The position numbers were made by a program, and so were the translations under genes. DNA of 64,000 nt, taken from Tomocerus qinae (Eukaryota; Arthropoda; Collembola; Entomobryomorpha; Tomoceridae). Under the pieces are notes generated by a model. That model was given only the letters and a program-made list of their open reading frames with translations, ran no database searches and was not told the origin of the DNA. The stretch is taken from assembly GCA_020055645.1 (NCBI GenBank), contig CM034547.1:37365909-37429908 (forward strand), given 5' to 3'. Shown here in pieces: positions 1 to 64,000 of the stretch (the first letter of the stretch is position 1; every line of letters starts with the position of its first letter).

Positions 1-1105
1 ATGTCCCCCAACCTTCGGCTACATTGACTTTCGGGTCTAGAAAAAAACACCTTTCACCCTCTGTTGTTTTTCCGTGATATATATATATATATATCTTAAA
101 TATATATTCGCGCGTAACGTGAAAATGGGGTAAAAATTGCAAAGAATCGCTCGGAGCGAGAAATTGCTATCTTGAGAAGAAAATCTTTTATCTTGGATTT
201 CGGGGGGGGGGGGGCATCGCGAGCCCGAAAAGCCCATCCCTCAATACAACTATGTCCTAAGGTAAATTTGTCTTCATTAAGGCAGTCAAAGCAGAAATAA
301 TATTAAAGTTCTCCGTCACTCTAATTTGGGCGAGCTTTCTGATATGGCTTGTGGTGGTAAACTACGGATTGACATATTCCAATAAAAATAAATAAGTGTA
401 AAATTCGGGTGTTAATAGGGGAGTGGTGCACATTATTTTCACCCCCCGTATGTATTTTTCATAATTTTCAAATTTGTTTTCATAGTTACTAAACTTAGTT
501 ACGAGATATCTGGTTGTTCCTAACAGGCTTTCAAATATGCTACAGCCATTTACATACGTTAAGGAAGCCATAGTGCATTGTATTCGGTGTATTTTGATAT
601 GAACTTACAGGGTGATATTATGCGTGGATTAAGTAGAATGTGGAATAGTGTTTGTTAAGTATCCCGACACAATAACAGTTCCGCGGAGTTTTTCAATCGC
701 AGATTCACAGTAATCTTCGGGTTGTGTCACTATTTCCAGTTGTCTTCAAACTCAGTTAATACTTAAAATTATAGTTTTCTGTAACAGCAAGATAACATTC
801 TGGTTTCAACTTAGGAATATCCAACACAATATTAATTAAAAAGTAATTAAAGTATTTTATTTTGCTCAGAAATATTGCATTGCAAATTGAATCACGGTTT
901 ACACGGCTCATAAGAGGTGTCAGATATAAATCATCATTAATAAACGGACTAATAAAAATAAAGAATATGATAGAAAATAGTGAAATATCAACAACCAACA
1001 AGTGACAGGAGTGCACACAAATAGTTGTTTCCCACAATTGGTGACCGGTCACCAAATTAACATGAACAGGTATTGAAATGTCTCCAATCCCCGTTTGAGT
1101 TATCC
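1..1105. other. Gene-free repeat-rich left edge
   Basis: I see no coding region. Two simple repeats are present: an (AT)n run at about 78-93 and a run of 13 G at 202-214. A dispersed repeat described separately lies at 867-935. The short open frames here have no recognisable domains and no supporting splice signals. Confidence 0.6.
867..935 (+). repeat. Dispersed direct repeat, copy 1
   Basis: This segment begins with CAGAAATATTGCAT and continues through GAATCACGGTTTACACGGCT to a following AAGAGGTGTCAG. It recurs in the same orientation at 2632-2710 with a few substitutions and small indels. The two copies bracket the foldback and MITE cluster. It could be a fragment of an unclassified transposon or the remains of a segmental duplication; no coding content is visible. 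Confidence 0.7.
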
Positions 1106-1107
1106 TG

Positions 1108-1208
1108 GAATTAATGTTTTCAATGATGTACCCCAACGCACACCTTCATGTGCTAAATTTAGTAGATGAAGGTATGCTTTGGGGTACATGTATTGAAAAC
1201 ATTAATTG
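1108..1208. repeat. Foldback element, GTACCCCAA family, copy 1
   Basis: This is a compact palindrome. The left arm (about 1110-1153) reads TTAATGTTTTCAAT, then GATGTACCCCAACGCA, then CTTCATG. The right arm (about 1163-1206) carries the reverse complement, with TTTGGGGTACATG and ATTGAAAACATTAA. The loop is around ten bases. A clearly related palindrome sits at 14403-14515 and a looser relative at 14677-14800, so this is a small mobile foldback family and not a chance hairpin. No coding capacity. Confidence 0.75.
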
Positions 1209-1297
1209 TGGGAAACGTCTATTACAGTTAAATATAAAATATAAGAATATTATCAATATTTTTTACATTGTACAGCTTACAGCATGTGTATGGTATA

Positions 1298-1672
1298 AAT
1301 TATGGCTAGATTTAGACAGCGGGTTATCGTTGCCTCAATTGCCCCCTCCCCCGTTGCCCCTAATTTAGCCACTTAACCTATTATATTTGTCATTTGCTTC
1401 CCGCTACTATTTCTGCCTCTTTATTGACCTAACCTAATTAAAAATAAGGATATTGGATATTACTTGCTTGTTAGGCTTTAACAGTAGAGTAGAACAGTTT
1501 ATTTTTTATTAGGTTAGGTCAAAAAAAAGGCAAAAATAGTGACGGGAGGCAATAGGGACAATATATTAAAGTAATAGGTTAAGTGGCAAAACGTGGGGCA
1601 ACGGGGGAGGGGGCAACGGGGGAGGGGGCAATTGAGGCAACGATAACCCGCTGCCTAAATCCAGCCTAAATT
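1298..1672. mobile_element. MITE-like inverted-repeat element, copy A
   Basis: This non-coding element of about 375 bp has long imperfect terminal inverted repeats. The left end reads AATTATGGCTAGATTTAGAC, then CAGCGGGTTATCGTTGCCTC and a C-rich tract; the right end is its reverse complement, finishing in CCAGCCTAAATTA. A second, inner inverted pair carries GACCTAACCTAATTAAAAAT and its complement ATTTTTTATTAGGTTAGGTC. It abuts copy B. Copy A is uninterrupted at CAATATATTAAAGTAAT, which is the site where the DIRS element entered copy C. The superfamily is not assignable; a TA or TTA target duplication is possible but cannot be separated from the AT-rich ends. Confidence 0.8.
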
Positions 1673-2312
1673 ATGGCTGAATTTAGGCAGCGGTACTTTG
1701 TTGCCACTGTCCCCGCTGTCGCCGCTGTTGCCGCTAGGGGGTAAAGGGGGTCAGCGGCAACAGCATAAAAGCGGAAACAGTGGCGACACACCAAAACCAC
1801 AGGTGGCAACAGCGGCGACACGCAAAATCCACTAGCGGCAACAGCGGCGACACGCAAAATCCACTAGCGGCAACAGAGACACATTAATGTGATTTCCTCT
1901 GTTGCTCTGAGCTAACCTAATATAAGCCAGTGCACTGTTGCTCTGAGCTCAATGCTCGCCTCCCGTCACTATTTTTGCATCTTTTTTGACCTAACCTAAT
2001 TAAAAATAAACATAATGTAGTATGTTTATTTTTTATTAGGTTAGGTCAAAAAAGAGGCAAAAATAGTGACGGGAGGCAAATGGAAAAGACGATAGGTTAA
2101 CTAGTGGTTTTAGCTGTGTCGCCGCTGTTGCCGCTAGTGGATTTTGCGTGTCGCCGCTGTTGCCACTAGTGGTTGTACCGTGTCGCCACTGTTGCCGCTG
2201 TTGCCACTGTCTCCGCTATTATGTTGTCGCCGCTAACCCCCCAAACCTCCCAGCGGCAACAGCGGGGACAGTGGCAACAAAGTACCGCTGCCTAAATTCA
2301 GCCTAAATTATA
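1667..2312. mobile_element. MITE-like inverted-repeat element, copy B (variant)
   Basis: This relative of copy A is about 645 bp long. Its termini carry GCTGAATTTAGGCAGCGG followed by TACTTTGTTGCCACTGTCCC, repeated as the reverse complement at about 2262-2312. The subterminal regions are degenerate runs of GTTGCCGCT and GTCGCCGCT units. An inner palindrome at about 1967-2085 (GCCTCCCGTCACTATTTTTG plus complement) contains two tandem TTAGG units. The left end touches copy A directly, so one element probably inserted next to the other. No open frame with a recognisable domain is present; the 63-codon minus-strand frame is GC-rich repeat translated. Confidence 0.75.
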
Positions 2313-2631
2313 ATGTATAATGTCAAAGTCAAATGTGAATGTATACAATTGGCAATTACCTTTGCCTTTATAAAATATTTGTTCATATTTGATCCTGTTC
2401 AGGCATCAGAGATGTCTTGAAAAATATATAGTCAACAATAGCTGATAGTTTGATAGTGCAGTTGTTCTTATTATCAGTCAACTGACATCGTCGGTTGGAT
2501 TTCTCTGCAAAAAGTGTAAACAAATAAATTGCACTTTCATTAAATTTTGTTTACTTCCATACCTAGTAGTGCCATGCCATGTACATAATATTTTTAAAAC
2601 GGTCAAACAAATATATTTTTTGAGTTTCTTT

Positions 2632-2710
2632 CAGAAATATTGCATTTAGCAAAATGAATCACGGTTTACACGGCTCATATAAGAGGTGTCAGTTACAAAA
2701 TCATCATAAA
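2632..2710 (+). repeat. Dispersed direct repeat, copy 2
   Basis: Second copy of the segment at 867-935, in the same orientation. It shares GAATCACGGTTTACACGGCT and AAGAGGTGTCAG, with small indels. It marks the right side of the A/B MITE cluster. Confidence 0.7.
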
Positions 2711-3383
2711 AAATAATTCGTCTAAGTCAACGTCAAGACAAGACATTTGGGCATGGGCTGGGCAGAAATATTATAGAAATATAATATTGAATACGTAATG
2801 TCAAATGTGTGCGGGTTAGTTTTTCAAGCTTTTAATACCTGATAACAAATTCGAACTAGAAATGGCTAGAATTTAGTCAGTTTACCTTTATTTGAAATTG
2901 TCTTCAGTTTTGACTTAAAATGAAATTAAAATTGACGAGAGGACGAAGCGTCGCAGACCAAGCATCCGAAATGAAACAAGGTGAATGGCGAAATAAAGAA
3001 TGCTAACAACAGAATAGACGGAAAAGAACTGCACGTGGGATTCAGGGAACTGCCATGCTCTCCTCGGCTTTGAAAATCATACCTTTCAAACCATAACTAA
3101 ATGGTAGCGCCCGTTATAGGTTTTCATGTTATTATTATTTGCCGTGGTTTTCATTTTTCATCACACAGCTATTTTAACAGGGTTTCTATAGTATGTTCGA
3201 GTCGAGGTCGGAGGTCGAGTCGAGGAACCCATAAACCCCATCCATAGAAATCCTATTATAGTTGATAGTTATGATTATAGTTAGTTTTAGGAACCCCAAT
3301 CAATTATTATGAATTATGACACTTGCCAACATTAGTAGTAATCTTGTAATTGGGAAATAGGTTGGTCAACTTCATCTTTTAAA
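2711..3383. other. Intergenic stretch without recognised features
   Basis: No open frame, splice-bounded exon or repeat family member was recognised here. Base composition is the same as the surrounding intergenic DNA. Confidence 0.5.
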
Positions 3384-3633
3384 AATTATGGCTACATTTA
3401 GTCAGCGGAATATCGTTGCCTCAATTCCCCCGTTGCCCCTAGTTTAGCCACTTAACCTATTATCTTTGCCATTTGCTTCCCGTCACTATTTCTGCCTCTT
3501 TTTTGACCTAACCTAATTAAAAATAAGCATATTACTTGCTTGTTAGGCTTTAACAATAAACAGTTTATTTTTTATTAGGTTAGGAGAGGCAAAAATAGTG
3601 ACGGGAGGCAATGGGGAATGGGAACAATATATT
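3384..3633. mobile_element. MITE-like element copy C, left part (interrupted)
   Basis: This is the left two-thirds of a third copy of the copy A family. It starts with AAATTATGGCTACATTTAGT, runs through the C-rich tract and the CCTAACCTAA palindrome, and stops at GGGAACAATATATT. The remainder (AAAGTAATAGGTTAAGTGGC to CCAGCCAAAATTATA) is at 8144-8231. The uninterrupted sequence in copy A joins these two halves exactly, so 3634-8143 is a later insertion. Confidence 0.85.
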
Positions 3634-3657
3634 CTGCATCATTCGACCATTGCTTTC

Positions 3658-3762
3658 ATAATAACTATTTGTATAGTCCCGCGTATACTGACTCAACCAC
3701 ACACTTTAGAGGAAACGTTAATTTCCTCTACCTTCCGCCATTACCTACGCTATTGTTTCATT
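3658..3762 (+). repeat. DIRS left inverted terminal repeat
   Basis: These 105 bases, starting ATAATAACTATTTG, are identical by eye to the reverse complement of 7966-8070. The outermost 24 bases (3634-3657, CTGCATCATTCGACCATTGC onward) are not part of the inverted pair and are instead matched in the internal complementary region. Confidence 0.9.
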
Positions 3763-4005
3763 CTTTCTTTGTGTGTGCTGAAGCAACCACGTTGGAAAAA
3801 CGGTCTACAATAAAGAAATTTTTGTAGAAAATCACAGAAGAATTATATCAAGGTTACGGTAACAGTAAGTATTAAAGTAAATTATAATTACTATAAGTAT
3901 AATTAGTATAAGTTTACTACATTGGTCACTCAGGTCACTCTTTACTCATTTATTGCATTATAATTGACCTTCGATATTATTTAGTCTTTTATCTCTAGAA
4001 ACACC

Positions 4006-5136
4006 ATGAGTGATTCTGACAGCGACAGACATAGATCAAGCCATAAGCACAAGAAAAAACATCGGCGATCAAGGAGATCATCATCGTCAACGTCTTCAAG
4101 ATGGACTGTCGACGATCTGGGGAAAAAGTTGGAGTCTCTGGTAAAAGTTGTGGACAACTTGGTTGCCAAGGATAGGTCACGGTCACCTCGGAAGCGTCAA
4201 CCATCATCCGAATTTGACCTAGTCTCTTCAGACTCCAACCAGGAAAACCGTGATGACTTACATGATAAGAAATACGGTCGTCAAGATAAGGACGTTGTGG
4301 TTTCTAATAACCAAACGGGCCATTTTGACAATAATGAGAAGGGGGATAAAAATCCTGAATCAGAGGAAGTACTGGACTTACATCCAGACTTGGATGAGGA
4401 ATCCATTCAGTTGATTGGAGGTCCAGTCAAAGTTGACAATGAATATGGTCCTAGCATCCATAATGAACTAGCAAAGCGATGGGAGAACATCACAAAATTT
4501 GGCTTGAAGGAAGACGAAAAGGAGAGATTGTTAACATCCTGCCTACTCCCATTGAACTGCAAGATGATTGGAAGTCCTAGTCTAAATAAAGAAATTGAGA
4601 TAGGAGTTTCCAATTTTGTTGCCGTCCGGGATAAAGAGCTGTCCAGTCTTCAGCGGCAATTGGGAGCCGGTATCACTGGTCTGGGACATACTCTGACCCA
4701 ATTACTGGGGAAAAAGGCTGCCCTTGCAACTGCAGGTATTGACGTAAAGAACATAATATCCGGACTTAGCGACAGTGCGTCTATATGCCTAGACTTACAG
4801 AACTCAATGTCGAAATATCGGAGGCAATTGATTTTACCGAACTTAAAAGGTAAGAGCAGACTTGTCGCTGCAGAAACTGATGTTGGAGCAAAGCTGTTCG
4901 GGGAAGATTTACCGGAAAAGATTAAATCATCTCAGGAGCTGGAAAAATTAAACGCCTCCTTTAACCGAGATCCGACTGGAAAGTCTACGAATAAGACCGG
5001 GCAACCGAAATCAAGTGGATCGAAAGACAAAAGCTATCGTTCGGTGAATTTAAACTACCGACGCCCGTTCCAAGCCAAACCAAAGCGGAACGGGCGATAC
5101 AATGCGAAACCACAGACCAAGTATCAGCGCCGTTAA
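4006..5136 (+). CDS. DIRS gag-like protein (ORF1)
   Basis: This 376-codon open frame starts at the ATG after the left terminal region. The N-terminus is rich in S, D, R and K: MSDSDSDRHRS, then a KHKKKHRRSRR tract and an S/T-rich run. Residues of about 150-290 form the better-ordered part (KRWENITKFGLKEDEKERLL, and a LNKEIEIG segment), and the C-terminal 60 residues are strongly basic. This order is typical of ORF1 in arthropod DIRS elements, where the product is taken to be a nucleic-acid-binding capsid-like protein. No zinc knuckle is visible. The frame is intact. Its 3' end overlaps the next frame, because the RT frame is open upstream of 5136. Confidence 0.8.
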   Translation: MSDSDSDRHRSSHKHKKKHRRSRRSSSSTSSRWTVDDLGKKLESLVKVVDNLVAKDRSRSPRKRQPSSEFDLVSSDSNQENRDDLHDKKYGRQDKDVVVSNNQTGHFDNNEKGDKNPESEEVLDLHPDLDEESIQLIGGPVKVDNEYGPSIHNELAKRWENITKFGLKEDEKERLLTSCLLPLNCKMIGSPSLNKEIEIGVSNFVAVRDKELSSLQRQLGAGITGLGHTLTQLLGKKAALATAGIDVKNIISGLSDSASICLDLQNSMSKYRRQLILPNLKGKSRLVAAETDVGAKLFGEDLPEKIKSSQELEKLNASFNRDPTGKSTNKTGQPKSSGSKDKSYRSVNLNYRRPFQAKPKRNGRYNAKPQTKYQRR

Positions 5137-5171
5137 ACAAAGAGGTAAGAAATATTTTTCACGCTGGAAGA

Positions 5172-6713
5172 TTGAAATATTTTGTCAAAGAATGGAAAAA
5201 TATTACAACAAACCGTGAAGTTCTATCGGCCATTCAAGGGTATAAATTACCTTTCCTGTCGGTTCCGAAACAAACGAAAGTTCCGAATGGTCCCAGTTTA
5301 AATGCCAAAGACGAAGCTAATATGCTTACGAGCTTACAAAAGCTTAAAGGTCTGGGAGCTATTCGCGAATGTGAACATGAAGAGGGTGAATTTTTGTCTT
5401 CGTATTTTTTGGTTCCTAAATCTGATGGTTCCAGTAGATTTATCTTTAATCTTAAAAGACTTAATGAGTTTTTGGAATACGAGCATTTTCAAATGTAAGA
5501 TTATCGCACAGTAAGAAGAATGATTAATCCTTTCTTCTATTTTGCCTCTATTGATATTCAGGATGCGTATCTATTAATACCAATATGGGAAGGGCATACG
5601 AAATATTTACGATTTGAGTGGAAATCTCAATTATTTGAATTTACTTGCCTTCCATTTGGGCTCAGTACGGCACCAAGGTTATTTACAAAAGTTATGAAAC
5701 CAGAGGTCTTAGGTCTCTTAGTTGCTGCTTGTCCAGCGATCCCATATGGACTATTATACACAAAGTGTTTTGAACGGCATAAGTACCTAGCTCTTAAATC
5801 AAATAATAATAACTTTCGTGCTGTATTAGAAATTAATACGGATATAGTATCAGATTTAAACTGGTGGCTAAAAAATATTTCGCAGTGTGCTCCTATACGG
5901 AATGATGCATATATGATAGAAATACACACTGATGCCTCCAAATCTGGATGGGGTGCTACTTCAGATGGGGTGAACATTCATGGTTGGTGGACGGTGGAAG
6001 AGGCATTATCTAGCATAAATGTTCTTGAATTACAAGCAGCTTACTTAGCTCTTAAATCATTTGCAAAGTCCAAGAACAAGTGTCAAATTCTCTTCCGAAT
6101 TGATAACACAACAGCTATTTCATGCATTAATCGCATGGGGTCCATTCAATATCCAGTTCTTAATAGAATTGCCAGGAAAATATGGCAATTTTGTGAAAGA
6201 CGGAGAATTTGGATTTTCGCAACATATATTTCCTCGAAAGAAAATTATATTGCGGATAAGGAATCTAGAAAGACTGATTTTGACAGTGAATGGAAATTAG
6301 ATCCCCTAAAGTACAGCTACTTAACTAGAGAGTTTAATTTCAATCCAATTATTGATTTGTTTGCGTCTTACCAAAATAGCCAATGTGAAAGGTTCATTTC
6401 ATGGAAACCTGATCCGTATTCTGAAAATGTTGATGCTTTTACGATACATTGGGGAAACGAACCAGTGTATGCGTTTCCACCTTTTTCTTTAATACATAGA
6501 ACATTAAAGAAAATACGAGATGATAAAGCGACTGCAATGGTAGTTATTCCGTATTGGAAAAACCAACCATGGTTCCCTTTATTTAAAGAACTACTGGTTA
6601 AGGATATGATTGTGCTATCACCTGATAAAAAATTGTTAACTATTCTTAACAGGAATCATCCTCTTCACTCAAACCTTTCCCTGGTGGGCGGGCTTTTATC
6701 AGCGAAGCATTAA
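5172..6713 (+). pseudogene. DIRS reverse transcriptase / RNase H / C-terminal domain ORF, broken
   Basis: One reading frame encodes the RT fingers (GAIRECEHEEGEFLSSYFLV, then PKSDGSSRFIFNLKRLNEFL), SIDIQDAYLLIPIW and the LPFGLSTAPRLFTKV segment. It continues with RNase H and a tail with IDLFAS and AFPPFSLI, which resembles the methyltransferase-like domain of DIRS1 elements. The four RNase H acidic residues are visible (D at 5931, E at 6027, D near 6102, D at 6255). Two lesions stand out. A TAA at 5496-5498 interrupts the frame, which continues directly with DYRTVRRMINPF. The palm region with the YxDD motif is missing: sequence passes from TKVMKP straight to LGLLVAACPAIPYG, an in-frame loss of roughly 100 residues. 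The frame is open upstream of 5172 (SAPLNKEVRNIFHAGRLK) and overlaps the gag end; no ATG marks the start. Confidence 0.88.
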
Positions 6714-6715
6714 AA

Positions 6716-7669
6716 TTGCAATCAACCCCTACTGAAGCCATTCAAGTCATTCTTAACTCATTGTCGGATTCGTCGTGGATACAGTATGAATCGGCTCTCC
6801 GTCAGTGGTGGGAGTTTAGTCTATCACAAAACATGGATGTATATCACCCTACTTTATCATCGGCTCTTCAATTTTTACAAGGACGCTTTAACTCTAATGT
6901 AGGATACAGTTCGATTGGAACAGCTCGATCAGCCTTATCATTGATTGTCCCAGACTTAAGTCAATCTGTAAGTTGCCACCCATTAGTCAGTCGATTTATG
7001 AAGGGTGTTGCTAGGGCAAGACCCCCAAAAGCAAAATATAATAACATTTGGGATCCAAAACCAGTATTGGACTATTTGGGTAGGTTAGAGCCTTTAGCAG
7101 AACTTTCTTTGACACAACTAAGTTACAAACTTATTGGACTTTTGTCTCTAGCTGCCGCTCATAGGATTCAGACTTTTGCGTCTATCGAAATAAGTAATAT
7201 TGTTTTTAAGCCTAATCAGGTTGAAATTTTTGTACCTAGTTTACTAAAAACAAGTAAGCCTACTAGTTGTCAACCATGTCTTTATTTACCAAAATTTGAA
7301 AATCATCCTGAATTATGTACCGTAAGAGTTCTGAGTCGGTATTTGGATGTTACTAATTCATTTCGTAATGATAACTGTAAAACTCTGTTAATTTCTCTTA
7401 ATGGAGATCGAAAATCTGTAACAACGCAAACGTTAAGTCGGTGGCTTAAGACATTGTTAAGAGAATCAGGTGTTGACACAACAGTATTTTCAGCTTATAG
7501 TGTAAGACATGCGTCAACATCCGCTGCCTCGAGAAAAGGAGTTAGTATTGATCAGATTAGAGATAGGGCTGGTTGGTCTGAAAACTCATTAATGTTTGCC
7601 AAGTTTTATAATAGACCACTTGATACCAGAGCAGGATTCAATGAAGCTGTATTTAATCTTAATGTTTAA
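6716..7669 (+). CDS. DIRS tyrosine recombinase
   Basis: This open frame of about 317 codons is the phage-integrase-type recombinase that replaces the integrase in DIRS elements. An N-terminal core-binding part (SWIQYESALRQWWEF, ALQFLQGRF) precedes the catalytic half. Catalytic candidates are the first arginine in LLSLAAAHRIQTF, a box II segment reading FSAYSVRHASTSAA, a tryptophan in DRAGWS, and the nucleophilic tyrosine in FAKFYNRP. Box II normally starts with His (HxxR); here a Tyr sits at that place. The frame starts at a TTG because it is open further upstream (GGRAFISEALKLQSTP) and overlaps the end of the RT frame, so the true start is probably by overlap or read-through. The stop at 7669 lies 101 bp before the internal complementary region. 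Confidence 0.85.
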   Translation: MQSTPTEAIQVILNSLSDSSWIQYESALRQWWEFSLSQNMDVYHPTLSSALQFLQGRFNSNVGYSSIGTARSALSLIVPDLSQSVSCHPLVSRFMKGVARARPPKAKYNNIWDPKPVLDYLGRLEPLAELSLTQLSYKLIGLLSLAAAHRIQTFASIEISNIVFKPNQVEIFVPSLLKTSKPTSCQPCLYLPKFENHPELCTVRVLSRYLDVTNSFRNDNCKTLLISLNGDRKSVTTQTLSRWLKTLLRESGVDTTVFSAYSVRHASTSAASRKGVSIDQIRDRAGWSENSLMFAKFYNRPLDTRAGFNEAVFNLNV

Positions 7670-7770
7670 ATGTTTCAAGGTTGATTAATTAACTGTGCCA
7701 TTTAATTCAGAATAAAATGTGCTTAAGCAATGTGCCTTCTGTGATGTCGTTTTGCAAGTCTCTAAACATC

Positions 7771-7893
7771 ATACAAATAGTTATTATGAAAGCAATGGTC
7801 GAATGATGCAGAATTGAACGATTAAACGAGACTTACCTGAAGGTGAAGTTTGATCGCAATTCTGCGAATGAAGACCATTGCGGAATAATAACT
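7771..7893. repeat. DIRS internal complementary region
   Basis: Positions 7771-7811 are the exact reverse complement of the left end of the element (3634-3674). Positions 7812-7893 are the exact reverse complement of the right end (8062-8143). The region is therefore the complement of the joined left and right termini, i.e. the circle junction. In DIRS1 elements this segment is thought to template completion of the ends during circular cDNA synthesis. The right half can also pair with 8062-8143 as a large hairpin. Confidence 0.92.
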
Positions 7894-7965
7894 CCCACCC
7901 TCCCAATTCATAGTCATTTTTGTAAGTACTAGAATATCCCATAAATGCAAAACGACCTTTGAAAT

Positions 7966-8070
7966 AATGAAACAATAGCGTAGGTAATGGCGGAAGGTAG
8001 AGGAAATTAACGTTTCCTCTAAAGTGTGTGGTTGAGTCAGTATACGCGGGACTATACAAATAGTTATTAT
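7966..8070 (-). repeat. DIRS right inverted terminal repeat
   Basis: Reverse complement of 3658-3762, with no mismatch seen over 105 bp. The further right end (8071-8143, ending TCGTTCAATT) is unique to this side apart from its copy in the internal complementary region. Confidence 0.9.
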
Positions 8071-8143
8071 TCCGCAATGGTCTTCATTCGCAGAATTGCG
8101 ATCAAACTTCACCTTCAGGTAAGTCTCGTTTAATCGTTCAATT

Positions 8144-8231
8144 AAAGTAATAGGTTAAGTGGCTAAACTTGGGGCAACGGAGGCAACAGGGGCAATTGAG
8201 GCAACGATATATAAATCCAGCCAAAATTATA
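8144..8231. mobile_element. MITE-like element copy C, right part
   Basis: This is the remainder of the element begun at 3384. It reads AAAGTAATAGGTTAAGTGGC through GGGGCAATTGAGGCAACGAT to the terminal CCAGCCAAAATTATA. It matches copy A at about 1570-1672 with a shorter G-rich tract. Confidence 0.85.
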
Positions 8232-8326
8232 CTCTTTAAGGTGGTATAAGAAAATTCTTCCTTAATGATCACTTGATCATGCACAATAATATAGTACAAA
8301 ATGCATTTGTTGAAGGATCTGACATA

Positions 8327-8576
8327 CTGTCTGGCTTTATAAAAATCCGAATGATGACCTTTAGTAACCCCATTGTTGACAAATATTTTTTGAGTACTAT
8401 ACTTCACACAAAATTACAGGAGCCATACAGTCTTTAGCGTCACATTTGACTGTAACCACAACAACATTATTTATTAAACCGAAATAAAATAAATATTGAA
8501 GAAAAAATATTTGTTATAGGCGGGGCTAAATGGGGTTACTAGAGGTCATCATTCGGATTTTTATAAAGCCAGACAG
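8327..8576. repeat. Foldback element with 46 bp arms
   Basis: The left arm 8327-8372 (CTGTCTGGCTTTATAAAAAT, then CCGAATGATGACCT) and the right arm 8531-8576 are inverted copies with very few differences. The spacer is about 158 bp and AT-rich with no coding potential. It is probably a small non-autonomous transposon, but target duplications were not identified. Confidence 0.7.
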
Positions 8577-8579
8577 TAG

Positions 8580-10942
8580 GTACTCTCTGGGATCTTCTTA
8601 CTAACGCGGGAAAAAGCCAAGACAAGGCGCCTCGCTCACTTTAACCTTTCATATTACTAAGCATACGTACTCATATTCAACATAGTAAAGCAATAATGAA
8701 TTCTCATAGGGAATGCTTTACTTTGTTTTATTAATTAAAAATAGTAAAAGTGGTTGAAAAAATTCGATTTTTTTAAAATGTAGAGAATTTTTTCCTCTAT
8801 TTTATGACATTAAAAGCTAATTTTTATATAGAGATCCCACTAGGTACCAAGCGTTGGAACGTGTCACATTTATTAGGATTTTTGAAAACAATCAACAATC
8901 AATTCAAGATAAGATTCATGAATGATTACAATTAGTTCAACAGATTTTTTCATTTCTGGGATAACTTTATTAATTAGAACCATCCCTTTGAATTATTACT
9001 TATCATTGTCATTATCATATTCAATTAATTAATTGTAAAATGCATTACTAGCTAGCTCTAGGAATAGAGTAGTAGCAGTAGCATACATACAGACAAATAC
9101 AACGAATTTAATAGTTGACAGTAGAGTAGATTACACAACAATACAATAAAACACACTTTCTTTTCTACTGTACCTTTCCTTTTTTACATTTTGCAAGATT
9201 TTAACTATGCGTTCAAAAACTGTAGACAAATATTATATCCACTCGAAAATTATTTAATCATGGGATGTGTTAAACTGTTTTACTAACATTATTAATAAGC
9301 ACTAGATTATTACCAGTCTAGTTTTTCTAAGTAAGAGGAGAAATACATGCATATTTTTACGTATTATATGTAGATAGACATAATATTGTAAATTGTATTG
9401 TATTGTAATAAATAATTTGGTAGTGTTCGTTTATAGATATTGGTATATTAATAGTTTTTATCATCCGTGACAGACATTAGATGAAAATATATATATTTTG
9501 ATTAAACACAGTACATTAATATTTTACTAACATCGTTAGTCTGACTAGTATTTAGTACTTGATTGATATACAATTGGTACATAGAATATAGAACTTGCTA
9601 AAGACATTTGTCCAGTTCAACACACGGCGGCACACAACATTTTCACTTAAAAACTTTTCAGTGTGACAAGACAATAAACAATTAATAAACATTATTATGG
9701 CAAAATGACAACACAAAACAACGTACGTTAAGTACTAATACATAAATATTTTATCGCTGTCAAAGCAAAACCCACATATAATAATATTATTTTATAACCG
9801 TACATTCATCAATTATCAGTACTAGTATTATAGTACACATTACACATGGTACAGAAAAGACACCAATTAATTAAAATGCCCTATACAAAAGCACAGTAAA
9901 CACAAAATACATAAATCATTTTTACACAGGGTAATTAATGTCAATTATTAATATGATATTGAATCTCCGAAAAATATTTTGAATATTAGCTGCTCCATTG
10001 AAACTCCGACATTCACAAAAAAATTCATTCGTGATGCATCGAAAATTATGGAAGTTTCAACGGGGAAACTAAGTCCCACATGACAGGGGATTATTATATT
10101 TTTAATGGTTAAAATCAATTTTAGTAACATAAAACATATTAATAGAGAGAGAGAGACAACGGGCACGGCACCTAATAAATACATGCATTGACCTGCCAGC
10201 TTTGACGACTACCAAGATATAAGATGCCTCAATAGTTTCTTTCCGCAGTTTCAAACTCAGGTTGCTATAATATCATTAAATCAGACCTAACAGGGCAGAG
10301 CAGAACTAATATACAATCCGCAATAGTTAATAAACTTTAAAAAAATATAGTCACCTATTTATATACCATTGCACAGCAAATGAACAAACATAACACAAAT
10401 TTTAATTATCTTGCTCCCTTGTCAATAGGATTGATACCAGTAGTAGCAGTAGTAAGCATAAAACGTATGATATACGAGAGAAACAGCTAGCAACAATAAA
10501 GTAATAAATTAATCGGGTAATAAGTAACATTTATGGTAATATCAATGTACAATGTATTAAATGCCAGCTACAAGCCTTTTTGAACTGTATTTACAATTGG
10601 TTTAGTTAGGTATAGGCATTGGGTAAGGTAAGTCACATAGTCATAGTCATATAATAATTACATCAATAATTAATACCATTACGCAGCAGACGCAGAGATT
10701 AGCAATATAAATTAGAGACAATTACTAGAAAGAGCATTACAGTTTCACTTCCTTTAAAATCAGCAGCAATAATCCATTCTTGGTATTACGACCATTGTAC
10801 ACGGTGATTATGTTACAACACTTCGTAACAACCATATTCGTTGCAATATAATTGGTTGGCCATTTGCTTTTAGAATGTATGACCACTAGCAAATAAAAAT
10901 AACGCTTATATCGGTTGAGGTATGGTAGATCATCTCTACATT
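8580..10942. other. AT-rich stretch with no gene recognised
   Basis: No splice-bounded coding segment was recognised on either strand. Part of it may be the 3' untranslated region of the minus-strand gene that ends at 10943, since that frame terminates there, but no poly(A) signal could be tied to it with confidence. Confidence 0.45.
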
Positions 10943-13195
10943 TTAGGAGAAAGCTGACTGGACAGAAAAGGATGGACTATCTGGTCGTCTACTCTCGTTC
11001 ACAAAAATAGCAGAAGGCAGGGATTCATCGCTGTCTCCTAAAGAAAGAGACGGGGCGTACATCATGACACTGGCGAATGAGGAACGAAGAGACGGAGTAA
11101 TATCTTCTGACTGGGCCAATGGTGCCATCCGAGCTAATTGGTTACTTTGCGGACCACAACCGTGACTTGAAAAATGCCTAGGTTTATAATGAGATTGAGG
11201 TTGGTATAAATACGACGGATAAGAATGATTTGGTTTTTCATGAACTTCGCGTTGGTTCGATTTTTGTGGATTCATTGCAATCGATCTGTAAGTCAAAAAG
11301 ATACATCAAGATATTTTTTATAAACATAAATACTTGAATAATCCTATTATAAATAAGAATTTCCATAACCACATATGAGTTTTGATTTGTTTCTAAGCTT
11401 GTCTCTGCACAGAAATTCAGCCAATGATGTCATTTCAAATGACAGACGATCGAAAAAATTGAGGTTGAGGGTTATGGGGCATCAAAGTGGTATTACACTG
11501 CCCAACTCATTTTCTCAGCAATCGCTATCAAAAACAATTTATACAATAGCAAAGCCCAAAGGAAATACGAATTAATTATTCAGAAATAATTCTAAATTCG
11601 CTTGGGCATTTTGTTGCTGGGTTTCGTAATCTAGAAACCGTCTCGGCTGCGACCACAAGGTTGCTGGGAAAATGAGGTGAACAATTTTGCGCATTGTATT
11701 TATAAGGACCCCCGTAACAAGCATCCCCAATTTTTCAGAAATCTGGCATTAGGAATTACAAGCTAAAGATTTGCGTGACGGGAGGAGACACGGTTTAAAA
11801 GAAGTCAGAATTCGTATTCGTATGAGGTTTTGGAAATTCGGATTTATAATGGAGTTATTCATACATGTGTATAATGTGTATGTTAACTAACATGGAGCGA
11901 GATTAGTCAGGAACTATAAGTATATTGTTGAAATAATGAAAACGTAATTACCAAGTTTTGTTACATGAGAGAGGATTATAAAATGCATTTAAATTTGCAG
12001 TTTCAAGCCTTCGCAAAAGGATGCAAAACAATTCTTGGGTCACTCGCACCAGAGCTTGAAGACGTCACTCCATTCTCTGAACTCAAATGTAACCGTTCAG
12101 ACGGGTCTTCAGTTCTAAGTAAGTTTTCACACGACACAACATGCATTTCAGGTCAATATTGACAAACGATTATTGTAGGTTTTAGTAGGAATTAATCTCA
12201 AAGATTTTAAAGCGGATTAAAAGGACTAACTAGACTTAAGTTTACAATGGTTAAATTAACAAAAAACACATCTGTAAGCAATTTAACAAAGCTTACCCTT
12301 CCTTAGCTTCATTAGCCATTAATTTAGCCCTTTCTTCAAAACTTTCTCCATTAGGATTTCCGCTATGGTCGTAGCCAATTTCAGTTACCGGATCGTACTG
12401 TGCTGAGACTGGTTGCCCATGGCCATTGTCACTTGTTAGTAGATTTGCACCCTGATTTGTCTACAGTCACAGAAAATACAGAAATATTAACTTAGGACAT
12501 TTGGTTGATATAATGCGAATCTAATTTTTAGAAAATTCTAAATGAACTAAACACTATATTAAAAACTTAGATATGATAGTGTTGTGTTATTTAATAATTT
12601 AATTATAAGTTTACTGAGTAATAACCATTTAAGTTACATACTAAGCTAAGTACAAGTTACAGAGTTACAATTACCTGTCCATTGTGCAGTCTTGGTTTGG
12701 TAACATTTCTAATGACGCTTCTTGATGTGATTGGGTAGCAAAAAGACCTTGGGTTTCGTAATTTGCAATAGCAGAAAAGTAAAGCAATACCAAGAATTGA
12801 AAGAATGATTCCCAAAACCGGAATAAACCAGCTAGATGACGGATTGTCTATAAAAAGTTTTTTAATGTCATTTAATTAGGTAATTTGGTAAAATCTTATC
12901 TTTGTCATGTAAAAAATGAGCAACGTTTGGTATGTTGTGAGTCGTGAGCTACAGAGACTAAGTCAAAATTACCAATATTATTCATTTCATTTTCGCCGTA
13001 ATAATGCTGATTATAGATCCCAATTACAATGACGATGAGGCCAAGGCCAAGAATGAGGCTTCCGCAAACCAGAATAGTCAACTGAAACCACCGTGAACTT
13101 GTAATAGGGGGCGAAACCATTTCCGAAAGATTCCAGGGGCGACGCGAGGAAGATTCATAACTTATGGTTGTGGAATTGTACACAGAATCCGCCAT
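10943..13195 (-). CDS. Unrecognised two-transmembrane protein, long form
   Basis: Exons on the minus strand are 13195-12925, 12847-12675, 12460-12297 and 11285-10943. All junctions are gt/ag and the joined frame is 951 nt (316 residues). The start is the ATG of MADSVYNSTT. One hydrophobic segment follows an RWFQ at about residues 37-58 (LTILVCGSLILGLGLIVIVI), and a second begins WFIPVLGIILSILGIALLFC (about 97-118), followed by KLRNPRSF. The region after the second segment is hydrophilic and contains SAQYDPVTEIGYDHSG. The last exon adds about 114 Ser/Pro/Gln-rich residues (HYKPRHFSSHGCGPQSNQ; SPSFSVQSAFS at the end). Both termini would lie on the same side of the membrane. I do not recognise the family; the layout recalls small two-pass TMEM proteins. 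Confidence 0.72.
12003..12114 (-). CDS. Alternative terminal exon (short form) of the two-transmembrane gene
   Basis: Read on the minus strand, an acceptor (ACTTACTTAG) precedes 12114 and the frame runs TEDPSERLHLSSENGVTSS to HPFAKA and a TGA at 12005-12003. Exon 12460-12297 ends with two bases of a codon (GG), and both this exon and 11285-10943 begin with the single base needed. Either can therefore be the last coding exon: with this one the product is 239 residues. I saw no internal donor that would keep frame to the downstream exon, so the two look mutually exclusive. Confidence is limited because the exon is short and rests on splice signals and phase alone. Confidence 0.55.
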
Positions 13196-13780
13196 TGTGA
13201 TTAACTTTTACCAGTCACTAGCAAATCAAGAATTGAATATTAACCTACGACTGATTACACCGATTATATCAAACTTGATTAAAAGCACCATTTGTCCGAG
13301 TTCGGTAAACATATGCGAATTGTGATGTGATTATCGTCAATATACATTACATGTAACAAACGGTCTTTTTTACCTATTTCATTTTATTTCGAAAATATTT
13401 TATAGTGCCAAGGACGGATGATTTTTACGAAATTGAAACAATTCATTAATTCATTCGTTACATACATTTATGATGGATATGGAGATAATAATCATATATC
13501 CGCTCAAGTGCCAAGTAAGGGCAAGTAGAAAGACTTTTTGATTATGGTCCACATCTTGCATTAGAAAATCTTTTACACATATTTCGGTCATTTCAAAGTT
13601 ATGTTTCACTTTAACTAGCATTTGCATAGAAAAATATTCAATTAACTTACCTCTGTTACTTTGACTTGATGTTGGTAAGGAGTACGGAAAGGTACATACT
13701 GAATGAAATTGCTACTTCATATTTGTAACATCTGGTTATTCTGGTTATTTTGCACGAAATTTCCAAGTTTTATGAAAGTT
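13196..13780 (-). other. Probable 5' untranslated region of the two-transmembrane gene
   Basis: On the minus strand a consensus donor (AACAGAG followed by GTAAGTTAAT) begins its intron at 13650. An acceptor (TTGATTTGCTAG) lies about 30 bp upstream of the ATG at 13195. This predicts a non-coding exon starting somewhere above 13651. The upstream limit is not visible from sequence. Confidence 0.4.
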
Positions 13781-14402
13781 AGATGCTTTCGTCCGTACTG
13801 CGCGTACGTATATTTGTCTTTCTATCGTCAGACGTAGGTTGCCTACAAAATAAAAGCACATTTAGATATTATATGGTAGACCTACATATGACATTTAGTG
13901 CAATCAATCACATCCATCAACAAAATATTTTGAAGCAGAGAATAACGGCAACATTGACAATCTTCGTAAAAATTATTTTACACCTAATCAAACAGTGCAT
14001 CTGACGGATACATAGATATAGATGACAGATAAGTAAAAGTTGAAAGTATTCAATAACTGAAATTGTAAAAACTTTTATTTTTACCCAGCCAAAAAATGTG
14101 TTCAGTTCCGTTCCGTCATCCGTTATTCGTTCCACTTATTTAGTGTATATTTTTAATAATATTTTCGCTTACTGATGACTTATGGTGAACTGAACCAACT
14201 TACCACTGATACTGATTCCGTGCTTTGAAATTCAAAATCAGATCTAATCTTAAAAGAGACCGTCCATCGCTCTCTCTCTCTAAGTTCACTTTTGTGATTT
14301 GTGTTGTTTTGTTTGCAAAGAATATGATACCCATTCATTCAATTCACGCAGCTTCCTTACTATTTCGTACACTACTCACTCACTCACTTACAACTTACAC
14401 AC

Positions 14403-14515
14403 AATACATAAAGAAATGTTTTCAATAATGTACCCCAACATGACCCCAACGCATAACTTCATGTGCTAAATTTTAGAACATGGAGGTATGCGTTGGGGTA
14501 CATTATTAAAAACAT
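14403..14515. repeat. Foldback element, GTACCCCAA family, copy 2
   Basis: The palindrome has a left arm AATGTTTTCAATAATGTACC with CCAACGCATAACTTCATGTG and a right arm GGAGGTATGCGTTGGGGTAC with ATTATTAAAAACATT. It shares the arm and loop sequence (TTCATGTGCTAAATTT) with the palindrome at 1108-1208, 13 kb away. Confidence 0.75.
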
Positions 14516-14676
14516 TAACAGAGAAAGCAACCGCACCATTTTTACGTTTCTTAAGAGGTGGGCACCATATCGTTCACACAATCCACGGCACGGCAAGAAG
14601 TGCACTGCAGTGCCCGCCCTGATGGTCATGTCTCTATGTATAGTGTATAGTCCATGCTGCAGCGTATAAAATATTT

Positions 14677-14800
14677 GTACCCCAAATACCTTCGTATGTA
14701 TTTAGTACATAATTGAAAAAGTTAATTTATAAATATTTACTTTGGTACCTTCGTAAGTAAAGTTTAGAAAGTACATGAAAGTATGCGCTGGGGTACATAA
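14677..14800. repeat. Foldback element, GTACCCCAA family, diverged relative
   Basis: TGTACCCCAAATACCTTCGT at the left and GTATGCGCTGGGGTACATAA at the right form the outer ends. The inner part holds TACCTTCGTA twice. The resemblance to the other two copies is limited to the ends, so membership is likely but not certain. Confidence 0.5.
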
Positions 14801-15950
14801 ATGAAAGCGTTATTGGTTATTTACTCATCCTACAACGAAATAACACTATTCCGTCTTCTATTATACAGAATAATTGCTATTTTGTCAAAAATGACACCAA
14901 TTGCTAATGCTAAACTGAACTTTAGTTCACATTTAAATCTCTTATCTAAAAATCACATTATGATTTATTTTGCCTTCCTTGCCTTTCACTACTTCAATGG
15001 TACATTCTTGTTAATGATATCCAACGGTGAAAGTACATAATTTACAAAACTTTCTCCTGAACCCTACTTGATTCCTGTAACTGTGTGTACGTAGTCAAAT
15101 CAAAATCAAAGCTTGTTTTTCGATTTATTTTTTTAGAACTACTGTAGCTTGTGGCTTGTAGTTTCTGCCCATCTCAGTCTGCCTATGAGAATCGGACAGA
15201 TTCGGTATACGCGTCGAATCATCGGACGTCGTGATGCCCGTGATGGGTATAATATTGTAGTTTCTCTTCTCATTCGATTCAAAAGGATGACTTGGTTAGC
15301 ACACAATTAAAATAATCCCCGTGCGAGAATATCAATCTGACAGATGATAGCCAAGGGACAATTGGGCCAGATAAATATGTCAAAATAGATACCCTTTTCT
15401 TCGATGCTAAGGTTCTATATCATGGCTAGTCGAAAAGATGGTTAACCCTACAGTAACCTGTACCGAGGAGTTGGCAATAGGCCCGTTTTTGCGGCCTGCG
15501 CCCTGGACGGCATATCTTATCTATAGTATGTCGTCCACCTCTTATAACAGAACAGAACAGAATATTTACTCAAAGACATTTTCACAGAAATAACTAATTG
15601 CAGCCTGAGCTAGCCGCTTTTATTCTTCTTTCTTCATGAATACAAGGCGTTTATCATGTCTACAATAGTGAGTCAATGTGTGTACTATACAACGACAACA
15701 AGTACAACATAATAATTTAAATATATCAACATAATAACTTAATTGCAACACCATACATAAATACAATAAACAATAGTGTTACGAAAATTTTAGAAACTAC
15801 TCATTAAATGAAATTTCATTTCCATATTTTTCGCATTACTAAACTGGACTATGACTACATATGAGACTGGAATAAGTTACTAATTAATTGATAATAAAAG
15901 TTTGCATAATTTCTTAAGTGATATATTTGTTCATTGATCTCTTGTCATAG

Positions 15951-21718
<5,768 letters not shown>

Positions 21719-21889
21719 TTAACAGCAGTTAAGCATTTTCTGTATCATTACTGTCAAGTCAGCTGGTAACTTGGAAAAGTAGTGAAACAAGCCTACCCAC
21801 AACCTACTGACTGTAATGACCTATACGATCAAGATAATAGTCTATTTTATTTTATTTTAATGTTTAATAATAATTATACGATTGGTAAA

Positions 21890-22340
21890 AGATTAAAACT
21901 GGACTAGGACTAGAAAGGCGAAGAGACGACTGCATGATGATCACTTTCAGATTCCAGGAGTTGAATGCAACCTCGTCAACGGACATAAATATTCAATATT
22001 GGTTGGTGACCACGATTTCCGGATTTTACAATTAGACCCCAGGGAGAGGGAAGACCCCACTAGGCCATTATACAAATAAAACAGTTTCGTAGTCAGTAGT
22101 ATCGTCTGCCGTTGATTGAAAGACAAAACGATCGACTGGTGTGTGAATGAGATCGGTGCTTTTTTCACAAAGGGGTTGCTTTTTCGATGGAGGTATAGAA
22201 AACAATCATTTAATTTACAAAACGAAAACACCTTTGAATATAATCAGCAACAATCGGGTTTAACGACAAACCCAATAATTTATTTATCCGACAGACAAGA
22301 AGATAGAATTTATTTGAAAGTTGTGAAAACATCTGATTGA
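21890..22340 (+). other. Unexplained coding-like patch
   Basis: Two plus-strand open segments in different frames read more like protein than the surrounding DNA. The first, about 21893-22078, contains RRLHDDHFQIPGVECNLVNG and then HKYSILVGDHDFRILQLDP before a stop. The second, 22116-22340, contains KDKTIDWCVNEIGAFFTKG and ends NPIIYLSDRQEDRIYLKVV plus KTSD. They could be exons of a small gene sharing a divergent promoter with Miro, or a decayed gene. I found no donor/acceptor pair that joins them convincingly, and I do not recognise the family. Confidence 0.25.
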
Positions 22341-22891
22341 AATACGTAAAGATTAGTTACTAAATAGTTTGACTTTATTCATACAGATAGTGCTCATGAC
22401 GCGACCGATGAAACACGACTACACAAACGTTCTTCAAGTCCCCTTCCTTAAAAAGTTCAAACTTGATTGTTGATCTGATCATGAATTTTTAGTTTTAATA
22501 AAACACAAGAATAACATCGTAAACTTTTCAGATGTAAAAATTCCATCAACATACTATGGTTAAAAATTAATATGCTAGAGAAAACTGTAATAATGTATAA
22601 AATTTTAAAAAGTTCCATAATTTAAATCCCACCTTTCAGAATTCAGACTACTCAGAATTTAGACTAAGCTGAATTGCAGTTCAATTTATTTAATATTATT
22701 GTGATGATATAATTTTAAATGTAATTAAATATCTCTTTTAGGCCAAAATAAAGAAAAGTTTTATTTTTATGTCAAGTGAAGTGCAGTGCACAGTCTCAGT
22801 GCACCTGTCACCTGTTATAGTTACAGTTTGTATACTAATTGACTCATTCGAACTTTGCGTTTCACGTTGTAAGTACGAATGAGTTACTACA

Positions 22892-23436
22892 GGCCCCTAT
22901 TTCACAATAATTACAAGTCTACAACTACAAACTTGTAGAATTGTAGTTTGTAAACAACAAATACTTGTCATATGCGTTTCATGAAATTTTTAGGAATTTC
23001 GTTGACAAGTCACAAATACTTGTAAATTGTAGCAACACTTGTAACTGTTCACTATGGTTACATTGCAATTGTTGATCATCTAGTATTCACCTCGGGTAAT
23101 TTATCTCCTATTAACTTACTAGTCACCTAGGTGACAGTTGACTGCTCAATACATTTTCAATCAAATGTGTGCCTCAGTATGGAGTTACAATGAGGCGATG
23201 GAGGTCTAGGGCACTGTAGAATTTGTAGCTACAAGTCCTACAATTTACACAAACTTGTGAAAACAAAAGATGGTAATGAAAACAATCTTTGACAATTCAA
23301 TCATTACAATTGTAATTACAAGTGAATTTAATTGTAAATGTGACAAATTGTAAGTTTCTTTGTGAAACAAAAATGACACATGTTTGTCGACAACTACTTG
23401 TACTTGTAGACTTGTAATCATTGTGAAATAGGGCCC
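22892..23436. mobile_element. MITE with GGGCCCTATTTCACAAT ends
   Basis: The left end reads GGCCCCTATTTCACAATAAT and continues TACAAGTCTACAA. The right end is its inverted counterpart, TTGTAGACTTGTAATCATTG followed by TGAAATAGGGCCC. The 545 bp between are built from repeated CTACAA/ACTTGTA motifs that add more inverted pairing. No transposase frame is present. Target duplication was not identifiable, so the superfamily stays open. Confidence 0.75.
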
Positions 23437-24078
23437 GGACGTGCTCCAAATTTTGTCTCCGGGAGACATTCTGTCCCCAACTTGTTCTCGACTTTCCCGT
23501 TGTATAATAAAGGAAATCCCCCTTATCGCTGACTACATCTTACGTTTTATTTTCGAAAATAAGTCACCTTGATTAGCGGCTTATCAAAATGAAGACAAAG
23601 TGAAAGTTAACGCTCGCAGTATCTTGGCCACCTTCAGTAGGGTTCGTCCCAGGTCCCAGATCCATAGGCAATGTTTTTGCCAAGTTTAGTCGAAATCCTC
23701 GCAAATCCTGCAATGTCTTCAAAAGTTATCATGTAAACAATCGAACGGACAGACTGTGTGGTTGTATAAGCTCGCTTACTCAGGCGAGCTAAAAAATTAA
23801 ATAGCAAACCACATCAAAAATTACAAAAATTCAAATTTCGCCTGTAGGTGAGGCTGACTCGTCGATGGGCAAAACATTGATAAAATTAAATAGTTTTTGG
23901 AGTGGGAGCATAAATGCATGGGAATTTGACAAACTCGTCTCTTTCTCTGTTCTATGAAAAGATAAAAGAAATTGGGCTACAATGCCCACTTTTGTGCTAT
24001 ATTTTTTCAGCTACTACATTTTGAAATCAATCGGTTGCCCCAAATTGCACGTTGCTAAGCAACCGTATCAGGCAGCCT

Positions 24079-24455
24079 TAAGTATGGACTCCACAAATAC
24101 ATAGCAACCACAAGGAAGTAACAAAATGCATGTTAAAACTGTCGTTACATTTGGCGAAATTCCTCCCGAACCAAGCAGTTGATTATGATGGTACTTACAG
24201 ATTTGGAATCCAGGAATATCCACTAACAGATTCTATAATTCAGATGCCATTTAATCTTTTAAAGGAACAATATCAAACATCAGAATTATAGAATCTGTTA
24301 CTGGATATTCCTGGATTCCAAAAATGTAAGTCCCATAAAATTCGGGCTTATCCTTCGGGAAGAATAAAGCAAAATGTAAAACATTTTTTACATGCATTTA
24401 GATAGGCCAGTGTGACTGTGGTTGCTATGCAGGCGTTTTTGGAGTCCCTCCTTAA
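24079..24455. mobile_element. Nested foldback element
   Basis: The outer inverted arms are TTAAGTATGGACTCCACAAA with CATAGCAACCACA at 24079-24112 and the complement at about 24417-24455 (TGTGGTTGCTATGC ... GGAGTCCCTCCTTAA). Inside lies a second, stronger palindrome with arms 24191-24241 and 24283-24333, each about 50 bp (AATCCAGGAATATCC, AGATTCTATAATTC). The inner palindrome may be an insertion into the outer element or part of one composite foldback. Confidence 0.7.
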
Positions 24456-25088
24456 TTGTAACTTGTAACACTTCCATGCGTGTGGCGTGTAAGCTTGTAG
24501 CATAGTCATGTAAAATGTGTGTAATGTATGTTTCGTGGTGATCCTTGAACTTGCCCGGCCACCTTTAAATTGTTTGTAGACAACCTTTGAACGAAACGAA
24601 ACTATTGACTTTTTGAGACCGAGTATTCTACTTTCTATTGATGACTATTATAGTATAGAAATAAAGCGAACTATATTTTAGAAAATATCAAATTGCTAGT
24701 AAAAATTTGGAAGTTATTAATTGTATATAAATACACTCAGTATAAGTAGAACGGTGATTTTGGCTTGAACTTTGGCCGTGAATAAAGCAATTGGATAAAC
24801 TAAAATCATTAGTAGACAGTTACTATTTACGCAACCAAGTTAATACTGCTGACTGCTTGCCAGTGAGGAGGTTAGTAACTCGTTATTGGTACCATCAATT
24901 AATTGATTAATCGTTTCATAGTATAGATATGCACATAAATTATAAGGATAAGTAATAAATATTTTACGATTTTGAATAGTAGCAAAAGTTAACTTCTTTC
25001 AATGTCATTCAACTTGATATTAATTATCAATTAGATTAGGTCTAATTAATTTTAATTTATCTGACTTAATTCTTACTAGTGTTAAAGA

Positions 25089-27072
25089 ATGAGTTCAGAA
25101 GCAGATGGAAGTGGAACAGAACAAAACAGTCTACCCGTGTCTCGTGATGACTCATTTTTCAGCCTTTCATCCCCCACCACTGCTAACAATTCAATGTATT
25201 TTACTGCTGCAGAATCCCTTACAGCTGAAAACAAAAACCAGGGAGTAGACGTAGAAAATGAGGAGCAAACTGATAAAGAGAAGAATAAGGAAAGTGAGAG
25301 TGGAAGTTTAAATAATGGGGACGATAATTGGTCGTCTGCTGGAAGCTCCATGACGTTAGCCGAAGCTGAAAGCTTACAAAGCTACTCCATTTCTGAGGAA
25401 GAATATGACATTGAAAACGGAAGTATTTCTTCTGAGAATGGGATTGTCAAAGTTAAAGTAAAGGAGGATGTTTCTAAAATTTGTCATGATATTGCCGAAT
25501 CAGAAGGACTTGATTCTGAGAAAAAGGAGCTCATTTTACTTGCTGCTATTAACTGTTTTGAGGACTTAAGGACCTTAGCTGTTGCAGAAAAGGGCTTATT
25601 ATCGAGTAAATTGACATTTATTCCGTACTCTATATGCTATTTTATAACTAACTATTACTTTATATTACTATATTTCTACTAAGAGACTTGGTATAATTTT
25701 TTCAAAAACCGTATATAGATTCCTTGAGAAAGATAGTGTGGCCACTTCTGCTGAATATTTCCAAAAAGGAAATTGATCGCAAAGAGCATAAACATTTGTC
25801 CAAAAAGTTCCCTAAGGTCTCGGAGCAAATTCAGAATTTAGTAAGTAGTTTTAATACCTAAATAATAATTTTTGCTTGTACTTATATACATATACCCCAT
25901 ACCATATTATATTGGTTCAGTTGGTGACATTCTTCGTGCCTGGTTGGTTTGAGTAGCAATCGCTGTGGTAATTAAAGGTGTCATTCTAGGTGAATTTGGA
26001 CGTGGCGAGAGTTCTGAAGCGTTTTCCTCCTGGTCTTTCCGATCCACAGCAAGATCATTTGCAAACCCACTTAAATAATTTGATATGCTCTTGTTTAGAA
26101 AAAAATCCCTCTGCATATTACTACCAGGGATTCCATGATATTTCTTTGACGTTCCTTCTAGTCTGTATGTCCCAAAGTGCTCCGTATTTGTCGTACCTTT
26201 GCGTAAACCGCATGATTGAGACTTGTTTAGCCCCCTATATGGAAAAAACAATGGACACAACACACGAACTAATTCATGTCATTTTTGCGCTGATTGAAAA
26301 AGAAGACGAGGCACTGTATAAAAAAATTGTGATTGATTCTAAATGTCCCGTGGCATTCAGCCTTGCATGGGTTCTGACTTGGTTTTCTCACACGCTGCCG
26401 CATGATACAGATGTATTTCGTGAGTCAAAGTTTAAACCCGTATTTCATATTTTTATTACATATTTACACTTTTGAAAATATTTTGTCATTATTCATGTTT
26501 TGATGATGTGCATAGGTCTATATGACTTCATTTTGGGTTCCATGCACATTGTTACTCCATCATGTCTAGCTCCAGTGTTCATATCTGCTGCTCTTGTTCT
26601 AAGAAGTTCTGATGAAATAAAGGAGACCGTTAAGGAGGCCGATATTGCTCCTATGCATATGGCACTGTCGGAGTTGCCGAAAAAGTTAAATTCTCTGGAA
26701 CCGTGGCTTGCAGACAGTTTGAATCTAATGAAAAAATACTCTGGAAGTGAGGAAATGTTGATAAAACGAGCTATAGAAATCAAGGACATGCAAAACGAGC
26801 TATGGAACGAAGATACTAACAACAATAGAAACAGAAATCCGCGACCACGAAACACGAACATAATAGTATCGATAGGAAAGTTTTTGTTTGTTAAACACCG
26901 TTGGATGACAATGGCAATCGTAGCTCTTGGTGCAGCATACCTTATTCAGGCTAAGTACGGAAATAATAGTCATAGTTTAAGGGCTCTAAGGATAGCCGTT
27001 GAAAGATTTACTCCTCGTTCGTTAAAATGGGCAGTTAAAGGATTAGTTCATGACGATGACCCAGATAAGTGA
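25089..27072 (+). CDS. TBC1D20: TBC1D20, Rab GTPase-activating protein
   Basis: Exons 25089-25605, 25719-25840, 25990-26419 and 26516-27072 join in frame to 1,626 nt (541 residues). TBC1D20 is a membrane-anchored GAP for Rab1 and acts in ER-to-Golgi traffic; in vertebrates it also cooperates in Rab18 control. The TBC domain spans about 165-400: LRTLAVAEKGLLSS, KIVWPLLLNIS, the arginine-finger box NLDVARVLKRFPPG (Arg at about 220), the glutamine-finger box YYYQGFHD (Gln at about 259), SLAWVLTWFSH and RLYDFILGS. A C-terminal hydrophobic anchor begins MTMAIVALGAAYLI. The first 130 or so residues are acidic, Ser/Glu/Asn-rich and longer than in the human protein (about 403 residues in total). The start is the first ATG of the open frame. 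Confidence 0.94.
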
Positions 27073-28871
27073 CATATGGTTTACTTAAGTGTACGTAATT
27101 CACGACCGTTCCCGCAATCCCCATCGTTGAAGTGGTTTGAACTAAGAAATGTATTTGCCTTTAACAAAGGCTTCGGCTTAGAGGTTGAGTTTGGTGGGTA
27201 AAATACAATAAGTAGATGGTTGAAATATACTTGATTGATACTACAATTACCTGGGTATATGATAAATACAAACATAATGCTTTAAGGATTGTAATGTTTT
27301 ACAGATAAGTGTTAAATATAGAAATGATTTCTTAGATGTACCTCAGGATCACCACCTACTAGTTGAATGTATTGTATATTGTATGAGTACATTTAATGTG
27401 GAAGTGGTTTCACTGTATGTACGAGTTAATAGATCAATCAATTCTTCTGTACTGTGACTATATTAGTGGAACTAGTTTTTGAAGCTCTTAACTTCAGTTA
27501 TGGATAAAATCATTAGAATACTGATAAAATGATTATATACAATGTAATGGGTTTAATTATATGTAGTACGGAGGTAGGTAGGTAGTATTATTATAATGTA
27601 TCTTGGTAGAGAAATCAAACCACTGATAATATTCGACTGTAAGCTGTGTCCTAAAGTTCAATTTTGTAAGCCATTTTGAGAATTATTTTTAATTTTTTTT
27701 CTTTTTTCAATTGTGCAAACTTCATGTAATCTCATTTCAAACTGGTTACCACACGAGTGTGCACGCACATTGTAGTTTGTTGCACTTGCGAATAAGTTAC
27801 ACACTAACTTTACATCTAAGTAACACATAACCTGTTTCTATTGTTTACTTAAAAAACTATCAAAATAATGTTACACAAAATGTTTCTAAACTTTTAGTTT
27901 ACAAAATCCTTTGCGTTCAAATACTTTCTTGTTACTTTGTACCACATCACATTATTACCCAAATATGTATAGTACCTACTGTGTACCATTATAATATTTG
28001 GTTTATCTTGTAATTGTAGATACTTTTTTATGAACTCACTGTTCTATTTTTTTCATTACTTTCCTATTTAGTACTGTTATAAAAGACTGTTTTCGTAAAT
28101 GTGAAGTAGTGTTAATTCACGTGCCTTTATTATTGATAGAAAGTTAAAATAGGTAAACGCTAGAGCCTATGATATATAATATGATGTAAGTGCTAAACAC
28201 TGATACCCGCTACATTGACATCCTATTTAGGACTTGCGAATATAGTAATTATGTCAAAATCTAGTTTAATAGGATTAATGTAATTAAGTATTAAAACAAA
28301 ACATTATTGACGAGATAAGCAACAATTAGTTGAAGTGCATTTATTTTATTAATATTTTTTCTAAAGGACAACGAAATTAATTTTTCTCCAAGATATAAAG
28401 TTTTTAGAGACGGTATAGCTAAATATTATTTCATTTGGTGCTTTCTATTGCATTAACCGTAATTTCAAAAAAAACATACTGCTATAATTTTAACATGCTA
28501 TTACTAAATTGCTTACCATGAGAAATACCTCATTTCCCAGACTTATTATTATTTTTCTTTCTGAAAAAATAATTCCTGTTTGGCTCAATTTCCCAACCCA
28601 CACAAACAACATTTGCTCTTTACCTTTCCCAACTTTCAACACACCATGCATCGTTCGAGCTGATTAAGATTCTGGTGAAAGCACCGGCAAAAATTCAGTG
28701 AAAGTTTCATATGCATATGGCATATACCATGCCTACTCTGCTACTTGCAGGGGTACAGATAAAACTGCACATAGTAGATAGATTCACTTGCAGGGTGGAG
28801 AAAACGTATGGGTTATAGTCATGGGTAATAAAAATAAGTAATTTAGGATTTGACCTAAGATTAAGTACACT
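27073..28871. other. Intergenic, no gene recognised
   Basis: This is AT-rich sequence downstream of TBC1D20. The first part is presumably its 3' untranslated region. No repeats or coding exons were recognised. Confidence 0.5.
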
Positions 28872-30274
28872 GTAGAAATTATCAATACGCGACCTTTTGC
28901 AAATAATAACCGCAGTCAAACTCGCTCCCGATTGGTGGATACATTTTTAAAATTGACCAATCAGAAGGCAGGTTTCCATGACAAAAATTTTATGTGATTT
29001 TCATAAATCATTCCCAGGGGAAATATTTATTTCAACACTGAACTTTGAACTACAGAGTGTGATAGGAAACTACAGACTAACACTTTTAGCATCATCGCAA
29101 ACTAATAAACTAATACACTGCACTCAACTCTATAATAGACTATTATCGACTAAATTACTGGCTGAACAGAGCAACTGCTTGCATAGATGCATGTGTTACA
29201 GATTTGAATATTTTAATACACTTCACTATTATAAGTAGTCATAATAATAACATTTTGCATCAATATTATCACCACTACGTACACTGCGTATTCATCTTCA
29301 TGAAATAGTACAAACTAATTAATTAGATTTACTTTTGAATTTACCTTTACAGGATATCAATGAAAATATTTTGAATATAATTAAAACTTATTTAAGAATA
29401 ACAAATAATTTTAGCTGACATGTAAGGTACGTATTTTCTATGTTATTACTTGGTACTTGTTCTATGCATGTATAGGCGCAGGTGCAACGCATGTGTTTTG
29501 TAAATGGAATGAAATCAGACAATAATACATAATAGTATTGACTTTTAAATCCATATTCAGTCAGGTGAGATAGGTCAGTCAGGTGAGATAGGTCAGTCAG
29601 GTGAGATAAGTCAGTCAGGGGGGATAGGTCAGTCCGGTGGTAGGTATGTTAATATTTAATTATGCTTAAACATCTCTATCGTACTATGTAATAGTTATGT
29701 CGGCTTATTATACTTATATTATATAGTAGTAATAAAATTGTCCTCTGTGTCTTAAATAAGTTTTAATTATATGCAAAATATTTTCAATGATATCCTGTAA
29801 AGATAAATTCAAAAGTAAATCTAGTTATTCAGTTTGTACTATTTCATAGAGATGAATATGCAGTGTAGTAGTGGTGATAATATTAATGCAAAATGTTATG
29901 ATTATGTTTGTTCAGACTTCAGACTACTTATAATAGTGATGTGTAATCAAATTTGTAACACATGCAAGCAGTTGCTCTGTTCAGCCAGTAATTTAGTCTA
30001 TAATGGTCTATCATAGAGTTGTGTACAGTGTATTAGTTAGCGATGATGCTAAAAGTGTTAGTCTGTAGTATGTAGTTTACTATCACAAGTCTGTAGTTCA
30101 AAGTTCAGTGTTGAAATAAATATTTCCCTTGGAAATGCTTTATGAAAATCATATAAAATTTTTGTCATGGAATCCTGCCTTCTGATTGGTCAATTTTAAA
30201 AATGTATCCACCAATCAGGAGCGAGTTTGACTGCGGTTATTATTTGAAAAAGGTCGCGTATTGATAATTTCTAC
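28872..30274. repeat. Large inverted repeat (1.4 kb foldback)
   Basis: The left arm 28872-29396 (GTAGAAATTATCAATACGCG at its outer end, AACTTATTTAAG at its inner end) and the right arm 29751-30274 are inverted copies about 525 bp long. By eye they are around 90% identical with small indels. The 354 bp loop contains the 18 bp tandem array listed separately. Short open frames in the arms have no recognisable domain. It may be a non-autonomous foldback transposon; no target duplication was found at the ends. A transcript through it would form a very long hairpin. Confidence 0.88.
29557..29646 (+). repeat. 18 bp tandem repeat in the loop of the inverted repeat
   Basis: Close to five units of CAGTCAGGTGAGATAGGT are in tandem. 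The first two are identical, the later ones carry substitutions (GATAAG, GGGGGATAG) and the last is shortened. The array lies inside the loop between the two 525 bp arms. Confidence 0.85.
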
Positions 30275-33114
30275 TATACCTGTGTTAATTAGTGTTTAAT
30301 CATGAAAAGAAAAATCTTATATGGTGAACTGCATAATATGGGATTGGGAATAAAACTTAAAAAGTTCGGAATGAGAACAAAATCTTCCATTCTATATTGG
30401 CGTTTGTACAAGTTTTTTTCCCAATAACGAAATCAAGCCATCCGATTACTACTCTCCTACTAAGTTATTGCCAATTTTGGTGGCTTTCCGTCATTTGTTC
30501 CGGAAGATAAGTTTGTTTTTTACAAAGATCAGTTTTCTTTTTACCCGAAGGCCAGTTTACTTTTTAACCGAAACGCCAGTTTACATGGAACCGTTTTACT
30601 GTGGTTTGCTAATGCTTCTTGTATCATACTTATACCAATTTTCTCATCAACTAAGGAACATATCTAGTTCGTTTATTTAATGCAGTTTAATATACCTTCT
30701 AAAATGATAAATTATCCACGAGCATGTAAATGGGAAGATACTTACCAATTCAATTCAGGAACAGCGGAACAGCCATGAGTGAATTGGAAAATCTTTTGCT
30801 AGCAACAGGGGATTTAGGGTGAGATATTTAATTTAAAGGAATCTGTCTGTACCTGTGAGTTAGCCTTGCATGGACAAAATTGTGTGTTCTTGGAAATTGA
30901 TTTAGTACTAACAATATCCGACAGGTGAGAGAACTACTCCGTAAGGAAATCAAGTAAAAACAGAGAATGAAACTGTAATCAGTTTAAGGAAGCAGTTGAA
31001 ATGAAAATGGGCCACTGCATTTTGGGACACCAACGATTAGGTATCTCCACTTTCTTTCGTTTTGAATAATTAATACTTTAACTAGATATCTATTTTTTTT
31101 CATTACTAACCAAAAAGTAATCTGATAACTGATATCATGCAAAACACTACGGTATGTTATGCACAGATTAGGTTTAAGTAAAGATAACTAGATGAAGCAA
31201 TTCAGGATGCTTATAACTTCGTTGTTTCTGTATGTATAACAATTTTTGAGTACTTCAAACCAAAGGTGTCCCAAAGTCCCAAAGACACAATAATTGAACG
31301 GGTAATTTCAATAGAAGCCTAATTATGTAAAAAGGTTTAGGATTGTGAATAGACGGGACCTTTCGGATGAACTCTCGTGCCATACGCAGTCGCTGTAGTT
31401 TTAAATATTGTAGTGTGCTTTGTATGGTAACTCTCGTAATGTATTTATAGAATTAACTATTAATTAGTTTTACCTTTTGTAAACATTGCAACTGATTCTT
31501 AGATTATTATCATTATGGTAAAAATCTCGTTTAGGAAATGATTTGGAATGATAGGCAATTTTGGTATTTTTTTCAGTACAACCACAAAACGATTCAGTTC
31601 ACAGGAACTGTCAGATATACATTAGCCTAGAGAAGCATAGATTTCTTCTTTCGATCTATGTAAGGCATTCATGATGTTGTAAAGTGGAAGTACCTGTCAG
31701 TAGATAAGCTTATCTCCTTGCTTAAAAATGCTATAGCATTACCAACTGGCTAAAACATGTGCACCAGATGAGACATACCAAAATATTAAATCACCAGCAT
31801 CTCATAACATTAAGGAGATATTATTACCTACTTGGTATGTGGTACTGATACAGTAGGTATAAAAGTATACTTGGTATTGCTCTTTATCCATAGCATACAC
31901 ACAACATAAATAAAAAAAGCTACACATAGTAACAAGTCTCTGCCAACTAGGGTACCTACCTATTATGTCACTGTACTGTGTGCCGCGTTTCTCCTGTATT
32001 GTATTTACATTTACAATGGTTTGTACGTTTTAGAAGTGAATGTGTAGTGCAACTGTACAACTCATTGTTAGTGACTGTGACTGTTGTGATTGTGTGTGTC
32101 AGCCGGATGTATTGAAGCCGAAAAGGGTTTGCGAATGCATGCGCCAGACTTCATCCTCCCAAATATTGATCGCTCCACTCTCACAATGAGCTGCTTGACT
32201 CTCTTGACGACTGTTCTGGCTGTAGCTGGATGTACTTATACAGACGTTGTTATACTGCCCTTGCTTCCCCATAACTAAAGACCGGTAGGCACTTATAAGT
32301 CTCGGCTAACGTTTCATGGCAATAGAAATTGATTTCACAGGTAAATCCAAGGAGACTCTCCTGAAAATGCTCAGGTTGGCATCTGAATCAAAGGGGAAAT
32401 TAAGCCCCATTCTCATAATTTACCCGTCTTAATTCTACCTTTAGCTTTCTTGGCCTTTTAAAAACTTCCTCCAGGAAGGGATCCTACATATTGAATTAAC
32501 ATAGTAAACGCACCACTAAAGAGCATTTTTACTATAACAATTTTGCTTGAAATAGTTGACGATATCTTTTAGGTGAGTAAAACACAATCAAGACATTTTA
32601 AAACATTTTTTTACACCAACAATTAATGAGAACAGGATGTTGGAGGGGCATTAGAGTTATTTCCAGTGAAAAACGATTTAAAGACTGGATTAAGCAAAAC
32701 AGCCCGTCGAGATTTTCGAATGATCCTTAGCACAGAAAGGCAAACGGGTATGTATTTCTCCCGCCGGGTCCCTGTGAATAGAGCACAGATGTGTATATGA
32801 GGTTCTGGCCAAACAATACTCGGGAGGGTATACTGTTATGTATGTGTAGAGTAGAGTAGTATTTAATACATTGGATATGTACTCTATATTCTATATAGCA
32901 GTAGTAATGTTCCATAGTTCCATTCCAGGCGATGGAAAGGGAGGGGAGGGAATTCGGTCGGACGGTTCACTTCAGTTCCAGGCAGTGGAAGTGAATGCGA
33001 GGCAGTTGGGTTCGGGTTTTGAGGAGGAAGAAGAGGGAGACTCACTCGCAGTCAGTCAGACAATTCGCAGTAGTTTTGTTCAGACAGAGTCAGCTTGTTT
33101 CTGATGCGACTCTT
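30275..33114. other. Region upstream of FBXL16, no gene recognised
   Basis: No convincing coding exon was recognised. The last few hundred bases (about 32900-33114) are purine-rich (GGAAGAAGAGGGAG) and may be promoter and 5' untranslated sequence of FBXL16. Confidence 0.4.
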
Positions 33115-36100
33115 ATGAATGAGTCACTCTTCGGTAGGTCCTCGTCCTCAGCGGAAGTAAACTTACCCAAACTCCACGACTCTTCTTCCTTCCAACGATT
33201 AGCCTCAGCAAAGCATTGACGAAACTGAAGTCATTCGACGCCTGATCTTCTCTCCAGTTACATTACAGTACTTTTCTTCCTTCTTAACTATTTATATGCA
33301 CTTACTTTTTCGTTACTCTCGTTTGTTTTTCTTTAACATTCAATATTCATCCACGACTTCTACGCCTCCTTCATAATAACATCACTATCTATACTGTGTT
33401 GTTCATTTAGTTCCAGAATTTTCATTTTGTATTTCGGTGACAGTTCAGAAGAGCAAGTTCGCCGCGTCTGTTTACACACAATTCGAACCAGGAAACTATA
33501 CATGTATCTTTCTTTACCTTCCCAAGATAGCTGATTTGTATTACGTAAGATTCAAACCTAGTATATACTAAATATATATTATTGTGTTTCGCAAAGAATT
33601 TCTTATTATTCTTAAGCCGTATACATGGGGTATGGGCACTGTATTAAATTATATACTACACATAATAATTTGATGTTACTTTTCCGCAACTCTATAATAA
33701 TATTCCCTGAGTGAACTGTCAAAGTAATTTGCATTTAACTTCTGCACCACTGTTCGGTACACGCGAAATGAATTTACTAGATCCCTATATAATTCATTAG
33801 AAACTTTTAACGAAAGTTGAACAAGTTGGCTATTCTAGTATCTATTTACTGTGTACTGCAGCTCACAAGTTGCCTATTACGGATAATAATACAGCCAACA
33901 TAACATTACACCTTTATCTTCGCTCTTATGAACCCACAGGAAAGCTGTAATTCATACTTATTATTAGAGTTGTTCAGAAGAAAATTGTAGCGGAGTTCCT
34001 CATCTCTTTTATTTTTAGAATGTAAACAGAAGAAAAAAAGAAGGAGCAGAAGCGTGGGTTTCCTTTAGTTTCTTCGGTGCTTATTCATTATTACTGCTCA
34101 CTGGGCCGGGCGGAAAACCGAAAGTCACCGCTCGATTTACTTATCTTTAGTTATTTTTGATTAGTTTTCTCACCGATTCTCCTTAGAGGGGAATAAATAT
34201 AATTTGAGCAGTGCGCAGTGTTACGAAAATCAGGAAAGATAGATCTCCTAAAGAAAGTGATTCACAACCCCACGGTCAGCGACTCAACGATAGATAACAC
34301 GAAAAGAGTGTCTGTCTTCCCCACGACGGGGATGATTGACCGAGCCTCTGCTGAGATCTCAAAGTGCATAATGCGGCTCAAGAGGAAAGACACAAAAAAA
34401 CCACCGGAGATTCCGCCGAAGCCGACAGCAGCCTCGATCGGCTCCTACAGTCATGGGCACGGACCCATGGGCACAAATAGCACTTCGACCCCGATGAACA
34501 ACACGGGAGGGTCAACAACCACCTGCCAGACGGCTCCTGCCACGACGACGGTCACCGGGACGAACACCTCAACAGCCGGCTCCCCCGTTGCCGATTCCTT
34601 ACTCCATTCAAAACACGGAGGAATTGCAGTTCTCCCGCTGGCTCACCTCACCAGTCTGAGTTCGCACTCAACACCGACAACTCCCAGGAAATTCCCATCG
34701 CTGAGGAAAACCCCGAAGAGTAAGAAACTGATTGTCAACTCAATGCAGCTGTGGAATGATGAAGATTTTCTCAAATCATTTTTCTCGCGCTACTTTTCCG
34801 GAAGTGAGAAACTTGTTCTACCTGCTGTTTGTCGTCGTTGGCGGGATGTCAGCTATGGAATGGGCAATGAGTTCTGGGGGGATCTGATCCCTGTTCTTAA
34901 GTGCAAAGAGCTTCGGGGAGGTCGAGCTGATTTGAATGCGGGCGTTCGCAGGAGATTCTACGGCGGACTCGTCAAAAGAGGGTAAGTCAACTCTGCTCCT
35001 AAAAGTCTTAAGTCATGTGTCAACACCCTCACAACACAATACCTCACGTTCTCAACTTTCCTTTGCAACATTTACTTCCCTTCGGAGAAAGCACAGAAAC
35101 TTAAATCACATTATACAACTGTAATTCACTTACAACTTTCTAGTACAAGCCTATTTTTTGTATATATAACATGCGATGCAAGTTCTACTCTGCCTTCTGC
35201 GTGATCGTGAAAGTAATAACTACGTACAAATAGTCGTTGGAGAAAGTATCGATAAATTTATATTTATAACAACTCTTCCATTACATTCACACTTCCACTT
35301 TATATGCGAATTTACACACTCGATATATATGTATTTATTCCTACATGCAGTTACGTTACGTTGTAAGTAATGCATGTGTTTCGTTCGGTCGACTACTCGA
35401 AAACTATATAAAAGTAAAAGTGAGCTGACAGCTTTTGAGAAGCTTTTCCTTTGAGTCTTTCTTTCGAGTCAAAGAGACATGCCATGGAAAGATAAAAGCG
35501 AAAATTATTCAGGATAATTTATTTCTTCGGGAGAAATCTACTTTTTTGTCACAGAAACAGAGGAAAGACAGATGTTTATCTCTACCATGTTATGTAGATT
35601 GGAATTTTCAGGAGAACATTCTAACTTCTAAAGTTTCTAAACCGTGGCACTTATTTTTCTACAGTCGCCACTGTATTCTTTCCTCGTGCCGGGCATTCCT
35701 GCCTCCAGAGTTATTTTACCCACTACTATACCTACAAAATACTCCTGGAATGTACCCCCATTTAAATTGATATATACCAATATACGTTTCCTTAAGACCA
35801 ATACTAAGCTATACTTACCTACACTTGTAGAAATCCTAAGATATATTATTAGCAATATGCATGACGGTAATTATAAAAGCAGTAGCTATTTTTTTACACT
35901 TTGCTATTGCATGAGTAGGAGGTCTTAAACGGATCATTCACTTACGTGTATGCTATACGTCATGAATACTAGCACAAATCATATATTAGTTGTCTATCTC
36001 AGGTATCTGTGTTTTAGCTACCTACATGGGTTATGCGTTTTTGTCGGGATTTTCTTTCGCTTGTTCTCAGTCATTCATTTGTCAATTTGATTGATGACGA

Positions 36101-39100
36101 AAGTCTGCGTAGTGAAATTATGTACACCGTTATACAACGTGCGTTTAGATTCGTTGGACACCAGTAGCAGGTTACCTGCTGGCATTCAGTTACAGCACGT
36201 ACTTATAGGTACGTAATAGTATACATGTACAGAGCTAAGCTTGTAGATAAATATATATCTGCTATATATAACTCCGATTTCAATCTCTTCGCTATAGAGT
36301 TTCTATTTGTCAAGGATGGCTATTTCTAACGACGTACTTATACACAGCATTATTCGTGAAGAACACATTCTACATTCCTCTCAGCTTTGCACAATAAGAT
36401 ACTCACTATCATTCAGCACCATTAAATATAGAGAAGTTCTATTCCTGGTGTCCTTATACAGACAATGAGATAGTTGAGCATTAAACAGTTGTGCCTTGCT
36501 GTGGTTTCATTGGTTTTTCTTTTTCCAAACCACGGACTATAAACTATAGTTGTCTTGATGAGGATTTCGCATGTCAAGTCTAGACTTCATAGTCGAACGC
36601 TTGTAAATTAGTTAAACGAAGCAGTGAGTTGGGAAAGCTACTATATGTACAATGTGTCTGACGTCGTTCTTGGCCAACTGAACTAGCGGCACCAACATAT
36701 TCTCTACATTTATATGTAAATATAGGGAAATTCTTGTTCCAGCTTTTCCCAATTTGAGTCTCCATCCATGTCATTCTATTGTCACTACATTTCCTTGCTT
36801 TAACCAGCAGCCCATTGCTACAGACTAACATTCACCGCGAGAATTCGCATATATTTTCTTCGTTGGGATATTATGTCACTGAGCTAAACTGTTTGTTAAT
36901 ACATACACACGTATAAGGGAACTGCCAAACTTCCCTTCCACCATTTCTTCTCGTTAGGATATCTTTTCTGATTTGATTTTGCCTTCTGGTGAGGTATTAT
37001 AGACGCAGTGAAGCGTTTACAGAATATTTAAGTATCATGTCATACTAGGGATGATGATGCAGTAGGTATTGCAGGACAGGAAGGTAAAAAGTTTTAACAT
37101 AATATTTGGAAGGTCCCCCTCCTCTGTATGTATGAAGAGAACTCTTTAATTTGCATTACATGCTCAACCCTCATAATAGTAGATCATTTGATAGTCTCGT
37201 CTCGTATCTTCTCTCGACTCACTTCATTTGACTGGAGACGCTTTTTCGAGCAACTGTTGGTGTGCCGTTTGGCTTCCTCTTTGCATTTCCTTGCTCTCCT
37301 CTCCTGTGAAACCATGTTGTGGTTTCCTCTCTTATTCTTTTTCCACACACACTTTGTATTAGATTACACGCAGAGTTGAGCAGGGCTATTTGTAGGTGCA
37401 GCACTTTCCTTTTGATCGTGTTAAGCCAGTTGCTATCTACCTGTACATAGTATCCCTATATATTATACGACCAGATGGAGAAAGCTCTCCTCAGAGTGTT
37501 ATGGATATACTAGATAGAAACTACAATAATTCTCAGCTACAGCACAAACATAACGTGAAATCGAGCAGCTTTTCCCCCTTTTGACTTCATTAGCAAGTTT
37601 ATCACAACAGGAGCTTTGCGTATAAACCCAGTAAGCTAACAGTAGATTCTTATTTTTAGATGCCATGCTGCTCTGTACTAATGGCTTGTTATATTTATAC
37701 CAACAAAAGTCTTTTCATCCTGTGTATTTATTAGTTGTTATGAACTTATGAATTCTTGGGGGTATTTTTCACTAGACTTTTTTGAAATTATTCCAAGGAA
37801 CATGGGAAATTGTAGCGAGCGAGGGTAATCAAACGACAAGACAAGACTTTTTTCATTTATCTTCAATTTCTGGTTCAATTTGGAAGCCTGCTCAGGAGGG
37901 AATTAGATTTTCAACCTGTTTATTACATGCCAACTATTTACTATTTAGCTCTACAGTAGTAAGATTGTAATTTAGTTTTAAGTGACTACCGCTCTCTACT
38001 TTCGGGAACTCTAGTCCTTCATGGTTATTATGCAAATTTATTCCAAAGTAACATGACAAAGGTTAAGTTATTACCTACTACCTTTCATAGGTTATGTTTA
38101 GTTAGGGTATACAAAGCAGCTCTTATGTTTATGAATACTGCAGTACTATGTACTACTATAAAGAGCGTTATAGTTATAAATCTTCATATACAACTGTGCA
38201 ATCTGTGATGAATAACAGTTACAGGCCCGAAGTTCCTTTTCCGTAAGTTTATGGTAATGTAACGTCTCTTTAATGATATTCCTCCTCTTTGTACAAACAG
38301 TATGCTATTACATTAGTGTTACACTCTCCATCTTTCCAAAACTTACGAGTGAGTTAAATGTCAAATGTTGAGTGACCTTCGTTCACTCGCTCTTCTCTAT
38401 AAATTAATTTACATTTACTACTTATTAAATGCTTTTGTAAGTTTGAAACGGGAAATGGAAGTTATTAGCTTGACGGAATAAAGATAATGAAGTAAAAGTA
38501 GGTTCTCTGTGCACTTGACTTTCCTCGGAAAATCAAATTAAGCCGCACCGCACAGGAAATGTCAACTTCGTGGGTGGTTAGCAAACGCTAGATGAAGTCT
38601 GTTCAGACTATGGTTCCTCTGAATGACGATCCCGTATTAATTCTATGTAAGCAAGGTAGGGAAACATTCACTGATAGCGATTACTAGTCATCAAATTGCC
38701 TTTCTAGCTTGTATTTTCATATGCCGGACTAGAAAATCATTCTCGAAACATCTGGAGCCAAACGTTAGATCTCTTCTGTCTACCTCTGAAGCCTAGATTT
38801 TCCCATGAATATCATTTTCACATCTTTCCCATGAATCATCAATCTGAAATACAGAGACTTTGTCAATTACGAATGTTGAAGATTTGCTTAGGCTTCCATT
38901 CACTAGTCAAGTGATGACAGAGAGATAGAGGATGAGTAACAGCACAAAAGCAAATATTGATTTTCATTGCAAGAGAAAGTAATTAATTATTTTTCTGTAG
39001 TTGTATGTTTTCGCCTAAGGAAGACGCTTATTATTTCGTTCACATTCGATATCTTCAAGAGAAATGGGAGGTGATGTAGTTCGTATGTTGCATGAGTATC

Positions 39101-42100
39101 TGTTCTCATCACATCAGAGTAGATAAGCCAAAGCCAAACAAAACGGTTACATTGCAGCTTACTTTCCCTTAGTTTTATTTAAGCCTATGGGGAGCTGAAA
39201 ATCAACGAGGAACTCATCCACGAAAACTTTTTCTACGAAAGTCCACGCCTATTCTTCCTTACAGGAAGAAATCCCAGTTGCCTATCTTGACGCTAAGTGC
39301 TTGTCTCAATCTCATTACAAGAAATGGGGAAAGTCGAAATTCTCTGAAAATGACTTTCTTTTATCCTATTTTGTCACATTAAATTACACGCTGTTTAGTA
39401 CACCGTACGTCTCTCCTTTTATTTGTAGTTTTTCTTACCTAGTTGGTGTATCGCTGTGTTTACTACGACATTCATTCGTCTAGCGTCTGTATCCTTTCTC
39501 TCTAATTAAACATTTCTATTATCTCGTGAATTACTTATATACCTTTATACTATCTTTTTAATGCGTATTGCGTTCTCCACGTTTCTACTTTGTTATTTAA
39601 TACCAGCTACATTGGACAGGCACGTTTGCTGTCGAGTCAAGGATATAAAGTACCTAATTGAGACAGATAAGACTTCAATGGACTATGCTGATGTGACACA
39701 ACTTGAGAATTTTGACTACTCTCTGTCTTTGTAGTTTGAAATGTGGAGACGAGTTGGGACGAGATGAAAAGCCATTTGGTTTTGGCTATAAAAAGTTATT
39801 GTTCGGATATTTTAAGTGGACGGAGAGTGTCATTGTCAATGCCGGTTGACTGTGAGGCTATTCTAGTCCCTACTCAAATATAATCTACATCCACAGTACA
39901 TAACTCTGTGTACTCTACTATTTCTTATATCGATGAAGCCATAGTCGAGTTATATTTTACATCATTAAAAAACTAGCTACAGAATCTATAGTTATTTTTA
40001 TATTGAGTACATCATTTAAAAGTATATGTATAACCTATATCTCTGAATAGTGTACATCGATATACTATGTACTCAAGGATAGTAAAGCTATATTGAAATC
40101 CTACACCTAAATACATACTCAATGGTATTGCCACATTAAAAACATCCTTTTGGCATTATGTATAGCACGTAACATGATATTGTTTTTTTGGTATCGAATT
40201 ACATAGTGATATAAAATTTTAGGTTTTCAAGTCTGAAGTTGCACTCTGCGACAGATGAGGATGCAGAGGACGTGATAATTCACTATTCGCAGGGCTCATC
40301 TCTCGTGGAAACACTCAAGATCTGCTCATCCAGTCTGACTGACAAAGGCTTATTTAATCTTCTGGATCATCTGAGTGCCCTCCAAGAGCTGGAATTGTCC
40401 TCTTGCAATGAGATCACAGAGGACGGCTTCAACAACGCTCTCCCCAAGAAACTCACTCGACTCGTTATCTACGACTGCATACATGTCGCTGACACAAGTG
40501 TTTCCTTTGTTGCTCGCAATCTGCCCTGCCTCTCTGCCTTCGAACTACAGGTTCGCATACTAACACATTCCGCACATATCATATTATTGTACTTTTTATT
40601 TTCCTATTTATATGTACAGTGAGTTGTCGACGCTCCTAGCCCTTATAATAACCACTGTATTTATGTTTGTAACTATACATTGTACGTATCATAATATGTC
40701 TCGTGAGACCCACCACACACAACTTATAATGGTACAAGGAATAAGGGATTTATCCAATAATGTAGTAATGTAGATGCTAGGACTACTATGTATGTCCGAA
40801 TGTGTGTTCTAATGTTATGTGTATGAAAAGAAGTAGCAAAAAGTGGACAAAAGGAAGAGCTCTATCCACTCCAGTATTATGGCTCATCCTTCTTAATGTT
40901 TATGTTATCTCTAGGAATGCATTGTTCAGTCGGGGCCTCTAATGCATCCTCTCTCTTCTCCAACAATAAAAAGCTATGTAAATGTTACACACCCAATGTA
41001 ACGTGGCTACTGGCCATTATCCACTATCCAACTGCAGATACATAATACATACTAAAAGGCAATTTCGACCCTCTCCTCTTCTCATTTGCCATTTTCAATT
41101 TAGCGTATACCGGGTGGAGGAGTTAGACAAAGTTAACCGTAATTCACATAATAACCTTTGTAATAAGTCGAGTGCAGTTATTATCTTACGAGTACTTACA
41201 TTACAGTAACTGTGCTGAAACTGCAGGGGTTTTCCGGATCACAAGGAAACATCACCTTCTGCGGAACATACGCCTCTTCACAACAGTCAAACAAAGCAGC
41301 AGGCAAAGGATTATTTTAAGCTCTAAGCTTTTCCCAAGGTAAAACATAAGCAGGTTGTTGTTGAGCACAATGGAGTGAAAGCTGATAATGGATACACGTG
41401 AATCTAGGGTGGTAGATTATTTTTGAAAATACTCTTGGAAAGCACACAAGAGAAAATGAGACAGGGATCGGGCTGATAATATCAAAAAGAGCTTCCATTA
41501 CAACAAATTAATGTTTAACCTTGCTTTTCCTTACATAGCCTACTTGTATCTATAATATGCAAATTAGGAGGGATATCTATGCAAACTGGATGAATCTTTC
41601 TCTTTCAAGAGTTATTTATAGAAAATGTTCTGCGTAGATGAAGTAGAATACAGAAACTCTTTTGTTTTTCTCTAGCTATTGATTTAGAAAGAGAAGAGGT
41701 TTCAGCATAATGATTTCCTTGTATATTTTAAGATCAATCAGAATCAAAGACGTATTTGAGAAGGTAATGCATTTAGAGTGATAAAAGGCGGATGGCAATT
41801 TATATAAAAGGTTTGAATGGTTAAATACGCCAGAAGCAGTTGCTCGTCTTGTCATTTCCTCTCTTCCAACCACAATAACCAACGATGATTTTTATTAGTG
41901 AATTGAAGTCAATTGACTGTGGCTTTACTCCTTGCTGTTAGTCATTTTGGTGAATAGAGTAAGCTAGGTGAACTTTGGTTGACGTTAGTAATTTTACTCG
42001 AGAGTAGCTGGGGGATGTTCATCTAAGAATATCGAACAGTCGGAGATCGGGTATGTTTATTTTAGCATGTCAAGACTTGGTAAGGCCAAGTCAAACCACT

Positions 42101-45100
42101 ATACGACTAAAGGGAATAAATGAGCTTACCTATGTGTCTTGTTTCCCAATTGAGTTTAGAAATAAGAATAAGCTCCGTCAATCCACGGACTGCATGGCAT
42201 GGCCTTGTCTTCTATGCCGCCTCGCTTTCTTCTTCAACAGACATTCTATTTCTGCAGAACAGATCAGATGAGAAGAAGTCTGGAAGGTCTTGTTTTGGAG
42301 TAGACAGATAGTTTCGGAGTTTCATGCTGGGGAACTAACAGCCCAATAGACTGACACAACTTCCCGGGAAACTTTTACGGTAACGGCTACGCAAACGACC
42401 CAACTAAATAAGTTGACTTGGCAGAGGGAAGTGAAGGTCTGCGTAAAAGCTCACGGCTTAGCTCAGCTTACTTCTTCGGACGAAACGAATTCTTAAGAAA
42501 AAGTCTCACAAAGGCTTACGAACTATTACTTATATCTCTTATGGCTATATATGTATCGCAGACGTGCAGTGTACTTGATGGCATGTCTTGGAGACCAAGT
42601 CAAATCCTGTCTAACCTTCGTCATTGCACACTACAGAAAATCCAGTGATGAAAGAAAGAAAAAAAATGTTTATAAACTACAGTTGAGTCTAAATTGACAA
42701 CAATGGGGACTATTGACCATAGGATTATTTGTAGGAAAGGTTTGACATGACTATTATTGCATTTTCTCCTATAGCATTTTATCATGGTCACTATTGTCGG
42801 CATTGTAGTGCTATGCTAAAGGAAGATAAATACATGTGGGGAGTAATGGTGCTATAAATATATTCCCTTCGCTATATAAGGATGACAAACAGGTTATTTT
42901 TAGTATTTATTGGAAGATTGGATCGGATGTGAGAAGAGACCGAGCACTTTTCTCCTGAACTTGACAATACTCGACCAAAAGTTGTTTCCATGTTCTTATT
43001 TCTCTTGTGATTTTATTCCTTTCATCGCTCGGTAGAAAGAAACATAAAGACTAAAGAAAGACTTGTAGGTTCTTTTGTTTATTTTCCTCTTGAAATAGAA
43101 CTGTAATTCTCTACTTGGCAAATAATAATATGATTCATTAACAATACGAAATCATGTAACTCTCTCGTTCTGCTTTCTTTAACAACTTCTTTAGTAAATA
43201 CATAAATACGTTGTGTAAAGAGTAGATAGGTAGGTACCTCTCGTTTCTGCTCACAAAAGATTCTGTTCATGGAAATCCTTCTCTGTAATAAGCTTTGACT
43301 TTTGAATAGGATTGTAGGCAGAATTAACGGAGATGGAAAACTTTGTAATTTATATGCTTGCAAAGTTAATACCTATGTATTTACTCTCCTCGTAGAATCA
43401 ATACACTTTTCCATTTTATTTGTCTTGCGAAACTCTTGACTTGTAGTTTGCCTACCTGGATAGAAATCCTTTTGTTTCACTTTATTTCAATGTTTGGTAA
43501 CTTTGTATATAACGAATTCATGTGGAATAGTCTATGCTTTCACTAGAATTAATTTCCAACGAGGAGGAAATAAATGAGATAGGTTAACAGGACTGCGACT
43601 ACTGAATAAGTAGTGTAGTATATTATTTATCGTGTGTAATGCAAAGTAGAGCCAGTTTGGTTTCCTCTTTCAGACTGGAGTCAGTCAATTTACTCACGTC
43701 ATCTCATTAGGTTATATGTAGTAAAGGCCAAAGGTAGAAAGGATGTTCTGCGTAGACTTAATGATGACGGATTGTTATCGTTAGACTGAAATTGGCACAG
43801 AATATGAAGAGATTTCCTACTAATGGAGAATAATGGCCTTGTTTCGCCATTATATTTCAATGCAAAAGATGTTTTCTGAGATACCATCTACCCTTTTATT
43901 GCATATCAAGCAAAATAGGTGACGTACAAACAGGCAGATCATGTTTGCATTTCTCTGTGTACGACTATTCACTTTTGTGAATTTTATCCCACATGGGTAT
44001 GAGTGTTTTCAACAGAGATTCGAGATGCATGAATAGCATATGCCCTATAAATTCATTTTAATCCCGTCTCTTCTTTCCCAAACATATCCAATTGCCCTCT
44101 GAAGAAATCCTTTAATGCAAACACGAGAAAGACTGCAATTTCATTATACTGACATTGAATTATAGAAACTTAAGCCAACCAACTATTTTATTCAATTTAA
44201 ACACTACTGAATCCCCACTCACTAATAAGTCAATTATTCTCATTCTGAAGTAAGTGGTGTAGCATACTCGACAGTATTGTAAATGTGAAGTGCGTACTCA
44301 GAAACTATTTAGAAATACCTACTTGGAATTCAATTAGTCTCGAGGATTACTAACACTTACTTATCAGGGATATCGCTCTAATACAATCTGTAAAGTTACA
44401 CGCAACGAATGAGAATTTAGCAGGTCGTTAATTTATGCCATTGTAATTTAAGTAGCCATTATGTACTAACACGAGTCTAACTCAACTGCTTATTAAGTGG
44501 ATATGGTTCAGCAAACAAAAGATATAAAATTAAGTATTCTAAGTAGGTAAGGATACTCAAAACATTTTCTATTCCATACTTGAATCATCTTGATTATTGG
44601 GTTTGTGAAATTTAAGCATGTATAAAATATCATTAAATATGTGAACAAAATATATTTATACTAATTGCTTAATGCTTTTAAGTATAATGTAATTTGACTC
44701 TGTTCTTTGGCGCAAAATTAATTATGGTTTGTGCAGAATTACAATAATGAAATTTGAAACCGAAGAGAAGTCGTGACTGGATGTAGTACAACAAATTCTG
44801 GTACAGTTGAGACTGTAATTTACTATTTGGCAATAGAAAGTAGATTGGTAGAAAGTGACATTGTTAAACAACGAGTAAGATAGCACTCAGAAGATTTTAC
44901 TTAAAAAGTACATAAAGGAAAGTCCTTATCTTGATGTGTAGTGTTACAACTTTTCTTTTAATCTTTCTATTTTCCTTTTGGTGTCTGCCAGTATGTCACA
45001 TGCAAAATAGATCGAATAACAGGGATATGTAGTTACTACTTACTACCCACCATAGAAGCCTAAGGAATAAAAACAGACATTTCCTTTTTAGATGACATTT

Positions 45101-48100
45101 TAGCTCTTGCTTTGCATTTTACACTGTGAGAGAATTCTGGAAGAAAATTCTTGGAGAGAGTTAGTGGAGTATGGGGTATGGAGAAAGTTATTGGATTCAA
45201 CTGCTTATAGTTATATAAGTGCATATAAAGGCGCATATGTTAAAAGTACAGATAAAATTAAACTCCCATGAAAAGTCTGCGTACTAGGAAATATGTAATA
45301 CGAGCCCAATAGTAAACCCTGTATTTTCTTTTGTAGCTGCAGCTAATACTAAATGTGTTCATGTTGAAAAGAGACAGGTCGATTCTGGTTTGATTTGCTT
45401 TGGTACCTTGCTTCGCTATTGCCTAATGGTGGTACGGATATGAGCAAAAAAGAAACGCGAAAAGATTTCCTGTCCTACATATAATACTGTAAATAGTTGC
45501 AATGCCCGGATATTATGTTGTAGTAGGTATATGTAAATATATATAAAGAGTATATAGTATCTGTCATATATTGTATCATCTTATTATTGTTGGCAACATT
45601 TGAGCTGAACTACGATGACGTCTTTTTGATCCTTCAGAGCCTTGAGTCTTGAATGCACTAAGATAAAGCAAAAGAAGGAAAGGTCCATTTCTCCTCTAGC
45701 AATTTTCACTCATCTTTTCCGCAATTCTCCAGTAAAACCTTACGTAAATAACATTTCTAAGAAAAGCAACTTCTTACATCATCTTATTATTTCACCTGTA
45801 TTAATTTTATATGATATGACCAAATACTGTTATACAGTACTATGTAGGTAAAAAAAGCTCCTTACATAATATGCTTTTGATGCTTTTACAGGATTTAAGA
45901 ATAATATTTTTATGACATCTGTTTTGCAGATTATTATCATTGCATATGGCCGGATTCCTGTAAATATGTAGTCGACAATACAGAAAGTGAAAGCAGGATT
46001 TGTTAGTACGCAGCTCTTTATCCCATCCCATTTTCTATGACGTAGAGAAAGCAAATACCTATTAATAAATATCATGGCCACATAGAATTTAATATTGACT
46101 GTCGCAGTCTGCTGCGAAACCGGCGAGATGAGACCATAACTCATTACGAATAACCCAATGTAGAGATACTTGTCTAATGTTACTTTTTATTCAGTTCCCT
46201 GACATGTAGGTAATAAAAGTAGCCTTGAGGTTTGCTCTCTTTTACTGAAATGAGTTATTTGATAGCAGAGCTGTGAGAATGAGCGTCATTGGGAATTGCT
46301 GTTCTATTGACATATTCTGAGTATTACGTAGTCACATATGGACTATATCATTGTTTCATGACTTAACCCAATCCCAGTCCCATGGCTTGGGTTGTCTGTT
46401 TAGTGGGTATCTGAGAAAGGCTTCCATATTGTTTTAAGAAATGGGAAAGTGTTTGAATGTTCTTTGTTTTGGTGTCTTTGTGTGCACAAGGCTTCTTTCC
46501 AATGTGAAAGTATTAATGTACTAATGAAATGTGTGCCGGAGCGATGCTTTCTACGGAACTACCTATATACAAGTATATCTACTTACAAGTGTGGATGAAT
46601 AAGCCAGCTTAGTTCTAAATCCTTTGACAGACAATACATAATATGAAATTGACCATTTTGTCACGTTAAAACCTCCCAAGAGTAATATCCCGGAAAGGCT
46701 TATTGAATTATTGAATCTCATTTTAGTTCGGTTCAGCCAAGTTAAGCCAAGTTGGAGAATCCCACACAATATTCTTCTCTTTGGAAACCCAACACGAACA
46801 CCTTAAGGTACCCATTATAATAAATAGAAGAACCGAAGCGAAAGAAGCTGATGGAAAGGAATTCGATTTCCTTCCTCAGCTCCCACCACTGAAGGCAATC
46901 TTCATTTTATGTGTTGTAGTTGTCTCATTTCTTCGTCATGTCTTGTCATTCATACGCATTCAATACAGATGCTCTATGTAATTTGTCCTAATGGTCTCAC
47001 CTTAAAGTTTACTATAAAGAGAATGCTCTATAAAGAGCCCATCCTAATGCATTTACATCTAGTCAGATGAATCCTACTTAGCTAGAATTGTGTGTGGTGG
47101 TGGGTCGATAGTTATATAATTTGCTATTATCCTTTTACTTAATACTTACATTGATCTTGTTTTGTCATTTCTAGGCGTATCATGTAACGGATTGTGCGTT
47201 GGCAGCTTTCAATCCAAAATTCAACTCAAGCTTATCCGCTTTGAAACTGAACTCCTGCTGGGAGCTGACCAATCAAACCGTCCTTCACATAGGTAAATCC
47301 ACCTACATATAAATGGAATATCTAAATTAATCGATTTAACCTATTAAATTCTTGATAATGAGGGTAATACGGTAACAATGAAGGCACATTTACGACTTTA
47401 CCATTCTCAGTAATAGTTTTACGTATATTTCTGTGTATCAGCATGGCCCGCAAGAATGTATTAAGTTCTTTCTAATGTTTCACTGCGTCATTGTAGTATT
47501 GGGAGAAAGCCGAAGGCACATCTACTTACTAATTTGTCTAGTCATTAGCACGAAAGGTCTATTTAGAAATGGATACGAGGCAATGACACGAAACATAATT
47601 TGTACATTATTAACGGCTCTGACTTGCCTTGACGATATCTAAAGGGGAGATTATCCCAGAGCACAGTCGCTTGTGCAGAATTTAATGCAGTTTAATGTGG
47701 CCATGCTAAGTACACGTAGGAATATAATGTAGTGCTTGGAGGTGATTAACAGATTCTAATGAGAATTCTTGTGTTGACATGACTCGACAGTTTCTGGTCT
47801 GCCACAACTGAAAGCATTAAGTTTGTCTGGCTGTTCTAAGATCACGGATGAAGGAGTTGAGGTTTTAGCTGAGAATCTTCACCATCTGAAATCTCTCGAC
47901 TTGAGCTGGTGTCCTCGCATCACCGACGCTTCTTTGGAGTGCATCGCTTGCGATTTGAATTGTCTCGAGGGACTCGTGCTCGATCGGTTAGTACTTTCCT
48001 TACTTTCTTCGATTTATCTACTTCCTTGCTCACATTCCCTCTTCTTCCCTGGGGAACTTACATAAATCACGATGGCCAGTATAGGGATACATTTATCAAT

Positions 48101-51100
48101 TTTTTGTCTCAAAATGCAATTATTAAAGTAGTAAAGGCCAAACGAAAATCTTAAGTCACTTAGGTGAACACTCCCTGTAATGGGATTGATAATTAAAAAA
48201 AATATATCAGAGAATACTACATGTGGTTCTAATGAATATAATTTCATGTAAAGTTTTAAATGTTTTTGCTATTTCTAATCATTTTTAAGTACCCACGTAA
48301 TAATATGATGTGAATTTTTTAAAACCTAAAATACATTTGTTAACAATATAATATTTTGTATATTCATGACTAATTGACTTTGATATAATATTGTTATGGC
48401 CATGTTTGGTGCCTATACTTGGTTTATCTGTATGTATGTTCTGCGTCATCATTGGTAATCAGGTTTTCCTACTAAACCAATTGGCTTTGGTAATAAATAA
48501 TAATTCACATTTGCATTTCCTGGGATGTCTAATTGCGATTCAAAGGATTTACTGAGATTTGTCTGCCCTCGTTGGTTGTGCTTGAAATCAATGCCCGCTC
48601 CCTATACTTGTTCGATTCCAGACAGACAGATGTAAACTTTTGCTATACGCAACTTACTTTGCGAGACCTTGCATTTTGTTATTAACTTTATTCGTCGCTC
48701 TTGTCTCATTATCTCAAAAGAGAAGTGTATTAGTAGGAAAGGAACTTTTCCTTCCCAGTCATATCCACTCATTTCATTTTCACCATGAAGGATTTCTGAA
48801 GAAATCCTTTTTTCTGTAGGTAACAAACTGTTCAGTTTCTCATTACAGGAACGACGGAAATGCAAAGTAAACCGCTTAGTAATTAACTGTATGGATTTCG
48901 CATTTTCATTTTAGAGGAGAAAGCTATTCTAGACACTCGACTTGCCTTCTCACTTTCACTTTAGCGATTCACTTGTGGCCAAATGCCTTTCCCTAATAGT
49001 AATACGATAGGAGTCAGTTCTGAAATAAATGAGATTTTACATTACATATCCTAAGCAGCGTTTCCAAATGCCTTGAGATCAAATTTGCATTTATATGGTC
49101 CATATTCATCACGGAAAATGTACGTTTGCTACTTTCAGGCACTCATATTCCCGCATTCTTTCTTGTGCAAACAACCTTTCGTGTGAAATTTTCGTAGGGA
49201 ACCGTAGACTAGGAATATGCAATAAAGATATTAGCTCTTGGTTTGATGTATTTGTAGAGAAAGTTCTCTTTCCGTACGAGCAGTTCCAATGCAATTATGA
49301 AGTAGTCGAAAAATCCAACAAAGTTACTTTTAATTTAGAGTTATCGATCTTTCCACTTGCTTTTTGTTTAAAAGTGGCTTACTCAACATTACATTTTGTA
49401 TACTGGCAGAAAGTAGCATTTCACATTCGCATACTTTTTAATATCTTTATCTACCTACTCTACTTTTACTGACTTTCTCTTTTACAGCTTTGGCTCCTAC
49501 ACTTGAATGAATAAGCCATTACATCGCATTACTTATTGACACCGGCTTTTCGCTTTTACCATCCTCTCCCATTTTAACCTCATAATACCATAATGTCCCT
49601 TCGTTCAGCAGTAAATGTCAAGCAGCTAATGTAATATGCGTGTAGTAAGTCTAGTTACTATCTCCGTTTCTTGTCTGACTGAGTGGCTGCTACAGTCATT
49701 TAAAACTTACACCCCAACCTGCAAAAATATTTATTGTGTACTATCAGCATATTTTGTGTACAGGGAGATCCCATGCATTTTGTCTCTTTTTCTTTTGATG
49801 CCAGTTATAATCCCGATATAGATGTACCCCAAATAGAAACACTAATATCAAAAATGGGTTTCCTATTTTTGCTGAATTATTATCTGTCAAATATTTAATT
49901 CAGATTTTTACCTACTGTATTATTTATCACATTGGTCCTCCAAATCTGAATTTTACCATAATATTTTCCCTAGCCTGGAATACAATATTTCACAACTTCT
50001 GTGTACGTATAAAAATTGTCTTCAGTAGCCGTATATGTCCCACTCTTTAATTAAATTAATTATATGGTGCAAGAAGCAGTAAACTTCTTAAATCAAAGCC
50101 CTATGCTCTTTGGAATGAGATTATGTTAAAGACACTTTGTACATGTTAATTCCTCATTGTTTTTACAACAACAACAACAACAATCTATCTATATAGTATG
50201 TAGATTTATATAAATATAATTTTCGGTTTCTTTGCCTAAGCACCGCTTCTACATATAATCTAAAGTTTCCGTGCAATGTAAAGGTGAAAGTTCTAAGATG
50301 TGGAAATGGCATGAAAAGAATTCATACTGAGCAATGTTAAAAGACAACAAAAAGGAATATTATTGAGAATACCCTGTAAAATCTATCCTTAGTTTTAGTA
50401 TTCTCCTTACCCATGAATACATACACAGTTGTACATATTAATAAAGTTATCCTATGAATAGTTGACCTCCTAAAACTGCTAAAGGTATGTTAGAAACTGG
50501 CCCACTTTTATCCACTGCATTTTAAAATAATCTTTTGATTGTTTGGATTCAGTTTTGCTTTGAAAGTTTTTTACTCTACAGGTCAGGCCATTGGAAATGT
50601 TTTTCTTACTGTATCGACTCTATAGTTTGTAGTAAGTATGTAAGTGGAGGAATATAAATGATTCAGGTAGAGTAGTTGTTACTTGTCAATGCCAAACCAA
50701 ATAAAAGGTCATTTAAATCTGAAGAGAGCAGTGGTCGAACGTTCTTACAAATCTCATTAGTATTAATATCTTAGTAGTCAATTAAGTTGTGTGAGATCCC
50801 GTGTGTATGTATGAGTTATTCAAAGGTGTACACGTAGCATCAAGTCAAAAGAGAAGTTGAAGTAAAAGCAAAGTTGACTAAAGTTTGTTTTTCTGTTTCT
50901 TTGTAGCTGCAGCATGATAACGGACCTTGGCATCGGATACTTGGCGACAATGTCCAGCCTGAAAGTGTTGTCCCTGCGGTGGTGCAGTATCCGGGACGCC
51001 TCAGTTCATCATATGGTCTCCATGAAGAAACTCCAGTATCTCTCCGTTGCTGGTATGCATAATTTATACATTTCTACGTGTTCTCATCCACCTAGAAATG

Positions 51101-52103
51101 TACAAGTCCCTATTCGAGCCAGTCAACTTATACAACTTTTATTCAGCACAACAGTTTTTATTAATGAACATCAATAATTCACTTACGTACCTCTCTACCT
51201 CTCTTATGCCTACTTTTTAGCCGTAAGAGGCTATGAGTCCTATAGATATGAATTGAGTGGCGAATCGAGCCAAATAAAAAGAAAACGAGGTCAGTGAGAC
51301 TCACACAAGACCAGCATCAACTAACTCTGAGTCTACATAAACAAAACTATATAATAATCTCCTACATGCATTTACTCTTATAAAAGAGCTGCTGTAGTTA
51401 GCCCTGTCCTTATATATAAATATAAATTATACTTATAAAGTTTCCATTCACGGAGCAAGCCAACAAAATTGACATTACCATTAAATTACATTTTCACAAA
51501 GCGTTTCAGTTGGCTGACTGATCTATGTATGTTCTTTAGCTCTGGCTTATTATATGTCACGTACAGAACGTGCACTTTTCTCCTAATACCAGATTGAATT
51601 TGAACGAAATGGAAGTTTCTGCAGTTTCTCTTTGTACACATCGTTTTCCACCTGACGGTCACGTCAGTTAATGTCACCGCTCTATGACGTGTGCATTGTT
51701 CCACATATTTTAACTAAAACGGAAACGCAATTACCAATAATGAATAATGACAAAACTCCATTTCTGTCAATCCAAATCACTTAAATCTCTGTTTAAAATC
51801 CCTCTTAATGAAATGACTGATTGAGTAGAGCTACATGTACATATTTGATGTTCCCATTAGTTTGACACGCAATAAGCATTATTTAAGTGAAATTACGTCA
51901 CTATGATATGTATTTATTATTTATTTTGATCTAAAATGTATACGATTGATTTGTATTTAGGTTGTACGAACATAGCTCCATCGACCTTGTGCTCGCTATC
52001 TAGTCTGAGAAATCTGAAAGAGTTGGAACTGACAAATTGCGGTGTGACGCCTCAAGTGCTCCACTTTCTCAAGAATACTCTAAATTGTGTGATTATTGAA
52101 TGA
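33115..52103 (+). CDS. FBXL16: FBXL16, F-box and leucine-rich-repeat protein
   Basis: Exons are 34219-34981, 40223-40550, 47175-47292, 47791-47986, 50907-51052 and 51961-52103 (stop TGA at 52101). A tentative first exon at 33115-33133 joins at GTAGGT to the acceptor before 34219. With it the frame is 1,713 nt (570 residues); without it the first usable ATG is 34332 (526 residues). Residues of about 40-180 are a low-complexity linker rich in K, P, S and T. The F-box is at about 182-235 ([41 protein letters not shown]). The LRRs follow ([68 protein letters not shown]) and the end is NCVIIE, very like vertebrate FBXL16. F-box proteins usually recruit substrates to SCF ubiquitin ligases; mammalian FBXL16 is reported to be atypical, acting rather as a stabiliser. 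LRR exons are well supported. Confidence 0.93.
34982..40222 (+). other. FBXL16 intron before the first LRR exon (5.2 kb)
   Basis: Bounded by AGG/GTAAGT at 34981 and TTTTAG at 40222. It is AT-rich with many TATATA runs. The open frames inside are short, unsupported by splice signals and without recognisable domains. No transposon ends were identified. Confidence 0.6.
40551..47174 (+). other. FBXL16 intron within the LRR region (6.6 kb)
   Basis: Bounded by CAG/GTTCGC at 40550 and TTTCTAG at 47174. This is the largest intron. I saw no nested gene, foldback or tandem repeat in it. Confidence 0.55.
47293..47790 (+). other. FBXL16 intron between LRR exons (498 bp)
   Basis: Bounded by ATAG/GTAAAT at 47292 and GACTCGACAG at 47790. 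The 69-codon open frame inside has no support. Confidence 0.6.
47987..50906 (+). other. FBXL16 intron (2.9 kb)
   Basis: Bounded by GATCG/GTTAGT at 47986 and TTTGTAG at 50906. It contains a short (ACA)n microsatellite at about 50165-50182. The 125-codon frame at 49095-49472 lacks domains and splice support and is treated as chance. Confidence 0.55.
51053..51960 (+). other. FBXL16 last intron (908 bp)
   Basis: Bounded by GCTG/GTATGC at 51052 and TGTATTTAG at 51960. Nothing else was recognised inside. Confidence 0.6.
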
Positions 52104-55100
52104 CACGGCTTTCTATGTGATTTCCTCTTGTTTCTACACTACCACATTGTACTTTTCAGTTCTCAAACTACTACTATATATCTGCATATACATATACAAA
52201 ACACAAGTGACTTTCTTTGATTTGCTTTTATGTCAGATCGGATGTAAAATTGACAATGACATCCTTCCAAACTATTTACTTATATAACAACTAGTAGAAT
52301 AGTAACCAAAGCCATGCAAAAGTTGTATCAGTAGAGTATCAGAACCAGAATGTCGAATAGCAACAAAACTTTCTATAATACCTCATTAATGTTATATAAA
52401 GGTCCATAATGTACGTACTAACTATATTATACCGAACTATACTAGGAGTTTAGGTACTCTAAAACATACCTAAATAGTACTACGTAGACAGAAGAAACTT
52501 TTACATATTGTACTGTATTAAATAACACAATCTTACACTAAAACACACAAGCTGTCTGATCAAGACGGATTGCGACAGGAAATAAGTTTCAGTCTGTTCG
52601 GTACAATTCAATTGAATTCTCAGTCTCGATGTAATTTAATGAGAAGGGAAGAGAAAGAGATACACTATCGTATTCTAACTTATTTACTCAACAAAAACCA
52701 ATGGAATCTACATGAAACGCATAAAATATACATACCTCTATAGAACAGAAGATAAAGATTACCTTTCTGAAAGATATATACATATACTACGATACATTCG
52801 TTGATTGTCACATCCTGAATCCAGACTTACTTAAATATACATATTACTACATAAGAAAATACAAACCCTATCGATCAATACATATACAGACGAAATGTAA
52901 TAAACTATTACAGATTGTGTATTAATATAATACCTACCTATGAATGTTATATTCATGAAAATACTGTAAAGTGGAAATTGTAGATGTGTATGTGTACCTA
53001 CTTACGTAGTAACCATTAAACATTCAATAATTCCAATTCCCATCCAAAAAAATACTAGTAAGCAACATTATTACCTACAAATATTAATCCAGTCTAAATG
53101 TTCACATAAACTTTATAACTGTACTCATTGCGTATTGTTAAGCATTAAACCATTACTAATTGTCAACCGATATTGTAGCCGATAGGGCAAACACATTTAT
53201 GTTATAAGTAATCGACTGGAGTGGAGATTTAACTTTAGGAGTACTTAGGTAACTGTAGCTGTCAAATTAATACAGAGCAGTCGAAATCATATAAAATAGA
53301 AATTAAATCGGATGTTAAGTAATGAAATGAGCAAGACCAAAACAAGCCAAGATAGAATTTGTTTCAAGTTTCCAGACAAGCAATCAAAATAAGCAGGAAG
53401 TAACGGAAGATTGGACAGAATGAGATCAGATTGTATTTTCTTGAATCTACCCTCTATAGAACTTAAGCAAACAAAGTTTTACATGTATGTGCTGTACTTA
53501 TGTTAAGTCTTAAGATGTTGTCTACCCTTATACACTTTTACTATAACCGCATAATTAGCCATTTAATAACCAATATAAATAACCTATTATGCAACAGTCA
53601 TTATATATTAAAGAAGCTATATTTACGTTTTTAAAAGCATCAACTTTATATTCTACCTTTAATAGATTGCTTCTATATCTATGCAGAGTAGTGAATATAG
53701 ATTAAAGAGATGTATTATAATAATATCTTATCGCTATTGTATGTGTTACCAATATAATATTTATTATATATAATATCAATGTATAAGTTTAGCCAAATAA
53801 CTGTAAAAGTCAATTTGCTATTATTTTGCTGATATTTGATGTATAGAATGTATTCGTATGGATGGGAGTGCTTAGCGTAATAATTTAAGCAAACTGGTTT
53901 ACGTATCTATTAAAATATTAATAAAAAGGGAGACAGACATAAAATATGTATATTTTGACCATTACAATTTAGCTAGTTACAAGTAATAGTAGTACAACTA
54001 TTGTATAAGCTATAATTAATGTCAGAATGCAGAAAAGTGAAATGAAATACCCAGATTGCAGTATACTCTTAAAATTAATATAGATAGTAATTTGGATATC
54101 GTTTACGCTTTACATGTACCGATGTACCTACTTATTAGGCTGTCCTATCATCCCTATAGGTGTACCATAGTACATAGGTAGCTGATAAAAATGAAATACG
54201 TTCACTTCTATTGTAACAGTCAACTATTGTATGTATCCTTTTTTTCATTCACTGTAATATCATTTCATCTTAGAACGTAAAAACGTCTTAGTGTGAATAA
54301 AATATAGTTGAACTCGCATTTTCGAAATGGCTTAAGATATCTCTCATATTTACATACAAGTATTACTTTAATAATCTCCAACCCGGGTTTGAATACTACC
54401 GGCAATACCATTAACAACTTCAACATTTCTGTCTTGTAATATTACAAGCCTTGCGCTTAGCAGGTTGCAGTTTGGCTAAACATCAATCTACTAGATAAAT
54501 AAACTGCACCATCATCTAAATAAAGCTGTGTGTACTATGTCGCATGTATCTTACCATCTATCTATGTATGTATATTTTATGCCATGGACATTTTGCGGCT
54601 TTTTGTTGCAATGAACGTGCGCGTATACAATCTAAATTACATAAAGCAAGAAAGTACAATATGGGTAAACATTATATTATCTTGTTTCGAAATTTATCTA
54701 TGTTAATATATTAAAATTCAGCAATGGTGGCTTAGTCATACAAAATGATACATGAAATCACATTTTGTGATTTATAAATTCAAAATTAATGAAATTCTGA
54801 TTTTAGCAGAAACGCTATTATTCCACTGACTGGTTCAGCGCTTACAGTATTGATGTTAACATAAATCTTGAAACGACCTTTCGAATGGTATAAGCCTTCT
54901 TAATATATCCACACGATAAGTATTTATTTTAGGGTTTAAAATCTAAGGGCTCACATATTCACAAACGACACTATTTGTAATGAATTGTGACAGTTTGATC
55001 AAAGTGATATAGATATGGACACATTCCATGGACATAAATCCACAGTACGGATTTTTGTACAAGGCTACACATCATAGCCTGTAGATTAACGATATAAACG

Positions 55101-57230
55101 GAGCGGTTACAAAATAATATTAGGGTAAAATGACATTTTGTAATTTAAAAGTTCAGAATTAATCAACTTGAGACATGGGTCACAAGAAATGATTTCATTT
55201 TAGATGTGGGTGAAAAATGTCAAATATTATGATGTCCGATGGTAGTTCTCTAGGAATTTTTGATACAACCCATATTGATTTTGGTAGCTGATTGACTAAA
55301 TTATAGACATAATTGTATTTATAGGTCTACTTGTACATATGATGTACAACACAATCGACATGTATGTAAATCAGAAAGTCATTTTCTTAGTAATCCATTG
55401 TGGTTGAAAAATTAATAGGCATCTCTAGCAATACAAATTTTATGGTTTAAACTATTTATACAACATTTAAAGGATATCTTAGAGGGAAACTGAAAAAATT
55501 GTCGCTTATGATTGTATGGCCGGAAGTCACTTTTCAGTCCACATCACGTCGTATTTTGAAACTAAACCAAATGTTAATGACATTGACTAAACAATTTGAA
55601 ATGCAGCAGTGGTACCAGTGGCCTAGTGGAATGTAATTCAGCCAAATACAAAGAAAAAGTAGTGGCACTGACGTTTTTATTATTAAAAAAGTACTTAAAA
55701 ATTTTAATGCAGGGACTGAGAAATCCTGGGTTTGATTTAAAGTGGCATATCATAAAGTGACTCTAGTTTAGGTCGATTTTGTCTGTCCTGTCTCGTATAT
55801 CTATGCAATTACATAATACGGTACGGATAAGTACAAATGCACCGCACGCATAACGTTCACTCTCAATGATAACTTGCAATTATTCTGTAAATAATTTATT
55901 ATCAAGGCTTCAATTGGGGTAAAAGTTAATGTGTAATTATATTGCAACGAAATGAGACATTTGGCAGGTTGGCACCAAGTACTGTTACAAAAATTAATTT
56001 CTGTCTCACGCACCCTTACGCTGCCATTTCGTATTGCTTTCTCCGTTTTGCTGTAAGTTTCAACAGAAATTCGTAGGGGAGCGATTGCGTCGTTTTATGT
56101 GCCCTTGCACCTTTTACCGCACCTTACCTTCTGCTAAACAAATAGTGGGCACACACGACAGTCAAGGACAAAATACATAAAAGTAGCATAAAATGAGACG
56201 CCGATGTACACCTGTGCATAGAGCCTAATCATAGGGTTTATGTTATTAACAATCCGCTTTGTAGTAACTATTTCCTTTATTTTAATCAAAGATTCCTTAA
56301 TAATTAACCATAAATCAAATTGGATTAGTTTCTGCCGTGTTGTATATTCAAAAAAACATAGGTTTAGGTACTCACACTGAGGGCAAAAATCAGGGAATTT
56401 AAAATTAAAACTAATTTCCGCTTAGGAATGATGTGGAATTGAAAGGTGTAAACTATAATATTTATGGTAGTTATTCGAAGTCTAAAGTGTATGTAATCCT
56501 ATTAATCAAGGACTGAATTAAGCGAAAAGAGAATAGGAGTGCTAATAGCTAAACGAATGACATAATTCCCATTGGTCTTGGCCACGTAGGATAGGCTCGA
56601 CTCCTTCATTGTTACCTTGAGCTTTAGAGACATCTCCTTCTCAAAATACATTAATGTATGCTCCTTATTATGTGCTCTTAATTCAAAATTGTAGCTTGTG
56701 ATAGTACAGTATGACATATCTGGTGTTATCATGGGGCAACTACCTTTTTGATTTTCCAGCCCTGAAGTTTTCAACATTATTTTTCATAAAACCTCAATTG
56801 GGAGTATATGCTGTTAATCATAGATATAACTAAGTCTATATAGTATGTGAGATTAGTACCTTAACTGTTGGTAAATATTTTTCCGGATAAATTAAGTATT
56901 CTAAATATTAATTATTCGAAATTTTTTATTTGCAGAATACAGTAGCCGAAACAGATTTTACCAACTCTATACATGACACAAACAAATTCAAAATATTTTA
57001 CCAGCCAAATACAAAATCTCTATGATAAAACAATAAAACCTACCTGTGTACCTATCTATGTATGTCTGGTAGGGAGAACCGAAACGCAATAGTTTCACAA
57101 TATGTACTATTTAATGCAAAATCTATTCAGTTATAAATAGTATTAACATTTTTTAAATGGAGATCATTTGAAGACCGAAATGTAACGAATCCGACACCAT
57201 AAAAACGAATTAGGCTTAGTTCAGCTGTTT
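52104..57230. other. FBXL16 downstream region, no gene recognised
   Basis: Very AT-rich sequence without recognisable exons. Its first part is probably a long 3' untranslated region of FBXL16. A possible poly(A) signal (GTGAATAAAATATAG) is at about 54293-54307, but several other AATAAA-like words exist, so the transcript end is uncertain. Confidence 0.4.
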
Positions 57231-57370
57231 CTCTAAATTGGTCTAAGTTTGTCTAAGTTAGTCTAAATTGCTCTAAGTTGGTCTAAATTACTCTAAGTTG
57301 GTCTAAGTTAGTCTAAATTGGTCTAAGTTTGTCTCAGGTCGTCTAAATTGGTCTGAATTAGCCTAAATTT
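57231..57370 (+). repeat. Decamer tandem array (14 units)
   Basis: Fourteen consecutive 10 bp units run in perfect register, each a variant of GTCTAARTTG (for example CTCTAAATTG, GTCTAAGTTT, GTCTAAGTTA, GTCTCAGGTC, GCCTAAATTT). There are substitutions but no indel in 140 bp. The period equals about one helical turn. Confidence 0.9.
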
Positions 57371-59091
57371 GTATCGGTATCGGTAAATTGGTTTAAGGTA
57401 TGCCACATGGGTTAGCTGGTGTACAATGGGCCAAAATTGAAAATACAGACTTCCTAGAACATATGCATACCGATATCCGATGTAAACAACATAATAAGTA
57501 CTAATAGTTTTTTCTGACTGTTGGAACTGGCTCGCTGATTGATACTACTTGGGCGAGACAAGTACTTTAAAAGCTTCATATGTATTTAAGTCCATTGTTA
57601 AGTGATGCGGATGAGAATAAGTACAATAATATGAATTAATAGTAGCATTCTAAAGTGACAGTACGTTTGTAAAGCTGCTTTTGTTTCAGTCAACTCTTTC
57701 CTATGGAAAGGAGTGAAGGATTGATGTGAAGTATTCTGTTTGAGAGCTGAGATATTCAATGCTTGATTTATTACTTGATTAAGTTACGGAATGCATGATG
57801 TATTGTCAATGAAGTAAAAATACGAATAAATGTAAACACTGATGATGGGATTCTCATTTATTATATGAAAAGCCGTTGTTAATACAATACTTGGTTTACT
57901 ATTGTAATGATGCATGCAAAACAAATTACATTCATTCTCCATTTACTTGTTACTGCTGTAGGTATATAAACAAATATTTAATAAATAATATGTGCCTACA
58001 TTGGTATTTAGTTACGTAATAATATTATCGTTCACAGAAATGTCATTTCAGAAATACGTTTACAGGTATAGGTAACACAACACTTACACTACAAAACACT
58101 ACATAATTTGTAAATACTAAAGACAAACAAGCTGTTTGCAGTGTTGCACGTAGAATATGCGTACAAACAGAGAGACTCTATATAGAATACCAATAGTTCG
58201 CTTACAAGTAGATTACAGATTTCTAGCATATTTCGAAAAAGTGGCTAATCTAATAATAGACATTTGATTTTAAATAGAATTGACTTACAATGGGCGACAA
58301 CAGTCATATTTACTGATCTAAATATCTACGCTGCTACTTTACTACGTTTAAGCATACTGATGTATATCATCTAGCGCTTGTAAGCTAAAAAGTACTAATC
58401 CCTACAGATACAGATAACGTAGGTAGTATGTATAGATACACATATTTGACAAGGGAATAGTACATTTCATTTAGATTACAAGTATACGTTTACATTTTTA
58501 CATACATAGAGTAATATATACAATACACATTTGACGTTATTTACTAAAAACTACTGCGGCAAAAAGTTTCATTGTCATTCATCTATTTGTGTAAGTAAAT
58601 TTTATAATATTACATATTAATCTGTATTACAATTAATATACACATTACTATTCAACGAGTAGCTACCGTACTTAAAAGAGTACATACATTTAGTATAAGG
58701 ATCCTATACAGTAAACCGTATACCTACCAAACCAATTATATTAATACATGTAAGTTACAGCAGTAGTAAGAGTAACTGTTTTTTGTGGGTACATGAATTG
58801 AATTTTGCATGTTGTGCACACAGATCACTAATCACTACTTGATTATAATATTCGTAAAGTTATGTGTAAGTAGTAGTAGGTAAATACTATCATGTATTCT
58901 AACCTATTCCTTAGTATCTGCTAACATTTAGAACTAATAATGCAATGTCGAAGATATTCCTTTGATTTGATTCGATTGGATTCGGTTTGGTTGTATAAAT
59001 TAAACTAGCTTGTTACGTATATGTACTTAATATAATCATGTAATATGTAATGTAGGTAGTTTGTTCGTTAATTAAATTGGTATTTTATTTA
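57371..59091. other. AT-rich region, possible 3' untranslated region of a minus-strand gene
   Basis: No coding segment was recognised. If the exon at 59092-59235 is real, its 3' untranslated sequence lies here on the minus strand. Confidence 0.35.
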
Positions 59092-59235
59092 TTATGGACT
59101 GGACGTATCATGATTGAGGCTGTCATCACTCTCCAGGTAAGTTACGTACGAGTCGGTTGAGTCATGGTGGCTTAAATCCGTCGGCGTTTGCGTCATACCC
59201 ATCTCCCCGTTGTGGATCATATCGTACCCGTGCAT
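59092..59235 (-). CDS. Probable terminal coding exon of an unidentified gene
   Basis: On the minus strand an acceptor (TTTATTTGCAG) precedes 59235. The frame from there gives MHGYDMIHNGEMGMTQTPTD, then LSHHDSTDSYVTYLESDDSL and NHDTSSP before TAA at 59094-59092 (48 codons with the stop). The segment is more GC-rich than its surroundings and has a strong acidic/Ser/Tyr tail of the kind seen at C-termini of developmental transcription factors. I cannot assign the family, and the phase of the upstream exon is unknown. No further exon of this gene was found to 64000, so an intron longer than 4.7 kb would be required. Confidence 0.5.
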   Translation of the reverse strand: MHGYDMIHNGEMGMTQTPTDLSHHDSTDSYVTYLESDDSLNHDTSSP

Positions 59236-62200
59236 CTGCAAATAAAAATATCATTCATCAGTATTTCATAATCAAAATTTCAAAAAATGTATGTATTTGT
59301 ATGTATTTGTAGTACAACTCTAGCTAGTCGCGCAATTATCAATGACTAATTTCGTGCAGACATTACGTATGCACATTATTATTAGTAATAATGTTTTCCG
59401 TGTTATGGTATCAATTAGATAAAGTAAATACTAATACTTATGTAAAGTGTACAGAACGAATTGTGGCAAATTGGTATTTCCTCTAGGCATTGCTTGCATA
59501 ATTTAAAGTGTTTGCCAATGGACGACTAAATAAATGATGGTGTAAAATATGGAACTAAATGTGTGTATATATCTGCGTAGCAATACTAATATTAATTGAA
59601 CTCTGTGCACGAAGAGGAAACCTAGTACTACTTAGTTAGCTACCCTAATGGACACACATAATCTAGCATATGGTATTATAAATACAGTATCATTGGACCA
59701 TGTGGCATGAGTATCGACATGCATTATCTAATATGGAGAGCTATACATCAGAATATGCGTACTCTTTGCTCGACCACACACATAATGACTCGTCTTGACA
59801 TGACATGGTCTGACATAAGTTGAGTGACTCTGTCTTTGTAAATATTCAACTTGAAACTGTACACATTTCTACCTCTTGTATTAGTTTGTACTTCAAACCT
59901 CATTCAGTCCAACAACAATGCAAAATCTACTGAGGCAAATCAAGAAATTGTTTAGTAGACATTATTACACACCATTGACAAACATTCTCATTATTAAAAA
60001 TAAATACCTTCACATTTACACAGTGACATAATTGTGTATGTACAATATACTTTTTTCTGTCTGTCTTTTCCCTATCTATAAATTTGAAATGAAGCATCTT
60101 GTCTTACCTAATATTTTAGGGCGAAAGGTTTTGAAGGTAAACTCAATGAAGTTTGCCTCAGTATACTTAAACGTTATTTATTCGCTATTTTGCATATATA
60201 TAGAAACTATAATACTATATTAAACATTGAGAAAACTACAATAAAAATCATATGACATGGCTAGTCCCAAACCGCAAAAAAATTAAATGCTTCCATATGA
60301 AGATGGGGTTTTAGTCACCGGTTTTAGTCACTGTATGTAAATAAATTGCACTTCATTTTAAAAGATTGCGGAGGAGACCTCGCTCAATGACTCCCTCCAA
60401 TCACAAGAATGAAAATTTTTTAACATTGAAGGTATAGACAATGCGTCATATAGAAATATCCTTATAGTATTATAGTTTCTATATATATGCTATTTTGTGA
60501 ATATCATAAAATTAGTTATGATATTCATATGCGAGGTTCGAAGGTTTGTTGGTAATAAGGGGAAGGAGCAACCATAACTGAAAACTTCATATCAGAAGTA
60601 ATGAGAATGTGTGTATAGTGAGTTGACAGGCAGAAAGAGGAAGAGTCACCGTAATCCGAACCATTAGTAAAACAATGGCAAGCTGTGTTTACTCTAATGG
60701 GGTTTCCAGTGGAGTGAGCTGGCTGATTTTATATTTCAATCCATCTATGACTTGACATGACACGACAGTGACAGACATTCAAGTCAGGTTGATTTCAGTT
60801 TATTGATCTACGAACATCCTTTAAATACCATGTGGGAGTTTTGTTCGGGATAAATTTGCACAGCAAGTCAGGATATTTTTCTAGATTGACATTTACTGCT
60901 ATCTATCGATGTAGCGTCAGGAGGAATTTATGAACTTTAATTTGTGGAAACATTGTTCATTCTACGACATTAGCAACAATGTAACCTTGTGTAACTGAAT
61001 GAATGCAATTTGAATTTCATTCTAATGTACTTCCATTTAAAAAGCAATGAAGCTAGTAAATTACATCAAGTAAAAATTAAAATTATCACAATGCAATGCA
61101 ATGCAATTACCTGTTATTGTTTGTTTTGTAAATGAATGCATTTATTATTATATTTACTGTTCATATGAGAATTAGAGTAGTAAGTACAAATTCTGAGTTT
61201 TAGGTACTTTACAACTTTATCTGTAATAGATGTAAATAGTCGGCAGTGGTAAAGGTTTCAGCATTTACAAGGAAATCGGCTTTCTTAAAGAGACTTTTTT
61301 CTAATTCGCCATTCCAATTTTTAACATTCTATTGGTGCAGAAAAGTTGTTAGCGTAGCATAGTAGTAAGCGGTCGGTTGTTCCCTAAAAAGTTTACCTAC
61401 CACATGTATTTATAGTAATGAGAATAGTAGAGTGTTGTTTGCGGGGATATGGGATACGGTGGAGATAGAACGTGATGTGTAAGAGCGGACGTGTCTTTAT
61501 TGTATTACCAATATTTTATTATATTCTACATAAGTTACTCAAGAGAGTCAGTAGGTAGGAAAGATTTTTTTAGGTTTATTTGGTTTGGTGACCCCTGCGG
61601 CTCGTCAAAAGGAGTGCGGATGTTAAAGTATAGGGTGTCGACCAACTGAGGGCTGACTTCACGTGCGGTTTGCCTCCCACAACTACTTAGTACTACTACG
61701 TACAACTACGTATATACAACAAAACTGAAAAATCGAATCATTCTCTCACACCGAACAGAGTCGCTGTGAACAAAACTGAGTTGGGCAGACTAAGTTCTGC
61801 ACTCTTGGCTCGAGTTTCTTTCCACAATTTTTCCCTGTAGGGGATACGGCTAATCCTTAAACAAACCTTCTAGTGCAAACTTCCATTAACACGAAAATAT
61901 ACAATTACACCACATTACAGCCACACAGCTCACAAGCAACTCCCTATGCTCCGTCCTATATGAATTTTTGGCAGTGGGCTATATTACACACACAAATGAG
62001 CCAATGGTAATCCAGGACAAATACCTAATAACCGCAATAATATTTACCTTCGGCTAAAGCTAAAAACACAAAACATTCTCCAATATTCATAGCAAACACT
62101 ACTATAACCATCCTTTGTATCTCATGAAACTTTTATTGCTTGTGTTAAGTACAGAGCCATTTGCTTTGGGAATCACTAATTTATTTCTAACTTGAGCCCA

Positions 62201-64000
62201 AATAGACAGTTGATATTGTATCAGGGGAAAACTAATTTCCAATCAACTTTTTTGTCTACCTTAGATAAAGAGAAATTTTAATGCAAGTACAACTACCTAT
62301 ATTTAAATGTCCACAAGTAATTAACATTAACACACAACATTAACTGCTGTGTCGGTATAAAAAGTTAAGCCTAGGGTAAAAACATGGCCGATAAGTAGCG
62401 ATTAGCGATAGTGAAATGTTTTGTGAATTGTATATTCTATACAATGTCGTATTACCGTGAATAATAACTAGCTTTATGACCAACTTCAACAAAGTTTCTA
62501 TTAAGAATGTTTTGTAAATCTCATGATGTAGGTAATAGTCTCCAATCACTAACTATTGCAATTTAGTCTCCTCTGTTGCAATTTACTTTTTGAATGCTAA
62601 TGGGAATAGGAAAAATCTGAAAAATGTAATTGAAGAGATAGTAGAAAGTAGAAAAGTAAGAATGGTTGACCTAACAAAGTAATGCTTTCTGTACACTAGG
62701 ACATTGTAAATATTCTTATTATGTTAGTCTTGTAGTACATAAGTATGTAGGTGGAGAGAATTTGTTTGCTTTTCGAGAAAACTGTGCGATATTAGGAGTA
62801 AGCAAATAGAGCTGAATATCTGTCGAGAGGGAGAGGATGGAGTTGTATATTTATGCATTATTCAGGATCGTGAATTCAGCAAGTGAAATAGTAAAGAAAG
62901 AAGAGGCGAAAAAAGTCACTTGAGCATTCAAAATGGGAGTTGAGTTGGTTGATATTATTATTGAAGAGAAGAGTGAGGAGAGAGCGGAGGTGGAGGAAAG
63001 AGGCGACAGAGACACAAGGGACAGACAGTCAGACAGACGGGAGAGCTGAGCAACTTGACTCCACTTCCCTTCAATTCAATTCAAGAGACAGACTCAGAAA
63101 TGAAAAGAAGAATTGGAAATAGACTATTCTTATGTAACCTATGCACAATTTAGTTCTAGGCAATTGCTGCTCCATCAACTACGTACTACGTGGACAGGTA
63201 TCAGGACTACAAGTCCTCTCTCTCTCCGAGCCTATAGCCCAATGGATCTTGTAATGTGGCTGTGACGAAACAGAACTCACGATCAAAATCAGTCAACCAA
63301 GCAAACCAGCCTCCGTTTTAGTTTCACTTGGCTCTATTTAGTATAGCAACACATACTACTGATAAAGATCTTAATATTCCTGGCTTGCTTTGCATTGGCA
63401 TCCCTCCTATGTGCACCTAACAACATACTCTCCTAACAATCTCTTACATCGTTTAGTTGTCTGCATGACTTTGTATATTCAAGTAGGTACATAATTGGTA
63501 AGAATGTTCTGCCTTAATGGGCATAGAGAGCCACAGATGTACCAGATACCCTTCTACTACTACTAATATGCATATCAACATCATACGTATAAATAGTATA
63601 ATAATCTTTTATACAGTACATATAAGTATACTGTGCAAGTAGTATAAATAATATAATCCAGAGAATTGTACTATATGTATATAGTTATATATAGGAGGAG
63701 ACATGTACGTATAGGATAGAGATGTGTATCTTGTGGATGTCAGTCCAGTTAGATATTAGCGATATGAAAAAGCTTTTTTGCTTTGCTTTGGTTCCTTGGA
63801 TTTGGGGTTAGGAAAAAGGCATAGTCGAAAGATGCGAGGAGTGTGATGTGATCTGATGTGAAGCTGGAATCTGTGGATGTATGGAGGAGAAGAAGGCAAG
63901 GAGGCAGGCAGGCAGACAAGCAGGCGAGTCATGAATAATTCATAGGATGACATGCACACAGAAGCGATCTTTTTATGAGGCTTTTATAGCCCCACGTACG
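59236..64000. other. Right edge, no gene recognised
   Basis: If the exon at 59092-59235 is real, this is intron or upstream sequence of that gene. Purine-rich low-complexity stretches occur at about 62900-63060 and 63880-63925 (GGCAGGCAGGCAG). The 60-codon plus-strand frame at 62940 is a translation of the first of these. Confidence 0.4.

Follow-up and report, generated by a model that had tools for sequence, protein, structure and literature searches.

In the 64,000-nucleotide stretch of Tomocerus qinae DNA that was analysed (the window), a DIRS1-like retrotransposon was confirmed to lie inside a MITE copy, where it was inserted without target duplication. A comparison with some sixty other DIRS copies of this genome suggests a single, fixed position of joining within a 3-letter sequence, with one polarity, unlike what is predicted by the usual model of a double-stranded circle. 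The best explanation, and probably the right one, is that the tyrosine recombinase (YR) inserts a circular DIRS copy into the ATT of the MITE, with the crossover at A^TT, one-way resolution and nothing duplicated. The MITE sequences were located as follows.

1304..1666, + strand: MITE copy A, uninterrupted, the paralogous empty site (sequence, alignment, genome copies)
1561..1577, + strand: empty-site sequence ATATATTAAAGTAATAG in copy A, with ATT at 1565-1567 (sequence)
3390..3633, + strand: MITE copy C, left part (alignment)
8144..8222, + strand: MITE copy C, right part (alignment)

The original prediction had described two MITE copies, one of them split, and this part stood, while the bounds had to be corrected to the MITE proper, 1304-1666 for copy A and 3390-3633 with 8144-8222 for copy C. 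Each copy is bordered by an 8-bp duplication outside its ends, TAAATTAT at 1296-1303 and 1667-1674 for copy A and AAAATTAT at 3382-3389 and 8223-8230 for copy C. Copy A reads GGACAATATATTAAAGTAATAGG at 1556-1578, and copy C reads GGAACAATATATT at 3621-3633, followed by the DIRS element and by AAAGTAATAGG from 8144. When the halves of copy C were joined and aligned with copy A, the alignment was continuous across ACAATATATTAAAGTAATAGGTTAAGTGGC with zero added bases at the junction, and no bases beyond the shared ATT were needed. Moreover, the MITE was unbroken at the insertion spot and contained ATT in each of eight genome copies, namely copy A and seven more; one of them, L006, reads ACATT where the others read ATATT, with the triplet still present. 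As for the family as a whole, 40 of 898 first-look candidates were scored, and 40/40 matched. ATT thus occurs once at the target and once at each element end, and AAT occurs at the internal circle junction. The earlier proposals of a DIRS element within copy C, an empty site kept in copy A, a MITE family older than the DIRS insertion, a shared ATT and the lack of a true target-site duplication were supported. The predicted 4.5 kb of DIRS sequence was right in size, the exact span being 4,513 bp when both ATT triplets are included.

The element showed the standard DIRS anatomy in its ends and internal junction.

3631..8143, + strand: DIRS1-like retrotransposon, 4,513 bp including ATT at both ends (sequence, repeat and domain searches)
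3631..3633, + strand: left-end triplet ATT (sequence)
8141..8143, + strand: right-end triplet ATT (sequence)
3658..3767, + strand: left inverted terminal repeat, 99% complementary to 7961-8070 (sequence comparison)
7961..8070, + strand: right inverted terminal repeat (sequence comparison)
7771..7893, + strand: internal complementary region (sequence comparison)
4006..5136, + strand: first ORF, 376 aa, in the Gag position (ORF list, Pfam search)
5172..6713, + strand: pol frame with putative RT, RNase H and Dam-like domain (ORF list, Pfam, alignment)
6716..7669, + strand: YR ORF, 317 aa, Phage_integrase PF00589, open frame (ORF list, Pfam)

Within the internal region, 7771-7814 complements the left end (3631-3674) at 44/44 bases and 7812-7893 complements the right end (8062-8143) at 82/82 bases, and the circle junction is AAT at 7812-7814, the exact 3-base overlap of the two arms. 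These arm matches, the AAT overlap and the MITE matches are more than chance. Among the features of a DIRS1-like element, a tyrosine recombinase ORF, inverted terminal repeats, internal regions overlapping by 3 bp and a lack of target duplication were found.

The YR ORF matched PF00589 at E=8.4e-8 (32.6 bits, cut-off 27.1) and had 397 relatives at E<=0.001 among 2413 candidates, and no relatives were found when viral contigs were scanned with the YR alignment. No Pfam family exceeded its cut-off in the first ORF. In the pol frame, the matches to RVT_1 (E=1.2e-4, the Y(I/L)DD stretch being missing in this copy) and RNase_H (E=0.03) were under their curated cut-offs, and the Dam-like methyltransferase PF05869 after RNase H (E=2.6e-5) reached 24.4 bits, below its cut-off of 28.1. 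The frame aligned at length with relatives at about 50% identity, and the Dam-like region was conserved in that alignment. The copy is defective, as pol is interrupted by an in-frame TAA (5496-5498) and a stretch of about 103-107 aa that would hold the Y(I/L)DD motif is missing near 5703.

The element itself is ordinary. Its apparent order of Gag, RT-RNase H-Dam-like and YR is that of the DIRS1-like elements DpuDIRS3, LgDIRS1 and AcaDIRS1 as described in part of PMC3266345, with the same inverted terminal repeats, 3-bp-overlapping internal region and ATT/ATT/AAT triplets; the internal arms are 44 and 82 here and 38-89, 39-86 and 45-88, respectively, in those three elements. It differs from them in that the present copy has a stop in pol and is without the RT catalytic motif. 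Ngaro and PAT belong to the same order of YR retrotransposons, but have split direct repeats (from sections of PMC3266345 and PMC9210276) where the present element has inverted repeats.

To compare end triplets, 76 DIRS copies of the same genome were attempted, of which 65 yielded both ends and the circle junction and 62 were clean. None of the 65 showed a true target duplication that would speak against the original prediction. Ends were not resolved in ten of the 76, as the left end was missing from the fetched stretch (L049, e1, e5, e11, e14, e25), the inverted repeat was not found (L028, e15, e45) or the match was poor (L033, dropped); L031 was left out since its flanks duplicate those of L030. 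About 50 of 126 recombinase matches, chiefly fragments and more distant ones, lay outside the sample. Three messy copies were kept out of the clean count, namely, L032, whose left end is CAT as it stands or else an ATT from which a single base has gone; e36, with a damaged right end; and a second copy of the present element's family, with a small left-end deletion and a right triplet of ATG, which fits the one-sided rule described below. The triplet was placed by seeking ATT in the junction, and overlaps derived without that assumption agreed.

ATT was present at the left end in 61/62 clean copies, at the right end in 55/62 and at both ends in 54/62. All seven right deviants (L029 ATC, L040 AAT, L041 AAT, L045 AGT, L050 ATA, e3 AGT and e34 AAT) were altered at base 2 or 3, while the sole left deviant, L037 (GTT), was altered at base 1, and none of the eight clean deviant copies had a deviant triplet at both ends. 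This asymmetric exchange of the triplet had been missed in the earlier note. The polarity in the own genome alone is 7:0 (p=0.016). The section of PMC3266345 that holds Table 3 lists 26 elements with a 3-bp junction, of which 18 match at both ends, seven have an end deviation that is confined to base 2 or 3, and one has a start deviation, at base 1; some of its junctions (TTA, TAA, AAT, TTG) are not NTT. The same polarity is thus visible in that table, without comment in that section, which contains no statement of a one-sided triplet rule. When both sources were combined, base 2-3 deviants were distributed right to left as 14:0 (sign test p=1.2e-4), or 14:1 with the damaged L032 included, which would break the rule if its left end is taken as CAT. 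No paper stating the polarity was found in the open-licence PMC literature, and an earlier report may still exist.

The origin of the deviant bases was traced through empty sites. In L029, with ATT at the left and ATC at the right, the flanks joined with ATC equal two paralogs over 343/343 bases. Its uninterrupted paralogs read ATC in 7/7 cases, and in two of these the ATC is preceded by one A less; thus, the right bases of L029 derive from the target, without any duplication. For L037, a local paralog reads GTT, only 74% identical, and the assignment of base 1 to the target is based on this copy together with the published AcasDIRS1. The paralog searches for L045, e3, L050 and e34, one of which scored 40/353 candidates, yielded no empty site that spans the insertion. 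As copies with the same junction sequence as L029, L045, e3 and e34 carry ATT, the deviant triplets of these four were not inherited, and inheritance was ruled out for them. L050 has no sibling copy, and L040 and L041, both AAT, may have inherited their triplet and are possibly not independent because they belong to one family without an ATT sibling.

After insertion, the left end of the mismatch copies consists of target base 1 and element bases 2-3, whereas the right end consists of element base 1 and target bases 2-3. Therefore, the crossover separates base 1 from base 2 (A^TT) and has a single polarity, a position one base inside the triplet that was found in the clean copies, the damaged L032 being ambiguous. 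Beyond the triplet, the bases of 60 copies were unmixed, with element sequence in 600/600 at right positions -10 to -1 and in 594/600 at left positions +1 to +10. The canonical overlap of 6-8 bp was rejected, as such mixing did not occur. What is out of the ordinary is that genomic sequence alone assigns the DIRS crossover to a single phosphodiester bond, with a direction. In the preferred mechanism, a DIRS1-like circular copy would be brought by the YR to ATT within the MITE, where one productive strand transfer would take place at A^TT, the triplet acting as a short homology that docks the strand. Resolution would be one-way, and the simplest route to it would be replication that starts from a single-stranded or one-strand circle, in the manner of integron cassette insertion. 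Strand transfer at a single point, resolved one way, is the simplest reading, over symmetric double-strand exchange.

The published model, according to part of PMC3266345, is that the 3-bp junction recombines with an identical genomic triplet without target duplication, and a double-stranded circle has been proposed for DIRS in a section of PMC5633606, where the nature of the circle and the joining step are described as experimentally not fully proven. Under this canonical integration with a 3-bp ATT overlap, mismatches would form heteroduplex at both ends and segregate randomly. The 54/62 clean copies with ATT at both ends are uninformative on this point, but equal numbers of base 2-3 mismatches are expected at left and right, and the clean copies have 0 and 7, or 0 and 14 with the published table (1 and 14 counting L032). 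Canonical double-stranded integration is already disfavoured by these counts, and we regard it as improbable. The end products are the same if double-strand exchange with a 3-bp overlap is followed by strand-biased mismatch repair or strand loss, or if a flush cut is made at A^TT, and genomic sequence cannot separate these routes from single-strand exchange. Flush double-strand cuts are, however, unusual among tyrosine recombinases. The hosts of the tabulated elements include lizard, fish, frog, silkworm, sea anemone and fungus. A repair bias would have to be constant across many such hosts (PMC3266345, Table 3, in the portion cited), and these routes are rather unlikely.

For the six right deviants without an observed empty site (L045, L050, e3, e34, L040 and L041), point mutations or reverse-transcription errors could be the source. 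They do not fit the ATC in the empty paralogs of L029, the lack of clean copies deviating at bases 2-3 of the left end or the enrichment at right bases 2-3, where 7/120 were deviant compared with 6/1200 in adjacent terminal bases (Fisher p=4.7e-5). Mutation alone is an unlikely source of the right deviants, and its chance of being the explanation is small. A true 3-bp target-site duplication would be indistinguishable in copy C, which has ATT on both element sides and once in the empty site. The triplet of the left end is, however, shared by the internal region, and L029, with its target ATC at the right end only and the element's ATT at the left, refuted such a duplication, the chance of which is negligible.

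One-way exchange at A^TT may go further than the preferred mechanism states. We tentatively suggest, as something possible though hardly favoured, that DIRS inserts as a single strand, in which the YR would bring one strand of a hairpin-folded, single-stranded circle junction into N^TT and replication would complete the process, a eukaryotic counterpart of integron cassette capture. In integrons (IntI, attC x attI), the crossover triplet is 5'-AA^C-3' on the bottom strand (top G^TT), only one strand is exchanged on cassette insertion and replication resolves the product (sections of PMC4792948 and PMC2727003). The DIRS site here is A^TT, bottom AA^T, and the junction strand is predicted to form a hairpin with a paired triplet. 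The likeness does not extend to membership, as DIRS has neither attI site nor cassette array and its enzyme belongs to a eukaryotic retrotransposon. In the predicted folds of 40 junction-strand contexts, the fold z was <=-2.6 in 39/40 (-1.5 for e38), the triplet was paired in 39/40, and 35-55 nt upstream in 37/40. The hairpin was not counted in favour of a single-stranded substrate because it follows from the inverted repeats and the right extension. The tyrosine-recombinase elements described in part of PMC9345347 form a circle of one specific strand; they are likened by description only, and they differ in being bacterial, in having a pair of tyrosine-recombinase genes and in that reverse transcription is absent from that description. 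If single-strand insertion is true, published elements had already carried its signal in their one-sided end triplets. The open step of DIRS replication is now directly testable, in genomes with many young copies and by a simple assay with mismatched targets.

A weaker preference for AATTAT was observed around the triplet. Among 58 copies, A at -1, A at +1 and T at +2 each occurred in 40, where about one third was expected.

The feature in the window was confirmed as a DIRS insertion, ordinary of its kind, and it fits the description of DIRS1-like elements in the portion of PMC3266345 used here. The original prediction held that the element had entered a MITE, sharing an ATT triplet with it and leaving no target-site duplication; aligning MITE copy A with the joined halves of copy C left zero extra bases at the junction.

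Features of the window (forward-strand coordinates)
1304-1666, MITE copy A, uninterrupted
3390-3633 plus 8144-8222, MITE copy C, split by 4.5 kb
3658-3767 and 7961-8070, inverted repeats, 99% complementary
4006-5136, ORF in the Gag position
5172-6713, RT/RNase H/Dam-like ORF, interrupted
6716-7669, tyrosine recombinase ORF, open frame
7771-7893, internal region matching the left end at 44/44 and the right end at 82/82 positions, its arms overlapping in AAT

In each of the eight MITE copies fetched (copy A plus seven more) the insertion spot was uninterrupted, and six of these, copy A among them, were flanked by perfect 8-bp duplications; the duplication was imperfect in L007, and L008 was truncated at one end. 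The predicted order of events, with the MITE older than the DIRS insertion, was upheld. Zero mismatches between the element ends and the internal region suggest that the insertion is young. Copy C also carried a 7-bp insertion (AATGGGA, 3617-3623) immediately before the insertion site, absent from copy A and from the other seven MITE copies fetched; MITE copies differed by further 7-bp indels too. At 1296-2311, MITE A and MITE B (1675-2303) adjoin with a single TAAATTAT between them and TAAATTAT also outside both, and it looks as if the second MITE was inserted into the 8-bp duplication of the first.

Judged from its sequence, the window DIRS copy is defective because pol contains an in-frame TAA (5496-5498) and, near 5703, an in-frame loss of approximately 103-107 residues that all four aligned relatives have, among them the RT catalytic motif Y(I/L)DD. 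Pfam matches to RT, RNase H and Dam scored below the curated cut-offs. The repeats were intact and the recombinase frame open despite the broken pol. The recombinase had 397 relatives, and the organisms named among the 120 listed were insects such as Leguminivora, Cotesia, Plutella and Aquatica. In the left-end search, the only other copy of this family at >90% identity was at C2:44365490-44367568 (hit as L011, L013 and L017), on the same contig; it was internally deleted, lay 7 Mb away and had the right triplet ATG.

From the sister copies of the window element emerges a sharp rule for DIRS integration, one that can be checked. The 334 Mb surveyed (115 contigs) yielded 126 recombinase matches (125 of 209 candidates scored). 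Seventy-six copies were attempted, namely, 30 recombinase loci (L026-L055), e1-e45 and the second window-family copy, and both ends and the circle junction were obtained for 65. The 62 clean copies comprised 60 used in base-by-base comparison plus e40 and e41; outside this set were three messy copies (L032, e36 and the second window-family copy), ten unresolved ones and one duplicate (L031). L030 (C1:7498004) and L031 (C83:20719) have identical flanks and represent one insertion, present once on a chromosome and once on a small contig that is probably a haplotig. Triplet positions were assigned by seeking ATT in the junction, and overlaps computed without assuming ATT agreed.

The left end was ATT in 61/62 clean copies (exception L037, GTT) and the right end in 55/62, while none of the clean copies deviated at both ends.

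Right-end triplets other than ATT
ATC, L029
AAT, L040, L041 and e34
AGT, L045 and e3
ATA, L050

Across the 60 compared copies, bases -10 to -1 at the right end were identical to the element at 600/600 positions, and bases +1 to +10 at the left end at 594/600. The left flank agreed with the junction in 15-46% of copies at -10 to -2 and in 40/60 at -1. Within the triplet, agreement at base 1 was 59/60 at the left end and 60/60 at the right. At the left end, bases 2 and 3 each agreed in 60/60 copies; at the right end they agreed in 55/60 and 58/60, respectively. By these counts, target sequence gives way to element sequence between base 1 and base 2. Around the triplet, targets preferred A at -1, A at +1 and T at +2 (40/58 each), resembling the junction consensus AATTAT.

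Empty sites were sought for the deviant copies L029, L037, L045, e3, L050 and e34. The host of L029 was another MITE-like repeat, for which 40 of 172 candidates were scored. When its flanks were joined through the predicted target triplet ATC, the sequence was identical to two paralogs over all 343 bases. ATC was present in 7/7 usable paralogs of the eight fetched, two having one A fewer upstream of it; the eighth stretch was misplaced and left out. With ATT at its left end and ATC as its target, L029 took its left third base from the element and its right third base from the target. For L037 (left GTT, right ATT), a local paralog at 74% identity reads AGTTAT, giving GTT at the aligned place. 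No spanning paralog for L045, e3, L050 or e34 was among the matches returned.

Published triplets were taken as tabulated rather than from underlying sequences. Table 3 of PMC3266345 gives a 3-bp junction for 26 of 28 elements, with both ends matching in 18 of the 26. Seven elements deviate at the end, all at base 2 or 3 (AcDIRS1, AcDIRS2, AmDIRS2, BmDIRS1, NveDIRS6b, TnDIRS1a and XtDIRS2), and one, AcasDIRS1, at the start, at base 1; the section with the table carries no comment on one-sided deviation. Combining the clean copies with these tabulated elements, base 2-3 deviants numbered 14 on the right versus 0 on the left (p=1.2e-4), or 14 to 1 with L032 counted as it stands.

A symmetric double-strand exchange predicts mismatched triplet bases equally often at either end. 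Strand transfer at a single point, A^TT (between bases 1 and 2), resolved one way, fits the triplet data; cutting both strands flush, or repair with a constant bias, would produce the same sequence outcome as single-strand exchange. The proposed one-point, one-way transfer may be likened to that of integron integrase, for which the portions of PMC4792948 and PMC2727003 used describe one-point transfer between a duplex and a folded single strand at bottom-strand 5'-AA^C-3'. The DIRS junction strand was predicted to form a hairpin in 7/7 contexts (200 shuffles each; z -6.9 to -11.2). Over 40 junction contexts (60 shuffles each), the median fold z was -6.95 and the weakest -1.5 (e38); the triplet was paired in 39/40 predicted folds (exception e19), its partner lying 35-55 nt upstream in 37/40. 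Because the hairpin follows from the known repeat layout, the predicted folds indicate only that a folded substrate is available.

Five recombinase matches at 32-33% identity, in long open frames of 396-679 aa (C2:3873015, C2:9024355, C4:4851710, C2:24589021 and C1:104411399), are perhaps another group of tyrosine recombinase elements. Near the repeats, the window also contains a host gene: an ORF at 25990-26472 that resembles an exon and encodes a RabGAP-TBC domain (E=1.5e-16).
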